A stretch of 64,000 bases of DNA from contig NZ_AUFQ01000007.1 in assembly GCF_000426585.1 (NCBI RefSeq), positions 1-64,000 of the forward strand, in the 5' to 3' direction. The translations under genes were made by a program, and so were the position numbers. Shown here one piece after another: positions 1 through 64,000 of this stretch (positions are counted from its first letter, which is position 1; each line of letters starts with the position of its first letter). The notes below the pieces were generated by a model. The model saw only the letters and a list, made by a program, of their open reading frames with translations. It did not search any database and was not told the DNA's origin. This stretch comes from Segatella baroniae DSM 16972 = JCM 13447. GTDB lineage: Bacteria > Bacteroidota > Bacteroidia > Bacteroidales > Bacteroidaceae.

Positions 1-234
1 AAAAGAAATATAACCTCTGTTCGTGCTTTTCTTGATAATGACGATGCAGGTCGAAAAGCTGTGCAGGAATTTGTAAACACAGGTTTTAAGGTAGAAGATA
101 TGGCAGTGTATTATAGAGACTTCAAAGACCTCAACGAGTTTCATGTCAGTCGTGTCCGTGAACAACAGAAAAAGTTGGAGAAAACTCCCAATATAAGCAA
201 CAAAAGAAAACAAGTCAGACTTAAAATAAGATAG
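1..234 (+). CDS. Toprim-domain protein (primase-like), C-terminal fragment
   Basis: The reading frame is open from the first base and stops at TAG 232-234, giving the last 77 residues of a protein whose start is outside the window. The fragment begins KRNITSVRAFLDNDDAGRKA; the DNDDAG stretch is the acidic DxD motif of a Toprim domain. Proteins of this kind, usually with an N-terminal CHC2 zinc finger, are carried by Bacteroidota mobilizable elements and probably help replicate the transferred strand. The tail is lysine- and arginine-rich. It lies 4 bp before the DUF3408 gene, so the two are probably cotranscribed. Confidence 0.7.
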   Translation, partial: KRNITSVRAFLDNDDAGRKAVQEFVNTGFKVEDMAVYYRDFKDLNEFHVSRVREQQKKLEKTPNISNKRKQVRLKIR

Positions 235-238
235 AGGT

Positions 239-700
239 ATGGAAAAGAAAACAGTCAGCAAAGAGGAAATGGAAAATACCATCAGGAAATCTTTCAGTAT
301 GAGGCAAGCTGAAAGTTCAAGTGAACAAACTGTAGCTGAATTTCGGGCAAGGGGAATGAAAAATATTCAAGAGCAAAAACAACAAGAAACAGAGCATGCC
401 ATAGAGCATGCCACGCCATCCGAGCCTGTACTGCATACAGAGCATGCAACTATTCAACGACGCATCAGTGCCAAGATGAGAAAAGAGACACTCGAAGCAT
501 ACAAGCAAGCGTTCCTTGTTCCAACAAAGCTAAGTGAGAGAAAAGTGGTTTACCTGAGCAGGGAGACACAGGAACGTGCCGACTTCATCGTTCGCAGATT
601 AGGCGATAGGGGCAGCAACCTTTCAAGTTTCGTAGAAAACATTATCCGCCAACATCTAGAGGAATACGATGAGGACATAGAGAAATGGAGAAGACTGTAA
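239..700 (+). CDS. DUF3408 family mobilization accessory protein
   Basis: This 153-residue protein has a charged, glutamine-rich N-terminal half and a conserved C-terminal part (about residues 95-150) containing YLSRETQERADFIVRRLG and a predicted ribbon-helix-helix-like end. That layout matches DUF3408 proteins found next to mobilization genes in Bacteroidota conjugative and mobilizable elements. The exact function is unknown; a role in DNA binding or element maintenance is inferred from the neighbours. The N-terminal half contains a repeated Glu-His-Ala motif at about residues 52, 56 and 68, encoded by repeated gagcatgc. It starts 4 bp after the upstream stop. Confidence 0.7.
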   Translation: MEKKTVSKEEMENTIRKSFSMRQAESSSEQTVAEFRARGMKNIQEQKQQETEHAIEHATPSEPVLHTEHATIQRRISAKMRKETLEAYKQAFLVPTKLSERKVVYLSRETQERADFIVRRLGDRGSNLSSFVENIIRQHLEEYDEDIEKWRRL

Positions 701-1038
701 ACTACAAGAAAAAGGTAGACGGTTTTCTGGGAAAAGGTCTACCCTTTCTTCAAAATAGGTCTACCTTTTATTCTTCAGCTTAGTTTTCTGTGAGAATGCC
801 ACGAATGCAGTTAGTCATGGAATGCACGGCATTCGTTTTTAGGCTATAAAACACTTTAAGCGTAAACAGTTTGTTTAGTAGCATTGCAAGACGTCAGTTT
901 GTACCCACAAACTGCGCTTGCTCCCCTCGTTTAATTGTCGGGGAGATTAGACCGTAATCACTCCGTTCTCATCGGTCAGTGTTCAGAAATTAAGCAATAA
1001 CAAATCATCTACAATGATTAACTTTCAAGGAAACTTAT
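701..1038. other. Intergenic region with several inverted repeats
   Basis: There is no gene here. The stretch carries GGTAGAC/GTCTACC inverted copies near 715-776, a GAATGCC...GGCATTC pair ending in TTTTT near 793-840 that could terminate the upstream genes, the oriT-like hairpins at 895-945, and AATCAT/ATGATT at 1003-1019 just before mobC. The density of palindromes between accessory genes and the mob genes suits a transfer origin and its control sites. Confidence 0.5.
890..950. other. Candidate oriT
   Basis: A perfect 8-bp inverted repeat CAGTTTGT (895-902) and ACAAACTG (907-914) with a 4-nt loop is followed at once by CGCTTG and then a second inverted repeat, CTCCCC (921-926) with GGGGAG (940-945). 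A hairpin beside a short unpaired stretch immediately upstream of mobC and mobA is the usual layout of a relaxase nick region. The nick site itself cannot be assigned from the sequence alone. Confidence 0.45.
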
Positions 1039-1464
1039 ATGAACAGATACAATGGAAAAACTGCCCGATGGCAGCAGCAGGAGAAGAAAGAACTGCGGAT
1101 GAACAAGACGGAGTTCATCAAGGTAAGGTGCACCTTAGAGGAGAAGCAACGAATTAAATCAAAGGCAGAAAGCACGGGACGGAAGTTCTCAGACTACTGC
1201 CGTGAGATACTCCTTAACGGAGAAGTGATTGCCGTTCCCAAGATGACCGACAACGAGAGGGAAGCCATTGCCATACTCCAACATACAGGACGGTTCTACG
1301 GGCAGGTTTCCAACCTCATTAAGGTCAAGGACGAGGATTGGCTACATATCACAAAGAACCTCTCCCTATGTGCAAAGGAAGCATTTAAGCGGTTTTACAA
1401 CCCTCATTTTCGTGTGGACGACGAAGTATATAAGGTCTTAAATATGAGAAGAGATGATAGGTAA
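1039..1464 (+). CDS. mobC: MobC-like relaxosome accessory protein
   Basis: This 141-residue basic protein contains the MobC-family core IKVRCTLEEKQRIKSKAEST (about residues 27-46), a ribbon-helix-helix-type DNA-binding segment, followed by FSDYCREILL. MobC proteins bind oriT and help the relaxase open the strand. AAGGAAA lies shortly before ATG 1039, so this start is used; a second ATG at 1099 gives a 121-residue protein that begins right at the conserved part and is a fair alternative. The gene overlaps the relaxase start by 11 bp, which indicates translational coupling. Confidence 0.75.
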   Translation: MNRYNGKTARWQQQEKKELRMNKTEFIKVRCTLEEKQRIKSKAESTGRKFSDYCREILLNGEVIAVPKMTDNEREAIAILQHTGRFYGQVSNLIKVKDEDWLHITKNLSLCAKEAFKRFYNPHFRVDDEVYKVLNMRRDDR

Positions 1465-2524
1465 ATGTAAGGCGATAGCACACGGAAGCACGGCCTTGGA
1501 CTATATATTTAGGGAAGGCAAACTCGGCAATCGGCTTGCCTTCCACAATCTTTGCAGCAGGGAGCCAAAGACCATCTATGAGGAAATGAAAGTGGTCAGC
1601 GACTATAATAGCCGTTGCAGGAACAAGTTCCTACGCATCGAAATAGGTATAGCACCACAGGACGAGAAAAGACTGCCTGTATCCGAACTTATGCGGATAG
1701 CCCATTTGTTTGCCAAGCGAATGGGACTTGACAACCACCAATGGGTGGCGGTAACGCACAAGGACACCGACAACAGGCATATTCACATCATTGCCAACCG
1801 CATCAGCCTGTACGGAGAGATCTATGATACCACTTTTGTGAGTAATAAGGCAGCAAGGGTAGCGGAGGACATTAGTCGGGAGAAAGGCTTGACTATCGCA
1901 AAGGAGGTCAAGGCGAAAAAGCAGCATCAGAAGCCAAAAGCTAACTCAACGAGAGAACAAACAAAGCTGCAGGTACAAAAGATTTGCTATGCCTTGCTCA
2001 ACAAATATAAAGGCACAGGTATCACAGGACACTCCATATTCCTCTACAACCTTAGCAAGAGTGGCGTAACCATTGAACGCTTAAAGAGCAAACAGGGAAA
2101 GATATATGGCTTGAAGTTCGCATACGACGGCCAGACTTTCAAGGCTTCTGAAATCGGCAGGGAGTTCGGTTACCGTTCCTTGCAGAAGAACTTTGAGATA
2201 AGCAACAAGACAGAACCAAAGAAAGCCACGACAATGGCAGATGAGCCGGCAAAGAACAAAACTCAATCCGATACAGGTTATCAACTTGTTCCTCCCGGCC
2301 GTTCCTATACGTCACCTGCCAACACAAAAGAAAGTTCATCTATTGCACAAGCCGTAGGTAATGTGGCAAGTACTGCCATAAATGCTGCCGAAGAAATCAT
2401 TTTCGGAGCAGGCGGATTAATCAACCCGCAGACACACGGTGATAATTATGCTGAGACTGTATGGCAGCACAGGCTCAGAAACCAAGCCAAGAAAAAGAAG
2501 AAAAGAGGGAGAGGAATAAATTAA
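1454..2524 (+). CDS. mobA: MobA/VirD2-family relaxase
   Basis: This 356-residue protein is the nickase that would cut oriT and pilot the strand into a recipient. The N-terminal relaxase domain (about 1-170) has a candidate catalytic tyrosine at residue 17 (ALDYIF) and the metal-binding histidine cluster HKDTDNRHIHII (H102, H109, H111), typical of Pfam Relaxase proteins from Bacteroidota. The remainder is basic and low in conservation, with a GAGG-containing segment near residue 315 and a lysine-rich tail (KKKKKRGRG). It overlaps mobC and closes the mob operon. Transfer would need a helper conjugation apparatus, since no type IV secretion genes are visible. Confidence 0.88.
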   Translation: MIGKCKAIAHGSTALDYIFREGKLGNRLAFHNLCSREPKTIYEEMKVVSDYNSRCRNKFLRIEIGIAPQDEKRLPVSELMRIAHLFAKRMGLDNHQWVAVTHKDTDNRHIHIIANRISLYGEIYDTTFVSNKAARVAEDISREKGLTIAKEVKAKKQHQKPKANSTREQTKLQVQKICYALLNKYKGTGITGHSIFLYNLSKSGVTIERLKSKQGKIYGLKFAYDGQTFKASEIGREFGYRSLQKNFEISNKTEPKKATTMADEPAKNKTQSDTGYQLVPPGRSYTSPANTKESSSIAQAVGNVASTAINAAEEIIFGAGGLINPQTHGDNYAETVWQHRLRNQAKKKKKRGRGIN

Positions 2525-2855
2525 TGTTTAAATTTTCGGAGATAGACACAAATATAAGTTGTTTTCCTAACGAGATACAATAAAATTATGTAATTTTGTA
2601 TCTCATATGCAATGCTTAGCACTAAGAAAATATATAAATCGCTTGGGCAAGACCTTTGATACAGATAGTTTATGCACAGCTTTAATAGTATCCAACTTCA
2701 ATTTCTATACACAGTCAAGGTGTAGTCAAGGTGTAGAAATGCTAATATATCCCCAATTGATTTTGCAAAAATATCATTTTATAAAAATCATTTTTTTTAA
2801 TAATTACTAAATTGTAATCTATAATTGTTGCTTATTTTCAATTCTACGATATTAC
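2525..2855. other. AT-rich intergenic region before the AAA ATPase
   Basis: This is 331 bp of very AT-rich DNA with no convincing gene. It carries a TAATTTTG promoter -7 box at 2591-2598 and a tandem 11-bp direct repeat (gtcaaggtgta twice, near 2715-2737). A 67-codon open frame at 2607-2810 has no recognisable features and is not called. The promoter would give the AAA gene a leader of about 250 nt. Confidence 0.5.
2591..2598 (+). promoter_or_regulatory. Promoter -7 box (TAATTTTG)
   Basis: It matches the Bacteroidota TAnnTTTG consensus between the relaxase and the AAA ATPase. No good -33 TTTG is seen at the expected distance. Confidence 0.4.
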
Positions 2856-4277
2856 ATGGATTTATCTTTATTTACAGGTGGTGCTATTTTGGGTGCCGTA
2901 ATAGGATTTTGGAATCAAATAAAGTCTTTTTTATGGTCAATAGTCTCAATATTAATACAAAAAGCAGATATAACTACTGAAGAGGCTCATAATACAATTA
3001 TTGCATATCTCTATAAGGAGTACAAGCATGTATCAATATACGACCAGGTATTCGGAGCACAAAATGAATCTTACAGGACAGGAAAATACGGTTTGGTTTC
3101 GTATGAGCAACTTGGCAAAAAAAGTATGATATTTTTTGATAGGAGTAAGAAATGTTTTATAAATTTCCCATTTGTATTCTCCATCAAACAAGAGAACCCT
3201 AAAGGTAACGGTACAGAATACTCTGAAGTTGATACCAATAAGGTGTTTTCTTCTTTACTGTTTATCAGGGGTACTATTAATATCGACCAAATAATTAAAG
3301 AGGCAACAAAAGTACGAAACAACCTTGCTTGGAATATAGAAGATAAAGAAGGAAAAACTGACCGGTTTGAAATTTTTTATCTTCCAGATAAAGAAACTGA
3401 TAATCAAAAATATTTTCAGAAGCAGAAAGATGGCCTAGTGTGGTACAAACAGAATCAATATCGGTTAATAGGGACGGGGAAGGACGAGTTGGGGAGAAAG
3501 AAAACTACCCAAGGTTCTGCGATTTCCAATCTTTATTTCCCTGACGATATCAAAAAATTAATTCGTTCGATAGAGTTATGGGTTAAGAGTGAGCAATGGT
3601 ATAAAGAAAAAAATATTCCTTGGAAAAGGGGATGGTTATTGTATGGTCCTCCTGGTACAGGAAAGACTGCACTTGTAAGAGCTTTTGCTGAAGACCTTGA
3701 CCTTCCTATTTATGTTTTCTCACTTGCTCAAATGAGTAATGGGACTCTTATGGATTGTTGGAAAAATCTACAACTAAATATACCATGTATTGCGTTAATA
3801 GAAGATATTGATAATATATTTGATGGTAGAAAGAATATCTGTCAAAAAGTGCCTTTCTATACTAATACATCAACTGGGGGAAATGAAGATAATGATACAT
3901 CTCAGGCTAAGGTGATGCAACCGTTAACATTTGATTGTTTCATTAATTGTCTTGATGGTGTTGATAAATCTATTGGCGTATTTACAATAATAACAACTAA
4001 TAATATCCACAAAGTAGACGAGGCTATAGGCAAACCAAATGACAATGGTGAGTATGTTTCTTCTCGCCCAGGTCGAATTGATAAGGTGATAAAACTTTCT
4101 TACATGAGTAAAGATAATAGAAGAGAAATGGCAAAAAAGATATTATCCGAATACTTGGAAAAAATGAGTGATGTTGAGCAACATATAGATTCGATAGAGA
4201 AGGAAACTCCTGCACAATTTCAAGAGTATTGTGCTCAAATCGCTCTTGAGGAGTATTGGAGAAGGGAGGAAAATTAG
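2856..4277 (+). CDS. Membrane-anchored BCS1-like AAA ATPase
   Basis: This 473-residue protein starts with a hydrophobic segment (about 5-35, with GGAILGAVIGF and IVSILIQ), so it is probably anchored in the inner membrane. A middle region of about 200 residues resembles the BCS1 N-terminal domain in layout. The AAA module follows: Walker A GPPGTGKT at 264-271, Walker B IALIEDID at about 312-319, sensor ITTNN, and an arginine finger in SSRPGRID. BCS1 proteins thread or remodel protein substrates; bacterial members are poorly characterised and some occur in defence loci. The gene stands alone as cargo behind the mob genes and is AT-rich. Its substrate cannot be told from sequence. Confidence 0.8.
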   Translation: MDLSLFTGGAILGAVIGFWNQIKSFLWSIVSILIQKADITTEEAHNTIIAYLYKEYKHVSIYDQVFGAQNESYRTGKYGLVSYEQLGKKSMIFFDRSKKCFINFPFVFSIKQENPKGNGTEYSEVDTNKVFSSLLFIRGTINIDQIIKEATKVRNNLAWNIEDKEGKTDRFEIFYLPDKETDNQKYFQKQKDGLVWYKQNQYRLIGTGKDELGRKKTTQGSAISNLYFPDDIKKLIRSIELWVKSEQWYKEKNIPWKRGWLLYGPPGTGKTALVRAFAEDLDLPIYVFSLAQMSNGTLMDCWKNLQLNIPCIALIEDIDNIFDGRKNICQKVPFYTNTSTGGNEDNDTSQAKVMQPLTFDCFINCLDGVDKSIGVFTIITTNNIHKVDEAIGKPNDNGEYVSSRPGRIDKVIKLSYMSKDNRREMAKKILSEYLEKMSDVEQHIDSIEKETPAQFQEYCAQIALEEYWRREEN

Positions 4278-5161
4278 AAGAAACTCAAGTGACAGAATTT
4301 AAACCTATAGGAACACATATTAAAGTGCAACTACTGGAATATTTCATCAAAAACGCTTGTTATTCAAAGCAAATGATTATCTTTGCAGACAGAATAACAA
4401 GCGTTCTTTGTTAATGCAGAAACTTGCGACTAAAAGCAATTCGCTCGTTTCCAAATCGTTACCAGCCTAGTCTGCACAATAAGATAACTTCTTTATTTTC
4501 AATTAGATACATTCCAAAAACTATCTTGGAGGGTGATTGTTGCCCTTTTGTACGGCAACCGCTGGCCTTTTTCACGACCGTCGGGGGGCTTTGGGAAAAC
4601 GGCGGTGGGGCGGTGATTTCGACGGAGGGGCGTTCCGCCACCCGAAACAGGTGAAGAAGGAAGGCCGTTTAACATTCTTTTTCTCTTTGTGGCGCGGTAA
4701 TTGTGCTTTTTTTTCATACATTTGTCGAAACAACACCGCGTCATACGGTGTGGGGAACGGCCACGGCGTTGGCCAAGCCCTGGCGGACGCCACGGAATCA
4801 GACGACTCCGAAGGCCTCTTCCGCCGAAGATGGAGACCGGACTGCCAGCATTTCTGAGCGAAGAAGTGCGCCATGAAGCAGGACGTGTATATGAAAAGGG
4901 CGTTTGCGCGCTTGTTCCTTATCTGAAATCTGCAAAATTTCAACTACCGGGAGCAGTCGAGACAACGCCCACGTCTGGATGATTATGCCTTTCAAAAAGG
5001 TGTGATATATCTACCGGCGTGGGCTAATGCTCGTTGCTGGTAGTGGGTATTGCAGAACCTCAGATTGGCAATCGGCTTTAGTTTCCACGCCTCTCTTCGT
5101 CTCTTGGTTTCATAAACTGCGTTCCATTGTCGTGAGATATTGGGGCTTAACTATAAATTAT
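4278..5161. other. Long intergenic region spanning the element/chromosome junction
   Basis: This stretch has no gene I can support. The left half is AT-rich and contains the perfect 14-bp inverted repeat at 4352-4405. Composition switches to GC-rich around 4,480-4,560, where GTTGCC and GGCAAC (4539-4544, 4554-4559) face each other across 9 bp. The right half (4,560-5,160) has several overlapping short open frames on both strands, none with a start context, domain or codon pattern suggesting a gene. It may be degraded chromosomal sequence. Confidence 0.5.
4352..4405. repeat. Perfect 14-bp inverted repeat around a TATCTTTG box
   Basis: AACGCTTGTTATTC (4352-4365) and GAATAACAAGCGTT (4392-4405) are exact reverse complements across a 26-bp spacer. 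The spacer holds TATCTTTG at 4379-4385, a promoter -7-like sequence that is also close to the GTAnnTTTGC core used by CTnDOT-type integrases. It could be a terminator stem for the AAA gene, a protein-binding site or part of an attachment site. Confidence 0.6.
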
Positions 5162-5356
5162 ATGTGGATCTGTGTTGTTCTTGGAATCATAGCCCTTGGC
5201 GCCTATGTCGTGCTGATGAGTTTTCCGGGAAGAAAGGAAAGTTCTCTGGAGAGCCTCTCCGATGGCAAGCATCGGATGGGAAGCTGTCTTGTACGGATTG
5301 GAGTCATCGTGCTCGGCATACTGGTAGGCTTCTGGTTGGCCGGAGCCCTGTTCTGA
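5162..5356 (+). CDS. Small two-helix membrane protein, unknown
   Basis: This 64-residue protein consists of two hydrophobic segments (about 2-20, ICVVLGIIALGAYVVLM, and 46-63, IGVIVLGILVGFWLAG) joined by a polar, basic loop. It is likely a small inner-membrane protein with both ends on the same side. ATG 5162 is preferred to an in-frame upstream ATG at 5027 because the extension is not hydrophobic or conserved-looking and the 5162 start sits in AT-rich DNA. A hairpin at 5393-5419 follows. I do not recognise a family. Confidence 0.45.
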   Translation: MWICVVLGIIALGAYVVLMSFPGRKESSLESLSDGKHRMGSCLVRIGVIVLGILVGFWLAGALF

Positions 5357-5392
5357 GCGCGGGCTTGTCCGTGACTTTTCGCAAATGAAGGC

Positions 5393-5419
5393 TTTGAATG
5401 TGGGATTGCCGCATTCAAA
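5393..5419 (+). terminator. Hairpin after the small membrane protein
   Basis: TTTGAATG (5393-5400) pairs with CATTCAAA (5412-5419) across 11 nt. It is followed by a weak T-rich stretch, so it is a probable but not strong terminator. Confidence 0.4.
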
Positions 5420-5575
5420 TCTGTTTGTCGCCCCGTGCTTTTTCATCTTTCATGTGTGAAGTTCCGACGGTGCCGGAAGGCTTACCGCGTGTCGTTCCGT
5501 ACCCGAGAGTGGGTATAATTGCCGCCCGGCGGGCAGTAAAGGGGCCGCGGCGGAGCGTTTTTCAGCAAGAAGTCG

Positions 5576-5583
5576 TACCTTTG
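5576..5583 (+). promoter_or_regulatory. Promoter -7 box for the metal transporter (TACCTTTG)
   Basis: TACCTTTG matches TAnnTTTG and lies 20 bp before the start codon, giving a very short leader. With the preceding G and following C it reads GTACCTTTGC, which also matches the GTAnnTTTGC integration core of CTnDOT-like elements; here it appears intact. Confidence 0.65.
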
Positions 5584-5603
5584 CAGTCAAAGAACCATCG
5601 CGT

Positions 5604-6863
5604 ATGAAAAATATCATCAAGGAACTGAAGCGCAAGGACCACCCGCACGTGCTGGGCGCCTTCGACATCTTCAAGTATATCGGTCCGGGCCTGCTCGTCA
5701 CCGTCGGCTTCATCGACCCGGGCAACTGGGCCAGCAACTTCGCCGCCGGCTCCGAGTTCGGCTACGCCCTGCTGTGGGTGGTGACGCTCTCCACCATCAT
5801 GCTCATCGCCCTGCAGCACAATGTGGCCCACCTGGGTATCGTCACGGGACTGTGCCTGAGCGAGGCCGCCGTGAAGTACGCGCCCCGCTGGTTGGGGCGT
5901 CCCATCGTGGTGACGGCCATCCTGGCCAGTATCTCCACGTCGCTGGCCGAGATCCTGGGAGGTGCCATCGCCCTGCAAATGCTCTTCGGAATCGCCATCC
6001 CCGCCGGCTCCGTGCTGACGACGGCGGCCGTGCTCGTCATGCTCTTCACCAACAGTTACGCGAAGATGGAGCGGGCCATCATCGGCTTCGTGTCGATGAT
6101 CGGGCTGTCGTTCATCTACGAGTTGTTCCTGGTCGACATCGACTGGCCCGTGGCCGTGCGCAGCGCGTTCGTGCCATCGGTGCCCGAGGGGTCGCTGCTC
6201 ATCATCATGAGCGTGCTGGGCGCCGTGGTCATGCCCCACAATCTCTTCCTGCATTCCGAGATCGTGCAGAGCCGTGAGATTCATCTCAAGGGCGACGCGC
6301 GCATCCGCCACATGCTGAAATACGAGTTCATCGACACCCTCTTCTCCATGATCGTGGGCTGGGCCATCAATTCCGCCATGATATTGCTGGCGGCCAGTGC
6401 CTTCTTCTCGCACGGCCAGCACGTGGACGAACTCTCGCAGGCCCAGGCCATGCTCCAGCCGCTGCTGGGCGACAACGCCGCCAACATCTTTGCCATCGCC
6501 CTTCTCTTGGCCGGCATATCGAGCACAATCACGAGTGGCATGGCGGCGGGCAGCATTTTCTCGGGGCTCTTCGGCGAGTCGTACAACGCCCGCGACACCC
6601 ATTCCATCGTCGGAATCGTGCTTTCGCTCGGTATTGCCCTGCTCCTCATCTTCTTCATCGGCGACCCGTTCCGCGGATTAATCATCTCGCAGATGGTGCT
6701 TTCGGTGCAGTTGCCCCTCACGGTCTTCCTGCAAGTGAGCCTCACGTCGTCGAAACGCGTCATGGGCAAGTATGCCAACCGCCCCTGGAACACCGCTTTC
6801 CTCTACTCCCTGGCCGCCATCGTCACGGCCCTCAACGTGTGGTTGCTCATCGAGAGCGTGTAA
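5604..6863 (+). CDS. mntH: Nramp-family divalent metal transporter
   Basis: This 419-residue polytopic inner-membrane protein would import Mn2+ or Fe2+ with protons. It has the two Nramp signatures that build the metal site: DPGN at 38-41 (FIDPGNWA) in the first helix and MPH at 210-212 (VVMPHNLFLHS) in the sixth. About eleven hydrophobic segments span the protein, consistent with the family's usual length of roughly 400-440. It has its own -7 box just upstream. A nucleotidyltransferase gene follows after 17 bp. The choice between Mn and Fe cannot be made from sequence; mntH is used in the family sense. Confidence 0.9.
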   Translation: MKNIIKELKRKDHPHVLGAFDIFKYIGPGLLVTVGFIDPGNWASNFAAGSEFGYALLWVVTLSTIMLIALQHNVAHLGIVTGLCLSEAAVKYAPRWLGRPIVVTAILASISTSLAEILGGAIALQMLFGIAIPAGSVLTTAAVLVMLFTNSYAKMERAIIGFVSMIGLSFIYELFLVDIDWPVAVRSAFVPSVPEGSLLIIMSVLGAVVMPHNLFLHSEIVQSREIHLKGDARIRHMLKYEFIDTLFSMIVGWAINSAMILLAASAFFSHGQHVDELSQAQAMLQPLLGDNAANIFAIALLLAGISSTITSGMAAGSIFSGLFGESYNARDTHSIVGIVLSLGIALLLIFFIGDPFRGLIISQMVLSVQLPLTVFLQVSLTSSKRVMGKYANRPWNTAFLYSLAAIVTALNVWLLIESV

Positions 6864-6880
6864 ATAAATTCCTTTCAGCC

Positions 6881-7195
6881 ATGCGATTCGGACTTGACGA
6901 CAAATATCTTGACGAGCTGACGGCCATTCTCCGCTCCATACCGGAGATTGAAGAGGCCGTGATTTATGGTTCGAGGGCCCGTGGCGACTATCGGAGAGCT
7001 TCCGACATCGACCTTTCGCTGCGCGGCCCACGGCTCGAAGACAGGCATGTCGTTCGGTTGAAGACCCTGCTCTACGAGTCGCGCATCCCCTATTTCGTCG
7101 ATGTCAACATCTTTCACAGGCTGCGCAATCCCCAATTCATCGCCAACATCGAGCGCGACGGAATCGTCTGCTACCGGCGCGAAACGCAAGACTGA
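6881..7195 (+). CDS. MNT-type nucleotidyltransferase-domain protein
   Basis: This 104-residue protein is a minimal nucleotidyltransferase. It shows the core motif GSRARGDYRRASDIDLS (about residues 29-45), which supplies the nucleotide-binding GS and two metal-binding aspartates. Third-strand residues follow near FVDVNI. Such MntA-like proteins usually pair with a HEPN protein as an antitoxin that AMPylates its toxin, but no HEPN gene is adjacent. ATG 6881 is chosen because the in-frame upstream start would lie inside the transporter gene. It is probably cotranscribed with mntH and ends at a strong terminator. Confidence 0.8.
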   Translation: MRFGLDDKYLDELTAILRSIPEIEEAVIYGSRARGDYRRASDIDLSLRGPRLEDRHVVRLKTLLYESRIPYFVDVNIFHRLRNPQFIANIERDGIVCYRRETQD

Positions 7196-7220
7196 CTGCA
7201 TGTCGGCGCATAGAATGACG

Positions 7221-7259
7221 AAAAAACGACCGGCCCAGGGAGTTGGGTCGGTCGCTTTT
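7221..7259. terminator. Bidirectional rho-independent terminator
   Basis: CGACCGGCCCA (7227-7237) pairs with TGGGTCGGTCG (7244-7254) with one G-T pair, preceded by six A and followed by CTTTT. It can serve both the nucleotidyltransferase and the converging cupin gene. Confidence 0.85.
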
Positions 7260-7311
7260 GTCCCCTATATATAATAAGGTGTCTTCCGGATGGTGAGGAA
7301 ACGCGGGGCGA

Positions 7312-7767
7312 TTACCATGCCAGAGGTTCGTTGAGGATGACGCCGTCGCCCGCGGGAGAATCGTTTTCACCAAACGAGTCGGCCTTGTATTGAATGCAGA
7401 GCATGAGCATTTTGGCAGTCCCCGTATTCTTTATAGCCCGTTTTCCGGCCGGTGCCACACGGACGATGCTGCCTTCCGACACGGGGAAAATCTCACCGTC
7501 CACCTGATATTCGCCCTCTCCCTTGAGGATGAAGTAGAGTTCTTCGTGGCTCTTGTGGGTGTGGAGGAAGCCGCTGTCCTGGCCCGGAACCAACGATTGG
7601 AACGACAGTTCGCTGCCCGTGGCGGCCAGTGCCTGCCCGATGAACACCTTTCCAGGAATCGTCAAGTCAGGTCCCATGTGGAGTTCGTAGTCCTTGATGT
7701 CGCTCATCCGGCCTATGTTGACGGCCGTAAAGTTCTTTCCGCTCTTTGTGATTTCAATTGTCTTCAT
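7312..7767 (-). CDS. Cupin-domain protein
   Basis: This 151-residue protein carries a single cupin barrel with the metal-binding motif HTHKSHEELYFILKGEGEY (about residues 68-86) and the second motif near VSEGSIVRVAPAGKR. Cupins of this size may be isomerases, dioxygenases or small-molecule sensors; the substrate is not predictable. The start is MKTIEITKSG at 7767; the longer open frame to 7893 runs through the promoter and is rejected. It is divergent from the HxlR gene across 227 bp, suggesting that regulator controls it. Confidence 0.75.
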   Translation of the reverse strand: MKTIEITKSGKNFTAVNIGRMSDIKDYELHMGPDLTIPGKVFIGQALAATGSELSFQSLVPGQDSGFLHTHKSHEELYFILKGEGEYQVDGEIFPVSEGSIVRVAPAGKRAIKNTGTAKMLMLCIQYKADSFGENDSPAGDGVILNEPLAW

Positions 7768-7810
7768 TGTCTTTGTCTTTTTATGAATGATTATTTTCCA
7801 TTTACTGACG

Positions 7811-7818
7811 CAAAGATA
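7811..7818 (-). promoter_or_regulatory. Promoter -7 box for the cupin gene
   Basis: On the minus strand this reads TATCTTTG, a match to TAnnTTTG. TTGTG on the same strand at 7837-7841 is a plausible -33 element about 18-19 bp away. Confidence 0.65.
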
Positions 7819-7929
7819 GGACGAATCCGGGGGCTTCACAAGTAGGCACGCAAAGGTGGGATGGTTACCTGTGGGTAAGCATTGGATGGACAAAGCCGTG
7901 GCGGAAGATGGCTTTTACAAAGTTTAACA

Positions 7930-7939
7930 CAAAGCTTTG
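7930..7939. promoter_or_regulatory. Palindrome overlapping the HxlR promoter
   Basis: CAAAGCTTTG is a perfect 10-bp palindrome whose last four bases form the -33 TTTG of the HxlR promoter. A related ACAAAG lies 11 bp upstream. It is a candidate autoregulatory operator for the winged-helix dimer. Confidence 0.45.
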
Positions 7940-7968
7940 CATATATAGATTGCCTTTGGTTACTTTTG
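7936..7968 (+). promoter_or_regulatory. Promoter of the HxlR regulator
   Basis: TTTG (7936-7939), a 21-bp spacer and TACTTTTG (7961-7968) form a full Bacteroidota-type promoter, 26 bp before the start codon. Confidence 0.75.
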
Positions 7969-7994
7969 TAGCCTAATGCTTTAAATAGGAGATT

Positions 7995-8366
7995 ATGACA
8001 CGAACAGAAGTAAGGGACAGCCTTTATCCCGGCTGTCCGATTCGCAATGTCTTGAGCAGGATAGGTGACAAATGGTCGCTTCTGGTGCTGTTTACGTTGG
8101 AACAGCGCCATGTGGGCCGGTTCAAAGAGTTGCAGCGGGCCATCCCCGACATCTCCCAGAAAATGCTGACGACGACCTTGAAGACGCTCGAAGCCGACGG
8201 ATTGGTGCTGCGCAGGGCCTATCCGGAAGTGCCGCCACGGGTGGAATACGAGCTGACGGAGCGTGGGCAGAGTCTGCTTCCCTTCGTCGACAGCCTGATA
8301 GGGTGGGCCGTCGGCAACATGGAGGACATCGTCGCCTCCAGGCAGGCCTATCTGTTGAAATCGTAG
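7995..8366 (+). CDS. HxlR-family winged-helix regulator
   Basis: This 123-residue protein is a MarR-like winged helix of the HxlR family. It has the characteristic N-terminal cysteine motif CPIRNVLSRIGDKWSLLVLF split as C14-P-I-R and IGDKW, then the recognition helix ISQKMLTTTLKTLEADGLV and the wing PPRVEYELTERG. Family members often sense electrophiles or redox stress through that cysteine (as in YodB/HypR). It is divergent from the cupin gene, with a palindrome on its own -33 box, so it probably regulates both itself and the cupin. Confidence 0.88.
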   Translation: MTRTEVRDSLYPGCPIRNVLSRIGDKWSLLVLFTLEQRHVGRFKELQRAIPDISQKMLTTTLKTLEADGLVLRRAYPEVPPRVEYELTERGQSLLPFVDSLIGWAVGNMEDIVASRQAYLLKS

Positions 8367-8422
8367 AAGCCGACGGACTGCGTCCCCTTTCTGGGCAGCG
8401 ATGGTTGAGGAAAGCGTTTGAA

Positions 8423-8440
8423 GGCGTGCGCCGGCACGCC
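8423..8440 (+). terminator. Hairpin after the HxlR gene
   Basis: GGCGTGC (8423-8429) pairs with GCACGCC (8434-8440) around a 4-nt loop. A short pyrimidine stretch follows. Confidence 0.45.
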
Positions 8441-8502
8441 GTTGGCCTTTCTTCGCCGCGTGCCGTGCTGTCGCCGTCCACGGAATGTCCCGAAAACGGC
8501 AT

Positions 8503-8533
8503 AAAACAAAAAAGGAATTACCGAAGTAATTCC
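8503..8533 (-). terminator. Terminator of the tRNA-Asn gene
   Basis: On the minus strand GGAATTAC pairs with GTAATTCC (8514-8521 and 8526-8533) around a 4-nt TTCG loop, then TTTTTTGTTTT follows. This is a classic intrinsic terminator a few bases after the tRNA end. Confidence 0.85.
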
Positions 8534-8537
8534 CTTG

Positions 8538-8611
8538 CGCTTCAAGATGGGCTTGAACCAACGACCCCCTGATTAACAGTCAGGTGCTCTAACCAACTGA
8601 GCTATTGAAGC
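8538..8611 (-). tRNA. tRNA-Asn (GTT)
   Basis: On the minus strand the 7-bp acceptor stem GCTTCAA/TTGAAGC, D arm AGCTCAGTTGGTTAGAGC, anticodon loop CTGTTAA in the CCTGA/TCAGG stem, and T arm with GGTTCAAGCCC are all present. The anticodon GTT reads asparagine codons. CCA is not encoded. A -7 box lies upstream at 8641-8648 and a TTCG-loop terminator follows. Confidence 0.95.
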
Positions 8612-8640
8612 ATTGCGTCCTCATTTCTGATTTGCGGTTG

Positions 8641-8648
8641 CAAAGTTA
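8641..8648 (-). promoter_or_regulatory. Promoter -7 box for tRNA-Asn (TAACTTTG)
   Basis: It reads TAACTTTG on the minus strand, about 30 bp upstream of the mature tRNA. Confidence 0.65.
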
Positions 8649-8763
8649 AAGCAAGTTTTTGATTCCTCCAAATGTTTTGATGGAAAAATCGCAAATAGGC
8701 TAATTTTTTTTAATTGGCCATGCTTTTTGCCGTTCCAAAGCGGCAATATAGAACATAATATGC

Positions 8764-8771
8764 TATTTTTG
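8764..8771 (+). promoter_or_regulatory. Promoter -7 box for the S41 peptidase (TATTTTTG)
   Basis: It matches TAnnTTTG 23 bp upstream of the start codon. No clear -33 element is seen. Confidence 0.6.
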
Positions 8772-8794
8772 CAGGAATAAACGATTACCTTTCA

Positions 8795-10468
8795 ATGAAG
8801 ATGAGACAATATATAATAGGTGTGCTGCTTGTCTTGGCCCTGCCCGTCGCAGCCCAGGAGAAGGACGACCATCGCTTCGAGGTGATGAAAAACCTGGATG
8901 TTTTCAATTCCATCTACAAGCAGTTGGACCTGTTCTATGTAGATACGCTCGACCCAAAAGTGACCATCGGCGCGGGAATCGACGCCATGCTCAGCTCCCT
9001 CGACCCCTATACGGAGTACTATCCGGCCGAGAAGAAAGGCGACTTCAAGATGATGGTGACGGGCAAATATGCCGGTATCGGCTCGCTCATACGCTACGAC
9101 TTCTCCCGGAAAAACGTGGTGATTGAAGAGCCATACGCCAACATGCCGGCCGCCGAAGCGGGCCTGAAGAAGGGCGATGTGATACTGGCCATCGACGACC
9201 AGTCGATGGAAGGCAGGGACAACAGCTATGTGAGCGACCGTCTGAGGGGCGACGCGGGCACCACATTCGTCATCAAGATACGCCGGCCCAGCACGGGAAA
9301 GGTGATGAAAATCAAGGTGACGCGCCGCGCCATACAGCTCCCTTCGGTGCCCTACTACGGCTTGCGGCAGGACGGCGTGGGCTACATCAACCTGAACCAG
9401 TTCACGGAAGGCTGCGCCCAACAGGTGCGGCGGGCGTTCCTCGACCTGAAAGGAAAGGGCATGAAGAAGCTCGTGCTCGACCTGCGGGGCAACGGCGGCG
9501 GCGTAGAACAGGAGGCTGTGAGCCTTGTGAACATGTTCGTGCCCAAGGGAAAGCTGATCGTTTCGAACCGCGGACGCCTGAAACGCATGAACAACGACTA
9601 CCGGACGACGGTGGAACCGATAGACACCGTCATGCCCATCGTGGTGCTGGTGAACGGCGAAACGGCCAGTTCGAGCGAGATTACGAGCGGCAGCTTGCAG
9701 GATCTGGACCGAGCGGTCGTCATGGGAACGCGCACCTATGGCAAGGGACTGGTGCAGATGACCATGCCCATGCCCTACAACGGCAGCCTGAAACTGACCA
9801 CCAACAAGTACTACATACCCAGCGGACGCTGCATACAGGCCATCAACTACAAGCACAACAACGGCGGCTACACGGAGCATGTGCCCGATTCGCTGACCAA
9901 AGAGTTCCGCACGGCAGGCGGCAGGGTGGTGAAAGATGGCGGCGGTATCACGCCCGACGTGGAGGTGAAGCCCGACACCTTGTCGAACCTGACCATCAGT
10001 CTGCTGAACTCCAGCCCCTACATGACGCGCGATTCGAGCGAGTTGCTGCTCAACTATGTCGTGGACTACATCGCCAAACATCCGACGGTGGCCGCGCCCA
10101 AGGACTTCGAACTGACCGACGCCGACTATGAAGCGTTTGCCAAAAGGGTGGTGGACAGCGGCTATACCTACGCCCGCGACTCGGAAAAGTACTTGCAAAA
10201 CTTGGAGAAACTGGCCCGCTTCGAAGGCTATTACGACGAGGCCAAGCCCGAATTCGAGGCCTTGAAGGCGAAGCTCAGCCACAACCTGGCCAAGGACTTG
10301 CGGCGCAACAAGCAGCAACTGATGGAGATTCTGGCCAAGGAAATCCTGCCGTCGTACTACTACCAGGCCGGAACCATCGAATACGGGCTGAAACATGACA
10401 AGACGTTTGACGAGGCCGTGAAGCTGCTGGGCGACTCCGACCGCTACCGGAAGATACTGCATCCGTAG
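8795..10468 (+). CDS. S41 family C-terminal processing protease
   Basis: This 557-residue exported protease has a signal peptide (about 1-20, ending PVAAQ). A PDZ domain lies at about 85-175, including YAGIGSLIRY and GLKKGDVILAID. The S41 catalytic domain follows, with nucleophile Ser294 in ETASSSEI and general-base Lys317 in RTYGKGLVQ. The substrate-strand motif LDLRGNGGG is at 228-236. CtpA/Prc-type enzymes cleave C-terminal ends of envelope proteins in the periplasm. The long C-terminal tail of about 160 residues is helical and typical of Bacteroidota homologues. It is transcribed from its own promoter. Confidence 0.9.
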   Translation: MKMRQYIIGVLLVLALPVAAQEKDDHRFEVMKNLDVFNSIYKQLDLFYVDTLDPKVTIGAGIDAMLSSLDPYTEYYPAEKKGDFKMMVTGKYAGIGSLIRYDFSRKNVVIEEPYANMPAAEAGLKKGDVILAIDDQSMEGRDNSYVSDRLRGDAGTTFVIKIRRPSTGKVMKIKVTRRAIQLPSVPYYGLRQDGVGYINLNQFTEGCAQQVRRAFLDLKGKGMKKLVLDLRGNGGGVEQEAVSLVNMFVPKGKLIVSNRGRLKRMNNDYRTTVEPIDTVMPIVVLVNGETASSSEITSGSLQDLDRAVVMGTRTYGKGLVQMTMPMPYNGSLKLTTNKYYIPSGRCIQAINYKHNNGGYTEHVPDSLTKEFRTAGGRVVKDGGGITPDVEVKPDTLSNLTISLLNSSPYMTRDSSELLLNYVVDYIAKHPTVAAPKDFELTDADYEAFAKRVVDSGYTYARDSEKYLQNLEKLARFEGYYDEAKPEFEALKAKLSHNLAKDLRRNKQQLMEILAKEILPSYYYQAGTIEYGLKHDKTFDEAVKLLGDSDRYRKILHP

Positions 10469-10475
10469 TCCGAAG

Positions 10476-10538
10476 CCCCCTGGAGACGGGGGATTGCGCC
10501 CCGTATGGGCGAAAAACATCAGGCGGAAAGCCCGATGT
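10476..10538 (+). terminator. Two hairpins after the S41 protease
   Basis: CCCCC/GGGGG (10476-10480, 10488-10492) is followed by a 9-bp stem with one mismatch, ACATC-GGC/GCC-GATGT, at 10516-10538. The second has A-rich DNA before it but no T-run, so termination strength is uncertain. Confidence 0.4.
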
Positions 10539-10552
10539 TCGACGTTTATTCG

Positions 10553-10560
10553 TAACTTTG
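10553..10560 (+). promoter_or_regulatory. Promoter -7 box for the Nim-like gene (TAACTTTG)
   Basis: It matches TAnnTTTG 65 bp before the ATG at 10625. Confidence 0.6.
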
Positions 10561-10624
10561 CACCGCCTTGGAAGGAGACGCCGAGATAGTCTTGCAGCCC
10601 TCAGACAGGCAAGATTATATTTCT

Positions 10625-11143
10625 ATGAATCGTTTGGACAATATGGCATTTAGAGAAATGCGGCGCAAACGCCAGCAACTTTCAGACGCAGAGAGCGTCG
10701 GAATCCTGGAGAACGCCACGTCGGGAACCCTTGCCCTGCAAGGGGATGGCGGCTATCCCTACGCCGTACCCATCAGTTATGTCCACGCCGACGGCAAACT
10801 GTACTTCCACAGCGCTCTGAAAGGCCACAAAGTCGACGCCATCAGAGGCTGCGACAAGGCTTCGTTTTGCGTCATCGAGCAAGACGAGGTGCATGGCGAG
10901 GAGTACACGACCTACTTCCGCAGCGTCATCGCCTTTGGACGAATCCGCATTCTTGAAGACGAAACGGAGCGGATGGCGGCCGCCCGGCTGCTCGGCGACC
11001 GCTATCATCCCCATCACGAGGAAGCGCTCGGCAGGGAATTGGCCAAGAGTTTCAGCCACATGCTGGTCATCTGTCTCGACATCGAGCACATGACAGGCAA
11101 GGAAGCCATCGAGTTGGTGAGGATGAAGCGGCAGCGCGCATGA
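10625..11143 (+). CDS. Pyridoxamine-phosphate-oxidase-fold flavoprotein, Nim-like
   Basis: This 172-residue protein belongs to the FMN-binding split-barrel family that includes NimA-type 5-nitroimidazole reductases. It shows the family opening FREMRRKRQQLS, then GTLALQGDGGYPYAVPISYV and the FMN-phosphate/histidine stretch LYFHSALKGHKVDAI. ATG 10625 (MNRLDN) is chosen; an ATG at 10643 (MAFREM) is also possible, and the further open frame to 10568 begins with TTG. Whether it reduces nitro drugs cannot be told from family membership alone, because chromosomal homologues are common. It ends at a strong terminator. Confidence 0.8.
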   Translation: MNRLDNMAFREMRRKRQQLSDAESVGILENATSGTLALQGDGGYPYAVPISYVHADGKLYFHSALKGHKVDAIRGCDKASFCVIEQDEVHGEEYTTYFRSVIAFGRIRILEDETERMAAARLLGDRYHPHHEEALGRELAKSFSHMLVICLDIEHMTGKEAIELVRMKRQRA

Positions 11144-11185
11144 CGCGACCGCTCGTCGGCGACAAGCCTCCGTCGCACGGAATCG

Positions 11186-11218
11186 AACCCCAAAAGTCGG
11201 CCAAAGACTTTTGGGGTT
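11186..11218 (+). terminator. Strong intrinsic terminator
   Basis: AACCCCAAAAGTC (11186-11198) and GACTTTTGGGGTT (11206-11218) form a perfect 13-bp stem around a 7-nt loop. It separates the flavoprotein gene from the sigma cassette. Confidence 0.85.
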
Positions 11219-11279
11219 TGTCGTTTCTTCTATAAAAAAATGAAGTTTGGGGTTGGGAAAACGGCCGTTTGTCCGTTAT

Positions 11280-11810
11280 ATGTATAAAACGTTTGCCAAA
11301 CGAATGATGAACCACAAGAGAATAGAGCGCCTGTTTCGTGCCAACTACAGCCGGATGTTCCGCTTGGCCGTGGCCTTGCTGCATGACGAAGACGAGGCCC
11401 GCGACGCCGCAAGTGAAGTGTTCGCCCGCCTGTTGGACGGCCGTTCGTCGTTGCCCGCAGGCTCCACGTCGCAATCGGACGGGCAGTTGGCCGGCTGGCT
11501 GCTCGTCTGCACCCGCAACCGTTGCCTCGACCTGCTCAGTCGTCGGCAGGTGCGGGAGCGGGTGGAGCGGCTGCTTGCCGTCGACACGGAGCCGCAACTG
11601 TCGCCCGTCGAGCCGACGGAAGCGCGCTACGAGGCCGTGAACCGCTTCGTCGAAACGCAGCTCACGCCGCGAACCCGTGCCGTCTTCACGCTCCGCTTTC
11701 ACCAGGGCCTCTCCTACAAAGCTATTTCCGAGCAACTCAATATCAGTGAAACCGCCGTGTACAAGCACCTCTTTCATGCGCTGAAAGGGCTGCGACGACA
11801 CTTCAATTAG
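11280..11810 (+). CDS. ECF RNA polymerase sigma factor
   Basis: This protein of about 176 residues is a Bacteroidota ECF sigma. The sigma-2 region covers about 17-80 (LFRANYSRMFRLAVALLHDEDEARD in part, ending EVFARLL). The sigma-4 helix-turn-helix is at about 125-170 (LSYKAISEQLNISETAVYKHLFHALKGL). Several starts are possible: ATG 11280, 11304 or 11307; homology in this family usually begins near MNHKRIERLF, so 11304 or 11307 may be the true start. It sits 7 bp before the anti-sigma gene and two genes before an outer-membrane barrel, and probably controls them in response to a surface signal. Confidence 0.85.
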   Translation: MYKTFAKRMMNHKRIERLFRANYSRMFRLAVALLHDEDEARDAASEVFARLLDGRSSLPAGSTSQSDGQLAGWLLVCTRNRCLDLLSRRQVRERVERLLAVDTEPQLSPVEPTEARYEAVNRFVETQLTPRTRAVFTLRFHQGLSYKAISEQLNISETAVYKHLFHALKGLRRHFN

Positions 11811-11817
11811 ATACCAA

Positions 11818-12471
11818 ATGGACAGCAAAAAGCCATCGATTAGACTGCTGAAAGCCATCGAACATCCCGAGCTTTTCAGCGAACAGGAACTGGACGCCTT
11901 GTTGCGTGACGATGAGGCGCGTGAATATTACCGGCTCATGGCCGACGCAGCCGCTGCCGGCAGGTATGCCCGGCAAAGGGAACTGCCCGACGACGTACTC
12001 GACAGGGAGTGGCGGCGGCTGGTCGAGGGGCGTCGTCCGGCGTTGCGCCGCCGCTATCGGGTGGCCGCCGCCGTCGCCGGTGTCTTGCTCGTGTCGGGGC
12101 TTGCGTTGGCAGCCATCCACATCGTGCGGACCAACCGCGCCGCCAGACAGGAGAAAACGGCCGCCGTCGCCGCGCCATCACACGCCTCACGGGGCGTCGA
12201 AACGGCGTTTCCCGTCGACACGGCAGCCCCCAGGACGTTGCCTGCCGCCGCCGATTTCCGTCAGTTCGACAACGAAAGGCTTGTCGACATCGTGCGGGAG
12301 ATGGCCGCCTATTACCATGTGCGGGTCGTCTGCCTGCGTGAGGAGAGTGGCGACTTGCGCCTGCGCTACCGGTGGGACAGGAGTCTGCCGGTGGAGAAGG
12401 TGGTGGCGTCGCTCAACATGTTCCACCATGTCGACCTCACGCTCGACCATGCCGTCATCACCATCAGATAG
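11818..12471 (+). CDS. DUF4974-domain anti-sigma-like membrane protein
   Basis: This 217-residue protein has an N-terminal cytoplasmic part (1-78), one transmembrane helix at about 82-103 (VAAAVAGVLLVSGLALAAI) and a periplasmic C-terminal DUF4974 domain (about 150-217, FDNERLVDIVREMAAYY to LTLDHAVITI). DUF4974 is normally the tail of FecR-type anti-sigma factors and resembles an STN domain. The FecR domain itself is missing, so this is a reduced version. It is wedged between the ECF sigma gene and the barrel gene, which supports a role in restraining that sigma. Confidence 0.75.
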   Translation: MDSKKPSIRLLKAIEHPELFSEQELDALLRDDEAREYYRLMADAAAAGRYARQRELPDDVLDREWRRLVEGRRPALRRRYRVAAAVAGVLLVSGLALAAIHIVRTNRAARQEKTAAVAAPSHASRGVETAFPVDTAAPRTLPAAADFRQFDNERLVDIVREMAAYYHVRVVCLREESGDLRLRYRWDRSLPVEKVVASLNMFHHVDLTLDHAVITIR

Positions 12472-12478
12472 CGTCGAT

Positions 12479-15058
12479 ATGAAAAGCTTGTTTCTTCTCT
12501 GCCTGTCGTGCTGGATGGCCTGCCACGCGGCGGCCCAGCGGGTGACACGCAGCTATCGCCACGCGCCGTTGTCGCAAGTGTTGACCGACCTGGACAATGC
12601 CAGTGAACGCTACACCGTCAACTTCATCTATAACGAACTGGAGGATTTCACCGTCACGACCGACTTCCGCAACCGCACGATTCCCGAGGCCGTGCGCGAC
12701 GTTCTGGGCTTCTATCCCATGCAGCTGACCGTCGGCGACAGCCTGATTTTCGTGGAGTGCAGCCAGAAAGAGCCGTGGAAGGTCATCGGGCGCGTGGTCG
12801 ATTCGGCCGGCCGTGCCGTGTCTTTGGCCAACGTCGCCCTGCTGTCGCCGGTGGATTCGGCGTTCGTCAACGGCGGCGTGACCAACGACGGCGGCGATTT
12901 CGTCATCCCCTCTACCCGTCGGCAGGTGCTGCTGCGCGTGTCGTATGTCGGTTTCAAGACGCTCTACAGGGCGGTGTCGGCCGGCCACGTGGGCACGCTT
13001 CGGCTGACGCCCGACAGCTATATGCTGCGCAATGTCGACGTGAAGGCCGTCCGCAAGGTCGTCAAGAGCGAGGTGGACCGCCTGCAATATCTCGTCGGCA
13101 ACGACCCCTACGCCGTCGGAATGAACGCGCTGGAGCTGATGCGGCGGGTGCCCATGCTCAACGTGGTGGACGAAACGGTGTCGATTGTGGGCAAGAGTAC
13201 CACGCGTTTCATGCTCGACGGCCACGTGCTCGATATGGGGGATGAGGCCGTGAAGGCCAAGTTGCGCAGCCTGAAAGCCGAAGACATAGACCGTGTGGAG
13301 GTGATGACGATTCCACCGGCGAAGTACAAGGCCGAGGCCAATGGCGGCTACGTGAACATCGTTACACGCAAAGATCAGACCCGGGGATGGAGCGGCAGCC
13401 TCACGATGGAGCCGCAGGCGCAGTATCGTTTGCGGCTGTTGCCCGAGGCGTCGGTCAGCTATGTGTCGTCGAAGTTCGAGATGTCGACCGCCGTCAACGC
13501 CGATGTCGGCCATGTCATCAACAAACAATACAGTGTCTACACGTTCACGGACGGCCATCGGCGCACGTCCGACAGGGTGAACAAGGTGTTCTGGCCCATG
13601 GCCGACGCCAGCACCATCATGAAATATCTGCCCACGAAGCGGCTGGAAGTGGGCCTGATGGCAGGTCTGCACGTTGACCGCATGGAGGGAAACCAGACCG
13701 ATGTCACGATGGAAACCGACACCATCCGCAGCTCTTCCCGTCTGCCGGGCGTGTGGAACAACAGCGTGAACGCCACGCTCTATGCCGACTGGCGGCTCGA
13801 TTCGCTGGGCAAGATTATGAACTTGAACTACAACTTCTTCAACAGCCATGACCCGTTGCGCAGCGAGAACGAGTCGAGGACGGGCAGCCTGGTCGAACGG
13901 TTGCGCTCCGCAAGTCATGCCCGCTATCGAATCCATGCCCTGAAACTCGACTTCACCTTGCCCTTCCGATCTTTCACTTTGGAAACGGGCGCGGCCTTCA
14001 CGCGTATCACCAACAAGACGGGAATCGACGTGGAAACGCAGGACGGGGCCGTTTGGCGGAAGAATGCGGACGAGAGTAACGACTTCAACTACCGTGAACG
14101 GGGACTGGCCGCCTATGTGTCTGCACGCACGAAGCTGGCCGACCGCCTACAGCTGCAGGTCGGACTGCGCTACGAATACACCTGGACCGAGGGTGAACAG
14201 GTGACCATGCGGCAGACCGACCGCCAGCATTACGGCCGCTTCTTTCCGTCCTTCCACCTGGGTTGGGATGGCGAAGCGGGGCGGCATGTCGGCCTTGCCG
14301 TGAACTGGGGAATCGACCGGCCCAACTTCAATGACCTGAATCCGTGGCGTGCCTACACCACCGTGCACAACTATGTGACGGGCAACCCGCACTTGACGGC
14401 GGCTTATACGCGCAATGCGGAGCTTAATTACAACAACGGACAGGGCCTTTATCTGGTGCTCTACAACGACCACGGCAGCGACGAACTGGGCTACAGCGTC
14501 ACGTTCGGCAGCGACGGCGCGCAGGTGGGCAGTCCCGTCAACGGCGTGCGACATGACAAGAGCGGCCTCTACGCCACGTACAACCGCAATCTGTTGTCCT
14601 GGCTGAATGTCAATGCCGAGGGTGAGGCCTACTACCACGACTCACGCGCCGACCATCGTTCCAACCTGCGGCCGATGTATGGCTGGGGCAAGCGTGTGGG
14701 CGCCACGTTGGGTTTCCTGCTCAACGCAAGGAAGACGATGGTGGCGTCGGTCGCCTACAGCCATGCGTTCTCCACTTACTGGTCGATGAACCGAACCCGT
14801 CCCGTAGACCGGCTCAACCTGGCCTTGAACTATGCCTGCATGGACAACCGGCTGAAGCTGCGCCTGGCTTGCGGCGACCCGTTCGGGTGGGTCGTGAGCC
14901 GTACCGAGGCACGCTATGACGGTTTCGTTTCGCGCAATCGCTTCGACGTGCATGCCCGCTATGTGGCTTTCCGCGCCACCTGGAGCTTCGGCGGCAAGCG
15001 CGCCAAGCAGATTTATCATGACAACCGCGACGCCGAGACGCGGCGGGCGCCCAAGTGA
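12479..15058 (+). CDS. TonB-dependent-receptor-like outer membrane protein with STN domain
   Basis: This 859-residue protein has a signal peptide (about 1-20, ending HAAAQ). An STN-like domain (22-95) follows, then a carboxypeptidase-regulatory-like fold (97-185, IGRVVDSAGRAV to LRVSYVGFKTL), a plug domain (about 195-310, with MLDGHVLDM and VEVMTIPPAKYKAEANGGYVNIVT in part) and a C-terminal barrel of the outer-membrane-beta-barrel type. The open frame extends back to 11906, but that part overlaps the anti-sigma gene and has no homology, so ATG 12479 is used. The STN domain suggests signalling to the anti-sigma encoded 7 bp upstream. The ligand is unknown; no SusD partner is present. Confidence 0.83.
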   Translation: MKSLFLLCLSCWMACHAAAQRVTRSYRHAPLSQVLTDLDNASERYTVNFIYNELEDFTVTTDFRNRTIPEAVRDVLGFYPMQLTVGDSLIFVECSQKEPWKVIGRVVDSAGRAVSLANVALLSPVDSAFVNGGVTNDGGDFVIPSTRRQVLLRVSYVGFKTLYRAVSAGHVGTLRLTPDSYMLRNVDVKAVRKVVKSEVDRLQYLVGNDPYAVGMNALELMRRVPMLNVVDETVSIVGKSTTRFMLDGHVLDMGDEAVKAKLRSLKAEDIDRVEVMTIPPAKYKAEANGGYVNIVTRKDQTRGWSGSLTMEPQAQYRLRLLPEASVSYVSSKFEMSTAVNADVGHVINKQYSVYTFTDGHRRTSDRVNKVFWPMADASTIMKYLPTKRLEVGLMAGLHVDRMEGNQTDVTMETDTIRSSSRLPGVWNNSVNATLYADWRLDSLGKIMNLNYNFFNSHDPLRSENESRTGSLVERLRSASHARYRIHALKLDFTLPFRSFTLETGAAFTRITNKTGIDVETQDGAVWRKNADESNDFNYRERGLAAYVSARTKLADRLQLQVGLRYEYTWTEGEQVTMRQTDRQHYGRFFPSFHLGWDGEAGRHVGLAVNWGIDRPNFNDLNPWRAYTTVHNYVTGNPHLTAAYTRNAELNYNNGQGLYLVLYNDHGSDELGYSVTFGSDGAQVGSPVNGVRHDKSGLYATYNRNLLSWLNVNAEGEAYYHDSRADHRSNLRPMYGWGKRVGATLGFLLNARKTMVASVAYSHAFSTYWSMNRTRPVDRLNLALNYACMDNRLKLRLACGDPFGWVVSRTEARYDGFVSRNRFDVHARYVAFRATWSFGGKRAKQIYHDNRDAETRRAPK

Positions 15059-15080
15059 GTCGGCGAACCAACCGTCCATC

Positions 15081-15130
15081 CGGGCCGGTCGGACAGGTCT
15101 GACCGGCCCGATTGGCCCTACCTGTCCGAC
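15081..15130. repeat. Two overlapping, mutually exclusive hairpins
   Basis: CGGGCCGGTC (15081-15090) pairs with GACCGGCCCG (15101-15110). GTCGGACAGG (15088-15097) pairs equally well with CCTGTCCGAC (15121-15130). The left arms share three bases, so only one stem can form at a time. The region lies between the barrel gene and the rimP promoter and probably works at least as a terminator. Confidence 0.7.
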
Positions 15131-15158
15131 AAATAATTATTAAAAAAGCCGCAATTGC

Positions 15159-15189
15159 TTTGCAGATACGGATTTTATTCGTACTTTTG
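15159..15189 (+). promoter_or_regulatory. Promoter of the rimP-nusA-infB operon
   Basis: TTTG (15159-15162), a 19-bp spacer and TACTTTTG (15182-15189) form a complete Bacteroidota promoter. The leader before rimP is about 65 nt. Confidence 0.8.
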
Positions 15190-15261
15190 CAGCATTCAGT
15201 GGAATGAGGGGCTCCAAGAGAGTTCCTCATTTTCGTTATATTGGCATATATAATAAAATGT

Positions 15262-15729
15262 ATGATTGACAAAAACGCCGTTAGACAGATTGTAAACGAG
15301 TGGTTGGCTGACAAAGAATACTTCCTGGTGGATGTCGAAGTCAGTCCGAATGACAAGATTGTAGTGGAGATAGACCACGCCGATGGGGTGTGGATCAATG
15401 ACTGCGAGGACTTGAGCCGATACATAGAGGAACGCTTGAACCGTGACGAAGAAGACTATGAATTGGAAGTGGGTTCGGCCGGATTGGGCCAGCCTTTCAA
15501 GGTGGCGCAGCAATACGTGAACTGCATCGGCAAGCCGGTGGAAGTGCTCGGCGCCGACGGCAAGAAGACGAAAGGAGTCTTGAAAAGCGTGGACGGCAAC
15601 GATTTCGTGGTTACGGTCAATGAGAAAGTGACGGTGGAAGGAAAGAAACGTCCGCAGAAGATGGACGTGGACCACGCTTTCCAGATGGATCAAGTGAAAT
15701 ATACTAAATACATAATAAGTTTCAAATAG
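15262..15729 (+). CDS. rimP: Ribosome maturation factor RimP
   Basis: This 155-residue protein is needed for maturation of the 30S subunit. It shows the RimP N-domain (DKEYFLVDVEVSPNDKIVVE in part and DCEDLSRYIEERL) and the family signature YELEVGSAGLGQPF, followed by the Sm-like C-domain (GKPVEVLGADGK to FVVTVNEKV). ATG 15262 (MIDKNAV) is used; an earlier in-frame TTG would add seven residues. It is first in an operon with nusA (2 bp gap) and infB, the order usual across bacteria. Confidence 0.92.
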   Translation: MIDKNAVRQIVNEWLADKEYFLVDVEVSPNDKIVVEIDHADGVWINDCEDLSRYIEERLNRDEEDYELEVGSAGLGQPFKVAQQYVNCIGKPVEVLGADGKKTKGVLKSVDGNDFVVTVNEKVTVEGKKRPQKMDVDHAFQMDQVKYTKYIISFK

Positions 15730-15731
15730 CT

Positions 15732-16997
15732 ATGGCAGCAAAGAAAAATGAAGAAGAACAAATCAGTATGATCGATACCTTCAAGGAGTTCAAGGAGACC
15801 AAGAATATCGACCGTACTACGCTGGTGAGCGTGTTGGAGGAAAGTTTCCGCAATGTGCTTGCCAAGATCTTCGGCAGCGACGAGAACTTCGACGTGATTG
15901 TGAACCCCGACAAGGGAGACTTCGAAATCTACCGCAACCGCGTGGTTGTGGCCGATGGAGAGGTGGAAGACGAAAATAAACAGATAGCGTTGAAGGACGC
16001 GCAGAAGATCGAACCCGACTACGAGGTGGGGGAGGACGTGAGCGAGCAGGTGAACTTCACGAAGTTCGGCCGCCGTGCCATCCTCAATCTGCGTCAGACT
16101 TTGGCCAGCAAGATATTGGAACTGGAGCACGACTCGCTCTACAACAAGTATAAGGACCGCGTGGGCCAGGTGGTTTCGGGCGAGGTCTATCAGATATGGA
16201 AGCGTGAAGTGCTGGTGGTGGACGATGAGAACAACGAGCTCATCCTGCCCAAGTCGGAGCAGATTCCATCCGACGTGTACCGCAAGGGCGAGACGATTCG
16301 TGCCGCCATCCTTCGCGTGGACAACGAGAACAACAACCCGAAGATCATCCTGTCGCGCACAAGTCCCGTCTTCCTGGAGCGTCTGCTTGAAGCGGAAGTG
16401 CCCGAAATCAGCGACGGTCTGATCACCGTCAAGAAGATTGCCCGCATGCCGGGTGAGCGTGCCAAGATTGCCGTGGAGACCTTTGACGAGCGCATCGACC
16501 CCGTAGGAGCCTGCGTCGGCGTGAAGGGCAGCCGTGTACATGGCATTGTCCGCGAGCTTTGCAACGAGAATATCGACGTCATCAATTATACGTCGAACAC
16601 GAAACTGTTCATCCAGCGCGCCCTGAGCCCCGCTCGAATCAGCAGTATCAACATCGACGAGGAAACCCGCAAGGCCGAAGTGTTCCTCCAACCCGAGGAA
16701 GTAAGCCTGGCCATCGGCCGCAGCGGCTTGAACATCAAGTTGGCTTCCATGCTGACGGAATACACGATCGACGTGTTCCGCGAAGTGCCGGAAGGCGAGG
16801 CCGACGAGGACATCTACTTGGAGGAATTCTCCGACGAAATCGACCAGTGGGTCATCGACGCCATCAAGAGTATCGGTCTGGATACGGCGAAGGCTGTGCT
16901 CAATGCGCCGCGTGAAATGCTCGTGGAGAAGGCAGACCTTGAAGAAGAGACTGTCGACAACGTACTGAGAGTGTTGCGTGCGGAGTTTGAACAGTAG
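15732..16997 (+). CDS. nusA: Transcription termination/antitermination factor NusA
   Basis: This 421-residue protein binds RNA polymerase and nascent RNA to modulate pausing and termination. The N-terminal polymerase-binding domain (1-125) is followed by an S1 domain (about 135-200, VGQVVSGEVYQIWKRE in part), KH1 (about 230-290, with VGACVGVKGSRVHGIVREL) and KH2 (about 300-350, LAIGRSGLNIKLASMLTEY). A short C-terminal helix-hairpin segment ends in ADLEEETVDNVLRVLRAEFE. Length and lack of long C-terminal repeats fit the Bacteroidota form. It sits between rimP and infB, with 35 bp before infB. Confidence 0.95.
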   Translation: MAAKKNEEEQISMIDTFKEFKETKNIDRTTLVSVLEESFRNVLAKIFGSDENFDVIVNPDKGDFEIYRNRVVVADGEVEDENKQIALKDAQKIEPDYEVGEDVSEQVNFTKFGRRAILNLRQTLASKILELEHDSLYNKYKDRVGQVVSGEVYQIWKREVLVVDDENNELILPKSEQIPSDVYRKGETIRAAILRVDNENNNPKIILSRTSPVFLERLLEAEVPEISDGLITVKKIARMPGERAKIAVETFDERIDPVGACVGVKGSRVHGIVRELCNENIDVINYTSNTKLFIQRALSPARISSINIDEETRKAEVFLQPEEVSLAIGRSGLNIKLASMLTEYTIDVFREVPEGEADEDIYLEEFSDEIDQWVIDAIKSIGLDTAKAVLNAPREMLVEKADLEEETVDNVLRVLRAEFEQ

Positions 16998-17032
16998 AAA
17001 ATGGAAAAGAAGTAATAAGGAATAAGTGAAAG

Positions 17033-19894
17033 ATGAGCATCAGATTAAATAAAGCATTACGTGAATTGAACATAGGACTTCAAACGGCAGTTGAATTCCT
17101 GGAAAAGAGAACCGAACTGGGTGAAGTGAAACCGGAGCCGAGCTTTAAGTTGAACGATGACCAATACAATGCTTTGGTCACCGCCTTCAAGCAGGACGCC
17201 GAGGTTCGCAGCCAGGCGGAGAAGCTCTTTCAGAAGAAAAACAAGGAAAAGAAAAGCGTACAGGCTTCCGACAACCGTGCGGAGAGTCTGCTGGCTTCTT
17301 CTTCCCAGCAGCAATTCAAGCCGTTGGGCAAGATAGACCTCGATCAAGTCGGTAAGAAGAAGCCGGAAGCTGTGAAGTCTGTTGCCGCCGGCCGGCCGGA
17401 AACTGCCGGAAAAGTGACTGCTGCCGTCAGTCCCAAGCCGGAGTCGAAGCCTGTGGAGATACCCGTGGAGAAGGTCGAACAAGCCGCCCCGAACGTGGAG
17501 GCGAAGGCCGAACCTGTGGTTGAAAAGAAGGTCGAAGCTGTGGTGGAGCCTGCAAAGGAACCTGTCGGAAAGGAACAACCGGTAGCGAAACCCGTAGAGG
17601 AAGTGGCTGCCGAGGTTGAGACGGAGCAGACGCCGAAGCAGGAAAGCACGCCAGGCGTGTTCCAGTTGAAGAGCGAAAAGAAAATCCTGAATACACCCAA
17701 GGTGAACGTTCTGGGCAAGATTGACTTGGACTCCATCAACCAAAGCACGCGCCCCAAGAAGAAAACTAAAGAGGAAAGACGGAAGGAACGCGAGGAGAAA
17801 GTGGCCTCCCAGCATGGTGGCGAACGCAAGAAGCGCGTCCGTATCAACAAAGAGCGTGTCGACATCAACGCCGCTGCCAATCAGCAGTCGGGTAATGGCG
17901 GCAATGCCAACAGCAGAAACAACAACGCCAAGGGCAACAGTGGCGGCAAGAAGAAAAACCGCAACCGCAATCAGAAGCCTCTGGAGGTGGATGACGAGGC
18001 TGTAGCACGCCAGGTGAAGGAGACACTTGCCCGCCTGACCAGCAAGAGCAACCAGAACAAGAAGGGCGCCAAGTACCGCAAGGAGAAACGCGAAGCTGTT
18101 CAGGAGAAGCTCCAGCAGGAGGCCTACGCAGAGCGCAAGGACAGCAAGATACTGAAACTGACCGAGTTTGTGACGGTCAGCGAGTTGGCCACGATGATGG
18201 ATATCAGCGTGACACAGGTCATTTCGACGCTCATGAGCATTGGTATCATGGTGTCCATCAACCAGCGTCTCGACGCGGAAACCATCAATATGGTGGCCGA
18301 TGAGTTCGGCTTCAAGACCGAATATGTCAGTGCCGAGGTGCAGGAGGCTGTCAGCGAAGAGGAAGACGACGAGAACGATCTCGTGAGTCGTGCGCCCATC
18401 GTTACGGTGATGGGTCATGTCGACCATGGAAAGACGTCGTTGCTCGACCATATCCGCAACACCAACGTGATTGCCGGTGAGGCCGGAGGTATCACCCAGC
18501 ACATCGGCGCGTATGGCGTGACGCTGAAGAACGGCCGCAAGGTGACGTTCCTTGATACGCCGGGCCACGAGGCCTTCACCGCCATGCGTGCCCGTGGTGC
18601 CCAGGTTACCGACATTGCCATCATCATCATCGCGGCCGACGACTCCGTCATGCCCACTACGAAGGAGGCGATTGCCCATGCGCAGGCTGCCGGTGTGCCG
18701 ATGGTCTTTGCCATCAACAAGATAGACAAGCCGGGGGCCAACCCTGATAAGATACGTGAAGACCTGGCCAACATGAACCTGCTCGTAGAAGAGTGGGGGG
18801 GTAAATACCAGTGTCAGAAAATCAGCGCGAAGAAAGGCATTGGCGTGGATGAGCTGATGGAGAAGGTTCTGCTTGAGGCGGACATGCTTGACCTGAAGGC
18901 CAATCCCAACCGCAAGGCGACCGGTAACATCATCGAGTCGAGCTTGGATAAGGGCCGTGGCTTCGTAAGTACGGTGCTCGTGAGCAACGGAACGCTCAAG
19001 GTGGGCGACGTCGTGATAGCCGGAACAAGCTGGGGACACGTCAAAGCCATGTTCAACGAGCGTAACCAGCGCATCGAATCCGCGGCTCCCGCAGAGCCGG
19101 CCATCATCCTCGGATTGAACGGGGCACCGACGGCGGGCGACGCATTCCACGTGCTCGAAACCGACCAGGAGGCGCGAGAGATTGCCAACAAGCGTGAACA
19201 GCTGCAGCGTGAGCAGGGCTTGCGCACGCAGAAGCGCCTGACACTTGGCGACATCTCGCACCGGATTGCCCGTGGAGAGTTCCACGAGTTCAACATCATC
19301 GTGAAGGGTGATACCGACGGTTCCATCGAAGCACTGTCCGATTCGTTCATCAAGCTGTCCACCGAGAAGGTTCAGATCAATGTCATCAACAAGGCCGTAG
19401 GCCAGATTAGTGAGAACGACGTCATGTTGGCCAGTGCCTCCGACGCCGTCATCGTCGGCTTCCAGGTTCGTCCTTCGTCCGACGCACGCAAGCTGGCCGA
19501 CCGCGAAGGCGTTGAAATCAACACCTATTCTATTATTTATGACGCCATCGACGATGTGAAGAGTGCCATGGTGGGCATGCTGGACAAGGTGAAGAAGGAA
19601 ATTGTGACAGGCCAGATTGAGGTGAAGCAGGTCTTCAAGATCAGCAAAGTCGGTACCGTTGCCGGTGGAATGGTCATGGAAGGCAAGGTTCATAACAAGG
19701 ACAAGGCCCGCGTGGTGCGTGACGGCATTGTGATTCGCACGGCCGACATCGATGAGCTGAAGCGTTACAAGGACGACGTCAAGGAGGTTGCCACAGGTCT
19801 TGAGTGTGGTATCAGCCTGGTGAACTTCAATGACATCCAGGCCGGCGACATCATCGAAACCTTCACGGAGATAGAGGTGGAGCAGAAACTTTAA
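17033..19894 (+). CDS. infB: Translation initiation factor IF-2
   Basis: This 953-residue GTPase places initiator tRNA on the 30S subunit. It has an N-terminal IF2N-like helix bundle (1-60), then a long low-complexity linker (about 75-370) rich in Lys, Glu, Pro and Val, with an Asn-rich patch near 285-310. A second IF2N segment is near 375-430. The G domain follows: G1 GHVDHGKTS from about 461, G3 DTPGHE, G4 NKID. C-terminal domains carry the typical VIVGFQVRP and [11 protein letters not shown]-like stretches. The linker explains the repetitive codon use. Family length in Bacteroidota is about 900-1,000. Confidence 0.96.
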
Positions 19895-20119
19895 GACGCT
19901 TTCCCGAAGACGGCAAGCTGTTGCCCGAAACATCTTGCGACGACGCGGCTGCCTAAAGACGGATATATCAGTATTTTCCACTGCGGTAGGGGTTCCTTAG
20001 GGCACTTCTACCGTTGGTGGTTACAAGCGATCCTTTGTCATTTGGTCGCATTTGTTACCGATTTTGCAGCCTTGGGAGAAAGGTACGATGTTTGTCATAT
20101 CCCTGTAAAGGATAAATTC
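19895..20119. other. Intergenic region between infB and sufB
   Basis: There is no gene here, although cvpA lies between infB and the suf genes in many relatives as I recall it. A hairpin CGGTAG/CTACCG spans 19984-20013. No full TAnnTTTG box is seen before sufB, only degenerate versions near 20060-20095, so suf may be read from infB or from a weaker promoter. Confidence 0.45.
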
Positions 20120-21568
20120 ATGGAAGAGAAAAACGAAAAGAACGCGTATGTAAGGCAAGTGGCCGAACAGAAATATGAGTTCGGATTCACCACTGACGTA
20201 CATACCGAAATTATAGAGAAAGGGCTCAACGAAGACGTTGTGTGCCTAATCTCGCACAAGAAGGGCGAGCCGGATTGGATGCTCGACTTCCGTCTTCAGG
20301 CTTTTCGGCACTGGAAGACATTGAAACAACCGTCATGGGGGCATGTCCATCTCCCAGAAATAGACTATCAAGCCATATCTTATTACGCGGATCCGATGGC
20401 CAAGAAGCCGGTCAATAAGGAGATTGATCCCGAGTTGGAGAAGACTTTCGACAAGCTGGGCATACCTTTGGAAGAACGGTTGGCCCTGAGCGGCACGGCT
20501 GTCGACGCTATCATGGACTCCGTTTCGGTCAAGACTACCTTCAAGGAGAAGCTTCGTGAGAAGGGTGTCATCTTTTGTAGTATCGGCGAAGCCATCAAGG
20601 AACATCCCGACTTGGTGCGTCAGTATCTGGGAAGCGTGGTGCCCTATCGCGACAACTTCTTCGCGGCCCTGAACAGCGCGGTGTTCAGCGACGGCTCCTT
20701 TGTGTATATACCTAAGGGCGTCCGCTGCCCGATGGAGTTGAGTTCGTACTTCCGTATCAACGCCCGCAACACCGGACAGTTTGAACGAACGCTCATCATT
20801 GCCGACGATGATGCCTATGTCAGCTACCTTGAAGGTTGCACGGCGCCGATGCGGGATGAGAACCAGCTGCATGCCGCCATTGTCGAAATCATCGTCAACG
20901 ACCGTGCGGAAGTGAAGTATTCGACAGTCCAGAACTGGTATCCCGGTGATGAAAACGGGAGAGGCGGCGTGTTCAATTTGGTGACGAAGCGCGGCGACTT
21001 GCGTGGCGTAGGTTCCAAATTGAGTTGGACACAGGTGGAGACAGGCTCGGCCATTACCTGGAAATATCCTTCCTGCATCCTGCGGGGAGACAATTCCGTG
21101 GCCGAGTTCTACAGCGTGGCCGTCACCAATCATTATCAGGAAGCCGACACCGGCACGAAGATGATTCACATGGGGAAGAACACCAAGTCGACAATCATCT
21201 CGAAAGGAATCTCCGCCGGCCACAGCCAAAACTCTTACCGTGGCCTTGTTCGGGCCACGGCCAATGCCGACAATGCCCGCAATTACAGTTCGTGCGACTC
21301 ATTGTTGCTGGGGTCGGAATGCGGTGCGCACACCTTTCCCTATATGGACATTCATAACGAAACGGCCGTGATAGAACATGAGGCGACGACCTCCAAGATC
21401 AGTGAAGACCAGCTGTTTTATTGCAACCAGCGCGGCATTCCCACCGAGCAGGCCGTCGGCCTGATTGTCAACGGCTATGCCAAGGAGGTGCTGAACAAGC
21501 TCCCGATGGAGTTTGCCGTAGAAGCGCAGAAGCTGTTGAATGTCAGTCTGGAAGGAACCGTAGGATAA
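20120..21568 (+). CDS. sufB: Fe-S cluster assembly protein SufB
   Basis: This 482-residue scaffold subunit forms the SufBCD complex on which Fe-S clusters are built. Family features are all present: [20 protein letters not shown] in the core beta-helix, [36 protein letters not shown] with the cysteine/histidine pair, and the C-terminal [17 protein letters not shown] 20120 (MEEKNEK) is used; the open frame extends to 20042 but that part precedes the conserved start. It is followed by sufC (15 bp), sufD (12 bp) and sufS (6 bp), a compact operon. Confidence 0.95.
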
Positions 21569-21583
21569 TATAATCAAGATAAT

Positions 21584-22348
21584 ATGTTAGAAGTTCGCAA
21601 TTTACATGCCACCATTGCTGGCAAAGAAATATTGAAAGGTATCAACCTGACCGTCCGGGATGGAGAAATCCATGCCATCATGGGGCCGAACGGCTCGGGG
21701 AAATCCACGTTGAGTGCCGTGCTTACCGGCAATCCCCTGTATGAAGTGACCGAAGGAATGGCCATTTTCGAGGGGCAGGACTTGCTTCGGATGAAGCCCG
21801 AAGACCGTGCTCGCGCCGGTTTGTTCCTGTCTTTCCAATACCCCGTGGAGATTCCAGGCGTTTCCATGACCAATTTCATGCGTGCGGCTATCAACGCCAA
21901 GCGCGAGTATGAGAGCAAGGAACCGCTCAACGCGGCCGATTTCATGAAGCTGATGCGGGAAAAGCGCAAGCTGGTCGACCTCGACAGCAAGCTCTCCCAC
22001 CGCTCGGTGAACGAGGGATTCTCGGGCGGGGAGAAGAAACGCAACGAGATTTTCCAGATGGCTATGCTCGAACCGAAGCTCAGCATACTCGACGAAACCG
22101 ACTCGGGACTTGACGTTGACGCGATGCGTGTCGTGGCGGATGGCGTCAACAAGATGCACACCGACAAGACTTCGGCCATCGTTATCACCCATTACGAGCG
22201 GCTGCTTGAGATGATCAAGCCCGACGTGGTGCATGTGCTTTACAACGGACGGATTGTCAAGACGGCCGGGCCGGAGCTGGCAAAGGAGATTGAACAGCGC
22301 GGCTACGATTGGATAAAGGAAGCTGCCGACCTGGCGTTTGGTGAGTAA
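21584..22348 (+). CDS. sufC: Fe-S cluster assembly ATPase SufC
   Basis: This 254-residue ABC-type ATPase powers SufBCD. Walker A GPNGSGKST is at 35-43, the SufC signature FSGGEKKRNEI follows near residue 146, Walker B is LSILDETDSGLDVDA and the switch histidine is in ITHYERLL. Replacement of the usual ABC LSGGQ by FSGGEKKR is diagnostic of SufC. It lies between sufB and sufD with short spacers. Confidence 0.96.
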   Translation: MLEVRNLHATIAGKEILKGINLTVRDGEIHAIMGPNGSGKSTLSAVLTGNPLYEVTEGMAIFEGQDLLRMKPEDRARAGLFLSFQYPVEIPGVSMTNFMRAAINAKREYESKEPLNAADFMKLMREKRKLVDLDSKLSHRSVNEGFSGGEKKRNEIFQMAMLEPKLSILDETDSGLDVDAMRVVADGVNKMHTDKTSAIVITHYERLLEMIKPDVVHVLYNGRIVKTAGPELAKEIEQRGYDWIKEAADLAFGE

Positions 22349-22360
22349 AGGCGGAAAGTT

Positions 22361-23704
22361 ATGAACAGCGAACAGCAATACATAGACTTATACACCGAAG
22401 CTGCCGACCTGGTCAAGCGGCATTCTGCCGATGTGCTCAACGCCGTGCGCGACAAGGCTTTCGCAGATTTCAAGGAACAGGGCTTCCCCTCCCGCAAGGT
22501 CGAGCGGTATAAATACACCGACATGGCGCAGTTGTTCAAGCCTGATTACGGGTTGAATCTCAACCGTCTTGAAATCCCCGTCAATCCTTATCAGGCTTTC
22601 AAGTGCGACGTTCCCAATCTCAGCACCTCTCTTTACTTTGTCGTCAACGACAGTTTCTACACGAAATCGCTGCCACAGACCCATATTCCCGATGGTGTCG
22701 TCGTGGATTCCTTGCGCCGTGTGGCCGCAGAAAAGCCCGATTTCATCGAGAAATACTACGCTAAAATCGCCCAAACAGGGACAGACGCCATCACGGCGTT
22801 GAATACGATGCTGGCCCAGGACGGGCTTCTGGTGTATGTTCCGCGCAACGTGAAGGTAGACCGCACGGTGCAGGTCATCAACATCCTTCGTTCCGATGTC
22901 GACCTGATGGTCAACCGCCGTGTGCTGATTGTGCTCGAAGAGGGTGCCGAAGCCAAGTTTTTATTCTGTGACCATGCTTCCGACGACCGCCGTTTCCTGG
23001 CTACGCAGGTCATCGAGGCCTATGTCGGGCGCAATGCCAGCCTCGAACTGAACTGCCTGGAGGAGACACATTACAAGAATACACGCATCAGCAATGTCTA
23101 TATTGAGCAGCAGGCAGACAGCCGTGTCAACCACAACGTCATCACCTTGCACAATGGCGTCACCCGCAATCGACTTGACTTGGTGTTCAAGGGCGAAGGC
23201 GCGGAGTGCCAGTGCAACGGCTGTGTCATAGCCGACAGGAACCAGCATGTGGACAACAATACGCTGATTGACCACCAGGTGCCCCATTGCACCAGCAACG
23301 AACTTTACAAATATGTGCTTGACGATGAGGCTACAAGCGCCTTTGCGGGTCGTGTCCTGGTGAGAAAAGACGCGCAGAAGACCATCAGTCAGGAGACCAA
23401 CCAGAACCTTGTGGCCACCAAGAAGGCCCGTATGTACACGCAGCCCATGCTCGAAATCTATGCCGACGACGTGAAATGCGCCCATGGTTCCACCGTGGGT
23501 CAGCTCAACGACGCGGCCATGTTCTATATGCGTCAGCGTGGAATCAGCGAGCGGGAGGCCAAGTTGCTGCTGGAGTTTGCCTTTGTCAATGAAGTCATCG
23601 ACAAGATGGAGCTTGAACCTTTGCGCGACCGGTTGCACTATCTGGTGGAGAAACGCTTCCGCGGAGAACTCAACAAGTGCGATGGTTGTAAACTTTGCAA
23701 GTAA
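22361..23704 (+). CDS. sufD: Fe-S cluster assembly protein SufD
   Basis: This 447-residue paralogue of SufB completes the SufBC2D scaffold. It has the typical N-terminal helical segment (FPSRKVERYKYTDM), then the beta-helix core with DHQVPHCTSNELYKYVLDD, the FAGRVLVRKDAQKT stretch and C-terminal DDVKCAHGSTVGQLN, where the histidine used in cluster assembly lies. The C-terminus is cysteine-containing (CDGCKLCK), an ending seen in Bacteroidota homologues. It sits 12 bp after sufC and 6 bp before sufS. Confidence 0.94.
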   Translation: MNSEQQYIDLYTEAADLVKRHSADVLNAVRDKAFADFKEQGFPSRKVERYKYTDMAQLFKPDYGLNLNRLEIPVNPYQAFKCDVPNLSTSLYFVVNDSFYTKSLPQTHIPDGVVVDSLRRVAAEKPDFIEKYYAKIAQTGTDAITALNTMLAQDGLLVYVPRNVKVDRTVQVINILRSDVDLMVNRRVLIVLEEGAEAKFLFCDHASDDRRFLATQVIEAYVGRNASLELNCLEETHYKNTRISNVYIEQQADSRVNHNVITLHNGVTRNRLDLVFKGEGAECQCNGCVIADRNQHVDNNTLIDHQVPHCTSNELYKYVLDDEATSAFAGRVLVRKDAQKTISQETNQNLVATKKARMYTQPMLEIYADDVKCAHGSTVGQLNDAAMFYMRQRGISEREAKLLLEFAFVNEVIDKMELEPLRDRLHYLVEKRFRGELNKCDGCKLCK

Positions 23705-23710
23705 TCACCG

Positions 23711-24943
23711 ATGGATATAGAATTGATCAGGGCTGACTTCCCCATCTTGTCCCGCACGGTCTACGGCAAGCCGCTGGTTTATCTCGACAATGCGGCCACT
23801 ACGCAGAAGCCGTTGTGTGTGCTCAATGCCATGCGCGACGAGTACCTCAATGTCAATGCCAACGTCCATCGGGGCGTGCATTGGCTCAGCCAACAGGCCA
23901 CCGAATTGCACGAAGGTGCCCGTGAGACCGTCCGCCGATTCATCAATGCCCGCAGCACGACGGAGATTGTCTTTACGCGTGGCACCACCGAAGGACTGAA
24001 CCTGATAGCCTCCTGTTTCAGCGACGCCTGCATGCAGGAGGGCGATGAAGTCGTCATTTCCACGGTCGAACATCATTCCAATATTGTGCCTTGGCAGTTG
24101 CAGGCGGCCCGCAAGGGCATTGCGCTTCGGGTCATTCCGATGGATGAAAACGGCACGCTTGACTTGCAGGCGTTCCGTCGGATGTTGTCGCCGAAGACCA
24201 AGATTGTCAGCATTTCGCATGTCAGCAATGTGCTCGGAACCATCAATCCCGTGGAGGAAGTCATCCGTATCGCCCACGAACATGATGTCCCTGTCGTGGT
24301 CGACGGTGCCCAGAGCGCGCCTCATTTCAAGGTGGACATGCAGTCGCTGGACTGCGATTTCTTCGTCTTCAGCGGTCATAAGGTCTATGGGCCTACCGGT
24401 ATCGGCGTGCTTTATGGCAAGGAAGCCTGGCTCGATCGCCTCCCGCCGTATCAGGGAGGAGGCGAGATGATCGAGCATGTGAGCTTCGAAAAGAGCACGT
24501 TCGAGCGTCCGCCGCTGAAGTTTGAGGCCGGAACGCCCGATTACATCGCGACGACGGGTCTCGCCAAGGCTCTCGACTACGTGTCGGCCATCGGTATGGA
24601 CACGATTCAAAGGCACGAGGAAGACCTCACCCGCTATGCGGTCAGCCAATTGCAGCAAATCGATGGCATGCGCATCTTCGGCATTCCGGCCGATGTGGAC
24701 ACCACGGTGTTGCGCCACGACGCAGTCGTCAGCTTTCAGTTGCGCGACATCCATCATATGGACATGGGCACTCTGCTCGACCGGCTGGGCGTTGCCATCC
24801 GCACCGGACACCATTGCGCCCAACCACTCATGGAGCGATTGGGCGTTCTCGGTACGGCGCGGGCCAGCTTTGCGCTTTACAATACCCGTGAGGAAGTGGA
24901 CGTGTTGGTGGCTGCCGTCAAGCGCGTGGCCACCATGTTCTAA
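23711..24943 (+). CDS. sufS: Cysteine desulfurase SufS
   Basis: This 410-residue pyridoxal-phosphate enzyme takes sulfur from cysteine for cluster assembly. The PLP lysine is K224 in FSGHKVYGP, and the sulfur-carrying Cys369 lies in RTGHHCAQPLM, the short-loop form typical of group II (SufS/CsdA) enzymes. The opening ADFPILSRTVYGKPLVYLDN is also typical. No sufE or sufU partner is next to it. It ends the suf operon, with its stop codon overlapping that of a convergent small gene. Confidence 0.95.
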   Translation: MDIELIRADFPILSRTVYGKPLVYLDNAATTQKPLCVLNAMRDEYLNVNANVHRGVHWLSQQATELHEGARETVRRFINARSTTEIVFTRGTTEGLNLIASCFSDACMQEGDEVVISTVEHHSNIVPWQLQAARKGIALRVIPMDENGTLDLQAFRRMLSPKTKIVSISHVSNVLGTINPVEEVIRIAHEHDVPVVVDGAQSAPHFKVDMQSLDCDFFVFSGHKVYGPTGIGVLYGKEAWLDRLPPYQGGGEMIEHVSFEKSTFERPPLKFEAGTPDYIATTGLAKALDYVSAIGMDTIQRHEEDLTRYAVSQLQQIDGMRIFGIPADVDTTVLRHDAVVSFQLRDIHHMDMGTLLDRLGVAIRTGHHCAQPLMERLGVLGTARASFALYNTREEVDVLVAAVKRVATMF

Positions 24944-25230
24944 GCGAGGCTTCGCCGACAGGCCAACAGGGCCTGTACAAACCACGCGACGCAAGCCAGC
25001 CGTAGAAAAACGGGCGATTCCATCGGGAATCCTGCCAGTACGAAAGCGGCCTGCACCTTTAATAGCAGCCAGGTCTGGCGGGCGCTGATTTCCTTGCCCA
25101 GGACGGCGCCATAGTATCGGCGCAGCGCGTTGAAGGGTGCCTTGGCTGTCTCGACGGCTTGGCGGATGACTTGTCGAAACTGGTGAAGATGTAGATTGGA
25201 GGACGGTTGTAGAGAGATGTTCTTTGCCAT
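24940..25230 (-). CDS. Small protein of unknown function
   Basis: This 96-residue basic protein has a polar first half (MAKNISLQPSSNLHLHQF) and a second half with two short hydrophobic stretches (about 53-67, WLLLKVQAAFVLAGF, and 75-90, LRLACVAWFVQALLA), so it may associate with the membrane. I do not recognise a family. A good TAACTTTG promoter box upstream on the same strand and an ATG start support it as a real gene. It runs convergently into sufS, with the stop codons overlapping by a few bases. Confidence 0.55.
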   Translation of the reverse strand: MAKNISLQPSSNLHLHQFRQVIRQAVETAKAPFNALRRYYGAVLGKEISARQTWLLLKVQAAFVLAGFPMESPVFLRLACVAWFVQALLACRRSLA

Positions 25231-25266
25231 AGGGTTGCTCTTTTTGCTTGTTTTAATTTACAGATG

Positions 25267-25274
25267 CAAAGTTA
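25267..25274 (-). promoter_or_regulatory. Promoter -7 box for the small minus-strand gene (TAACTTTG)
   Basis: On the minus strand it matches TAnnTTTG about 37 bp upstream of the ATG. Confidence 0.6.
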
Positions 25275-25365
25275 GTCGTATGGGTGGAAGCATTCTTTCA
25301 CTCTGCAATTCGGCTTCGTTAAATCTGTTAACGCATAACGTTTGTTAACTAAATGGGTCTGTTTT

Positions 25366-26016
25366 ATGCTGTTGTCACATTATTATAAAGAGGTGGTTGA
25401 GGCCGGTTGCGACGAGGCGGGGCGTGGTTGCCTGGCCGGAAGCGTCTATGCCGCGGCTGTCATTCTGCCTCCCGACTATGATAATCCGGCACTCAACGAC
25501 AGCAAGAAGCTCACCGACCGTCGTCGCCACGCACTTCGGGAGCAGATTGAACGCGACGCTTTGGCATGGGCCGTCGGCATTGTCACGCCCGATGAAATCG
25601 ATAAGATAAACATCCTTCACGCCAGTTTCCTGGCCATGCACCGTGCAATCGACCAACTGCAACTCCGTCCCGAGGCACTCATCATCGACGGCAATCGTTT
25701 CGATCCCTACCGCGTGGGCGAGGGATTGCCCGACGAAGGAAAGACTTTGCCTTATACCTGCATCGTGAAAGGCGACGCCAAGTATCAGTCGATTGCCGCC
25801 GCCAGCATTCTGGCCAAGACCTATCGTGACGACTACATGGACGCGTTGGCGCTCCAATACCCTGCTTACGATTGGCAAAGCAACAAGGGCTATCCCACGC
25901 GAAAGCACCGTGAGGCGATTCGTTTGCATGGAATCACCCCATTTCATCGGCGCAGTTACAATCTCTTGGGCACCGACGAACTCGAAATAAACTTTGAAGA
26001 ACAAGACCTGCCATGA
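25366..26016 (+). CDS. rnhB: Ribonuclease HII
   Basis: This 216-residue enzyme removes ribonucleotides and RNA primers from DNA. The catalytic motif [12 protein letters not shown] gives Asp16 and Glu17; later motifs include [19 protein letters not shown] and [21 protein letters not shown] with the remaining acidic residues. ATG 25366 (MLLSHYY) is used in place of an in-frame upstream TTG at 25342. GTTAAC occurs twice just upstream (25327-25350), forming an inverted repeat of unknown role. The stop overlaps the next gene's start by 4 bp, indicating coupling. Confidence 0.95.
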
Positions 26017-26900
26017 TGTCGAAAGAACTCCAACTCATCCTTCTGATGGTCGACGGCTTTGATTATACGGCCGAAGACCTCTGTCACAGGATTGGCATCA
26101 CGCGTCGCCAAATCTACAATTACCTGCGGAAGTTTCGTGAGATGGGCTTTGTCGTGGTCACAGAGAACCAGACTCATCGGCTCTCCCCCGACTCCCCGTT
26201 CTTCCTGAGCTTGGCCCGCTCCGTCAATTTCACCGATGTCGAGGCTACTTTCCTGCATCGGCTGCTCGATGGAACGGATGAAAAGAACCCGATGGTGCCG
26301 ACCATCAGGCGCAAACTCGAACGCTTCTATCATCTCCGGCAGTTCACCGACACCCGCTTCAAGGCCCACAATATCGAGACACTTCACGCACTGATGGAGG
26401 CTATCCGTCAGCAACGCGTGGTGTGCCTGAAGGATTATTCATCGCCTCACAGCAACACCGTCAGCGACCGGGTGGTCGAACCCTACCAGCTGCTGAACGA
26501 GAACCTCGACATCCGTTGCTATGAATTGAAGACGCGGATGTGCAAAACATTCAAGCTGGCACGCATCGGAAGCGTGGAGGTTTACGACACGCCCTGGATC
26601 TACGAGGAGCAACATAGCCGGCTCTTTACCGACATTTTTATGTTCAGCGGCCCCGAACGCCTGCCTGTCCGGTTGCTGATGAAGCAGCTTTCTCACAACC
26701 TCATGCTTGAAGAATATCCCATTTCATCGGGCTGTTTTACGCCAACGGCCGATGGCCGCTGGCTTTTTCAGGCCGACTTGGCCAGCTATGTCGGTATCGG
26801 ACGCTTCATCCTTGGACTTTACGACGACATCGAAATCCTCGGCGACGTGGGCCTCCAGGCTTATGTTCGTCAGAAAATACAATCCTTTAATCATATCTAA
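26013..26900 (+). CDS. WYL-domain transcriptional regulator
   Basis: This 295-residue protein combines an N-terminal winged helix (about 1-60, with [18 protein letters not shown] as recognition helix) with a WYL domain (about 135-215, [20 protein letters not shown] in part) and the usual C-terminal WCX-like segment. WYL proteins sense nucleotides or nucleic-acid ligands and regulate DNA repair or defence genes. Here it overlaps rnhB by 4 bp and precedes a tricorn-like protease by 6 bp, so the three form an operon, but what it regulates is not evident. Confidence 0.8.
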
Positions 26901-26906
26901 AAACTT

Positions 26907-29900
26907 ATGTCTAAACTACATCTTTCTCACAAGGAGTCCTTGTTTGGCAAGCGGCTTCTGGCGGCAACCTCCCTGCTGGCTGTCGTCTTGGGTGCTACGG
27001 CCCAGTCGCGTCCGCTCTGGATGCGCTATGGTGCCATCTCGCCCGATGGTCGGACAATCGCCTTTTCCTACAAAGGCGACCTCTACACGGTGCCTTCCAG
27101 CGGCGGTGAAGCCCGTCAGTTGACATCCAACGCAGCCTACGATTCCTACCCCGTATGGAGTCCTGATGGGCAAAAAATCGCCTTTTCATCGGCCCGTGAA
27201 GGCAGTCTTGACGTCTTTCTGATAGCCCGTGAAGGCGGTGCCCCCGTCCGATTGACGACAGATAGCGGCAATGAGACGCCCTTGGCTTTTGTCGACGACA
27301 CGCATGTGCTGTTTGAATGCTCCGGTATGCCTTCGCCGCAAAACATCATTTTCCCGAACGGCTCCTTCACGCAGGTGTACCAGGTGGAGACGACGGCAGG
27401 TAGCCGTCCCCGCCTTTTCTCCGAAATTTCCATGCCGGGAATTAGTATCAACAAGGAGGGAGCTGTTCTCTACCACGACGTGAAAGGCTATGAGGACGTC
27501 TGGCGCAAGCATCATACGTCGCCCATCTGCCGCGACGTATGGCTCAAAAGGGACGGGAAATTCACAAAAATGACCCATTTCAACGGTGAAGACCGCAATC
27601 CGGTGTGGGGAGAGGGCGAAACCTATTATTATTTAAGCGAGGAAGACGGCACATTCAACGTCTTCAAGACCAACCTGAGCGGCACGGCCAAGCAACAGCT
27701 CACGCATTTCAAGGGCAACCCCGTGCGTTTCCTGACCCGTTCGGACGATGGGGTGCTGAGCTTCGGCTACGACGGCGAGCTTTATACCCTGCGCGAAGGA
27801 CAGCAGCCCCGGCGTGTGGAGGTCACCGTGACGGCCGACCGCAACGACCAGGACTTGCAGCGGCAGATACGCCGCAGCGGAGCCACCGAGATAGCCCTGT
27901 CGCCCAACGGCAAGGAAGTGGCCTTCATCCTGCACGGCGATGTCTACGTCACTTCGGTGGAATATGCCACCACCCGCCAGATCACCGACACGCCCGAACA
28001 GGAGCGCAGCGTGGATTTTGCACCCGACGGACGCGGCTTGGTCTACGCCAGCGAGCGCGATGGGCTGTGGCAAATCTATCAGAGTACCATCAAGAACAAG
28101 AAGGACGACCTCTTCACCTACGCTTCCGAGATAACGGAAGAGCAGCTCGTCAAGAGCGACAAGACGAGTTTCCAGCCCGTCTACAGTCCCGACGGCAAGA
28201 GCGTGGCCTATCTCGAAGACCGCACCACGCTGCGTGCCGTCGACGTGAAGACCCATGTGTTGCGCACGCTGATGGCCGGCAAGTACATGTATAGCTACAG
28301 CGACGGCGACCAATGGTTCTCCTGGAGTCCCGACAGCCGTTGGCTGCTGGCGAGCTACATCGGCGACGGCGGCTGGAACCACAGCGACGTGGCCCTCGTT
28401 TCGGCCGATGGAAAGGGGGAAATACGCAATCTCACCAACAGCGGCTATAGCGACGGCAACGCCAAGTGGGTGCTCGGCGGCAAGGCCATGGTCTTCGAGA
28501 GCGACCGGGCGGGCTACCGCAGCCACGGTTCGTGGGGTTCGGAGAGCGACGCCTACATCATGTTCTTCGACCTCGACGCCTATGAGCAGTTCAAGATGAC
28601 CAAGGAAGAGTACGCACGATGGAAGGAAACCAGCGAAGCCGAGAAGAAAGAGGCCGAGAAGCGTGAGAAAGAGGAAGCCAAACAGGCCAAGGACAAGAAG
28701 AAAAATCCCAACGCCGTGAAGCCCGAGAAGGTGGAACCGCTGGAGCTGGATGTCGACAACTGCCGCGACCGCGTGGTTCGGCTGACGGTGAACTCGTCGC
28801 ATCTGGGCGACTTCCTGCTCAACAAGGAGGGCGACGCCATCTATTACCAAGCCCGCTTCGAGGGCAGCGCCGACCTGTGGAAGCACAGTCTTCGCGAGGG
28901 CAGCACGGTGATAGTGGCCAAAGGAATCGGTGGCGGCGGCATGACGGCCGACAGGGATTTCAAGAACATCTACCTCTGCAATGGCGGTATCAAGAAGTTC
29001 GACGTGGCCATGAACACCACGAAGTCAGTCGACTTCGAGGCCCGTTTCAACTACCGTCCCTACGCGGAGCGCGCCTACATGTTCAACCATATCTGGCAAC
29101 AAGTGAAGGACAAGTTCTACGATACGAAGCTGCATGGCGTCGACTGGGACGGTTACAAGAAGACCTACGAGCGTTTCCTGCCCTACATCAACAACCGTTA
29201 CGACTTCCGCGACATGCTCTCCGAAATGCTGGGCGAGCTGAACGCGTCGCACACCGGCGCCCGTTTCTATTCCTACGGAGCCGACCTGCGCACGGCCGCG
29301 CTGGGCCTTTTCTACGACGAAAGCCATACGGGTGACGGCCTGAAGATAGCCGAAGTCATCAAGCGCGGGCCTTTTGACGTGCGCGATACGAAGGTGAAGG
29401 CCGGCGATATCATCGAAGCCATCGACGGCGAAAGGATTCTGGCCGGCAAGGACTACAACCATCTGCTCGACGGGAAGGCCGGCAAGCCGGTGCGCGTTAC
29501 GGTGAAGAGTGGCGGCAAAGAGCGTGATGTCGTCGTGCGGGCGATAGGCAAGGGCACTCAAAGCGACCTGCTTTACCAGCGTTGGGTGGACCGCAACCGC
29601 GCGCTGGTCGACAAGTGGTCTGGCGGGCAGCTGGCCTATGTCCACGTGCGGGCGATGGACAGCGAGAGCTTCCGCACGGTCTTCCGCGAACTCCTCTCCG
29701 ACAGCAGCCGGCAGAAGAAGGCCGTCATCGTGGACGAACGTCACAACGGCGGCGGCTGGCTCCACGACGACCTCTGCACGCTCCTGGGCGGCAAGCAGTA
29801 TCAGAGCTTCGTGCCCCGTGGCCAGTTCATCGGCTGGGATCCCTGGAACAAGTGGGTGAAACCGAGTTGTGTGCTCATCTGCGAGGATGATTATTCCAAC

Positions 29901-30173
29901 GGTCACGGCTTCCCGTTCGTCTACAAGACGTTGGGTATCGGCAAACTCATTGGCACTCCCGTGGCGGGTACGATGACGGCCGTGTGGTGGGAGTCGCTGC
30001 TCGATAACCAGATGGTCTTCGGCATACCGCAAGTGGGCTGCGTGGACATGAAGGGCGTGTATGGCGAGAACAACACCTTGCAGCCCGACATAGAAGTCTA
30101 CAACACGCCCGAGGACTATCTCAGCGGCAACGACGCGCAACTTCGCCGTGCCGTCGAGGAAATGCTCAAGTAG
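26907..30173 (+). CDS. Tricorn-like S41 peptidase
   Basis: This 1,088-residue protein resembles archaeal tricorn protease. A signal-like hydrophobic N-terminus (about 15-33) is followed by PD40/WD40-like propeller repeats, e.g. SPDGRTIAFSYKGDLY near 45 and YSPDGKSVAYLED near 425. A charged lysine/glutamate-rich helix covers about 570-610. The tricorn C1 region holds ASHTGAR with Ser781-His782, then comes a PDZ domain (about 800-890). The S41 core has Ser997 in DDYSNGHGF. It would be an exported peptidase that degrades peptides. It ends at a clean intrinsic terminator. Confidence 0.87.
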   Translation: MSKLHLSHKESLFGKRLLAATSLLAVVLGATAQSRPLWMRYGAISPDGRTIAFSYKGDLYTVPSSGGEARQLTSNAAYDSYPVWSPDGQKIAFSSAREGSLDVFLIAREGGAPVRLTTDSGNETPLAFVDDTHVLFECSGMPSPQNIIFPNGSFTQVYQVETTAGSRPRLFSEISMPGISINKEGAVLYHDVKGYEDVWRKHHTSPICRDVWLKRDGKFTKMTHFNGEDRNPVWGEGETYYYLSEEDGTFNVFKTNLSGTAKQQLTHFKGNPVRFLTRSDDGVLSFGYDGELYTLREGQQPRRVEVTVTADRNDQDLQRQIRRSGATEIALSPNGKEVAFILHGDVYVTSVEYATTRQITDTPEQERSVDFAPDGRGLVYASERDGLWQIYQSTIKNKKDDLFTYASEITEEQLVKSDKTSFQPVYSPDGKSVAYLEDRTTLRAVDVKTHVLRTLMAGKYMYSYSDGDQWFSWSPDSRWLLASYIGDGGWNHSDVALVSADGKGEIRNLTNSGYSDGNAKWVLGGKAMVFESDRAGYRSHGSWGSESDAYIMFFDLDAYEQFKMTKEEYARWKETSEAEKKEAEKREKEEAKQAKDKKKNPNAVKPEKVEPLELDVDNCRDRVVRLTVNSSHLGDFLLNKEGDAIYYQARFEGSADLWKHSLREGSTVIVAKGIGGGGMTADRDFKNIYLCNGGIKKFDVAMNTTKSVDFEARFNYRPYAERAYMFNHIWQQVKDKFYDTKLHGVDWDGYKKTYERFLPYINNRYDFRDMLSEMLGELNASHTGARFYSYGADLRTAALGLFYDESHTGDGLKIAEVIKRGPFDVRDTKVKAGDIIEAIDGERILAGKDYNHLLDGKAGKPVRVTVKSGGKERDVVVRAIGKGTQSDLLYQRWVDRNRALVDKWSGGQLAYVHVRAMDSESFRTVFRELLSDSSRQKKAVIVDERHNGGGWLHDDLCTLLGGKQYQSFVPRGQFIGWDPWNKWVKPSCVLICEDDYSNGHGFPFVYKTLGIGKLIGTPVAGTMTAVWWESLLDNQMVFGIPQVGCVDMKGVYGENNTLQPDIEVYNTPEDYLSGNDAQLRRAVEEMLK

Positions 30174-30205
30174 CAGCTTGTCCTTGACGGACTCCTAAAA
30201 GGTCG

Positions 30206-30237
30206 GCCACGCTCTCAGAGGAAGAGCGTGGCTGATT
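30206..30237 (+). terminator. Terminator of the rnhB-WYL-tricorn operon
   Basis: GCCACGCTCT (30206-30215) and AGAGCGTGGC (30223-30232) form a perfect 10-bp stem with a 7-nt loop, followed by TGATTT. Confidence 0.75.
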
Positions 30238-30523
30238 TGCGTTGGTGTAGGAACGATGGAGGGATATGCGGCGGGGTGTCGTTGTTGCTCTTTTGCAGAC
30301 AGGTCGTGGGCGAAGTGTGGGGTGGTCGTGCGTCGGCGTTCATGGATCGAGCCTTTTGTGGGCGACCCCGCTGGGGTCGATGAAGGCGAGCGGGACATCC
30401 CGTAGTCAGCCTATCGGCATGACTACGGGTTATGGAAAGGTGAAGCCTCCGGCTTCATCATCGGCCGTCTTTGCGTAGCGGGCGATTCGTCCTGCTCCCC
30501 ATGTCTGCGGTTTGGGGGCATGT
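30237..30523 (+). repeat. Array module A, copy 1
   Basis: A 287-bp module nearly identical to copy 2. It holds hairpin P3 (CGACCCC/GGGGTCG, 30363-30379), hairpin P2 (CCCGTAGTCA-GCC/GGC-TGACTACGGG, 30399-30429) and hairpin P1 (TGAAGCC/GGCTTCA, 30441-30457). P2 has GTAG at its foot, as in enterobacterial REPs. Confidence 0.8.
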
Positions 30524-30668
30524 GCGCAGGTCGTATGCCTCCTCACGTTTACAGTTTGCGGTCATGTGAGCAGGTCGTGTGCCTCTTCATGTCTGCGGTT
30601 TGCGGTCACGTGAGTGGGTGCATGTCTCCCCATGTCTGCGGTTTGCAGTCATGTGAGCGTGCGTGTGT
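30495..30668 (+). repeat. Tandem 43-44 bp repeats, first block
   Basis: Four units start at 30495, 30539, 30583 and 30626 with the pattern ctccccatgtctgcggtttg, then c(a/g)gtcatgtgag and a short variable GC-rich tail. A fifth, degenerate unit runs into module B. Confidence 0.8.
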
Positions 30669-30690
30669 CTGTCCTGAGACAGCGGATCGT

Positions 30691-30826
30691 GGTCATGTGA
30701 TGAAGCTGGAGGCTTCACCTTATCTGTAACCCGCAGTCATGCCGATAGGCTGACTGCGGGGGAGAGGCAAGTACTGCGTGGAGAGTATCGACTCCAGCGG
30801 AGTCGCCCACGAGCAGTTTGGCCATC
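30691..30826 (-). repeat. Array module B, copy 1 (inverted core of A)
   Basis: It contains P1 (30701-30717), P2 with CCCGCAGTCA/TGACTGCGGG (30730-30760) and P3 with CGACTCC/GGAGTCG (30789-30805) in reversed order. Stem changes relative to A are compensated on the other arm. Confidence 0.8.
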
Positions 30827-31113
30827 TTGCGTTGGCATAGGAACGATGGAGGGATATGCGGCGGGGTGTCGTTGTTGCTCTTTTGCAGGCAGGTCGTGGG
30901 CGAGGTGTGGGGTGGTCGTGCGTCGGCGTTCATGGATTGCGCCTTTTGTGGGCGACCCCGCTGGGGTCGATGTAGAGGGGCCGGACATCCCGTAGTCAGC
31001 CTGTCGGCATGACTACGGGTTATGGAAAGGTGAAGCCTCCGGCTTCATCATCGGCAGTCTTTGTGTAGCGGGCGGTCCATCCTGCTCCCCATGTCTGCGG
31101 TTTGGGGGCATGT
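30827..31113 (+). repeat. Array module A, copy 2
   Basis: It is the same 287-bp module as copy 1 with scattered substitutions (for example ggcatagg for ggtgtagg, gcaggcagg for gcagacagg). It is followed by degenerate tandem-unit remnants to about 31230. Confidence 0.8.
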
Positions 31114-31230
31114 AATGTGTCTTTCCGGGGGGCTGCGGGCTGTGGTCATGAGGTGGATTGCGTGCCTTTCTTGGGTTTGTGAGGTTGCGGTCATGTGACG
31201 GGTCGTATGATTTCCTGTATCTGTAGTTTG

Positions 31231-31398
31231 TGTGCGACCCCGCTGGGGTCGATGAAGGCGAGCGGGACATCCCGTAGTCAGCCTGTCGGCATGACTATGG
31301 GTTATGGAAAGGTGAAGCCTCTGGCTTCATCATCGGTCGCCTTCGCGTAGCGGGTAATCCGTCCTGCTCACCATGTCTGTAGTTTGCGGTCATGTGAG
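31231..31398 (+). repeat. Array module A, copy 3 (5'-truncated)
   Basis: It starts inside A just before P3 and continues through P2 and P1 into the tandem units. The first ~125 bp of the module are absent. Confidence 0.75.
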
Positions 31399-31538
31399 TG
31401 GTCGTGTGCCTCCTCATGTCTGTGGTTTGCAGTCATGTGAGCAGGTCGTATGCCTCCCCATGTCTACAGTTTGGGGTATGTGAGTGGCTGCATGTCTCCT
31501 CATGTCTGTGGTTTGCAGTCATGTGAGCGTGCGTGTGC
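31367..31538 (+). repeat. Tandem 42-44 bp repeats, second block
   Basis: Four units start at 31367, 31410, 31454 and 31496, matching the first block. They lead into module B copy 2. Confidence 0.8.
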
Positions 31539-31560
31539 CTGGTCGGAGACAGTCGATAGC

Positions 31561-31695
31561 GGTCATGTGATGAAGCCAGAGGCTTCACCTTTCTGTAACC
31601 CGCAGTCATGCCGATAGGCTGACTGCGGGGGAGAGGCAAGTACTGCGTGGAGAGTATCGACTCCAGCGGAGTCGCCCACGAGCAGTTTGGCCATC
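31561..31695 (-). repeat. Array module B, copy 2
   Basis: Nearly identical to B copy 1. In P1 it has GAAGCC/GGCTTC (fully paired), where copy 1 has GAAGC/GCTTC with a larger loop. It ends about 23 bp before the stop codon of the transposase gene. Confidence 0.8.
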
Positions 31696-31717
31696 CATGG
31701 ACTATCCCCCGAAGCAT

Positions 31718-32179
31718 TCACTCTATCCAGTCTTTTCGGAAATAGTCTTCATCATATTGAATACCGACCTCCCGCATGATTTGTTTTAGCTCATCTATGA
31801 ATGACATCTTCTTGTGGTGCTCCTTCTGTCTCCTGACATATTCCACCACATAAGCCTTTTCGGACTCGCTATAGGAAATGGCGCAATAGCCTATTCCCCA
31901 CCCATTGAACATGGGAAACTCGCGGGGATGGCTTTTGATGAAGTTGCCGGCAGACTTTTTCAGCTCCCTTACAAAATCGGCCAGGCAAACGTCGGGGCGC
32001 AAAGAAACAAACATGTGGATGTGGTCGGGCATGGAGTTGATCCTGAGAAGGCAGATGTCATGGGCTCTGCAGTAAGCCAATATGTATGCGTAGAGGTCCC
32101 GCTCATGAGCTTCGTTGATGGTTCGTTGGGATTGATAGGTGCGAAATACGATGTGGTAATAGAGTTTGGAGTAACTCAT
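31718..32179 (-). CDS. IS200/IS605-type Y1 transposase (RAYT-like)
   Basis: This 153-residue HUH transposase has the metal-binding motif MPDHIHMFVSL (His53, His55) and the catalytic tyrosine, probably Tyr114, in VVEYVRRQKEHHKK. Such enzymes cut single-stranded DNA at hairpin feet. The start MSYSKLYY at 32179 is chosen; the open frame to 32287 runs through the promoter. No tnpB is present. Its 3' end touches a large palindromic array, the situation of REP-associated tyrosine transposases, which are domesticated single-copy relatives of IS200. A plain solo IS200-like insertion is the alternative. Confidence 0.85.
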   Translation of the reverse strand: MSYSKLYYHIVFRTYQSQRTINEAHERDLYAYILAYCRAHDICLLRINSMPDHIHMFVSLRPDVCLADFVRELKKSAGNFIKSHPREFPMFNGWGIGYCAISYSESEKAYVVEYVRRQKEHHKKMSFIDELKQIMREVGIQYDEDYFRKDWIE

Positions 32180-32204
32180 GGCATTTGAAGTTGGTTGTTT
32201 GATG

Positions 32205-32212
32205 CAAAGGTA
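32205..32212 (-). promoter_or_regulatory. Promoter -7 box for the Y1 transposase (TACCTTTG)
   Basis: It reads TACCTTTG on the minus strand about 26 bp upstream of the start, arguing that the gene is expressed. Confidence 0.6.
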
Positions 32213-32665
32213 ATGATAGATTCTCAATCGAACAAGAATCGGCCGTAGGGCATTTCCCTTCGTTTCTCCCCTTGTGAAACATTGCATAGGGCCGCCCTTC
32301 GCCGGCAGGCTTCGACAGCAATCGGTCTCTCGCCGTTTTTTTACTCGTCAACGCCCGCTTCGACATAAAGGAAGGATGGCGCTTGCCGTGCAGGAAAAGT
32401 GCTTGAAGCCAGTCGTTTATGCCCGCTTGCGCCGTCGCCGGCCGTCGCCTGTTTTCAAAAGCAGCGCGGCGGCGTTGCGAAAGCTGCCCTTTGACCTGCT
32501 GAAAGCTGTGCTTCGAGCTTGCGAAAGCTGCTCTTTTGCCGCGTCAAAGGGCAGCTTTCGCCTTTCGGTCGCTGCGCTTTTGTCGCTTGGTCGGGCCGTA
32601 CCATCGTTTTGTGTTAATATATATTTAAAATGAGAAAGGAAATGATAAGGTTATGAAATAAGTCG
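32213..32665. other. Gene-free region between transposase and DeoR regulator
   Basis: There is no supported gene. It contains the repeat-like block 32470-32570 described separately. From about 32,600 it turns AT-rich ahead of the DeoR promoter. A 119-codon plus-strand open frame (32274-32633) has the composition of repeats and is not called. Confidence 0.5.
32477..32561. repeat. 19-bp inverted repeat within AAAGCTGC-type units
   Basis: GCGAAAGCTGCCCTTTGAC (32477-32495) and its exact complement (32543-32561) flank internal half-units (tgaaagctgtgcttcgagct, tgcgaaagctgctcttttgc). The same motif family (aaagcagccctttgac) recurs at 50380-50520 and 60140-60280. Confidence 0.7.
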
Positions 32666-32673
32666 TATATTTG
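32666..32673 (+). promoter_or_regulatory. Promoter -7 box for the DeoR-type gene (TATATTTG)
   Basis: It matches TAnnTTTG 26 bp before the ATG. Confidence 0.6.
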
Positions 32674-32699
32674 TCGCATTAATCAACAACAATCAGGAG

Positions 32700-33476
32700 A
32701 TGACGAAAGAAGATAGACACAATGCCATTCTGGAACAATTGTTTAAGGCAGACTCTGTGTTGGTCTCAGACCTGGCTGAATTGCTGGAAGTGTCGTCCGT
32801 GACGATCAGAAAAGACCTGACTGACCTTGAAAAAGCTGGAAAACTATACCGCAGCCATGGAAAAGCGATCGCCATCAACCCCTTCACGAGCAACCGTTCG
32901 GTCAACGAGAAGGAAAAGCTCTTCCCAGAAGAGAAGTACAGCATAGGCACCGAAGCCGCCAAGTTCATCACCCCCAACGACTCGATCATCATCGCCTCAG
33001 GCACCACCATCCATGCTTTCGCCCACTGCGTGAAGCCCGTCAACAAGCTGACGGTCGTGTCGGCGTCGCTACAGTCGTCGATCGTACTGTCGCAAGACGA
33101 CAACATCGACATCATCCAACTGGGCGGAATGCTGCGCCACAGCAGCGAGTCGGTGGTGGGAGACTACAGCGAGGTGCTGCTCAAAGGCTGCGCCTTCAGC
33201 AAGCTTTTCATGGGCGTGGACGGCATAGACTTCGACTTCGGCATCACCACCACCGACATGCGGGAGGCCCATCTGAACCAGAAGATGATGCAGGCGGCCC
33301 AGAAGACCATCGTGCTGGCCGACTCGTCGAAGTTCGGGCGCAAGGGATTCGCCAAGATCGGCGACATGGAAGAGGTGGACATGATCATCACCGACAGCCA
33401 TGTGAAGCCTTCCGACGTGCGGCGGATAGAGGAACTCGGCATAGAACTGATCATTGCGCACGGAAAAGGGAGTTGA
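32700..33476 (+). CDS. DeoR/GlpR-family transcriptional regulator
   Basis: This 258-residue repressor-type protein has an N-terminal DeoR winged helix (1-57: RHNAILEQLFKADSVLVSDL in part, then VSSVTIRKDLTDLEKAGKL) and a C-terminal sugar-phosphate-sensing DeoRC domain (about 75-235, with ITPNDSIIIASGTTIHAFA and the LADSSKFGRKGFAKIG motif). Such proteins sense phosphorylated sugars. The downstream acyltransferase begins after 114 bp; a GH110 galactosidase lies three genes on, so control of carbohydrate genes is possible but not shown. Confidence 0.88.
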   Translation: MTKEDRHNAILEQLFKADSVLVSDLAELLEVSSVTIRKDLTDLEKAGKLYRSHGKAIAINPFTSNRSVNEKEKLFPEEKYSIGTEAAKFITPNDSIIIASGTTIHAFAHCVKPVNKLTVVSASLQSSIVLSQDDNIDIIQLGGMLRHSSESVVGDYSEVLLKGCAFSKLFMGVDGIDFDFGITTTDMREAHLNQKMMQAAQKTIVLADSSKFGRKGFAKIGDMEEVDMIITDSHVKPSDVRRIEELGIELIIAHGKGS

Positions 33477-33590
33477 TGAGGTGGTGAGTTGACGAGTTGG
33501 TCCGTTGATGAGCGGCCAAGTCGCGTGTGTTCCGGGCCCCTTTCTTTTTTTATTCTCTTGTTTTTTCTTTCTCATTTTATTTAGAACATT

Positions 33591-34796
33591 ATGAAGATAC
33601 CTTCAGAGTTTGACCCCATAAGGCCGTTCGAACCCGAAGAATTGCCTGAAGTGTTTGACCGTCTGCTGGCCGACCCGCAGTTCCAGCACGTGCTGGCCTA
33701 CCTCTATCCGGGCGTCCCCGTGGAGGCCATCGGGCAGAAGATGAAGCAGTGCAAGACGAACCTCGATTTCCAGAAAGCCTTCTGCTATCCCTTCCTCCAG
33801 CAGCTGGTGCAGACCGTCAGCGCCGGAATCGACGTCGACGCCTACAACCTGGACATCAAGAAACGCTACACCTTCGTGAGCAACCACCGCGACATCGTGC
33901 TCGACTCGGCCTTCCTCGACAAGATACTGATTGACGTGGGCTTCGAGACGACGTGCGAAATCGCCATCGGCGACAACCTGCTGACCTTGCCCTGGGTGAA
34001 AGACCTGGTGAGAGTGAACAAGTCGTTCACCGTGGAAAGGGCGCTCCACTCCGTCGAAATGCTCAAGGCCAGCAAGCGCATGTCGGAGTACATCCACTTC
34101 GCCGTGGCCCGGAAGAACGAGAACGTGTGGATAGCGCAGCGGCAGGGACGGGCCAAGAACTCCAACGACCTGACCCAACCGGCCATCCTCAAGATGATGG
34201 CGATGGGCGGCGAGGGCACCGTCGCCGAGCGGTTGCAGGCCCTCCACATCATACCGCTGGCCATCTCCTACGAATACGACCCCTGCGACTATCTCAAGGC
34301 ACGCGAATATCAGCTGCGCCGCGACGTTCCGTTCTGGAAGAAGACGGCCGAAGACGACATCGAAAGCATGCTGGTGGGTATCAAGGGCTACAAGGGACAC
34401 ATCCATTACGAGGCCGCACCCTGCATCGACGAGTGGCTGGAGACGGTCGATCTGGAGCAACCCAAGAACAAACTGTTCGACGAAATCGCCGCGCACATCG
34501 ACACCGAGATCCATCGCAGCTACCGCATCTACCCGTGCAACTACATCGCGCTGGACATGATACAGGACACGAAGGTCTACGCCGACCGCTACAAGGAGGA
34601 GGATTATGAACGTTTCGAGGCCTACGTGGCCGGTCAGTTGGCGAAGATCGACATCGAGAACAAGGACGACCGCTTCCTGCGCACCTGCCTGTTGAGCCAG
34701 TATGCCTATCCGGCCAAGAACTATCTGGCGGCCAAGGCGGCCACGGAGGGCGGCATGTTCAAGTCGTTGAAGAACCGATTCTCGTTCAAGAAATGA
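33591..34796 (+). CDS. Acylglycerol-phosphate acyltransferase-like protein
   Basis: This 401-residue protein contains YTFVSNHRDIVLDSAFLDKI at about 84-103, an NHxxxxxD-like acyltransferase motif I found in a Bacteroidota family annotated as 1-acyl-sn-glycerol-3-phosphate acyltransferase. Later KNSNDLTQPAILKMM and PLAISYEYDPCDYLKARE resemble its other conserved blocks. The spacing of the His and Asp differs from classical PlsC (HX4D), so substrate assignment is tentative. No membrane helices are obvious. Its stop overlaps the next gene's ATG by 4 bp. Confidence 0.65.
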   Translation: MKIPSEFDPIRPFEPEELPEVFDRLLADPQFQHVLAYLYPGVPVEAIGQKMKQCKTNLDFQKAFCYPFLQQLVQTVSAGIDVDAYNLDIKKRYTFVSNHRDIVLDSAFLDKILIDVGFETTCEIAIGDNLLTLPWVKDLVRVNKSFTVERALHSVEMLKASKRMSEYIHFAVARKNENVWIAQRQGRAKNSNDLTQPAILKMMAMGGEGTVAERLQALHIIPLAISYEYDPCDYLKAREYQLRRDVPFWKKTAEDDIESMLVGIKGYKGHIHYEAAPCIDEWLETVDLEQPKNKLFDEIAAHIDTEIHRSYRIYPCNYIALDMIQDTKVYADRYKEEDYERFEAYVAGQLAKIDIENKDDRFLRTCLLSQYAYPAKNYLAAKAATEGGMFKSLKNRFSFKK

Positions 34797-35479
34797 GCAG
34801 GCGCCCAACGAGACGCGTCGCGGTCTGGGTCGTCGGCCTGCTGGCCGTCGGCCTGACGGCTTGCAAGCACGAGACTTATGAGAGTGGGGATGGGGAATAT
34901 TCCTATCTCCAGGCTCATTATGTGGAGGCGGCGACCGACGGCAACAGCCAGTTTGTGCAGGCCTTGACCGACGACAACGCGCGGCTGGCGTTCACGAAAC
35001 CCGTGAAGGCCGCCTGGGCCACGACCCCCGATTCCACCTATCGGGCACTGCTCTACCACAAACAGGTGGCCGCCGACGGCACGACGGAGCCTTTCTCGCT
35101 GCGTCGCGTGTCTGTGGTGAAACTCCGCCCCCGTGCCGAAGGGGAGGCCTTGGGCATGGATCCGGTCGTCTTTGAGAGTGCTTGGATTTCGGAAAACCAC
35201 AAGTATCTCAACATCGCCTTCGGCTTGAAGACCGGCAGGACGGCCGATGGAAAGGCCCGACAGACGGTGGACTTGGTGCTCGTCAGAGAGCGACGGCTGC
35301 CCGACGGGACGGCGGAACGAAGCGTCGCGTTCAGCCATCGGCAGAACAAAGTGCCCGAATACTACACGACGCACCATGTGGTCAGCATGCCGTTGGAGGG
35401 ATTTCAAGGCACGATTAACCTGACCGTCCACAGCTACAAGGGCACGGTCGGCAAGCTGTTGACCATCCCCCGTCAATGA
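34793..35479 (+). CDS. NigD-like lipoprotein
   Basis: This 228-residue protein starts with a basic, hydrophobic signal ending in the lipobox LTAC (Cys24), so it is anchored in an envelope membrane. The C-terminal part with ESAWISENHKYLNIAFGLKTG (near 122-142) is characteristic of the NigD-like family, common in Prevotella and Bacteroides and of unknown function. It is coupled to the acyltransferase gene by an ATGA overlap. Confidence 0.7.
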   Translation: MSRRPTRRVAVWVVGLLAVGLTACKHETYESGDGEYSYLQAHYVEAATDGNSQFVQALTDDNARLAFTKPVKAAWATTPDSTYRALLYHKQVAADGTTEPFSLRRVSVVKLRPRAEGEALGMDPVVFESAWISENHKYLNIAFGLKTGRTADGKARQTVDLVLVRERRLPDGTAERSVAFSHRQNKVPEYYTTHHVVSMPLEGFQGTINLTVHSYKGTVGKLLTIPRQ

Positions 35480-35543
35480 CCGGATGCGGAACGACGCGTC
35501 CGGTTTTGCTTTTTCCACCCCCGACAATCCCCAAGATGATGTC

Positions 35544-37301
35544 ATGAAGATAAAGACGAGATTTGTTTGTTGGCTGTCGGCCTTGCTGTCGGCCGTTCCT
35601 GCCGTCGGTCTGCGGGCCGGCGACACGCTTTCGCTGGCCGTGCTCGGCATTCGACCCAACACGTATGCCAACTGCGTGGCGCAGGTGCAGGAGGCCTTGT
35701 GGCAGTGTCGGCAGCGGCATTGCCGTGTGTTGCGCTTTGAAGCAGGGCGTTATGACTTCTGGCCGGAGGGCGCATCGTGGCGCGAGTTGTTCGTTTCCAA
35801 CACCTCGTCGGAGACCGAATGCCCGTCGAAAGAGAAGGTGATAGGCCTGCTGCTCGAAGATATGGCCGACCTGACCATCGACGGCGGCGGGGCCACCTTC
35901 GTCTTCCATGGCAAGATGACCATGCTGGCCATGCTGCACTGCAAGAGAATCGGGTTGCGGAACGTGCATTTCGACTTCGAGCGTCCGGGCGGTTCAGAGT
36001 TCGCTTACACGCGGGTCACGCCCGATTCGGTCGAGCTGCGGGCCCATCCCGACACGCGCTATGCGGTTGACGGCGGTCGGGTGGCGCTCTATGGCGAGGG
36101 CTGGAAGACGAATGTAGACCACTGCGTGAAGTTCAATCCCGCAACCGACCGCTTCGCCTATAGCCGCGACTGGCGGCTGCTGTCGGCTTCCGAAGCGACG
36201 GAAGTGGCCCCCGGACTGTTGCGTTTCCCCCGTCCGGCGGGGCTGGAGCCCAAGGAGGGGGAGGTGCTCACCATCCGCGACATCATCCGCGACCAAGTGG
36301 GCATGCTGATCTTGGAAAGCGAGGACATCTCCTTCAGCGACGTGTCGGTGCACTATATGCACGGACTTGGAATCGTCAGCCAGTATTCCCGCAATGTCAC
36401 GATGGAGCGGATCCATTGCGAGCCGCGTGCGGGCAGCGGGCGTGTGCTGGCCTCTTCGGCCGACTTCCTCCACTTCTCGGGATGCAGCGGTAGGATAGTC
36501 GTGCGCGACGGCAGGTTCTCCGGGGCGCAGGACGACTGCATCAACGTGCATGGCACCACCCTGCGCGTCGACAGCGTGTTGGCCGAAAACAGGTTGCGCG
36601 TGCGCTTCATGCACCACCAGAGCTACGGTTTCAATGCCTTCTTCGCGAACGATACGGTGGCGTTTGTGGCTCCGGCGACGATGCAACGCTTCGCAACGGC
36701 CGTGGTGAAAGGGGCCTTGCGCATCTCGGACAGGGTGGTGGAGCTGACGCTCGACCGTGCCGTTCCGAGGTCGCTGCGGGTCGGAAGCGACTACGTAGAG
36801 AACCTGACCTGCACGCCGGAGGTGGAAATCAGAAACAATCTGTTCACCCATACGAGCACCCGGGGTACGCTTGTGACGACGCCGCGACGGGTCGTGATCG
36901 CGGGCAACACCTATCGTTCCACCGGCATGAGCGCCATCCTCATCGAGGCCGATGCGGCCGGTTGGTTCGAATCGGGGCCGGTGAAGGACGTGTTGATCGA
37001 TGACAACGACTTCATCGACTGCGCGCCGAACGGCCATCCGGAGCATGCCGTCATCGCCGTCAACCCGTCGAATACGGTCGTCGACGCGAAAACTCCCGTC
37101 CATTTCAACATCCGCATTCTCCACAACAGGTTCAAAACATGGGGCAATCCCGTCCTTTTTGCCAAGAGCGTGCGGGGCTTGGAGGTGGCGGGCAATCGGG
37201 TGGCGTCTCCCGACGGCGGCACGATGAAGGCGCAGGAGCTTTATAGATTGAGCGGATGTAGCAGGGTGAAGATCGGCAACAACCGTCAGATGGGGTTGTG
37301 A
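35544..37301 (+). CDS. GH110 alpha-1,3-galactosidase-like enzyme
   Basis: This 585-residue exported protein has a signal peptide (about 1-24, ending VGLRAGD). The rest is a right-handed beta-helix. The start RFEAGRYDFWPEGASWRELF in part and LLLEDMADLTIDGGGATFVF resemble GH110 enzymes that release terminal alpha-1,3-galactose, including from blood-group B structures. GAQDDCINVHGT near residue 328 holds paired aspartates expected in the active site. The start is ATG 35544; an upstream in-frame start at 35484 would precede the signal. No SusCD pair adjoins it. It ends at a strong terminator. Confidence 0.78.
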   Translation: MKIKTRFVCWLSALLSAVPAVGLRAGDTLSLAVLGIRPNTYANCVAQVQEALWQCRQRHCRVLRFEAGRYDFWPEGASWRELFVSNTSSETECPSKEKVIGLLLEDMADLTIDGGGATFVFHGKMTMLAMLHCKRIGLRNVHFDFERPGGSEFAYTRVTPDSVELRAHPDTRYAVDGGRVALYGEGWKTNVDHCVKFNPATDRFAYSRDWRLLSASEATEVAPGLLRFPRPAGLEPKEGEVLTIRDIIRDQVGMLILESEDISFSDVSVHYMHGLGIVSQYSRNVTMERIHCEPRAGSGRVLASSADFLHFSGCSGRIVVRDGRFSGAQDDCINVHGTTLRVDSVLAENRLRVRFMHHQSYGFNAFFANDTVAFVAPATMQRFATAVVKGALRISDRVVELTLDRAVPRSLRVGSDYVENLTCTPEVEIRNNLFTHTSTRGTLVTTPRRVVIAGNTYRSTGMSAILIEADAAGWFESGPVKDVLIDDNDFIDCAPNGHPEHAVIAVNPSNTVVDAKTPVHFNIRILHNRFKTWGNPVLFAKSVRGLEVAGNRVASPDGGTMKAQELYRLSGCSRVKIGNNRQMGL

Positions 37302-37338
37302 AGAGGTCGGGGCGCCGGCTCCGACGCTGCGTGAAAAG

Positions 37339-37384
37339 CCGAGCCCCATGCGGATTTGCAACGTGAAATCCGCATGGGGCTCGG
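37339..37384. terminator. Bidirectional terminator between convergent genes
   Basis: A perfect 19-bp stem (37339-37357 with 37366-37384, CCGAGCCCCATGCGGATTT and its complement) around an 8-nt loop lies between the GH110 gene and the threonine aldolase gene. Confidence 0.85.
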
Positions 37385-37423
37385 TCATGAATCGATGGCG
37401 ACGGACGCATCGCAGGCTTCCGT

Positions 37424-38452
37424 CTATAGGTTTTCTTCCAGATAGTCCAGTTCTTCCGGCTTCGTGGCCCAGCTGGTGACGAAGCGGCAGATCATGTTTT
37501 CCTTGTCGTAAGGCCCCCAATGCGTGAAGACGATGTCTTTCCGGCACAGCTGCTTGACGGTCTCGTTGCTGAGAATGACGAACTGCTGATTGGTGGGCGA
37601 GTCGATGAAGAAGCGGAAGCCCTTGGCTTGGAATATCCGCTTCATGCGCATGGCCATGTCGTTGGCGTGGCGGGAGATGTCGAAGTAGAGGTTGTCGGTG
37701 AAGAGCGCGTCGAACTGGACGCCCAGCAGCCGGCCCTTCGCCATGAGTGCCCCATGCTGTTTCTGGATGTTGAAGAAGTGCTCGTGGGCGTTGTTGTGGG
37801 TGAAGACGACCGCTTCGCCGCACAATGCGCCGATTTTTGTGCCGCCGATGTAGAACACGTCGCAGTGCTTGGCCAGGTAGGGGAGCGTGATGTCGTTGCC
37901 TTCGGCCATGAGACCGTATCCCAAGCGTGCGCCGTCCACGTAGAGCGGGAGCTTGTAGCGGCGGCAGACCTCGAAGATCTCGTCAAGCTCGCGAGCCGAA
38001 TAGAGCGTGCCGTATTCGGTGGGGAAGGTGATGTAGACCATGCCGGGGTAGACCGAGTGGGAGGCGTTTCCGTCGTGCAGGAAGTTGTAGAGATAATCGT
38101 CCAGGGCCTGCGCGTTCATCTTTCCATTCTCTTCTTTGATGGAAATGACCTTGTGTTCGGTGAACTCTATCGCGCCCGCCTCATGCGTATTGATGTGCCC
38201 GGTCTCCACGCTGACCACGCCTTCGTAGGTGTGCAGGATGGAATCGATGACGGTTGCGTTGGTCTGTGTGCCCCCCGCGAGGAAGAATATCTCGGCTTCC
38301 GGGTCGTCACAAGCAGCCTTTATTTTCTCTTTGGCATTGTCGCAATAGACGTCGAAACCGTATGACAGTGTCTGTTTCTCATTGGTTTCGACAAGGTGCT
38401 GCAGCACTTTGGGGTGCGCACCATTGTTGTAGTCGCTTTCAAAAGATATCAT
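37424..38452 (-). CDS. Threonine aldolase / beta-eliminating lyase family enzyme
   Basis: This 342-residue PLP enzyme would split threonine (and allo-threonine) into glycine and acetaldehyde. The PLP lysine is K206 in YIGGTKIGALCG. Other family blocks are FLAGGTQTNATVID (57-70), ETGHINTHEAGAIE (83-96) and LYVDGARLGYGL (170-181). ATG 38452 (MISFESDYNNG) is the natural start, with a TAGCTTTG box upstream. It is transcribed alone and ends at the shared bidirectional terminator. Confidence 0.88.
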   Translation of the reverse strand: MISFESDYNNGAHPKVLQHLVETNEKQTLSYGFDVYCDNAKEKIKAACDDPEAEIFFLAGGTQTNATVIDSILHTYEGVVSVETGHINTHEAGAIEFTEHKVISIKEENGKMNAQALDDYLYNFLHDGNASHSVYPGMVYITFPTEYGTLYSARELDEIFEVCRRYKLPLYVDGARLGYGLMAEGNDITLPYLAKHCDVFYIGGTKIGALCGEAVVFTHNNAHEHFFNIQKQHGALMAKGRLLGVQFDALFTDNLYFDISRHANDMAMRMKRIFQAKGFRFFIDSPTNQQFVILSNETVKQLCRKDIVFTHWGPYDKENMICRFVTSWATKPEELDYLEENL

Positions 38453-38474
38453 TGGTTGTTTGATTATTTGGCTG

Positions 38475-38482
38475 CAAAGCTA
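38475..38482 (-). promoter_or_regulatory. Promoter -7 box for the threonine aldolase (TAGCTTTG)
   Basis: It matches TAnnTTTG on the minus strand, 23 bp before the start codon. Confidence 0.65.
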
Positions 38483-38571
38483 CATTTTTTTTGCATAATA
38501 TTGGCAAAGGCTCATCAGAAAAATGTCGTTGCAGCGTCCGTTCGTGGACAAAACGGGATGGATGGCGGCTT

Positions 38572-39534
38572 TCAAAGGGTTTCGAGCATGCGTTTGATGA
38601 CCACTTCGGCACTGATTTCACGATTGGCGGCCTCCGGGATGACGAGGCTTCGGGGGCTTTCGATGACCTCGTCGGTGACGACGAGCCCACGGCGCACAGG
38701 CAGGCAGTGCATGAAACGTGCGTTTTCGGTCAGCGCCATGGATGCGCTGTCGACCGTCCAGGCGGCATCTTCGGTCAGAATCTTTCCGTAGTCGGCCGGC
38801 CGGGTGACGCCCGGACAGCTCCAGTTCTTGGCATAAATGAAGTGGGCGCCTACGAAAGCCTTGCGCCGGTCATACTCTACGGTGGCGTTTCCGACGAACT
38901 TCGGGTCGAGTTCGTAGCCTTGCGGATGGGTGACGACAAGTTCGACGTCGGCCGCGTTCATCCATTGCGCAAAGCTGTTGGGGACGGCTTGGGGCAGGGC
39001 GCGGCAGTGGGGAGCCCACGTGAGCACCACCTTGGGGTGCCGGCAGGGCTTGTAGGCGTCGATGGTGATGAGGTCGGCGAAGGCTTGGAGCGGATGGACG
39101 GTGGCCGTCTCCATGGCGAAGACGGGCCGGCCGCTGTGCTCGACAAACTGGTTGACGATGGTTTCGGCGTAGTCGAACTCTCTATCGGTGAGCCCGGCGA
39201 AGCTCCGAATGCCGATCAGATCGCAGTAACAGCCCATCACGGGGATGGCTTCGAGCAGGTGTTCACTCTTGTCGCCGTTCATGATGACGCCGCGTTCGGT
39301 CTCCAGTTTCCACGCGCCGGCGTTCACGTCGAGCACGATGACGTTCATTCCGAGGTTCATCGCGGCCTTCTGTGTGCTGAGTCGCGTGCGGAGACTGTTG
39401 TTGAAGAATATCATCAGCAGCGTCTTGTTGCGGCCAAGGTGCTGGAATCCGTAGCGGTTCTTCTCTACTTCCCGTGCCTCCTGCAATGCCTGGGCAAGGT
39501 CGCCCAAGTCTTCTACGTTGAAAAAGGTCTTCAT
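38572..39534 (-). CDS. argF': N-acyl-ornithine carbamoyltransferase (succinyl/acetyl type)
   Basis: This 320-residue enzyme is very like Bacteroides fragilis N-succinylornithine transcarbamylase, which makes an acyl-citrulline in the arginine pathway. It has the carbamoyl-phosphate motif SLRTRLS (47-53), EAIPVMGCYCDLIGIRSFAG, and the C-terminal FMHCLPVRRGLVVTD. Residue 90, in NGDKSEHLLEA, is Ser; at this position the B. fragilis enzyme has Pro and acetyl-specific enzymes have Glu, as I recall, so specificity is open. It is separated from the other arg genes by the AMP-ligase pair. Confidence 0.88.
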   Translation of the reverse strand: MKTFFNVEDLGDLAQALQEAREVEKNRYGFQHLGRNKTLLMIFFNNSLRTRLSTQKAAMNLGMNVIVLDVNAGAWKLETERGVIMNGDKSEHLLEAIPVMGCYCDLIGIRSFAGLTDREFDYAETIVNQFVEHSGRPVFAMETATVHPLQAFADLITIDAYKPCRHPKVVLTWAPHCRALPQAVPNSFAQWMNAADVELVVTHPQGYELDPKFVGNATVEYDRRKAFVGAHFIYAKNWSCPGVTRPADYGKILTEDAAWTVDSASMALTENARFMHCLPVRRGLVVTDEVIESPRSLVIPEAANREISAEVVIKRMLETL

Positions 39535-39603
39535 AAGCGTGGTCGGTTGTTTATGAGTTGTCGTCGTTCTGTCGCTCCCCGCGGCCGTGTGGTCTGCGGC
39601 CGC

Positions 39604-41280
39604 CTATTTCCGATTGTCCTTCTCGCGTATTTCCACGCGGCGGATCTTGCCGGATATGGTCTTGGGAAGCTCGTCCACGAACTCGATGATGCGTGGATAC
39701 TTGTATGGCGCGGTCTCGTGCTTCACGTGTTCCTGCAACTCTTTGACCAAGCTGTCGCCCCTCTTGTCCTTCCATTCCTTTGTAAGGACCACGGTGGCTT
39801 TCACCACCATGCCGCGAATCGGGTCGGGAACGCCTGTGATGGCACACTCCACGACGGCCGGATGGGTCATCAGCGCGCTCTCGACCTCGAACGGTCCGAT
39901 GCGGTAGCCCGAGCTTTTGATGACATCGTCCATGCGTCCGACAAACCAGAAGTAGCCGTCGGCGTCGCGCCAAGCCATGTCGCCGGTGTGATAGAGCCCG
40001 TCGTGCCACACCTCCTTGGTCTTTTCCTCGTCGCGGTAGTAGCATTTGAAAAGCCCCAAGGGCTTCTCGTCGCCCACGCGAACGCAGATTTCGCCCTTCT
40101 CTCCGTCCTCGCATTCCGTGCCGTCGGGCTTCAGCAGCCGGATGTCGTACTGTGCGTTGGGCTTGCCCATGCTTCCCGGCTTCGGCGTCATCCATGGGAA
40201 GGTGCCCAACGTCATGGTCGTTTCGGTCTGGCCGAAGCCCTCCATCATCTTGATACCCGTCAGTTGGCGGAACTTTTCATAGACGGCGGGCTCCAAAGCC
40301 TCACCGGCGGTGGTGCAATAGGTCAGCGACGAGAGGTCGTACTTGGTGAAGTCCTCCTGAATCATGAAGCGATAGATGGTGGGCGGCGCGCAGAAGGAGG
40401 TGACGCGATACCTTTCCATCTGCCGCATGATTTTTTCGGCCGTGAACTTCTCATGGTCGAAGACGAAGACCGTGGCTCCGGCGAACCATTGTCCGTACAG
40501 TTTGCCCCACACGGCTTTGCCCCATCCCGTGTCGGCCACGGTCAGGTGAATGCTGTTCTCGTCGAGGTTGTGCCAGAATACGCCCGTGGTGAGGTGGCCC
40601 AAGGCATAGAGGAAGTCGTGGGCCACCATCTTCGGTTCGCCGCTGGTGCCGCTGGTGAAGTACATCAGCATGGTGTCTTCGTTGCTGTTGACAAATGCCG
40701 GTCGACGAAACTTGTCCGTTTGCTTCCATTCCTTGCTCCAATCGTGGAATCCTTCGGGCACGGCCTTCGTCTCCTCCGACAGCGAATTGACGGCCACCAG
40801 CACCTTCACGGTCGGACTTTCGGCCATGGCGGCCTTCACCTGACCGGTCACATATTCGTCATTGACGCACAGGATGGCTTTCACGCCGGCCCGCTCGTTT
40901 CTATATACGATGTCGTGCTTGGTGAGCATGTGGGTCGCGGGGATGGCCACGGCCCCCAGTTTGTGCAGCGCCAGCATGGACAGCCACCACTGGTAGTGGC
41001 GTTTCAGGATGAGCATCACCTTGTCGCCGTGGCCGATACCCAAGCTTTGGTAGTAGGCTGCGGCCTGGTCGGTCTGCTCTTTCAGCTCCTTGAACGTAAA
41101 ACGGAGTTCCTTGCCATGCTCGTCAGTCCACAAGAGTGCCGGTTTGTTGGGCGCTTCTTCAGCCCATGCGTCGATGACGTCGTAGGCGAAGTTGAAGTTT
41201 TCGGGAATGATGAACTTGAGATGTTGCCTGTAGTCTTCCTCCGAAGAGAAGCGGGTCTGCTTTAAAAATCTTTCAATCAT
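39604..41280 (-). CDS. AMP-dependent acyl-CoA synthetase
   Basis: This 558-residue adenylate-forming enzyme activates a carboxylic acid to its CoA ester. It has the P-loop-like motif MLMYFTSGTSGEPKMVAHD (near 207-225), the A5 motif MEGFGQTETT, the A7 region YHTGDMAWRDADGYFWFVGR in part, and the catalytic lysine in PKTISGKIRRVE near the C-terminus. It resembles medium-chain/acetyl-CoA synthetases of the ACSM type, but the substrate is uncertain. It starts 13 bp after the XRE-cupin gene, with which it forms a two-gene unit. Confidence 0.88.
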   Translation of the reverse strand: MIERFLKQTRFSSEEDYRQHLKFIIPENFNFAYDVIDAWAEEAPNKPALLWTDEHGKELRFTFKELKEQTDQAAAYYQSLGIGHGDKVMLILKRHYQWWLSMLALHKLGAVAIPATHMLTKHDIVYRNERAGVKAILCVNDEYVTGQVKAAMAESPTVKVLVAVNSLSEETKAVPEGFHDWSKEWKQTDKFRRPAFVNSNEDTMLMYFTSGTSGEPKMVAHDFLYALGHLTTGVFWHNLDENSIHLTVADTGWGKAVWGKLYGQWFAGATVFVFDHEKFTAEKIMRQMERYRVTSFCAPPTIYRFMIQEDFTKYDLSSLTYCTTAGEALEPAVYEKFRQLTGIKMMEGFGQTETTMTLGTFPWMTPKPGSMGKPNAQYDIRLLKPDGTECEDGEKGEICVRVGDEKPLGLFKCYYRDEEKTKEVWHDGLYHTGDMAWRDADGYFWFVGRMDDVIKSSGYRIGPFEVESALMTHPAVVECAITGVPDPIRGMVVKATVVLTKEWKDKRGDSLVKELQEHVKHETAPYKYPRIIEFVDELPKTISGKIRRVEIREKDNRK

Positions 41281-41293
41281 TGTCTGTTTAGAA

Positions 41294-41848
41294 TTAGATG
41301 GCTATACATAAGAACTTGACAGGCTTGCCATCCAAGGCCCGCATGCAGTGGGGTTGGCGGGCGTCGAAGTAGATGCTGTCGCCAACTTCCAACACCAGTG
41401 TCTTCTCGCCGAGGGTCAATTCGAGCCGACCGTCGATCACCACGTCGAACTCTTGCCCGTCGTGTGAGTTCTTGTTGAACCTTGCGTCGTCCGGCAGCGG
41501 GTCTACCTGCACCAGAAACGGGTCCACCTTGCGCCCTTTGAAGCCGCTGGCCAGGCTCTGGTACTTGTAATCCTTGCGGCGTTCGACGGTCGGCCCCTGG
41601 TTGCGGCGTGTCAGGAAGTACGCGTCCATGCGCGGTTCTTCGCCGAACATCAGCACGTCGAGGCTGATTCCGTAGCGTTTGGAAATCTTGGAAAGGCGAT
41701 AGACGGACGGGTCCGCTTCGCCGTTTTCAATCTTTAGATAATGTTCAAGGGTGATGTCGCACAACTCGGCCACTTCTTCCGCGGGGATGTCGAGCACCTC
41801 ACGAAGTCCTTTGAGGCGCTGGCCTATTTGTTTCAATGAATCTTCCAT
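41294..41848 (-). CDS. XRE helix-turn-helix / cupin regulator
   Basis: This 184-residue regulator has an N-terminal XRE helix-turn-helix (8-65: IGQRLKGLREVLDIPAEEVA in part, YLKIENGEADPS) and a C-terminal cupin sensor (about 110-184, with HDGQEFDVVIDGRLELTL and ARQPHCMRALDG). The start is ATG 41848 (MEDSLKQ); the open frame to 41911 crosses the promoter. Being directly upstream of the acyl-CoA synthetase, it probably regulates it in response to a small molecule bound by the cupin. Confidence 0.85.
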   Translation of the reverse strand: MEDSLKQIGQRLKGLREVLDIPAEEVAELCDITLEHYLKIENGEADPSVYRLSKISKRYGISLDVLMFGEEPRMDAYFLTRRNQGPTVERRKDYKYQSLASGFKGRKVDPFLVQVDPLPDDARFNKNSHDGQEFDVVIDGRLELTLGEKTLVLEVGDSIYFDARQPHCMRALDGKPVKFLCIAI

Positions 41849-41877
41849 AATAATCTGTTGATGAATATAGCCGCCTC

Positions 41878-41885
41878 CAAAAGTA
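41878..41885 (-). promoter_or_regulatory. Promoter -7 box for the XRE-cupin / AMP-ligase unit (TACTTTTG)
   Basis: It reads TACTTTTG on the minus strand, 30 bp before ATG 41848, showing the unit has its own promoter apart from argD. Confidence 0.6.
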
Positions 41886-41934
41886 GCAAATCTTTTCCGA
41901 TTCGCAAGCAAGAGGCAGCCTTTTTATGCGTAAG

Positions 41935-43074
41935 TCAGTCGTTTAGCACGGTTTCCAGCCGTCGGATGAAATCGTCTGCATTGTCTCTCGACAGGCATAG
42001 CGGCGGCAGAAGGCGCAACATGTCGCTTCCGGCGCACCCTGTGAAGCAGCGTTGTTCGTAGATGAGCTTGCCTCTCACATTCTTGTGGGGGATGTCCAGC
42101 AGTACGCCGAGCATGAGACCGCGTCCACGAACTTCCAGAATGTGGGGGTTGCGCTGTTGCAGTTGTTTCAATTCATCGACGAGATATTCGCCGACGAGGT
42201 GCGCGTTCTCGACGAGTCCTTCGTTTTCAAATACGTCGAGTACGGCCAATGCGGCCGTGCAGGCCAAATGGTTGCCGCCGAACGTCGTACCCAGTTGGCC
42301 GTAGGTGGGCTGAAAATCGGGCGAAACAAGCACGCCACCCATCGGGAAACCGTTGCCCATGCCCTTGGCTACGCTGATCAGATCGGGGCGAATGCCCAGC
42401 CACTGGTGGGCGAAGAACTTGCCTGTACGGCCGTAGCCGCATTGGATTTCGTCGCAGACGAGCACCGTCCCATGTCGCTTGCAGGCTGCTTGTAGGCCTT
42501 GGGCGAATGCGGGTGTCGCCATGTCAAGGCCGCCGACACCCTGAATGCACTCCAGAATGCAGGCGCACACATCGCCCTTGGCCAGTTCCGTCTCCCAGGC
42601 TTCAAGGTCGTTGAGTGGCAGGTGAGTCACGTGGTTGTTGGCGTTGATGGGCGCGATGATGCTGGGATTGTCGGTCACTTCGACAGCCAGCGACGTGCGG
42701 CCGTGGAACGCTTTCCGAGCGGAAAGCACACGGGTGCGGCCCGTTTGGAACGAAGCCAGCTTCAAACAGTTCTCGTTTGCCTCGGCACCGCTGTTGACCA
42801 AGAACAGCTGATAGCCGTCATAGCCGCTGATGCGGCCCAGCCGTTCGGCCAATTCAACTTGCAACTCGTTGATGACGGAGTTGCTGTAGAAGCCCAGGCG
42901 GCCCAGTTGTGCCGTCATCTTTTCCACGTAATGGGGATGACAATGGCCTATGCTGATGACGGCATGCCCGCCATACAGGTCGAGATATTCCCGTTCAAGG
43001 TCGTCCCAGACGCTTGTTCCTTTTCCCTTTACAATGTTTACATCGAATAGGGGATATACGTTGAATAAGTTCAT
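41935..43074 (-). CDS. argD: Acetylornithine/succinylornithine aminotransferase
   Basis: This 379-residue class-III PLP aminotransferase converts acyl-glutamate semialdehyde to acyl-ornithine. It shows NSGAEANENCLKLAS (94-108), FHGRTSLA (123-130), CDEIQCGYGRTGKFFAHQ (207-224) and the PLP lysine K237 in LISVAKGMGNGF. The start is MNLFNVYPLF at 43074. The open frame runs on to 43188, but the extra residues come from a GC-rich intergenic repeat. It follows argC by 117 bp. Confidence 0.92.
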   Translation of the reverse strand: MNLFNVYPLFDVNIVKGKGTSVWDDLEREYLDLYGGHAVISIGHCHPHYVEKMTAQLGRLGFYSNSVINELQVELAERLGRISGYDGYQLFLVNSGAEANENCLKLASFQTGRTRVLSARKAFHGRTSLAVEVTDNPSIIAPINANNHVTHLPLNDLEAWETELAKGDVCACILECIQGVGGLDMATPAFAQGLQAACKRHGTVLVCDEIQCGYGRTGKFFAHQWLGIRPDLISVAKGMGNGFPMGGVLVSPDFQPTYGQLGTTFGGNHLACTAALAVLDVFENEGLVENAHLVGEYLVDELKQLQQRNPHILEVRGRGLMLGVLLDIPHKNVRGKLIYEQRCFTGCAGSDMLRLLPPLCLSRDNADDFIRRLETVLND

Positions 43075-43191
43075 GTTGCCTCCCCCGACCCCTCCCAAGG
43101 AGGAGAGTGCCTCGCGGGGGGTCGCTGTTGGGGCACCGCTCGTTCTTTGTTTGGTTGTATTCTCTGTCTGAGATGATGCGAACTTCACTTT
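43075..43191. repeat. GC-rich palindromic spacer between argC and argD
   Basis: The spacer contains CCTCC-caa-GGAGG (43091-43103) within a C-rich then G-rich stretch (cccccgacccctcccaagg, cgcggggggtcg). I recall sequences of this type as dispersed intergenic repeats in Prevotella and Bacteroides. It could form a hairpin in the arg transcript upstream of argD. Confidence 0.45.
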
Positions 43192-44175
43192 TCAAAAGGC
43201 GATTCCCTTTGTTTTCAGTCCCATCGTCTCGTCCCGTCCGAACATGATGTTCATGTTCTGGACGGCTTGCCCCGCGGCTCCTTTCAGCAGGTTGTCGATT
43301 ACGCAGGTGACGACGGCCTTGTTGCCGAACTTTTCGAGATGGACAAGCGCCTTGTTGGTGTTCACCACTTGTTTCAAATCCGGTGCCTTATATATATAAT
43401 AGGTGAAAGCCGCTTCGCGGTAAAAGTCCTCGTAGAGGGAGACGAGTTGCCCGGCGGTGGGGTTGGAGGAAGCTCCTTCGTCGCCGTCAAACCTTACCAC
43501 CTCGGTGCAGAAAATGCCGCGCGTGAAGTCGCCGCGATAAGGGATGAAGTCGATGGAGGCGTCGAGTGAGCCTTGCAATTCGGCCAGACTGTGTCGTATT
43601 TCGGCCAGATGTTGGTGGCTGAAGACCTTGTAGACGCTGATGTTGTCGTTGCGCCAAGAGAAGTGGGTGGTGTTTCCGGGCTTCTGTCCGGCCCCCGTGC
43701 TGCCTGTGATCGCGTTGACACTGACATCGTGTTTGAGCAGTCCGGCCTTGGCCAAAGGCAGCAATCCCAGTTGGATGCAGGTGGCGAAGCAGCCCGGGTT
43801 GGCCACGAAACGGGCCTTGGCGATGCCCGCCTTGTGGAGTTCGGGCAGCCCGTAGACCGCTTCCGGGGCCAGTCTGAAGTCCTGGGCCAGGTCGATGACC
43901 CGCACGTTGGCGGGTATCTTGTGCTCTTCCATGAACCTTTTGCTCTTGCCATGACCGAAGCAGAAGAAGACGACATCGACCCTTTCAAAGGGCATGTCGG
44001 CCGTAAACGTCAGGTCGGTCTCGCCATACAGGTTCTCATGGACGTCACTCACCCGGTTGCCCGCATTGCTCTCGCTGTTGGCAAAGACGATTTCCGCCTC
44101 GGGATGGTTGAGCAACAGACTGGTCAATTCGCCGCCCGTATAGCCGGCCGCACCTAAAATACCAACTTTTATCAT
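43192..44175 (-). CDS. argC: N-acyl-gamma-glutamyl-phosphate reductase
   Basis: This 327-residue NADP-dependent reductase makes acyl-glutamate semialdehyde for argD. The N-terminal nucleotide-binding motif is GILGAAGYTGGEL (5-17) and the catalytic cysteine is C129 in VANPGCFATC. Further family features are TGSTGAGQKP and HRHxAEI-like SHQHLAEIRHSL. It begins 10 bp downstream of the small PspC gene and precedes argD on the same strand. Confidence 0.94.
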   Translation of the reverse strand: MIKVGILGAAGYTGGELTSLLLNHPEAEIVFANSESNAGNRVSDVHENLYGETDLTFTADMPFERVDVVFFCFGHGKSKRFMEEHKIPANVRVIDLAQDFRLAPEAVYGLPELHKAGIAKARFVANPGCFATCIQLGLLPLAKAGLLKHDVSVNAITGSTGAGQKPGNTTHFSWRNDNISVYKVFSHQHLAEIRHSLAELQGSLDASIDFIPYRGDFTRGIFCTEVVRFDGDEGASSNPTAGQLVSLYEDFYREAAFTYYIYKAPDLKQVVNTNKALVHLEKFGNKAVVTCVIDNLLKGAAGQAVQNMNIMFGRDETMGLKTKGIAF

Positions 44176-44185
44176 GTTCGTCGTC

Positions 44186-44377
44186 CTACTGTTTGGGCAT
44201 GACGATCCACAGGAAGATGTAGATCAGAATGCCCGGGAAGCCTGCGCTGAACACCGAAAGCAACACGTAGGCCAGGCGCAGGATGGCCGGGTCCCAATCC
44301 AAATACTCGGCGATACCGCCTAAAATGCCTGCAATCCACTTGTCGTTGGTCGACCTCAATAGTTTTTTTCTTGTCAT
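44186..44377 (-). CDS. PspC-domain membrane protein
   Basis: This 63-residue protein is essentially one PspC domain: a basic start (MTRKKLLRSTND), IAGILGGIAEYLDWDPAILRLAYVLLSV, and a transmembrane helix (about 37-60, LSVFSAGFPGILIYIFLWIVM). PspC proteins act in phage-shock-type envelope stress responses. Its place between argG and argC, 10 bp before argC, makes it part of the arginine transcript, although no link to arginine synthesis is known to me. Confidence 0.85.
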   Translation of the reverse strand: MTRKKLLRSTNDKWIAGILGGIAEYLDWDPAILRLAYVLLSVFSAGFPGILIYIFLWIVMPKQ

Positions 44378-44448
44378 TTTCTTGTCTTTAAAGGTTGTCG
44401 TTGAACGTTAGACGTCCGTCGGTGCGGAAAGGTTGCGCCGCCTGCGGC

Positions 44449-45702
44449 TTATCGCTGCTCGTCGGGGTGCATGCCGTAGAACACGCGGAGCGGCGTGGAG
44501 CTGACCTTGATGAAGCCTTTGGCGTCGTCCGCCGTCCATCCGTGTTGCATCTCGCCATACTCGCCGAGCTTCGACCGGGTCAGGTCATCGGTCGAATCCA
44601 CGCCCACCGTCTGGAAACCGTATGGGAAGAGGCGCAGGATGGCCGTGCCGTTCACGTGCCGCTGGCTGCTCGTGAGCATGGCTTCGATGTCGGGCATGAC
44701 CGGTTCCATGTATTGGCTTTCGTGCAGAAACATGCCATACCAATTTCCCACCTGGTCTTTCCAATACTGTTGCCACTTGCTGAGCGTGCTCTTTTCGAGC
44801 AGCCGATGGGCTTCGATGATGAGTTTCGGGGCGGCTGCCTCGAAGCCCACGCGTCCCTTGATGCCGACTATCGTGTCGCCCACGTTGCAGTCGCGGCCGA
44901 TGGCGTATGCGGAGCCTATCTCTTCGATGCGGCGGATGGCCTTCACCTTGTCCGCGAAGGCTTCGCCGTTCACGGCCGCAATCTCTCCGTGCTCGAAAGT
45001 GATGCGCAATTCCGACGCGTCGTCGCGTGTCAGGTGTTTCAGATAGGCCTCTTCGGGCAGTCCCCGCGTAGGGTCGAGCAGTTCGCCGCCGCAGATGCTC
45101 GTGCCCCAGACGCCCACGTTGTAGCTGTATTTCAGCTTGGTGAAGTCTGCATGGAAACCGTGTGCGTTCAGATAGTCGGTCTCTTCCCGTCGACTGAGCG
45201 CGTGGTCGCGTGTCAGCGTAATGATTTCCATGCCCGGGGCCATCACGAGGAACGTCATGTCGAAGCGTATCTGGTCGTTGCCGGCCCCGGTAGAACCGTG
45301 GGCAATGGCGTCGGCGCCGACCTCCTTGGCGTAGCGTGCGATGGCGATGGCTTGGAAAATGCGCTCGCTGCTCACCGAGATGGGGTAGCAGTTGTTGCGC
45401 ATGACGTTGCCGAATATCATGTATTTCAGGCTCTTCTCATAGTATTCCTGCGTCACGTCGAGCGTCACGTACTTCACCGCGCCCAGCTTGTAGGCGTTCT
45501 CCTCGTTGCTTTTCAACTGTTCTGGGCTGAAACCTCCCGTGTCGGCGCAGGCCGCGTAGACCTCCCAGCCCTCCTCTTTCAGTTTCATGACGGTGTAGGA
45601 CGTGTCAAGTCCGCCCGAGTAGGCCACGACGACCCTGCCCGGTCCTTTTCGGCGGCGGTGGGATGTCGCCGCCGCAAGGCTGTTGTTTGTTTGTTGTTCC
45701 AT
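44449..45702 (-). CDS. argG: Argininosuccinate synthase
   Basis: This 417-residue ligase joins citrulline and aspartate with ATP. The PP-loop is VVVAYSGGLDTSYTVM (24-39); AHGSTGAGNDQIRFD and NVGVWGTSICGGELLDP are also typical. The start MEQQTNNSLAA at 45702 is used; the open frame extends to 45804 through the spacer and into the GNAT gene end. The N-terminus has an unusual basic insert (SHRRRKGPGR) before the PP-loop. It is downstream of the GNAT gene by 98 bp in the arg cluster. Confidence 0.93.
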   Translation of the reverse strand: MEQQTNNSLAAATSHRRRKGPGRVVVAYSGGLDTSYTVMKLKEEGWEVYAACADTGGFSPEQLKSNEENAYKLGAVKYVTLDVTQEYYEKSLKYMIFGNVMRNNCYPISVSSERIFQAIAIARYAKEVGADAIAHGSTGAGNDQIRFDMTFLVMAPGMEIITLTRDHALSRREETDYLNAHGFHADFTKLKYSYNVGVWGTSICGGELLDPTRGLPEEAYLKHLTRDDASELRITFEHGEIAAVNGEAFADKVKAIRRIEEIGSAYAIGRDCNVGDTIVGIKGRVGFEAAAPKLIIEAHRLLEKSTLSKWQQYWKDQVGNWYGMFLHESQYMEPVMPDIEAMLTSSQRHVNGTAILRLFPYGFQTVGVDSTDDLTRSKLGEYGEMQHGWTADDAKGFIKVSSTPLRVFYGMHPDEQR

Positions 45703-45800
45703 GTCTCCTTGTTTATATGATGCGATTTGGCGGCCTGCGGGGGAACGCCCTTTTCGATGGCGATGGCCTGCGGGTGGATTCCCCCAAGGGGCTTCCGCCG

Positions 45801-46409
45801 TCATTGGTCAGCCTGGTGTCTGCCCTCCATCCGCCTTATCCTCTCCATCACCTCTGCCGGAATCTTGGCCGGCAGGTGGTCTTCAGGGTCGAAGAGCATG
45901 GCGGTGCAGATGCAGTAGTGGCGGTCGGTGCGGTGAAGCACGTCCACGTTGCAGCAGCTTTCGCAGCCACGCCAGAACGCTTCGTCGTCGGTCAGGTCGC
46001 TGAAGGTCACGGGGTGGTAGCCCAGGCGGGTGTTCATCTTCATGACGGCCGACCCGCTGGTCAGCGAGAATATCTTGGCGTGGGGCCAACGCTTGCGGGC
46101 CAGCGTGAAAGTCATGTCCTTGATGCGCTTGGCCACGCCCCGTCCCCGGAAGTCGGGGTGTACGATGAGGCCCGAAGTGGTGACATACTCCTTGTTGCCC
46201 CACGTCTCTATGTAGCTGAACCCCGCGAACCTGTCGCCCGAGAGGGCTATCACGGCCTTGGCTTCCTTGATTTTCGTGAGCAGATATTCGTGTGTGCGCT
46301 TGGCGATTCCTGTGCCACGCACTTGTGCCGCCTCTTCGATTGTCTTGAGAATCGTGTCCACGAACTTCTCATGCGACACATCGGCCACCATCACTTCAAT
46401 CTCTTCCAT
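45801..46409 (-). CDS. GNAT acyltransferase of the arginine cluster
   Basis: This 202-residue protein has a GNAT fold with the acyl-CoA-binding signature GLIVHPDFRGRGVAKRIKDM (about residues 78-97). It contains clustered Cys/His residues near the C-terminus (CESCCNVD, HYCIC). In this cluster no classical argA or argJ is seen, and Bacteroidota need a first acylation step on glutamate, so this gene is a candidate N-acetyl- or N-succinylglutamate synthase. That role is an inference from position. It lies 16 bp after argR. Confidence 0.75.
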   Translation of the reverse strand: MEEIEVMVADVSHEKFVDTILKTIEEAAQVRGTGIAKRTHEYLLTKIKEAKAVIALSGDRFAGFSYIETWGNKEYVTTSGLIVHPDFRGRGVAKRIKDMTFTLARKRWPHAKIFSLTSGSAVMKMNTRLGYHPVTFSDLTDDEAFWRGCESCCNVDVLHRTDRHYCICTAMLFDPEDHLPAKIPAEVMERIRRMEGRHQADQ

Positions 46410-46425
46410 TCCTTTCCGTCCTTCT

Positions 46426-46902
46426 TCAGAATATCGAGTCGACGGCCTTGGTGATGTCCAAGGTCAGCTCTTCCAGGTTGGCGTACTCCTTGATGACGAC
46501 GAATATCGTGTCGTCGCCGGCGATGGTGCCGAGAATGGCCGGGATGTCGCTGTTGTCTATGTTGTAGGCAATGCTGCTGGCATAGCCCGGGCGGGTCTTG
46601 ATGACGCCCATGTTGCCCGCGTACTGCACCGACAGAAAGCCCGAGTTGCGCGTCATTTCGCCGGCCGGCAGCGGCTTGTGTACACGCCGGTACATCGTTT
46701 CGTTGGGCAAAACGTAGACATACTTGCCGTTCATGCTGGCGGCTTTGGCCACTTTCAGCTGCTTCATGTCACGGCTGAGCGTGGCCTGGGTGAGCGTGTA
46801 TCCCTCCTTCTTGAGTTCTTGAAGCACTTCCTCCTGACTGCAAAGTTCCTTGCTGGAAATCAACATCTTCAACGTCTCGATTCTGCTTGTCTTGACTTTC
46901 AT
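46426..46902 (-). CDS. argR: Arginine repressor
   Basis: This 158-residue regulator has the ArgR winged helix (about 1-68, with CSQEEVLQELKKEGYTLTQA and TLSRDMKQLKVAK) and the C-terminal hexamerisation/arginine-binding domain (about 85-155, with SIAYNIDNSDIPAILGTIAGDDTI in two blocks). The GTIAGDDT stretch is the arginine-binding signature. It is first in the minus-strand arg cluster and so is probably autoregulated, repressing the downstream genes when arginine is plentiful. Confidence 0.94.
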   Translation of the reverse strand: MKVKTSRIETLKMLISSKELCSQEEVLQELKKEGYTLTQATLSRDMKQLKVAKAASMNGKYVYVLPNETMYRRVHKPLPAGEMTRNSGFLSVQYAGNMGVIKTRPGYASSIAYNIDNSDIPAILGTIAGDDTIFVVIKEYANLEELTLDITKAVDSIF

Positions 46903-46931
46903 TCGATTGTATATTTATTCGTTGTTGACTG

Positions 46932-46939
46932 CAAAATTA
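46932..46939 (-). promoter_or_regulatory. Promoter -7 box of the arg cluster (TAATTTTG)
   Basis: On the minus strand this is TAATTTTG, 30 bp before argR. The flanking DNA (46900-46990) is AT-rich and probably holds ArgR sites, though I cannot define a box with confidence. Confidence 0.6.
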
Positions 46940-47071
46940 TGTATATCTATCGAAATGTCCAAATAAAAGTGCATATTTTTTGACTATCGCTGGCTTTTTT
47001 ATGCTTGGAAGCGTATATATATGCGCGCAAAAGCGGCCTTTTCCGTCCGATACGGGGCCCTCTTGAACGGA

Positions 47072-47105
47072 AAAGGGCAGGCCGTCGCGCGACGGTCTGC
47101 CCTTT
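47072..47105. terminator. Strong terminator downstream of the DUF4923 gene
   Basis: AAAGGGCAGGCCGTC (47072-47086) pairs with GACGGTCTGCCCTTT (47091-47105) with one G-T pair around a 4-nt loop. An alternative stem CCTTTTCCGT/ACGGAAAAGG (47037-47046, 47067-47076) shares bases with it. Confidence 0.8.
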
Positions 47106-47132
47106 GTCGGTGGGTGAAATGGCGGGAGATGT

Positions 47133-47780
47133 CTATTTCCTCATGTCGAATCCCACGCGCACCCCTTCGTAGTTCTTGCTCAGTTCGCCGATGGCGGCGA
47201 TGTTGCTGTTGCCCGTCAGCTGTCCGACGGTCTGCAGGACGGTGAGGAGTCGCTTCGACTCCGTCGTGAAACTCATGCCTTTCAACGTGCGGGTGGCATA
47301 TATGGGGAAGGTGAAGAGGAATGTCTTCAGCATGATTTTCTGTTCGCTTTCATTGTAAGTCCATGTGCCGCTGAGGCTTCGGCCGGCCACCGTGCCCGTG
47401 AAGGTGTTGTCCTTGTTGAACCGCAGCTGCGTGTTGGCCGAGCTGATACCGAACTTTCCGTAGCCTCCCGAGAGCTTCTCGCGGATGGAACCGGCCGCCA
47501 CTTCGCCGCCCGCGCGGGCCAGGGCGTTGTCGCTCGTGAAGGCTACGCCCGGTTCGTAGTAGTTCCAGGTGCCGTAGAGGTCGTTCGTCGACGGCTTGTT
47601 GATACCGAGCACGCTGCCCAGGATGTTGCCGATGGTGTTGGGGTTGGTGGCCGAACCCACGACGCTGCCCAGGACGTCGCCTGTCGTCGCTGTCGTCTTG
47701 CCGCCGGTTGCGGCGCCGCAGCCCGTCAACAGGGTGCCGGCGGCCAGCAGGGCGGCCGCCATGACTTTGGATTTCTTCAT
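47133..47780 (-). CDS. DUF4923 family lipoprotein
   Basis: This 215-residue protein has a lipoprotein signal ending LLTGC (Cys21), a Gly/Ser/Thr-rich linker with VLGSVVGSATNPNTIGNILG in part, and a C-terminal lipocalin-like domain (LYGTWNYYEPGVAF, then FNKDNTFTGTVAGRSLSGTW). This layout matches DUF4923 proteins of Bacteroidota, anchored in the envelope and of unknown function. It stands as a single gene ending at a strong terminator. Confidence 0.8.
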   Translation of the reverse strand: MKKSKVMAAALLAAGTLLTGCGAATGGKTTATTGDVLGSVVGSATNPNTIGNILGSVLGINKPSTNDLYGTWNYYEPGVAFTSDNALARAGGEVAAGSIREKLSGGYGKFGISSANTQLRFNKDNTFTGTVAGRSLSGTWTYNESEQKIMLKTFLFTFPIYATRTLKGMSFTTESKRLLTVLQTVGQLTGNSNIAAIGELSKNYEGVRVGFDMRK

Positions 47781-47841
47781 TTGTTGTCTTGTCGTTTATA
47801 TGTGGATTATGCGTGTTCTTTCCATTGCCTCAGGGGCAAAA

Positions 47842-47886
47842 GACAAGGATGACGCGCCGGTCGCGTGCCCGCGGTTCATCCTTGTC
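47842..47886 (-). terminator. Hairpin after the BI-1 gene
   Basis: GACAAGGATGA (47842-47852) and TCATCCTTGTC (47876-47886) form a perfect 11-bp stem with a 23-nt loop, immediately 3' of the BI-1 stop codon on the minus strand. Confidence 0.6.
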
Positions 47887-47907
47887 TGTCGAGCTGCTGC
47901 CGATCGC

Positions 47908-48624
47908 TCAGTTGTTGCTGCGTCCGAAGAAGCGGAGCAGGTAGATGAAGAGGTTGATGAAGTCGAGATACAGCGTGAGGGCGCCCAGGAGGGCCACCTT
48001 CTGCGCGGTCTCGTCGGGGTGTTCCTGCATGGCCAGGGCCGTCTTGATCTTCTGCGAGTCGTAGGCGGTCAGCCCGGTGAATATCAGTACGCCGACGGCG
48101 CTGATGACCAGGTCGAACATGGAGTTGCGCATGAAGATGTTCACCACGAGCGCGACGATCAGTCCGAGCAGCGCCATCCGCAGAATGCTGCCCAACTTGC
48201 TCAAGTCGGCCTTGGTCACGTAGCCGTAGAAGGCCATGATGCCGAAGGTGCCGGCCGTGATGTAGAAGGTCGTGGCTATGCTGGAGGCCGTGAAGGCCAG
48301 GAAGATGATCGACATGGTGACGCCGTTGAGCACGCTGTAGAGCAGGAACGACAGCGTGGCGGTCGTGAGAGACATCTTCCGGATGCGTGCCGTGAGGAAC
48401 ATCACGAGGGCGAACTCGGCGATGGCAATGCCCCAGAACAAAGCCCGGTTGCCGATCAGCGTGAACGCCAGATTGGTGTTGTCGGCAATGCCGTAGGCCG
48501 TGAGGCCCGTCAGGGCGAGGGCCAACGCCATCCATACATATACCTTGCGCATGAGCGCGGGGAAAGCCAATGACAGAGAACCTTCCTGCTCTCTGATCAT
48601 CTTCTCCAATTCTTTTACTTCCAT
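47908..48624 (-). CDS. Bax inhibitor-1/YccA family membrane protein
   Basis: This 238-residue inner-membrane protein has about seven hydrophobic helices and the family features LRKVY-like MRKVYVWMALALALTGLTAY and, near the C-terminus, LTAYDSQKIKTA and ALTLYLDFINLFIYLLRFFG. Bacterial BI-1 proteins such as YetJ are pH-sensitive calcium leak channels; YccA interacts with FtsH. It has its own TATCTTTG promoter box and is divergent from ung. Confidence 0.9.
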   Translation of the reverse strand: MEVKELEKMIREQEGSLSLAFPALMRKVYVWMALALALTGLTAYGIADNTNLAFTLIGNRALFWGIAIAEFALVMFLTARIRKMSLTTATLSFLLYSVLNGVTMSIIFLAFTASSIATTFYITAGTFGIMAFYGYVTKADLSKLGSILRMALLGLIVALVVNIFMRNSMFDLVISAVGVLIFTGLTAYDSQKIKTALAMQEHPDETAQKVALLGALTLYLDFINLFIYLLRFFGRSNN

Positions 48625-48720
48625 TTCCTTGTTGCTTTAAGTGATGATTGGCCGCGGCCCCGCGGTCGTTTTCGTCCGTCGAGGGCGCATGGCTTGTATT
48701 TTCTCTATGAAATCGTTGTG

Positions 48721-48728
48721 CAAAGATA
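48721..48728 (-). promoter_or_regulatory. Promoter -7 box for the BI-1 gene (TATCTTTG)
   Basis: It matches TAnnTTTG on the minus strand, about 97 bp before the start codon. Confidence 0.6.
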
Positions 48729-48792
48729 ATACCATTTGCCATCTTTTGGCATGAAACTTCCGCATTTTTAACGTTTTACGACAGTTAATCAT

Positions 48793-48800
48793 TACCTTTG
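48793..48800 (+). promoter_or_regulatory. Promoter -7 box for ung (TACCTTTG)
   Basis: It matches TAnnTTTG and gives a leader of roughly 75 nt before ATG 48884. Confidence 0.6.
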
Positions 48801-48883
48801 CGTGCGATAACCGACCGAATGTCGGCAAGTTCTTGGAGCCGGAAAGCGGCGCTTGCGCGACATCGGCGAACGACACAGTCTGT

Positions 48884-49549
48884 ATGAACGTAAAGATAGA
48901 AGAATCATGGAGGCGGCAGGTGGGGGCCGAGTTTGAGAAGTCTTATTTCGCGAATCTCACGCGGCTGGTGCGCGAGGAGTATCTCCATCACGCCTGTTAT
49001 CCCCCTGGGCCGCTCATCTTCAACGCCTTCAACCTTTGTCCATTCGACCGGGTGAAGGTCGTCGTCATCGGTCAAGACCCCTATCATGAGCCGGGACAGG
49101 CCATGGGGCTGAGCTTTTCGGTGCCCGAAGGCATACCGGCGCCGCCCTCGCTCGTCAACATTTTCAAGGAGATAGAGCTGGACTTGGGCAAGCCCATGCC
49201 CCCAAACGGCGACCTGACGCGCTGGGCCGACCAGGGAGTGCTGCTGCTCAACGCCACGCTGACCGTGCGGGCGCATGAAGCCAACAGCCACCAGAGGCTG
49301 GGGTGGTCCACCTTCACCGACGCGGCCATCAAGGCCTTGAGCGACCGCCGCGACAATCTCGTGTTCATGTTGTGGGGCGGTTTCGCCCGCGGCAAGAAGT
49401 ATCTGATCGACACGAACCGCCATCTCGTGCTCGAAAGCGTCCACCCTTCGCCCCTGTCGGCCAACCGCGGCGGCTGGTTCGGCAACCGCCAGTTCTCCCG
49501 CTGCAACGCTTTTCTGGAGAGCAAGGGGCTGACGCCCGTCGAATGGTAG
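48884..49549 (+). CDS. ung: Uracil-DNA glycosylase
   Basis: This 221-residue family-1 glycosylase removes uracil from DNA. The water-activating motif is GQDPYHEPGQAMG, with catalytic Asp65, and the C-terminal HPSPLSANRG motif holds His187. LLLNATLTVR and VFMLWGGFA are also typical. ATG 48884 is used; an open frame from 48833 would add 17 residues without homology. It is followed after 110 bp by a DUF3109 gene. Confidence 0.95.
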   Translation: MNVKIEESWRRQVGAEFEKSYFANLTRLVREEYLHHACYPPGPLIFNAFNLCPFDRVKVVVIGQDPYHEPGQAMGLSFSVPEGIPAPPSLVNIFKEIELDLGKPMPPNGDLTRWADQGVLLLNATLTVRAHEANSHQRLGWSTFTDAAIKALSDRRDNLVFMLWGGFARGKKYLIDTNRHLVLESVHPSPLSANRGGWFGNRQFSRCNAFLESKGLTPVEW

Positions 49550-49659
49550 CCCCGCAAGTGGGCGTGCGGGCAAGTGGACGGGCCGACCGGTTGCAGGTTG
49601 ACAATCTGTCAGTAGGCGGCAATGGGGCCGACAGCCCCTTTTCAAGCTATCATGTCAAG

Positions 49660-50295
49660 ATGAATCAAGACGAATTACATATTTTGCAGGTGGGCGACGT
49701 GCTGGTTTCGCCCGACATCATCACCGAGAAGTTTTGCTGCGACCTGGCCAAATGCAAGGGCAAGTGCTGCATCGAGGGCGACGCGGGTGCTCCCGTGACG
49801 CTCGAAGAGATAGGGGCTATCGAGGATTCGCTCGACGCCGTGTGGTCGCGGATGGGCGCCTCGGCCCAGGCGGTGGTCGACAGGCAGGGCGTGGCCTATG
49901 CCGACCGCGATGGCGACCTTGTGACGAGCATCGTGGGGGGCAGGGATTGCGTCTTCACGGAGTACAAAGACCTGACGCTCGACGATGGAACCGTCGTGCG
50001 TGACTGCTGCCTCTGCGCCCTGGAATGCGCCTTCCGTGAGGGCAGGACGGCGTTCGTGAAGCCCATTTCGTGCGCCCTCTATCCCATCCGCGTGAAGGAG
50101 TTCGGCCATGGCCTCACGGGAATCAACTATCATCGGTGGGACATCTGCAAGGACGCCGTGGCCAGAGGACGCGCCATCGGCATGCCCGTCTACAAGTTTT
50201 TGGCCGGCCCCTTGAAGCGTCGTTTCGGCGAAGCGTGGTACAAGGAGCTGTGCGAGGTGGCGGAGGAGGTGCTGAAGCAGATCGCCGGCGCATAG
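49660..50295 (+). CDS. DUF3109 family protein
   Basis: This 211-residue protein is cysteine-rich, with FCCDLAKCKGKCC near residues 25-37, RDCCLCALECAF in the middle and KPISCALYPIRV later. These cysteine clusters, in a fold related to YkgJ, suggest binding of zinc or an Fe-S cluster. DUF3109 is widespread in Bacteroidota and of unknown function. The start MNQDELHILQV at 49660 is chosen because the open frame upstream overlaps ung out of frame. Confidence 0.8.
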   Translation: MNQDELHILQVGDVLVSPDIITEKFCCDLAKCKGKCCIEGDAGAPVTLEEIGAIEDSLDAVWSRMGASAQAVVDRQGVAYADRDGDLVTSIVGGRDCVFTEYKDLTLDDGTVVRDCCLCALECAFREGRTAFVKPISCALYPIRVKEFGHGLTGINYHRWDICKDAVARGRAIGMPVYKFLAGPLKRRFGEAWYKELCEVAEEVLKQIAGA

Positions 50296-50814
50296 TTCCG
50301 TCGTCCCGTCGTGCGCGTCTGTCCGACCCGCCGCCGTCCTTCCGCATTCCAGAAGCCGTGCTTTGACCGCGCAAGAGCTGTCCTTTTGCAAGGTGAAAGG
50401 GCCGCGATTGCGCTGTAAAAGGGCAGCTTTTGCAAGGTAAAAAGGCTGCGGTTGCAAGATAAAAGGATAGCTTTTGCAAAATGAAAGCAGCCCTTTGACA
50501 AATTGAAAAGGCTGCTTCCATATTTCATCGGAATGTCATTTCACATTTCACACTTCACATTTCTCATTCATTGGAATGTCATTTCACATTCCTCACTTCA
50601 CATTTCTCATTCATTGGAATGTCATTCCACATTCCACACTTCACATTTCACATTCAGCGAAGCCCCATTTCACATTCCACACTTCACACTTCACATTCCT
50701 CATTTCCCATTCTCTTCCGCCAAATGCGGCGGAAAATAAAAAAAACACGCATTGGCTGTCCCTCTTTCGATTGTCAGTTGTATTACCAATAGAACAATCT
50801 AAAAGACCAACCAC
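50296..50814. repeat. Repeat-rich, gene-free region upstream of FecR
   Basis: Two repeat families fill this gap. From about 50380 to 50520 there are tandem ~23-bp units of the type aaaaggctgc-ttgcaag. From 50530 there are three 43-bp tandem units (starts 50530, 50573, 50616) based on ggaatgtcatttcacattcc and cacttcacatttctcattc, then further TTCACATT-type units to about 50715. Open frames here come from the repeats. No TAnnTTTG box precedes the FecR gene. Confidence 0.75.
50470..50568 (+). repeat. 99-bp direct repeat, left copy
   Basis: It matches 60225-60323 with five mismatches over 99 bp. It includes the stem AAGCAGCC/GGCTGCTT around an A/T-rich loop. The pair brackets the glycan utilization locus. 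Confidence 0.8.
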
Positions 50815-51750
50815 TTGAAAGACGAACAGCAATCACCCGAAACCGAACAGCTATGGCGCAAGGCCAAGGCCATGGCCGACGACATCATAGCCCTCGAAAG
50901 CATTGACACGGCCGCGGCTTACGGCAGAGTGCGGGCGGAACTGCAGCGCAGGAAGATGCACGTGTGGCGGCAGCGGGTCACCCGATACGCCGCCATCCTC
51001 ACCCTGCCGCTGCTCTTCAGCACCATCGCCTTGGGCTACCTGCTGACCAACAGGCCCACGGACGACGGGCGGATGACCGAAATCCATTCGTCCAAAGGAG
51101 CCATCCTGCGTTACGAACTGCCCGACAAGTCGGTCGTGTGGCTCAACTCCGGCAGCCGTCTGCGTTTCCCCGTCCACTTCGCCAAGGCCAACCGACAGGT
51201 CGAACTGCAAGGGGAAGGCTACTTCGAGGTCAAGGCCGACCCGCAATCCCCCTTCTATGTGAACACCTCCCACGGCCTTCAGGTCTATGTGTACGGCACC
51301 CACTTCAACGTCTCCGCCTACGAAGAGAGCGACTGCATCGAGACGGTTCTGGAGGAAGGACACGTCAATGTCGTCGTTCCCAACCGAAAGACGCAGTACA
51401 CGATGGAGCAGGGTGAAATCCTTTCGTACAACAAACAGACCGGACAAATCACCTCCAGACGCGTCGACACGGCGGAGAAGGTGGCCTGGAAAGAGGGCAA
51501 GCTCGTCTTCAGGGACATGCCGTTGGAAGAGATTTTCCAGCATTTGGAACGCCACTTCAACATCGACATCACCTTTGTCAACCACTCAGGAAAGCAATAC
51601 CGATACCGCGCGACGTTCTACGACGAGACCCTTCCGCAGATCATGGACTACCTGAGCAAGTCGGCCGCGCTGTCATGGCATTTCGAGAAGCCCGCGCCGG
51701 CCGCCGGTGCCAAGCCTTCCCGGCGACGCGTGCGGGTGGACTTGTATTGA
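50815..51750 (+). CDS. FecR-family anti-sigma factor
   Basis: This 311-residue protein has a cytoplasmic N-terminal part (1-58), one transmembrane helix (about 59-79, YAAILTLPLLFSTIALGYLL), a periplasmic FecR domain (about 88-185, with LPDKSVVWLNSGSRLRFP and GEGYFEVKADPQSPFYVNT) and a C-terminal DUF4974 domain (about 220-290, LVFRDMPLEEIFQHLERHFN). FecR proteins relay signals from an STN-bearing SusC to an ECF sigma. The start is TTG 50815; the first ATG, at 50872, would remove part of the N-terminus. Its expected sigma partner is not upstream but 7.8 kb downstream. Confidence 0.87.
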   Translation: MKDEQQSPETEQLWRKAKAMADDIIALESIDTAAAYGRVRAELQRRKMHVWRQRVTRYAAILTLPLLFSTIALGYLLTNRPTDDGRMTEIHSSKGAILRYELPDKSVVWLNSGSRLRFPVHFAKANRQVELQGEGYFEVKADPQSPFYVNTSHGLQVYVYGTHFNVSAYEESDCIETVLEEGHVNVVVPNRKTQYTMEQGEILSYNKQTGQITSRRVDTAEKVAWKEGKLVFRDMPLEEIFQHLERHFNIDITFVNHSGKQYRYRATFYDETLPQIMDYLSKSAALSWHFEKPAPAAGAKPSRRRVRVDLY

Positions 51751-52041
51751 ACAAGGCCCCGCGGCCGTCCGTCCGTGCGGCTTTCATCATATCAACCTTA
51801 TGTAAAACATCCATTAAAGCCCAATGACTATGACATAAAATCAAAACGCCTCAGCCACAGACAGACGGCAGCCGCCGCGCCGGCGACGCCCGTCCGCAAC
51901 CTTATTTCAGCCATTCTCTCAGCGAGAAGGAAAACAAAACTAACCGTAATATCCAATAATCAACCTAATTGCGCAACCCAAGAGGATGGTCGGTAAGCAT
52001 CGTCCTCGGCAAAGCGTGATTCTTTTAAAACTTACAATCAG
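51751..52041. other. Intergenic region before susC
   Basis: This is 291 bp without a gene. It probably carries the sigma-dependent promoter and leader of the glycan operon. No TAnnTTTG box is present, which suits an ECF-type promoter. An imperfect hairpin (gaggatg with catcgtcctc) lies near 51982-52008. Confidence 0.45.
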
Positions 52042-55000
52042 ATGAGGAACAGTATTATACTTTTCTGTATGATAGCATGCCTGTTGGTAGCTCCCAAGGC
52101 TTATTCCCAACGCATCGGGAAACCTATTACAGCCTCCAATGTTTCCATTGAACAGGTGTTGAATCAGATAGAAAAGGCTTCAAGCTACGTCTTTCTCTAC
52201 AACAACAAGACGATTGACACTCGGAGAATCGTCAGTGTCAACAGCAAAAACGGCGACATAAAGGAAATATTGAGCCATATTTTCCGAGGAACGAATGTCA
52301 CCTATACTATCGTTGACAACCAAATTATTCTCTCTACGAAAAATCAGAAGAAAAGTCCCGCCAACGCGTTCACGCTCAAGGGCACGGTCAAGGACAGTCA
52401 GGGTGAACCGCTCATCGGCGTCAGCGTCAAGCGGAAAGGCAGCACTACGGGCGTCATCAGCGACATCGACGGCAACTTCAACCTGCAGGTGAACGACGGA
52501 TCGCTGCTCGAAGTGTCCTACATTGGCTACGCCACCAAGACCGTTAAGGTGTCGGGCAACCAGCCTATCACCATCATCCTGCAGGAAGACGACCAACTAC
52601 TCAATGAAGTAGTGGTTACGGCATTGGGTATCAAGCGCGAGACCAAGGCCCTCACCTATAATGTTCAGGAACTCAAGGCCAAGGACGTGACCGGCGTGAA
52701 AGACGCCAACTTCATCAACAGTCTGGCCGGTAAGGTGGCCGGTGTCACCATCAACCAGAGTTCATCCGGCGTCGGTGGTTCTTCACGTGTCATGATGCGC
52801 GGTACCAAATCGCTGTTTGGCGAGAACAACGCGCTCTACGTTTTAGACGGCATCCCCATGCAAGGACTTCGCACCAAACAGTCTGACAACTTCTACGAGG
52901 CCGTTGAAGTGGCCGATGGAGACGGTATTTCAAACATCAATCCCGACGACATCGAAAGCATGTCAGTACTTACCGGTGCTTCGGCCGCGGCTCTTTACGG
53001 TAACAAGGGTGCCAACGGCGTCATCCTGATAACGACCAAGAAGGGTGCCATCGGCAAGCCGCGCGTAGCTTACTCTCACAACACGAGCTTCATGAGTCCG
53101 TTCGTGACACCTCAGTTTCAGAATACTTATGGTCGCAAGGACGGCGATTTCGCAAGTTGGGGAGAGAAACTCGAGAAGCCTTCTTCCTACAATCCGCTCG
53201 ACTTTTTCCAGACAGGTTTCAACGTTATGAACTCTGTTGCGCTGTCGACCGGCTCGGAAACCAACCAGACACACATCTCTTTCGGCAGTGTCAACTCACA
53301 AGGTATTGTACCTAACAACAAGTACAACCGCTACAACTTTACGTTCCGCAACTCCTGGGATGTCATCAAAGACGTTCTGAGCATGGACATGGGACTCTTC
53401 TATATCAAGCAGAACAATCAGAATAGTGTAGGCCAGGGCATGTACTACAATCCGTTGGTTCCCGCATATCTGTTCCCTCCCAGCGACGATATCAACAAGT
53501 ATGTGGTCTACGAAATGTACAACGGCAGCCGCAACTTCAAGACCCAGAATTGGCCTTATCACAACATGGGCTTGGGCATGCAGAATCCTTACTGGATTGT
53601 CAACCGCAATATGTTCAACACCGACCGCAACCGTAACATCATCACACTGTCGGTGAAATGGAACATCACCGACTGGATGAACGTCATTGCCCGCGGCCGA
53701 ACCGACCATGCTTATATGGAGTTCGAGCGCAAGCTCTATGCCTCGACCGACGGTCTCTTTGCCAAACCGCAAGGCCACTGGATGACACAGGATGACAAGA
53801 ACACTTCCGTCTATCTCGATTTCCTTGTCAACATCGACAAGAAGTTCGGCGAAGATTTCCGTTTCCTTGCCAACATCGGCGGCAGCTATTATGACGAGAA
53901 ATACAAATCTCACACTTTCGAAGGTAACTTGGTAAGAGTTCCCAACTTCTTCCACTCTTCCAACATGTCACCCGCCGAAACGAGAACAACCCATTCGAAC
54001 CTGCATACTCAGACGCAGTCGTTCTACGGCAAGGCCGAAGTCAACTGGAAGAACTTCCTCTTCATCGACGCCACAGGCCGCATTGACTACTTCTCCACCC
54101 TCTTGGGAACAGACAAGAACTATGTCTTCTACCCTTCTACCGGTCTGTCGGTGTTGCTGTCAGAAGCACTTCCTTTGCCCAAGAACATCATTTCGTTCTG
54201 GAAGATACGCGGTTCATACGCTCAAGTAGGTAATCCCCCATCCGCTTATCTGCCCTATACAATGGTAACACTGGCCAACGGCAATGCCACCGGTTCCAGC
54301 TTCACGCCTGCCAGTCACCTGAAACCTGAAATGACCAAGGCTTTTGAATTTGGTATGGATCTGCGTTTGTTCCACAACAAGCTGAACATTGCCGCTACCT
54401 ATTATAATTCTAACACTTACAACCAGCTCTTCCGCTACAACTTGCCGCCAAGCACGGGTTATTCATACGCGTTTGAAAACGCCGGAAAGGTCAACAACTG
54501 GGGTGTCGAACTGACAGTGGGTGTTAACCAGAAGATAGGTCCTGTAGACTGGAACGCCAACCTTATTTACTCGCTCAACCGCAACGAAATCAAGGAACTA
54601 CTGCCCGAATACGTCACCGACCGCAAGACGAACACCACCGTCAAGGCGCCTACGGAGTTTGAAGTATCAAGCGCGGAGTCCTATAAGATGATACTCAAGA
54701 AAGGCGGTACCATGTCGGATATCTACGCCAGCAAGCTCAAGCAAGACCTTCATGGCGACATTCTCTGCTCGGGTGGCGTGTCTAAAGACGACAATAACTT
54801 CATTAAAGTGGGTTCGGCAGCTCCTAAATACAACGTGGGTTTCCGCAATAGCTTCGCTTGGAAAGGCCTTGAGCTCAACTTTCTCCTCGATGCCCGTGTA
54901 GGCGGCGTTGTCGTTTCGGCCACACAAGCCCTGATGGATCAGTTCGGTGTGTCGAAGCAGACGGCTGACGCAAGAGATAACGGCGGTGTTCGTGTCAACA

Positions 55001-55317
55001 ACGGAAAGCTCAACGCCGAGCAATATTACAGTGTAGTGGCCGGTGGAAAGACCGGTCTGTTGGCCCATTATGCCTACAGTGCCACCAACGTTCGTTTGCG
55101 CGAACTGTCATTATCCTATGATCTGCCCGCTTCATGGTTCAGAGACAAACTCCGCATGGGCGTTTCGCTCACGGCTCACAATCTGTTCATGATTTACAAC
55201 AAGGCACCGTTCGATCCGGAATTGACAGCCAATACCGGAACCTATTATCAAGGTTTCGACTACTTCATGCCTCCCAGCTTGCGTAGCCTTGGATTTGGAT
55301 TGAAAGTGAATTTCTAA
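52042..55317 (+). CDS. SusC/RagA-type TonB-dependent transporter with STN domain
   Basis: This 1,091-residue outer-membrane transporter would import oligosaccharides together with its SusD partner. It has a signal peptide (about 1-22), an STN domain (30-100), a carboxypeptidase-like domain (about 110-185, TLKGTVKDSQGEPLIGVSVK), a TonB-box-like LLNEVVVTALG near 187-197, and a plug (about 205-330, including ALYVDGIPMQG-type ALYVLDGIPMQGLR and ANGVILITTKKG). The barrel ends in SLGFGLKVNF. The STN domain indicates signalling through the FecR anti-sigma encoded just upstream. Confidence 0.95.
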   Translation: MRNSIILFCMIACLLVAPKAYSQRIGKPITASNVSIEQVLNQIEKASSYVFLYNNKTIDTRRIVSVNSKNGDIKEILSHIFRGTNVTYTIVDNQIILSTKNQKKSPANAFTLKGTVKDSQGEPLIGVSVKRKGSTTGVISDIDGNFNLQVNDGSLLEVSYIGYATKTVKVSGNQPITIILQEDDQLLNEVVVTALGIKRETKALTYNVQELKAKDVTGVKDANFINSLAGKVAGVTINQSSSGVGGSSRVMMRGTKSLFGENNALYVLDGIPMQGLRTKQSDNFYEAVEVADGDGISNINPDDIESMSVLTGASAAALYGNKGANGVILITTKKGAIGKPRVAYSHNTSFMSPFVTPQFQNTYGRKDGDFASWGEKLEKPSSYNPLDFFQTGFNVMNSVALSTGSETNQTHISFGSVNSQGIVPNNKYNRYNFTFRNSWDVIKDVLSMDMGLFYIKQNNQNSVGQGMYYNPLVPAYLFPPSDDINKYVVYEMYNGSRNFKTQNWPYHNMGLGMQNPYWIVNRNMFNTDRNRNIITLSVKWNITDWMNVIARGRTDHAYMEFERKLYASTDGLFAKPQGHWMTQDDKNTSVYLDFLVNIDKKFGEDFRFLANIGGSYYDEKYKSHTFEGNLVRVPNFFHSSNMSPAETRTTHSNLHTQTQSFYGKAEVNWKNFLFIDATGRIDYFSTLLGTDKNYVFYPSTGLSVLLSEALPLPKNIISFWKIRGSYAQVGNPPSAYLPYTMVTLANGNATGSSFTPASHLKPEMTKAFEFGMDLRLFHNKLNIAATYYNSNTYNQLFRYNLPPSTGYSYAFENAGKVNNWGVELTVGVNQKIGPVDWNANLIYSLNRNEIKELLPEYVTDRKTNTTVKAPTEFEVSSAESYKMILKKGGTMSDIYASKLKQDLHGDILCSGGVSKDDNNFIKVGSAAPKYNVGFRNSFAWKGLELNFLLDARVGGVVVSATQALMDQFGVSKQTADARDNGGVRVNNGKLNAEQYYSVVAGGKTGLLAHYAYSATNVRLRELSLSYDLPASWFRDKLRMGVSLTAHNLFMIYNKAPFDPELTANTGTYYQGFDYFMPPSLRSLGFGLKVNF

Positions 55318-55339
55318 TACGTTTATTACACAAAGAATA

Positions 55340-56914
55340 ATGAAAAAGTATATATCATTCATCTCATGCCTTTCAATAGGCATGCTGGCCGCCTCCGTAT
55401 CCTTGAGCAGCTGCATGTCGGACAGCCTCAATCTGGACCCCGACAAGATACAAGAGAGCGAACTCAATAAGGACAATCTCTGGGGCACTTACCTCACGAC
55501 GATGGAACGCAGAGTCGTGCCCGAAGACCAAAACGACTATCAGCTTGCGGAAGATCTCGTGGGCAACATGTACGCAGGTTACTTCGCGGGCACACAGTCA
55601 TGGGAGGGCGGCAACAACGGAACTACCTACGCATTCCCCAGCGGATGGCTCAACCGCCCGTTCAAGGTGGCTTTTGTCGATTTCCTTTCATCATGGAACG
55701 TGCTGAGACAGAAAACTAATGAGTCTACGGTGCTCTACGCCGTGGCCGAAGTTGTAAAGGTTTTGGCCATGCACAAGACCACCGACATCTACGGTCCCAT
55801 CCCCTATACTCGCTTCGGACGAGTCACTCCTGTTCCATACGATTCACAGGAAGAGGTCTACAAAGCATTCTTTAAGGAGTTGGATCACGCCATCGGCATC
55901 ATGACAGAGTACGACGCGGCCAACCCCGATACCAAACCGTTAGAGAAATTCGACCTTATTTATAATGGTGAAATATCCAAATGGATTAAATTCGCCAACT
56001 CCCTGAAGTTGCGTTTGGCCATGCGTGTGAGCAAAGTGTACCCCGAGGCACAGCAGATTGCCGAGGCAGCGGTTAACAACAAGTATGGTGTTATCGAAAA
56101 CAACACCGATAATCCGGTAATGCAAAGCAATTCTACCCTGTCGTTCACTTATTTCAATCCCTTCTACAATCTGTATAGCGAAGAGGGATATAACGAAGAT
56201 CGCATGGGAGCTTCAATGGACGCTTATCTCAACGGATTCGAAGATCCGCGCCTGCCGGTATTCTTTACAAAAGTCAAAGATGGAAAATACCGCGGTCTGC
56301 GCAATGGTCTCAAGAACGGACTTAAATTCATGGGCGACGCACGTCTGTCGCAACCGACCATCAAGCAATCCGATCCAACTCTTTGGATGAATGCCGCCGA
56401 GGTTTACTTCCTGCGTGCTGAGGGTGCGCTCAAGCAATGGAACATGAAGGGCGAAGCCCGCGGACTCTACGAAGAAGGTATCAGAAAGTCGCTCGAACAG
56501 CATGGACTGGCCGCTCAGGCTGATGCCTATATCAACAGCGATAACAAGCCGGCGAAATACGAAGGCTTCTCAAGCAGCCTGAGTATGCCTGCTCCGTCAG
56601 ACATTACCGTGGCATGGGATGACGCCGACAGCAAGGAACGACAGCTCGAAAGAATCATCACGCAGAAGTGGATCGCGCTCTATCCGATAGGCCAGGAAGC
56701 CTGGAGCGAGTTCCGTCGAACGGGTTATCCCAAGATATTCCCTATTGTCGACAACATGAGCGACGGCAAAGTCAACACACAGATACAAGTTCGCCGCCTG
56801 CCGTTCCCCGAGTCTGAATACTCCGGCAACAACGCCGAAGTGCTCAAAGCAGTCACGCTCTTGGGCGGAGGTCCCGATACCGGAGGCACACGCCTATGGT
56901 GGGACAAGGAATAA
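55340..56914 (+). CDS. SusD/RagB-family surface glycan-binding lipoprotein
   Basis: This 524-residue lipoprotein has a signal ending SLSSC (Cys25) and the SusD-like_2 layout, with early helices (NLWGTYLTTMERRVV) and TPR-like helices that dock on SusC. Conserved blocks include VKVLAMHKTTDIYGPIPYTR, MRVSKVYPEAQQIAEAAV in part, and RIITQKWIALYPIGQEAWSE near the C-terminus. It caps the SusC barrel outside the cell and binds the glycan. It follows susC by 22 bp. Confidence 0.93.
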   Translation: MKKYISFISCLSIGMLAASVSLSSCMSDSLNLDPDKIQESELNKDNLWGTYLTTMERRVVPEDQNDYQLAEDLVGNMYAGYFAGTQSWEGGNNGTTYAFPSGWLNRPFKVAFVDFLSSWNVLRQKTNESTVLYAVAEVVKVLAMHKTTDIYGPIPYTRFGRVTPVPYDSQEEVYKAFFKELDHAIGIMTEYDAANPDTKPLEKFDLIYNGEISKWIKFANSLKLRLAMRVSKVYPEAQQIAEAAVNNKYGVIENNTDNPVMQSNSTLSFTYFNPFYNLYSEEGYNEDRMGASMDAYLNGFEDPRLPVFFTKVKDGKYRGLRNGLKNGLKFMGDARLSQPTIKQSDPTLWMNAAEVYFLRAEGALKQWNMKGEARGLYEEGIRKSLEQHGLAAQADAYINSDNKPAKYEGFSSSLSMPAPSDITVAWDDADSKERQLERIITQKWIALYPIGQEAWSEFRRTGYPKIFPIVDNMSDGKVNTQIQVRRLPFPESEYSGNNAEVLKAVTLLGGGPDTGGTRLWWDKE

Positions 56915-56952
56915 ACCGACAAACAACAACATCAAATCTTTAGTATCGCAAT

Positions 56953-57972
56953 ATGAATAAGAATAAAATATTTGCTCTCGTGCTATCGGCTGTTTCGCTG
57001 GCAAGCACGTTGACATCCTGCAACACCGAGATAGAAGCGCTCAACCTGGTCGTACCCGACCAGAAATCGGAACAATATTACGCCGACCTCCGTGCCTATA
57101 AGGCCCGTAACGACCACGAAGTATTCTTCGGTTGGTTCGGTAACTGGAATGCGGATTCACCAGATATGATCGGACTCTTGCGCAGTATTCCCGACAGTGT
57201 AGACATCGTTTCCATCTGGAGCGGCACCCCTAACAGAGAGGATTTGGAGTACGTACAGAAAGTGAAAGGTACACGTGTCACCTTTACCATCTTCGCCCAT
57301 AAGATTCCGGAAGAATTCATGTCGGGCGAGAAAAAGGATCAAGTGACAAAGGAGGGCATTGAAGCCTATGCGGTATCGCTCGTGGAACGTATGAAGCGAG
57401 AAGGCTATCAGGGCATCGACCTCGACTATGAGCCGGGCTTGCTCGAACCGGGTGGCGGCGTCTTCAATGGCCCGTTGGTCGGCCCCAACTACATGTGGCC
57501 GAACTATAAGGAGAATATGGCCATCTTCGTAAAGAAGCTCGGCGAGTTCATCGGCCCCAAATCGGGCACGTCCAACTTGCTGCTCATCGACGGAGTGCCT
57601 TACGACGTGAAGCCCGAACTGGTGGAATACTTCAACTACGGCATTGTACAATCCTATAAATCCCGCGGTTTCTACGACCTGCAAGGCCGATTCAACCGAG
57701 CTGCGGCCAATGGTTGGACACCCGAGAAATATATCTTTGCCGAAACCTTTGAAGGTGGGATGTATGAAAAAGGTGGCGTAAATCATCAGCTGCGAGAGGG
57801 CGAACACGTTCCTTCACTGCTGGGAATGGCTCATTTCCTGCCCGAATACAACGGCAAGATAGCCACACGCAAGGGTGGTTGCGGTACCTATCACATGGAA
57901 AATGACTACAACTCCACCCCCAACTATCGCTTCACCCGCGAAGCCATACAAATCATGTCAAAGCACAAATAA
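56953..57972 (+). CDS. GH18-type endo-beta-N-acetylglucosaminidase lipoprotein
   Basis: This 339-residue lipoprotein (lipobox LTSC, Cys23) has a GH18 TIM-barrel with the catalytic motif GIDLDYEP, giving Asp156, Asp158 and Glu160. FFGWFGNWNADSP near 58-70 and LLLIDGVPYDV further on match endo-GlcNAcases of Bacteroidetes that cut the chitobiose core of N-glycans. At the cell surface it would release N-glycans for SusCD uptake. It lies 38 bp after susD and 12 bp before the LamG gene. A chitinase is the alternative, less likely in this setting. Confidence 0.82.
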   Translation: MNKNKIFALVLSAVSLASTLTSCNTEIEALNLVVPDQKSEQYYADLRAYKARNDHEVFFGWFGNWNADSPDMIGLLRSIPDSVDIVSIWSGTPNREDLEYVQKVKGTRVTFTIFAHKIPEEFMSGEKKDQVTKEGIEAYAVSLVERMKREGYQGIDLDYEPGLLEPGGGVFNGPLVGPNYMWPNYKENMAIFVKKLGEFIGPKSGTSNLLLIDGVPYDVKPELVEYFNYGIVQSYKSRGFYDLQGRFNRAAANGWTPEKYIFAETFEGGMYEKGGVNHQLREGEHVPSLLGMAHFLPEYNGKIATRKGGCGTYHMENDYNSTPNYRFTREAIQIMSKHK

Positions 57973-57984
57973 ATCCTATCGATT

Positions 57985-59163
57985 ATGAAAAAACTTATCT
58001 ATCGAATAGCTACCGTGGCCTTGCTGCTAAGTATGGCGGCATGTCAGGAAAGCCAGAAATATTATGATGGTGTCTATATCATGGGCACAGAAGGTAAAGA
58101 GGTGACAGCCACGCTCACCGTAGACGACCTCCCCTCGGCCATCGCCGTAAACGTAGCATCGTCCGACATTACTCAAGATGACGTAACGGTCAGCATGAAG
58201 GAGAGCCCCGAACTGGTGGAATCCTTCAACAAGAAGTTCCATAAGAACTACGTATTGTTGCCCAAGAACGCTTACAAACTGGAGAATACGGCCCTCAAAA
58301 TCGAAGCGGGCAAACACGTTTCTTCGCAAGGAATGAAGCTGAACATCACCAGCCGCGACGAACTGAAGGAAGGAACGACCTATCTGTTACCGGTCAGCAT
58401 AGCCGACGTTTCCGACAAAAACCTATCGGTCATCGAAGCTTCGCGCACGCTCTACATCGTGGTCAATCAGATCATCATTACCCGGGCAGCCAATTTGGAA
58501 GACAGTTACTGCTACTATCGGGTGAACTTCGGTTCACAACCTGAAATCGACACGAAGGCCTGCAAACAAGTAACTTACGAGGCCCGCGTACGCTTCCGCA
58601 GGATGACGAAGCACAGCCGCAAGTGGTGTTTCTCCGTGATGGGACTCGAAGAGAACTTCTGTCTGCGAACGGCCGGAAGCAATAAAGACGGCTGGAAGCT
58701 ACAGCTTGCCGGCAACGGCCACGTAGACTCGCGCGATGTTCTGCCCAACGACAAATGGGTTCACTTGGCTTGCGTCTTCGATAGCGACAAGGGCAAGAAG
58801 TATATCTACATCAACGGCGAACTGCAAGGCGAGATCGTCGACGCCAGAAAGTCAATCGACCTGACCAGTTTCTATGCTCAGAAAGCATTCTATATCGGCC
58901 AGACTGCTGCCGACGACCGCTATATGGACGGCTGGGTAAGCGAAGTAAGAGTATGGACAACGGCCCGCACGGCCGCCGAACTCAAGAACAACGTTTGTTG
59001 GGTAGACCCAACGACGAAGGGACTCTTAGCCTACTGGCGCTTCAACGAGTCGTCTGCGGAAAACGAACGTGTGGTAACCGACATCACCGGTCATGGTTTC
59101 CATGCCACCTTCTCAGGATGGGGCAAACCGAAGTTCGTGGATGCCGTGCGCTGTCCGGAGTAA
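57985..59163 (+). CDS. DUF1735 and LamG-domain lipoprotein
   Basis: This 392-residue lipoprotein (lipobox SMAAC, Cys20) has an N-terminal DUF1735 domain (about 25-160, VNVASSDITQDDVTVSMKES in part, then LPVSIADVSDKNLSVIEASR) and a C-terminal concanavalin/LamG-like domain (about 175-390, with KWVHLACVFDSDKGKKYIYI and YIGQTAADDRYMDGWVSEVR). Such proteins bind glycans at the surface and often accompany GH18 endoglycosidases in N-glycan loci. No catalytic motif is seen. It is the last gene of the susCD operon. Confidence 0.85.
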   Translation: MKKLIYRIATVALLLSMAACQESQKYYDGVYIMGTEGKEVTATLTVDDLPSAIAVNVASSDITQDDVTVSMKESPELVESFNKKFHKNYVLLPKNAYKLENTALKIEAGKHVSSQGMKLNITSRDELKEGTTYLLPVSIADVSDKNLSVIEASRTLYIVVNQIIITRAANLEDSYCYYRVNFGSQPEIDTKACKQVTYEARVRFRRMTKHSRKWCFSVMGLEENFCLRTAGSNKDGWKLQLAGNGHVDSRDVLPNDKWVHLACVFDSDKGKKYIYINGELQGEIVDARKSIDLTSFYAQKAFYIGQTAADDRYMDGWVSEVRVWTTARTAAELKNNVCWVDPTTKGLLAYWRFNESSAENERVVTDITGHGFHATFSGWGKPKFVDAVRCPE

Positions 59164-59372
59164 ATTAGGAATGTGAAATGTGGAATGTGAATTGATAAAT
59201 GTGAAGTGTGAAGTGAGGAATGTGAATTGAGAAGTTTGAAATGTGGAGTGTGAAATGAACTCCACGCTCCACACATCTCGTTCTTCATATCCCATTCTGA
59301 TATCCATTTCACACTTCAAACTCCACATTCCTCACTTCTCATTCCACATTTCACACTTCACATTTATCAGGT
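59164..59372. repeat. GTGAAATGTGGAATG-type repeats forming a long inverted repeat
   Basis: The left half (59168-59262) has repeated gtgaaatgtgg/aatgtgaa units, and the right half (59300-59368) carries the complementary form. GATAAATGTGAAGTGTGAA (59194-59212) has an exact complement at 59350-59368. The transcript of the last susCD-operon gene could fold into a long hairpin here. The same units occur at 50530-50715 and 60286-60345. Confidence 0.75.
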
Positions 59373-59405
59373 TTTCAGAGATAACAACAGGTGTACTTGA
59401 ATCTG

Positions 59406-59442
59406 GAAGCCCGGTCCCAAGCCGGATCGGGCTTCACTTTTT
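59406..59442 (+). terminator. Terminator of the susCD operon
   Basis: GAAGCCCG (59406-59413) pairs with CGGGCTTC (59428-59435) around 14 nt, followed by ACTTTTTT. Confidence 0.8.
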
Positions 59443-59498
59443 TCACGTCGTCGGCCTGTCGTTCATCTCTGTTTTTCATTTTTCAGTAAAATAATGAT

Positions 59499-59506
59499 TA
59501 CTTTTG
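59499..59506 (+). promoter_or_regulatory. Promoter -7 box for the ECF sigma gene (TACTTTTG)
   Basis: It matches TAnnTTTG 31 bp before the start codon, so the sigma gene has its own housekeeping promoter. Confidence 0.65.
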
Positions 59507-59537
59507 CAGGTCAGTCATCCCATCAGTTGTCGTCCCT

Positions 59538-60104
59538 ATGATACCGAACTTCGGAAAGAAAGATAAAGAACAGTACTTCAAACGCTTGTTTGAAGACTAC
59601 TACGCGCCTTTCTGCATCTACGCCAAAAGATTCGTCGACAGCCGCCAGACATGCGAGGACATCGTGTCGGAGGCCTTCATCATCGTGTGGGAAAAGGTAG
59701 AACGCGACCAACTGCAACGCGAGACCGCCGTGGAATACATCCGCAGAATCGTGACCAACCTGTGTCTGAACCATCTGAAACACCATGCTTTCGAACTGGA
59801 CTATGCCGTCGCGGGCCGCCACAAAGCGCCCGTTTACGCTGATTCGCCCCATGCGCTCTACACGCAAAAGGAGCTCTATGAAATGCTGACCGACCTGCTG
59901 CGGCAACTGCCCGAGCAGCACCGGCAGGTCTTCATCGCGTCTTATATAGACGAAAAGAACAACATTGAGATTGCCAAGGAGTTGGACATCAGCGTGAAAT
60001 CGGTCGTCAGATACAAGCAGAAAGCCATCGAACTGCTCAAGAAAAACCTGAAAAACTACCTGTCGTTCATGCTCCTCCTCATGGCCGTCAAGCACTACGG
60101 ATGA
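59538..60104 (+). CDS. ECF RNA polymerase sigma factor
   Basis: This 188-residue sigma has a sigma-2 region (about 15-80: LFEDYYAPFCIYAKRFVDS, DIVSEAFIIVWEKVE) and a sigma-4 helix-turn-helix (about 115-170: LPEQHRQVFIASYIDEKNNI, EIAKELDISVKSVVRYKQKA). It is of the Bacteroidota type that works with FecR anti-sigmas. It is probably the partner of the FecR at 50815, but instead of preceding that gene it lies downstream of the susCD operon, behind its terminator. Confidence 0.87.
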   Translation: MIPNFGKKDKEQYFKRLFEDYYAPFCIYAKRFVDSRQTCEDIVSEAFIIVWEKVERDQLQRETAVEYIRRIVTNLCLNHLKHHAFELDYAVAGRHKAPVYADSPHALYTQKELYEMLTDLLRQLPEQHRQVFIASYIDEKNNIEIAKELDISVKSVVRYKQKAIELLKKNLKNYLSFMLLLMAVKHYG

Positions 60105-60339
60105 ACGCCCCGACAGCGTCCGCACGGCAACATGCGTAGACTGTCCGGCAAAAGGGCCGCGATTGCTTCACCAAAGGGCCGCGATTGCAACGTAAAAGGA
60201 CTGCTTTTGCGAGGTAAAAAGACTGCTTTTGCAAAATGAAAGCAGCCCTTTGACAAACTGAAAAGGCTGCTTCCATATTTCATTGGAATGTCATTTCACA
60301 TACCTCACTTCACATTTCTCATTTCACACTTCACATTCC
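60105..60339. repeat. Repeat-rich region after the sigma gene
   Basis: It has tandem ~23-bp units (aaaagggccgcgattgc, then aaaaggactgcttttgc) at about 60145-60235. The 99-bp direct repeat shared with 50470-50568 follows, then TTCACATT-type units to the end of the EnvC gene. There is no gene here. Confidence 0.75.
60225..60323 (+). repeat. 99-bp direct repeat, right copy
   Basis: It matches the copy at 50470-50568 in the same orientation, five mismatches in 99 bp. It lies between the sigma gene and the convergent EnvC-like gene. Confidence 0.8.
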
Positions 60340-62019
60340 TCATCTGCCCAACCATGCTTCCGGGTTCAGCTTGGCGGTCTCCTTGCGCAGCTGGAACTGG
60401 AGGATGTTGTCTGCGCCGACGGCTCCGAGCGCCTGGCGGGCCGACACCTTCTGGCCTTTGCTGACGCTTACGGACTTCAGGTTGCAGTAGATGGAGATGT
60501 AGGCGCCATGTCGCACCATGACCAACATGGAGCCTTGCCAGTTGTAGACGGCACTCACTTCGCCGTCGTAGATGGACCGTGCCATGCAGCCCGACTGTCC
60601 CAGGATGTTGATTCCCTTGTTGTCGAGCACCACGCCGTGCAGCCCTTCCACGTTGTATTGGCCGAAATGGCTCACGATTTTGTAGCGGCCTGTGATGGGC
60701 ATGGGCAGCCGTCCCTTGTTGGCGGTGAACCCTCCGCTCACCATTCTGTCGACGGTGCTGAGGCGTTGCGACTCTTCCACGTCCTCCTTGGCCGCGGCAA
60801 TCTCCTGCTTGTTGCGCCTTTCCTCGGTCCGTGCCTTGAGTTCGGCGGCTTCACGGGCCGCCTCCGCCTCGCGTGCGGCCTGCTCGGCCCGCGCCTTTCG
60901 GTTGGCGGCAGCGGCTGCTTCTCGCTCCACGGTCTCCCGTTTGCCCTTCTCCGCGTTGGCGTCGGCTATGCGTTTGGCCTCTGCCGCCGCTTTGGCAGCC
61001 GCCTCCGCCTCGGCTTTCAACCGGGCCTCACGCTCCTTTGCCTCGGCAATGCGCCTGGCGTTCTCGCGTGCGGCCGCCTCCGCTTCGGCCTTCTTGCGGG
61101 CCAGTTCGGCCGCCCTTTGCCTGGCGGCGGCCGCCGCTTCCGCCTTTCGCTTGGCCTCGGCGATGGCCCGCTGATGCGCCTTCTCCACCTCGATGGCCAC
61201 CAGCCGGTCGATTTCGGCGTTGAGGGCGGCGTCTTTCCGGCGTTGCTCGGCTATGATTTTCTGGATGGTTTTCTGCTGGTTTTGCAGCGAGGTGACGATC
61301 TTCTGCTGCTCGTCCTGTTGTCCCTGCAAGGCCGTTTTCTCCTTTTTGTCCTTGTAGAGGAGTATGTTTTTCTGTCCGTGAACCAGTTTGAGCTGCTCGT
61401 GTTTGCCGTCCACCTGGGCCTGCTTGGCCTTCACCATCTCGCCCTGCGCCCGCTGGTAGTTGGCGTATTCGCGCACGAAGCGCAGCCGGCGATACATCTG
61501 CGCCAGGTTCTTGGCCGAGAAAATGAACATCATCTTGTCCTGCATCGTCTGGTGGCGGGCCATGTAGCGCATCGACTTGATGTACTTCGCCTTGCGTTCC
61601 TGGAGCTGTTCCTCCAGCATTTTGAGCTGCGTCTGCAGTATGCCGATGTTCCCTTCGATGTGGTGGATGTCGTTCTGTATTCCCTCTATGGCCTTCTGGC
61701 GGTCGTCGATGGCCGAGTTGATGGTCAGGAGGTTCTGCAACCGCTTCTTCACGTCGGCCTGGTTGGCCCGCAAGGCCTGCTCCTGCTGGCGCAGTTTCTT
61801 CTGTATCTGCGAGCGTTGGTTCTGCAGTCCCCGTATGGTGGCGTTGGCGTAGTCGGCCGTCTTCTTTCCTTTCGGGGCCTTCCCCTTTGTGTTTGCCTGG
61901 GTCTTGTTCGTCTTCCTTGCCGTCGTGGCGGCCTTTCCCTTCCTGGCGGGCGTGTGCTTTTGCGCCGTGGCCGCCAGCGTGGACAAGGCAATCAGCAGTG
62001 TAATGCCTAACTTCCTCAT
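60340..62019 (-). CDS. EnvC-like murein hydrolase activator (degenerate M23)
   Basis: This 559-residue exported protein has a signal peptide (about 1-19), a basic linker, coiled coils (about 60-260), a long Ala/Glu/Lys/Arg-rich helix (about 270-400) and a C-terminal LytM/M23 domain (about 440-559). The domain lacks metal ligands: the first motif reads LHGVVLDNKG, and the usual HxH is LQFQLRKE, with Gln replacing His. It therefore probably activates an amidase during cell separation, as EnvC does, and does not cut peptidoglycan itself. It follows the DUF4292 and TPR genes in one operon. Confidence 0.88.
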   Translation of the reverse strand: MRKLGITLLIALSTLAATAQKHTPARKGKAATTARKTNKTQANTKGKAPKGKKTADYANATIRGLQNQRSQIQKKLRQQEQALRANQADVKKRLQNLLTINSAIDDRQKAIEGIQNDIHHIEGNIGILQTQLKMLEEQLQERKAKYIKSMRYMARHQTMQDKMMFIFSAKNLAQMYRRLRFVREYANYQRAQGEMVKAKQAQVDGKHEQLKLVHGQKNILLYKDKKEKTALQGQQDEQQKIVTSLQNQQKTIQKIIAEQRRKDAALNAEIDRLVAIEVEKAHQRAIAEAKRKAEAAAAARQRAAELARKKAEAEAAARENARRIAEAKEREARLKAEAEAAAKAAAEAKRIADANAEKGKRETVEREAAAAANRKARAEQAAREAEAAREAAELKARTEERRNKQEIAAAKEDVEESQRLSTVDRMVSGGFTANKGRLPMPITGRYKIVSHFGQYNVEGLHGVVLDNKGINILGQSGCMARSIYDGEVSAVYNWQGSMLVMVRHGAYISIYCNLKSVSVSKGQKVSARQALGAVGADNILQFQLRKETAKLNPEAWLGR

Positions 62020-62020
62020 A

Positions 62021-62932
62021 TCAGAGACTCATGATTTTCTTGAGAATGTCCTGTGCGGGAATCTGCTTGTAGCGGTCCGAAACCTTGGTTTCGGCATCCC
62101 ACTTGTCCTTGGTCGTCACCTCGTCCATGCGGATGGTGACCGTTGCTGTTTGCGTTTTCTTCGTAGCCGAGGTCGTGAACGTGAATTTCTGGGTGGCGGG
62201 GAACTGCTTCACGCCCACCGCCCTGAAGTCGGAATAGGCCCAGGCGAGGGTCGATGCGCCGTGGCTTTGCGAAGCATAGTTGACCTTTGCGCCCAGGATC
62301 TGTGCCGACATGGGTTCTGTCTGCCAATCGACGGACAGGTTGCCCTTGCGCAGTTTCACCCCGACGACGTCGCTTGCGCTCGTGTCTACGTCGTAAGTGG
62401 CCAGGTCCTGCTCCGCAACAGACTGCCGTCCGGGCATGAACAGCTGGTTCCAGAACAAAGCCTGGAGGCTGTAGAAGGTGAGTCCGTTGCTCTTGAGGAA
62501 GTCCAGTTGCGTGTAGTCGGCCTTGACATATTCGCGATGCAGGCGGTCGATGACGAGCACATAGGCCGGCGTAAACTCCAACCGGCCTATCTCCGTGCCG
62601 AGCAACGGCATGAAAAGTTGCAGCCGGATGACCTCGTCCTTGCGCATGTGGAGGCTCCCCGACACGGTGATGTCCTTGGAACCGGCCTTCAGGTTGAACT
62701 TCATGTCGCCCACGATGTTCTTCACATACACGCTGTTGTCGACCACCCGCTGCATGAACTGCAGCCGGCGCAACTGTTGTTGTTCCGCGTTCAACGCCTC
62801 CTGCCTGGTCTCTGCGTGTGGAATCGTGGGCTGTTGGCCCGGTTCCTTCACCAAGTTCCTCTTCGATGCGCACGCCGACAGCAGCAGTGCTCCTGCCGCA
62901 ATCAGTGTCATGATGCTATTTGATGTCTTCAT
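62021..62932 (-). CDS. DUF4292 family lipoprotein
   Basis: This 303-residue lipoprotein (lipobox LLSAC, Cys21) matches the DUF4292 family of Bacteroidota, whose LolA/LolB-like fold suggests lipoprotein or lipid handling at the outer membrane. Conserved stretches include RKDEVIRLQLFMPLLGTEIG and PAYVLVIDRLHREYVKADY. It overlaps the upstream TPR gene by 4 bp and ends 1 bp before the EnvC start, so the three are tightly coupled. Confidence 0.82.
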   Translation of the reverse strand: MKTSNSIMTLIAAGALLLSACASKRNLVKEPGQQPTIPHAETRQEALNAEQQQLRRLQFMQRVVDNSVYVKNIVGDMKFNLKAGSKDITVSGSLHMRKDEVIRLQLFMPLLGTEIGRLEFTPAYVLVIDRLHREYVKADYTQLDFLKSNGLTFYSLQALFWNQLFMPGRQSVAEQDLATYDVDTSASDVVGVKLRKGNLSVDWQTEPMSAQILGAKVNYASQSHGASTLAWAYSDFRAVGVKQFPATQKFTFTTSATKKTQTATVTIRMDEVTTKDKWDAETKVSDRYKQIPAQDILKKIMSL

Positions 62933-64000
62933 TTCCTATGTTTCTTGGGTTTTACAATCGCTTTCGGACGGATTTTCTGCTCCAGCACGGCCTTGTCGCC
63001 GCCTTCCATCGCCTTCATCCAGTAGCCGACGGCCGCTTCGTGGTCGCCCATCCGCTCGTGGATGTCGCCCGCGTGGTCGAAGATGACGCTGTTGTGTTGC
63101 GTCGAATCCAGGTTGGCCACGGCCTGGTCGATGTATATCTGCGCTTCGGCAAAGCGTTCGCTGCGATACAATATCCACGCGTAGGTGTCGAGATAGGTGG
63201 CGTTCTTGGGTTCGGCCTTCACCGTCTTGGCGCTCATTTCGGCCGCTTTCCGAAGGTCGCCGTGCTCCTCGCTCAGGTAGTAGGCGTAGTTGTTGAGGCA
63301 ACCGTAGTTGTCGGGTTTCCACTGAAGGCAGCTGTCGTAGGCCGCGAAAGCCTCCTTGCTGCGTCCCTTCTGGTGCAGGATGTCGCCCATGATGGCGTAG
63401 AAATCCGAGACGATGTCGGGGTTGCTTGCGGGTGTTATCTCGCTCACGCCACGTCGGAAGGCGTCGAGGGCCTCGTCGTTTTCGTCCTTCTGGAAATGGG
63501 CCAGGCCCAAGAAGTAGTAGAAAGCCATTTCCTCGGGGTTGTATTCGGTGGCCGGCTTGCTGATGCGGATGATCTCGTCCCAGTCCTTCGCGGGCCAGAT
63601 GTTCTGCAACAGTTGGATGCGGGCCGCGGCATTGTCGGGCGCCACCTTGAGCCAACGGCGCAAATCGGCGTTGATGGAGTCGACGGGCATTTTCTTGATG
63701 GTCATGTAGGCCACCTTCATGGCATACATGTTGGTGTCCGTGGGGTTGGCGGCCAGCACCTTGTCGAAGAGCTTCAGCAACTTGATACTGTCGTCTCCGG
63801 CCGCTTCCGACTGCTGGACGAGGGCGCGCACGAGGGTCGGTTTGGCGTCGAAAGCCACCTTCGGATTCACCAGAATCTGCTCGGCCAGGGCGTCGGCGTC
63901 GGCCTTCCGTCCCGCAGCCTGGTAGTAGTCGTACATCGAAGTCAGCGCGTAGGCGTTGTTGGGCTCGTCCTCCAGCGCCGTCTTGAACAGCTGGAAGGCT
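62929..64000 (-). CDS. TPR-repeat protein, 5'-truncated by the window
   Basis: The frame is open to the window edge; residues before the ATG at 63936 (AFQLFKTALEDEPNNAYALTS, read in from the edge) are also TPR-like, so the start lies outside. The visible part is a chain of tetratricopeptide helices, for example EEMAFYYFLGLAHFQKDEND, YGCLNNYAYYLSEEHGDLRK and a C-terminal HAGDIHERMGDHEAAVGYW. Such proteins scaffold envelope complexes. It leads the TPR-DUF4292-EnvC operon, an order usual in this phylum. Confidence 0.85.
   Translation of the reverse strand, partial: AFQLFKTALEDEPNNAYALTSMYDYYQAAGRKADADALAEQILVNPKVAFDAKPTLVRALVQQSEAAGDDSIKLLKLFDKVLAANPTDTNMYAMKVAYMTIKKMPVDSINADLRRWLKVAPDNAAARIQLLQNIWPAKDWDEIIRISKPATEYNPEEMAFYYFLGLAHFQKDENDEALDAFRRGVSEITPASNPDIVSDFYAIMGDILHQKGRSKEAFAAYDSCLQWKPDNYGCLNNYAYYLSEEHGDLRKAAEMSAKTVKAEPKNATYLDTYAWILYRSERFAEAQIYIDQAVANLDSTQHNSVIFDHAGDIHERMGDHEAAVGYWMKAMEGGDKAVLEQKIRPKAIVKPKKHRK

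Follow-up and report, generated by a model that had tools for sequence, protein, structure and literature searches.

The genome of Segatella baroniae DSM 16972 combines one gene for a Y1/HUH transposase, tnpA, with a population of scattered three-hairpin palindromes; in our view, the two probably make up a REP/REPIN-like system in which the driving enzyme is an IS200-like Y1 transposase belonging to subclass 1.2. This reading draws on the class of the gene, the covarying structure of the modules, their dispersal in the genome, a layout that recurs across phyla and orthologous sites found occupied or empty. The window, i.e. the whole stretch of 64,000 nt that was analysed (contig NZ_AUFQ01000007.1), contains five three-hairpin modules (hairpins a, b and c) in both orientations at 30359-31678, which adjoin tnpA (Table 1). 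The initial annotation had described such modules beside a single Y1 transposase, and the alignment of the five modules and the intact gene bear it out; its statement that the array touches the 3' end of the gene was nearly right, with about 43 nt separating the nearest hairpin c from tnpA.

Table 1. Features of the tnpA locus with their positions in the window.
Feature	Position	Strand	Details	Evidence
Half-module	30359..30457	-	c 30363-30379, b 30399-30429, a 30441-30457; foot ATAA	pattern match, alignment, covariation
44-bp tandem repeats, 3.8 copies	30495..30658	.	between a ends of two opposed half-modules	
Half-module	30701..30809	+	a 30701-30717, foot GTAA 30726-30729, b 30730-30760, c 30789-30805	pattern match, alignment, covariation
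Half-module	30949..31047	-	c 30953-30969, b 30989-31019, a 31031-31047; foot ATAA	pattern match, alignment, folding, covariation
Half-module	31231..31329	-	c 31235-31251, b 31271-31301, a 31313-31329	repeat search, alignment, covariation
43-bp tandem repeats, 3.6 copies	31372..31527	.	between a ends of two opposed half-modules	
Half-module beside tnpA	31571..31678	+	a 31571-31587, foot GTAA 31595-31598, b 31599-31629, c 31658-31674; c closest to gene	pattern match, alignment, folding, covariation
tnpA, Y1/HUH transposase, 153 aa, intact	31718..32179	-		profile search, motif, tree, AlphaFold model
Possible tnpA promoter box TAccTTTG	32205..32212	-		sequence reading alone

The tnpA protein scores well above the cut-off of Pfam PF01797 (Y1_Tnp; 75.2 bits, cut-off 23) and passes the NCBIfam IS200 model (64.5, cut-off 55), and its motifs YVRRQKEHH and DHIH match the Y---Q--HH and DH[IV]H of subclass 1.2; two protein alignments show no variation in the Y, Q and HH columns. 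The fold of its AlphaFold model (pLDDT 88.8) matches those of ISDra2, IS608 and TnpA_REP. In a tree of 28 of the 80 named loci plus no more than four class-2 and three class-1.1 rows, with subclass labels assigned by motif, the window tnpA falls into a starred seven-row clade (98/96) together with G118, G051, G004, G077, G038 and G093. Judged from its sequence, tnpA fits TnpA_Y1 subclass 1.2 and appears to be no RAYT. Upstream of the gene lies TAccTTTG, which we take to be a candidate Bacteroidota -7 type promoter box.

The initial annotation had proposed a REP/RAYT-like system and a tree of Y1 transposases including known RAYTs; the organisation, i.e. dispersed palindromic repeats and one Y1 gene, has held up, but the RAYT enzyme has not. 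A genuine class-2 RAYT (TnpA_REP) whose REPs are unusual would fit the similar genome organisation, and an AU test with four class-2 rows did not reject a grouping of the window tnpA with class 2 (p = 0.114). Nevertheless, we regard it as highly improbable, because the protein carries Y---Q--HH instead of YxxNP, reaches 26 bits with the NCBIfam REP-transposase model (REP_Tyr_transpos, cut-off 80) and belongs to the subclass-1.2 clade, apart from E. coli rayT and from class 2, which is separated at 98/97, and because the foot of the modules is GTAA. The GTAG foot that had been read from the letters CCCGTAG is ruled out by the structure: these letters lie within stem b, and the foot is found 5' of b on the other strand as GTAA or ATAA.

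Four of the window half-modules were recovered by pattern and all five by alignment. As single-stranded DNA, module 30949-31047 forms a, b and c in both the best fold and the centroid (z -5.55), and module 31571-31678 forms a and b in the best fold (-30.2 kcal/mol, z -5.56) and all three in the centroid; in neither case was any of 200 shuffles as good. The third module of this folding sample, the dispersed module L026, also has an energy below its shuffles (z -4.40), with a best fold that omits hairpin a. In 21 modules from this genome, pairing is seen in 98.2% of 566 cells, compared to 30-49% with slid partners. Covariation was assessed by five measures; 35 cells had changed on both sides versus 10.5 in shuffles, and two of the measures gave no clear excess, namely the pairs changed on both sides (6, a value reached by 37/500 shuffles) and the further pair types (13, reached by 341/500). 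An Rfam search of 29800-32700 returned zero matches. The 43-bp tandem units of the initial annotation are real and occur as 43- and 44-bp repeats; for the repeats at 31372-31527, none of the listed matches outside the window contig covers the stretch.

The modules are not local to the window, as a genome-wide search for copies, suggested earlier, made clear. Scoring of 40 of the 41 candidates gave 29 related elements with a length of 140 nt or more outside the window contig, mostly inverted doublets a-b-c/c'-b'-a', and 19 of them are near full length and 93-98% identical to their consensus. In an open-frame test of intergenic location, 7 of 17 elements were free of ORFs of at least 120 aa; the other 10 overlap open frames, and one frame tested for each gave no Pfam match. 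An alignment of 15 members yielded no stretch usable for searching. We infer that these doublets are cognate to the window tnpA. It is possible, though we hold it for the less probable case, that the dispersed family was spread by another, since lost transposase and that the window array represents a separate local family. The window modules share only about 75% identity with most members of the dispersed family (copy G000:C6 is intermediate with 86%), a second three-hairpin-like family (D-E-F) surrounds the dispersed cores without a second Y1 gene having been found in the genome, and the sequence of the dispersed family of this genome recurs in the hairpin c next to tnpA in G118. Against a lost transposase stand the common order, similar spacing and identical foot (GTAA/ATAA) of window and dispersed modules and the finding of only one Y1_Tnp gene in the S. 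baroniae genome.

The association of subclass-1.2 genes with such modules extends far beyond this genome, so the version limited to Bacteroidota that had been envisaged is too narrow. Generally, the layout runs from hairpin a over a spacer of about 11-13 nt that closes with the foot to hairpin b, and from there over another about 19-28 nt to hairpin c (the 89-module set was filtered on both gap lengths), and the foot is NTAG or NCAG in most modules. Hairpins a and c are often followed by GAC, i.e. the other strand reads GTC ahead of the stem. Inverted doublets span about 230-260 bp and are non-autonomous. With a layout descriptor that was composed after inspection of the loci, modules were detected on at least one side of 72/95 subclass-1.2 loci (shuffles 6/95, same-locus controls 2/65) and on both sides of 47/95 (0/95 and 0/65, respectively). 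Depending on whether both flanks had to comprise at least 150 or at least 300 nt, 101 or 95 of 103 loci were used. The motif Y---Q--HH occurs at 76 of the 80 named loci, and YxxNP at none of them; L125 and L166 were read in an early-stopping frame, L147 and L168 lack Y---Q--HH, and all four were counted where their flanks sufficed. Laboratory strains with a subclass-1.2 TnpA include Bacteroides xylanisolvens XB1A (L158) and the planctomycete Pan216 (L146). The loci come from eleven phyla, including Bacteroidota, Verrucomicrobiota, Planctomycetota, Acidobacteriota, Lentisphaerota and Chloroflexota (NCBI ranks from record titles, many records being MAGs), and those examined comprise no cyanobacterial chromosome locus. 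The genus also contains class-2 Y1 genes; taken together without division into subclasses, 0/19 of these had a three-hairpin module within 300 nt (one of 20 controls was dropped for a missing flank).

A covariance model (R1), derived from the 32 named-locus modules of canonical size, had matches no farther than roughly 1.5 kb from the gene at 16/22 genus loci and at 0/25 control loci; the genus set of 23 omits L041, in which a stop interrupts the gene, and L065, whose gene is partial, and L050 was left out of this search. The window is atypical. Its locus fails the descriptor though the layout is present and folded, probably because stem a has 57% GC with the threshold at 60%, and its modules score at most 3.4 bits with R1, which has no match in this genome; hence, the link between gene and modules rests here on the layout. 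Moreover, the window tnpA has modules at its 3' side only and none upstream (two-flank score 14).

Within the genus, the expectation that modules follow the gene holds statistically: a generic module was detected in 18/25 carriers versus 24/95 non-carriers (Fisher p = 3e-5, with kinship ignored and genomes that are not independent samples). However, the coupling is loose, since 7 of the 24 module-bearing non-carriers hold at least 18 matches. A profile search of these 24 genomes recovered a clear truncated gene in G116, a weak fragment in G097 and, in G011, a class-2 gene that matches weakly. The carrier call is based on Y---Q--HH, read in 24/25 (the gene of G002 is broken ahead of the motif), and weaker Y1 matches were assigned to other classes by profile score, the 20 that were read all having NP. 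The sequence flanking tnpA recurs in the own genome in all 10 genus carriers and all 6 genomes from elsewhere that were searched, and in at least 11 of these 16 carriers copies occur beyond the surroundings of the gene; in G025, G051, G077, G091 and G118 (5/10 genus carriers) the copies among the matches listed are near the gene only. Any match to a flank query was obtained in 1/10 non-carriers.

Large module populations without the gene, as in G028, G047 and G063, would be expected if the host maintained the modules for a role in RNA or DNA, as terminators, mRNA stabilisers or gyrase sites, and the transposase were a neighbour or fossil. The 8 terminator-like sites in 30100-32720, two of which correspond to hairpin a, point in the same direction (shuffled mean 2.2, sd 1.8). 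We nevertheless judge this improbable, because the modules have a fixed placement around one gene class and are absent at the 19 class-2 genes, because the flank copies, among the matches listed, almost all belong to the query segment of the genome itself, and because orthologous sites are variably occupied. Furthermore, the element of this genome had no full-length match and partial matches in 10 of 397 other genus genomes, a search that is weak for counts since at most two candidates were scored per genome.

Site occupancy was seen in G045, where two sites are occupied that are empty in relatives; exact insertion boundaries were unreadable from these empty sites and no cleavage site was found. 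The doublets of G045 have a b-b' spacing of 125 bp in 10/13 cases. In related genomes the two halves flank tnpA with c adjoining the gene, and in G042 and G045 the halves of the dispersed doublets are the same as these two flanks, so that scattered doublets look like the tnpA unit minus its gene. This, and the score above the IS200 cut-off, would also suit a conventional insertion sequence of the IS200/IS605 type whose ends are unusual, in which the tnpA unit transposes and the doublets are internal-deletion derivatives (MITEs). We consider such an element rather unlikely, given the one Y1 gene in the window genome, the origin of the two tnpA copies of G045 from a 1954-bp tandem duplication, ends made of inverted three-hairpin sets rather than single hairpins, and the rarity on plasmids (among 72,556 records, 2 have a full-length match to the L145 protein with 40% identity or more, and 15 a match of any kind), although several genus genomes contain more than one Y1 gene.

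For the preferred REP/REPIN-like system we propose that a TnpA dimer would bind the folded hairpin b on single-stranded (lagging-strand) DNA, that the foot may serve as a guide choosing the cleavage sites, as in IS608 and TnpA_REP, and that TnpA would copy or move doublets while tnpA itself remains low copy. Cutting of the modules by TnpA, the position of its cut sites and the mobilisation are what the arrangement suggests. By analogy with TnpA_REP, in which A3G4 of GTAG selects CT (PMC8266576), one may speculate that modules with a GTAA foot would be cleaved at TT or TA. The action of the window TnpA on the dispersed family is the least certain step, because its modules are at the 3' side only and about 75% identical to that family.

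In the pertinent sections of Quentin et al. (2018; PMC6006769), subclass 1.2 is a low-copy group of about 148-150 aa with Y---Q--HH and DHIH, mostly from Cyanobacteria and Bacteroidetes, which is described as closely related to IS200 transposases but lacking IS features; 'no' REP is listed and no role given there, whereas we found three-hairpin partners and eleven phyla. REP/RAYT systems, as portrayed in parts of PMC2817692 and PMC8266576, have one or few Y1 genes per genome and palindromes with a GTAG foot that occur as inverted pairs and mosaics, sometimes clustered near the gene. Our system resembles them in its few Y1 genes, scattered inverted pairs, 5' tetranucleotide foot (mostly NTAG here), mixed-family mosaics and local clusters, but it has a class 1 enzyme (Y---Q--HH) rather than class 2 (YxxNP) and three hairpins at near-fixed spacing instead of one, with GTAA/ATAA as the foot in the window genome; moreover, the window gene lacks two inverted flanking REPs with a GTAG/GTGG foot. 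IS200/IS605 elements of subclass 1.1, according to the same sections of PMC6006769, carry subterminal hairpins at both ends, occur in many nearly identical copies and frequently include tnpB; IS608 and ISDra2 share fold and catalytic residues with our enzyme, in contrast to the inverted three-hairpin sets and the low-copy gene found here. TnpA_REP subclass 2.6 and class 3 are mentioned there as flanked by 'atypical secondary structures', with copies elsewhere in the genome for 2.6, which is mostly from Bacteroidetes; such non-canonical flanking structures are similar, but the Y motifs differ. CGTC-tagged palindromes, in the account given in the relevant part of PMC3733652, are likewise dispersed, with Bacteroidetes among their phyla and no known transposase, but form single stems of 8-9 bp in dimers instead of three-hairpin modules. 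The BrickBuilt MITE of Porphyromonas gingivalis, also from Bacteroidota, has internal tandem repeats, filled and empty sites and TIRs matching ISPg elements; the corresponding sections of PMC4596501 describe neither a Y1 link nor a three-hairpin module. In the literature searched, we found no paper naming this class of scattered palindromes.

On balance, we lean towards the broader view that subclass-1.2 TnpA represents a second lineage of REP-type ssDNA systems in many phyla, separate from RAYTs, with a compound three-hairpin end and a guide foot as its substrate, and that its mobile doublets are a widespread, unrecognised source of intergenic palindromes. This would explain scattered palindromes in genomes of, for example, Bacteroidota, Verrucomicrobiota and Planctomycetota and suggests that REP-type systems arose more than once in this enzyme superfamily. 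The conserved structured partner makes the function of subclass 1.2 directly testable, and the family offers new ssDNA enzymes in which a short guide adjacent to a hairpin may determine where the DNA is cut.

Between the open frame ending at 30173 and the Y1 transposase gene tnpA, the window contains a structured half-module in five copies (Table). The initial annotation had rightly described a Y1 transposase beside an array of three-hairpin modules. Read towards the c end, each half-module consists of hairpin a (TGAAGCC-nnn-GGCTTCA), then 11-12 nt whose last letters are GTAA or ATAA, then hairpin b (10 + 3 pairs), which is separated from hairpin c by 19-28 nt. Opposed half-modules have their tails facing each other across 43/44-bp tandem repeats, and modules occur only on the 3' side of this tnpA, with hairpin c closest to the gene. 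In 21 modules of the window's own genome, G000, including both window and dispersed kinds, pairing was found in 98.2% of cells (30-49% for slid structures), and both-sided changes occupied 35 cells vs 10.5 in shuffles, with two of the five covariation measures not clearly above shuffles. The dispersed module L026 also folded better than shuffles (z -4.40), its best fold being without hairpin a. The 22-bp tandem repeats of the window, which are alike in make-up, are possibly another dispersed family.

Table. Positions of the gene, modules and repeats in the window
Feature	Position	Strand	Remarks
Y1 transposase gene (tnpA)	31718-32179	minus	Pfam, NCBIfam, AlphaFold model
Large open frame	ends at 30173		putative S41-type peptidase, on visual inspection
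Half-module	30949-31047		as folded exactly a, b, c; z -5.55
Half-module	31571-31678		best fold with a and b, centroid with all three; z -5.56
22-bp tandem repeats	32476-32536		~300 nt upstream of tnpA
22-bp tandem repeats	50383-50479		
22-bp tandem repeats	60149-60234		
CATTTCA-type repeat arrays (7/14/21/43-bp)	50524-50711, 59170-59365, 60292-60337		
F-like match of the D-E-F family	23335		only one in the window

The window protein, encoded by the only Y1_Tnp gene found in G000, is a Y1/HUH enzyme according to its Pfam match (75.2 bits), its score with the NCBIfam IS200 model (64.5 vs a cut-off of 55) and its AlphaFold model (pLDDT 88.8; solved relatives ISDra2, IS608 and TnpA_REP). This enzyme does not belong to the RAYTs. 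In the classification of TnpA_Y1 proteins by Quentin et al. (2018; PMC6006769), RAYTs/TnpA_REP form class 2 with the motif YxxNP; subclass 1.2 is characterized by DH[IV]H, Y---Q--HH, a length of about 148 aa and low copy number, and is entered with a 'no' in the REP column and a role not known. The window protein carries DHIH and YVRRQKEHH, reaches 26 bits with the REP-transposase model vs a cut-off of 80, and falls in the starred subclass-1.2 clade (98/96) of a 58-row tree together with proteins from six genomes of the genus (G118, G051, G004, G077, G038 and G093). Class 2 is separated at 98/97, and the AU test of a grouping of the window protein with class 2 was not significant (p = 0.114), i.e. 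the tree alone does not exclude this grouping.

The modules are not confined to the window locus. Outside the window contig, a consensus search (40 of 41 candidates scored) recovered 29 elements, each 140 nt or longer, and one 51-nt piece in G000. Of the 29, 19 are near full length and 93-98% identical to the consensus, a level of identity that suggests recent spread. The window copies share about 75% identity with them, and a copy on contig C6 is intermediate (86%). All 17 aligned dispersed loci are doublets a-b-c/c'-b'-a', with an altered left half in L023. Outward of the core doublet, 15 of these 17 loci (L023-L037) hold D and E of a second three-hairpin-like family, D-E-F, with a CAGG foot on E, a D-E distance of mostly 47-49 nt and an E-F distance of 40 nt in one orientation; together they form BIME-like mosaics.

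Some Y1 match exists in 73 of 120 genomes of the genus, and subclass 1.2 was counted in 25, with the motif read in 24 of them. A wider scan, which covered genomes from 84,980 species, provided 80 further named loci, the best 80 of 579, with Y---Q--HH in 76 and YxxNP in none. They span 11 phyla: Bacteroidota (26), Verrucomicrobiota (20), Planctomycetota (14), Acidobacteriota (9), Lentisphaerota (4), Ignavibacteriota (2) and, with one each, Chloroflexota, Myxococcota, Zixiibacteriota, Kiritimatiellota and Cloacimonadota. At 51 of 101 loci the two 300-nt flanks match each other as inverted repeats with scores exceeding the 99% level of a cross-locus null. A layout descriptor, composed after the loci had been read, detected modules on both sides at 47/95 loci; counting every locus with at least one module-bearing side gave 72/95. 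The corresponding figures were 0/95 and 6/95 on dinucleotide shuffles, 0/65 and 2/65 at pseudo-gene positions of the same loci, and 0/19 for both at the genus's class-2 Y1 genes. Modules on at least one side were found at 58 of 72 named and 14 of 23 genus loci, and at none of the three Ignavibacteriota and Cloacimonadota loci. Of 89 modules taken from 62 loci, 64 have 11-13 nt between a and b, and 70 have 21-25 nt between b and c. The b stem is immediately preceded by [TC]AG in 49 modules, and 72 carry an N[TC]AG at this position or close to it. Hairpin b has 78 distinct sequences. In L127 (Akkermansia sp.) the tnpA flanks are very long mutual inverted repeats (score 356, the top of the 101 loci), and modules or module parts stand in tandem upstream of tnpA as 95-bp units in L146 (Pan216) and ~64-bp units in L158 (B. 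xylanisolvens).

A covariance model trained on 32 modules of named loci, which may include relatives of the genus, matched 16 of 22 genus loci outside the training set (E up to 0.01) and none of the 25 controls, which comprised 20 class-2 loci, three further class-2 loci and two class-1.1 loci. The six loci without a match are the window, G016 and G004, G051, G077 and G118, the last four being members of the clade of the window TnpA. G000 is without any match, and the window modules reach at most 3.4 bits; these modules are like the generic model in layout, foot position and order, not in sequence, and the window locus is also missed by the layout descriptor.

Flanks of tnpA are also repeated within genomes. 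With flanks of ten genus carriers as query, and counting the query copy and any copy across the gene, all ten had more than one match (G059 67, G002 44, G091 32, G064 31, G016 26, G093 18, G051 10, G025 5, G118 4, G077 2); of ten non-carriers, one had any match (G063, 15 matches, best E 1.3e-8). Among the matches listed, carriers matched their own genome's query segment, within a few bases at joints; copies lay away from the gene in G002, G016, G059, G064 and G093, and near it in G025, G051, G077, G091 and G118. Six genomes beyond the genus gave 47 (Gemmataceae), 41 (Pan216 planctomycete), 22 (Haloferula), 10 (Bacteroides xylanisolvens XB1A), 8 (an acidobacterium) and 4 (a verrucomicrobium) matches, one on a foreign genome's segment, with copies away from tnpA in all six. 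The own flank is dispersed beyond the gene's surroundings in at least 11 of 16 carrier genomes.

The palindrome CCCAGGGCNNNGCCCTGGG occurs in 22/120 genus genomes with up to 177 copies (reversed control 0/120). Of 19 places fetched from G045, 13 contain a pair of exact copies, spaced 125 bp apart in 10; these doublet halves correspond to the a-b-c sets flanking tnpA in G042 and G045, the two tnpA copies of the latter being a 1954-bp tandem duplication. Six G045 sites were queried against 200 genomes (up to two candidates scored each) and five stretches fetched. At one site the relative G042 is without 369 aligned bases, which in G045 include the element, at a second the element is absent from G047 and G117, and at a third rearranged remains are common to G042 and G045. 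Occupied and empty sites show gain or loss of elements with boundaries that are not sharp, which does not imply a mechanism.

The expectation that modules track the gene held only in part. With 36 candidates scored per genome, the generic model matched in 18/25 carriers vs 24/95 non-carriers (Fisher p = 3e-5, uncorrected for kinship), and CCCAGGGCNNNGCCCTGGG in 12/25 vs 10/95 (p = 9e-5). Populations of at least 16 modules exist in 7/95 non-carriers (G063, G028 and G047 among them) vs 11/25 carriers, and when the 24 module-bearing non-carriers were searched with a subclass-1.2 profile, one clear truncated gene (G116) and a weak fragment (G097) came up. These results speak against a tight coupling, and modules can thus persist without the gene. 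At least 18 matches and no intact subclass-1.2 gene were found in G028, G032, G047, G048, G063, G097 and G111. The G116 remnant, L272 (G116:C28:1265-1555), matches positions 1-104 of 150 only and is without the tyrosine part, with modules still in the genome; a weak profile match in G011 is a class-2 gene.

By analogy with IS608/ISDra2 and TnpA_REP (PMC8266576), TnpA would act as a dimer that recognises hairpin b in single-stranded DNA and reads the foot as a guide to cut nearby. The inverted doublet may be the unit copied, and since the spacing of hairpins a and c is nearly fixed, putative binding of these by TnpA is also suggested. Six palindrome strings were absent from a library of 5.39 million open papers, in which the publications on transposases that name this enzyme group were PMC6006769 and PMC10711439. 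REP-type systems are already known; the pairing of a subclass-1.2 enzyme with three-hairpin modules in several phyla would add a new variation.
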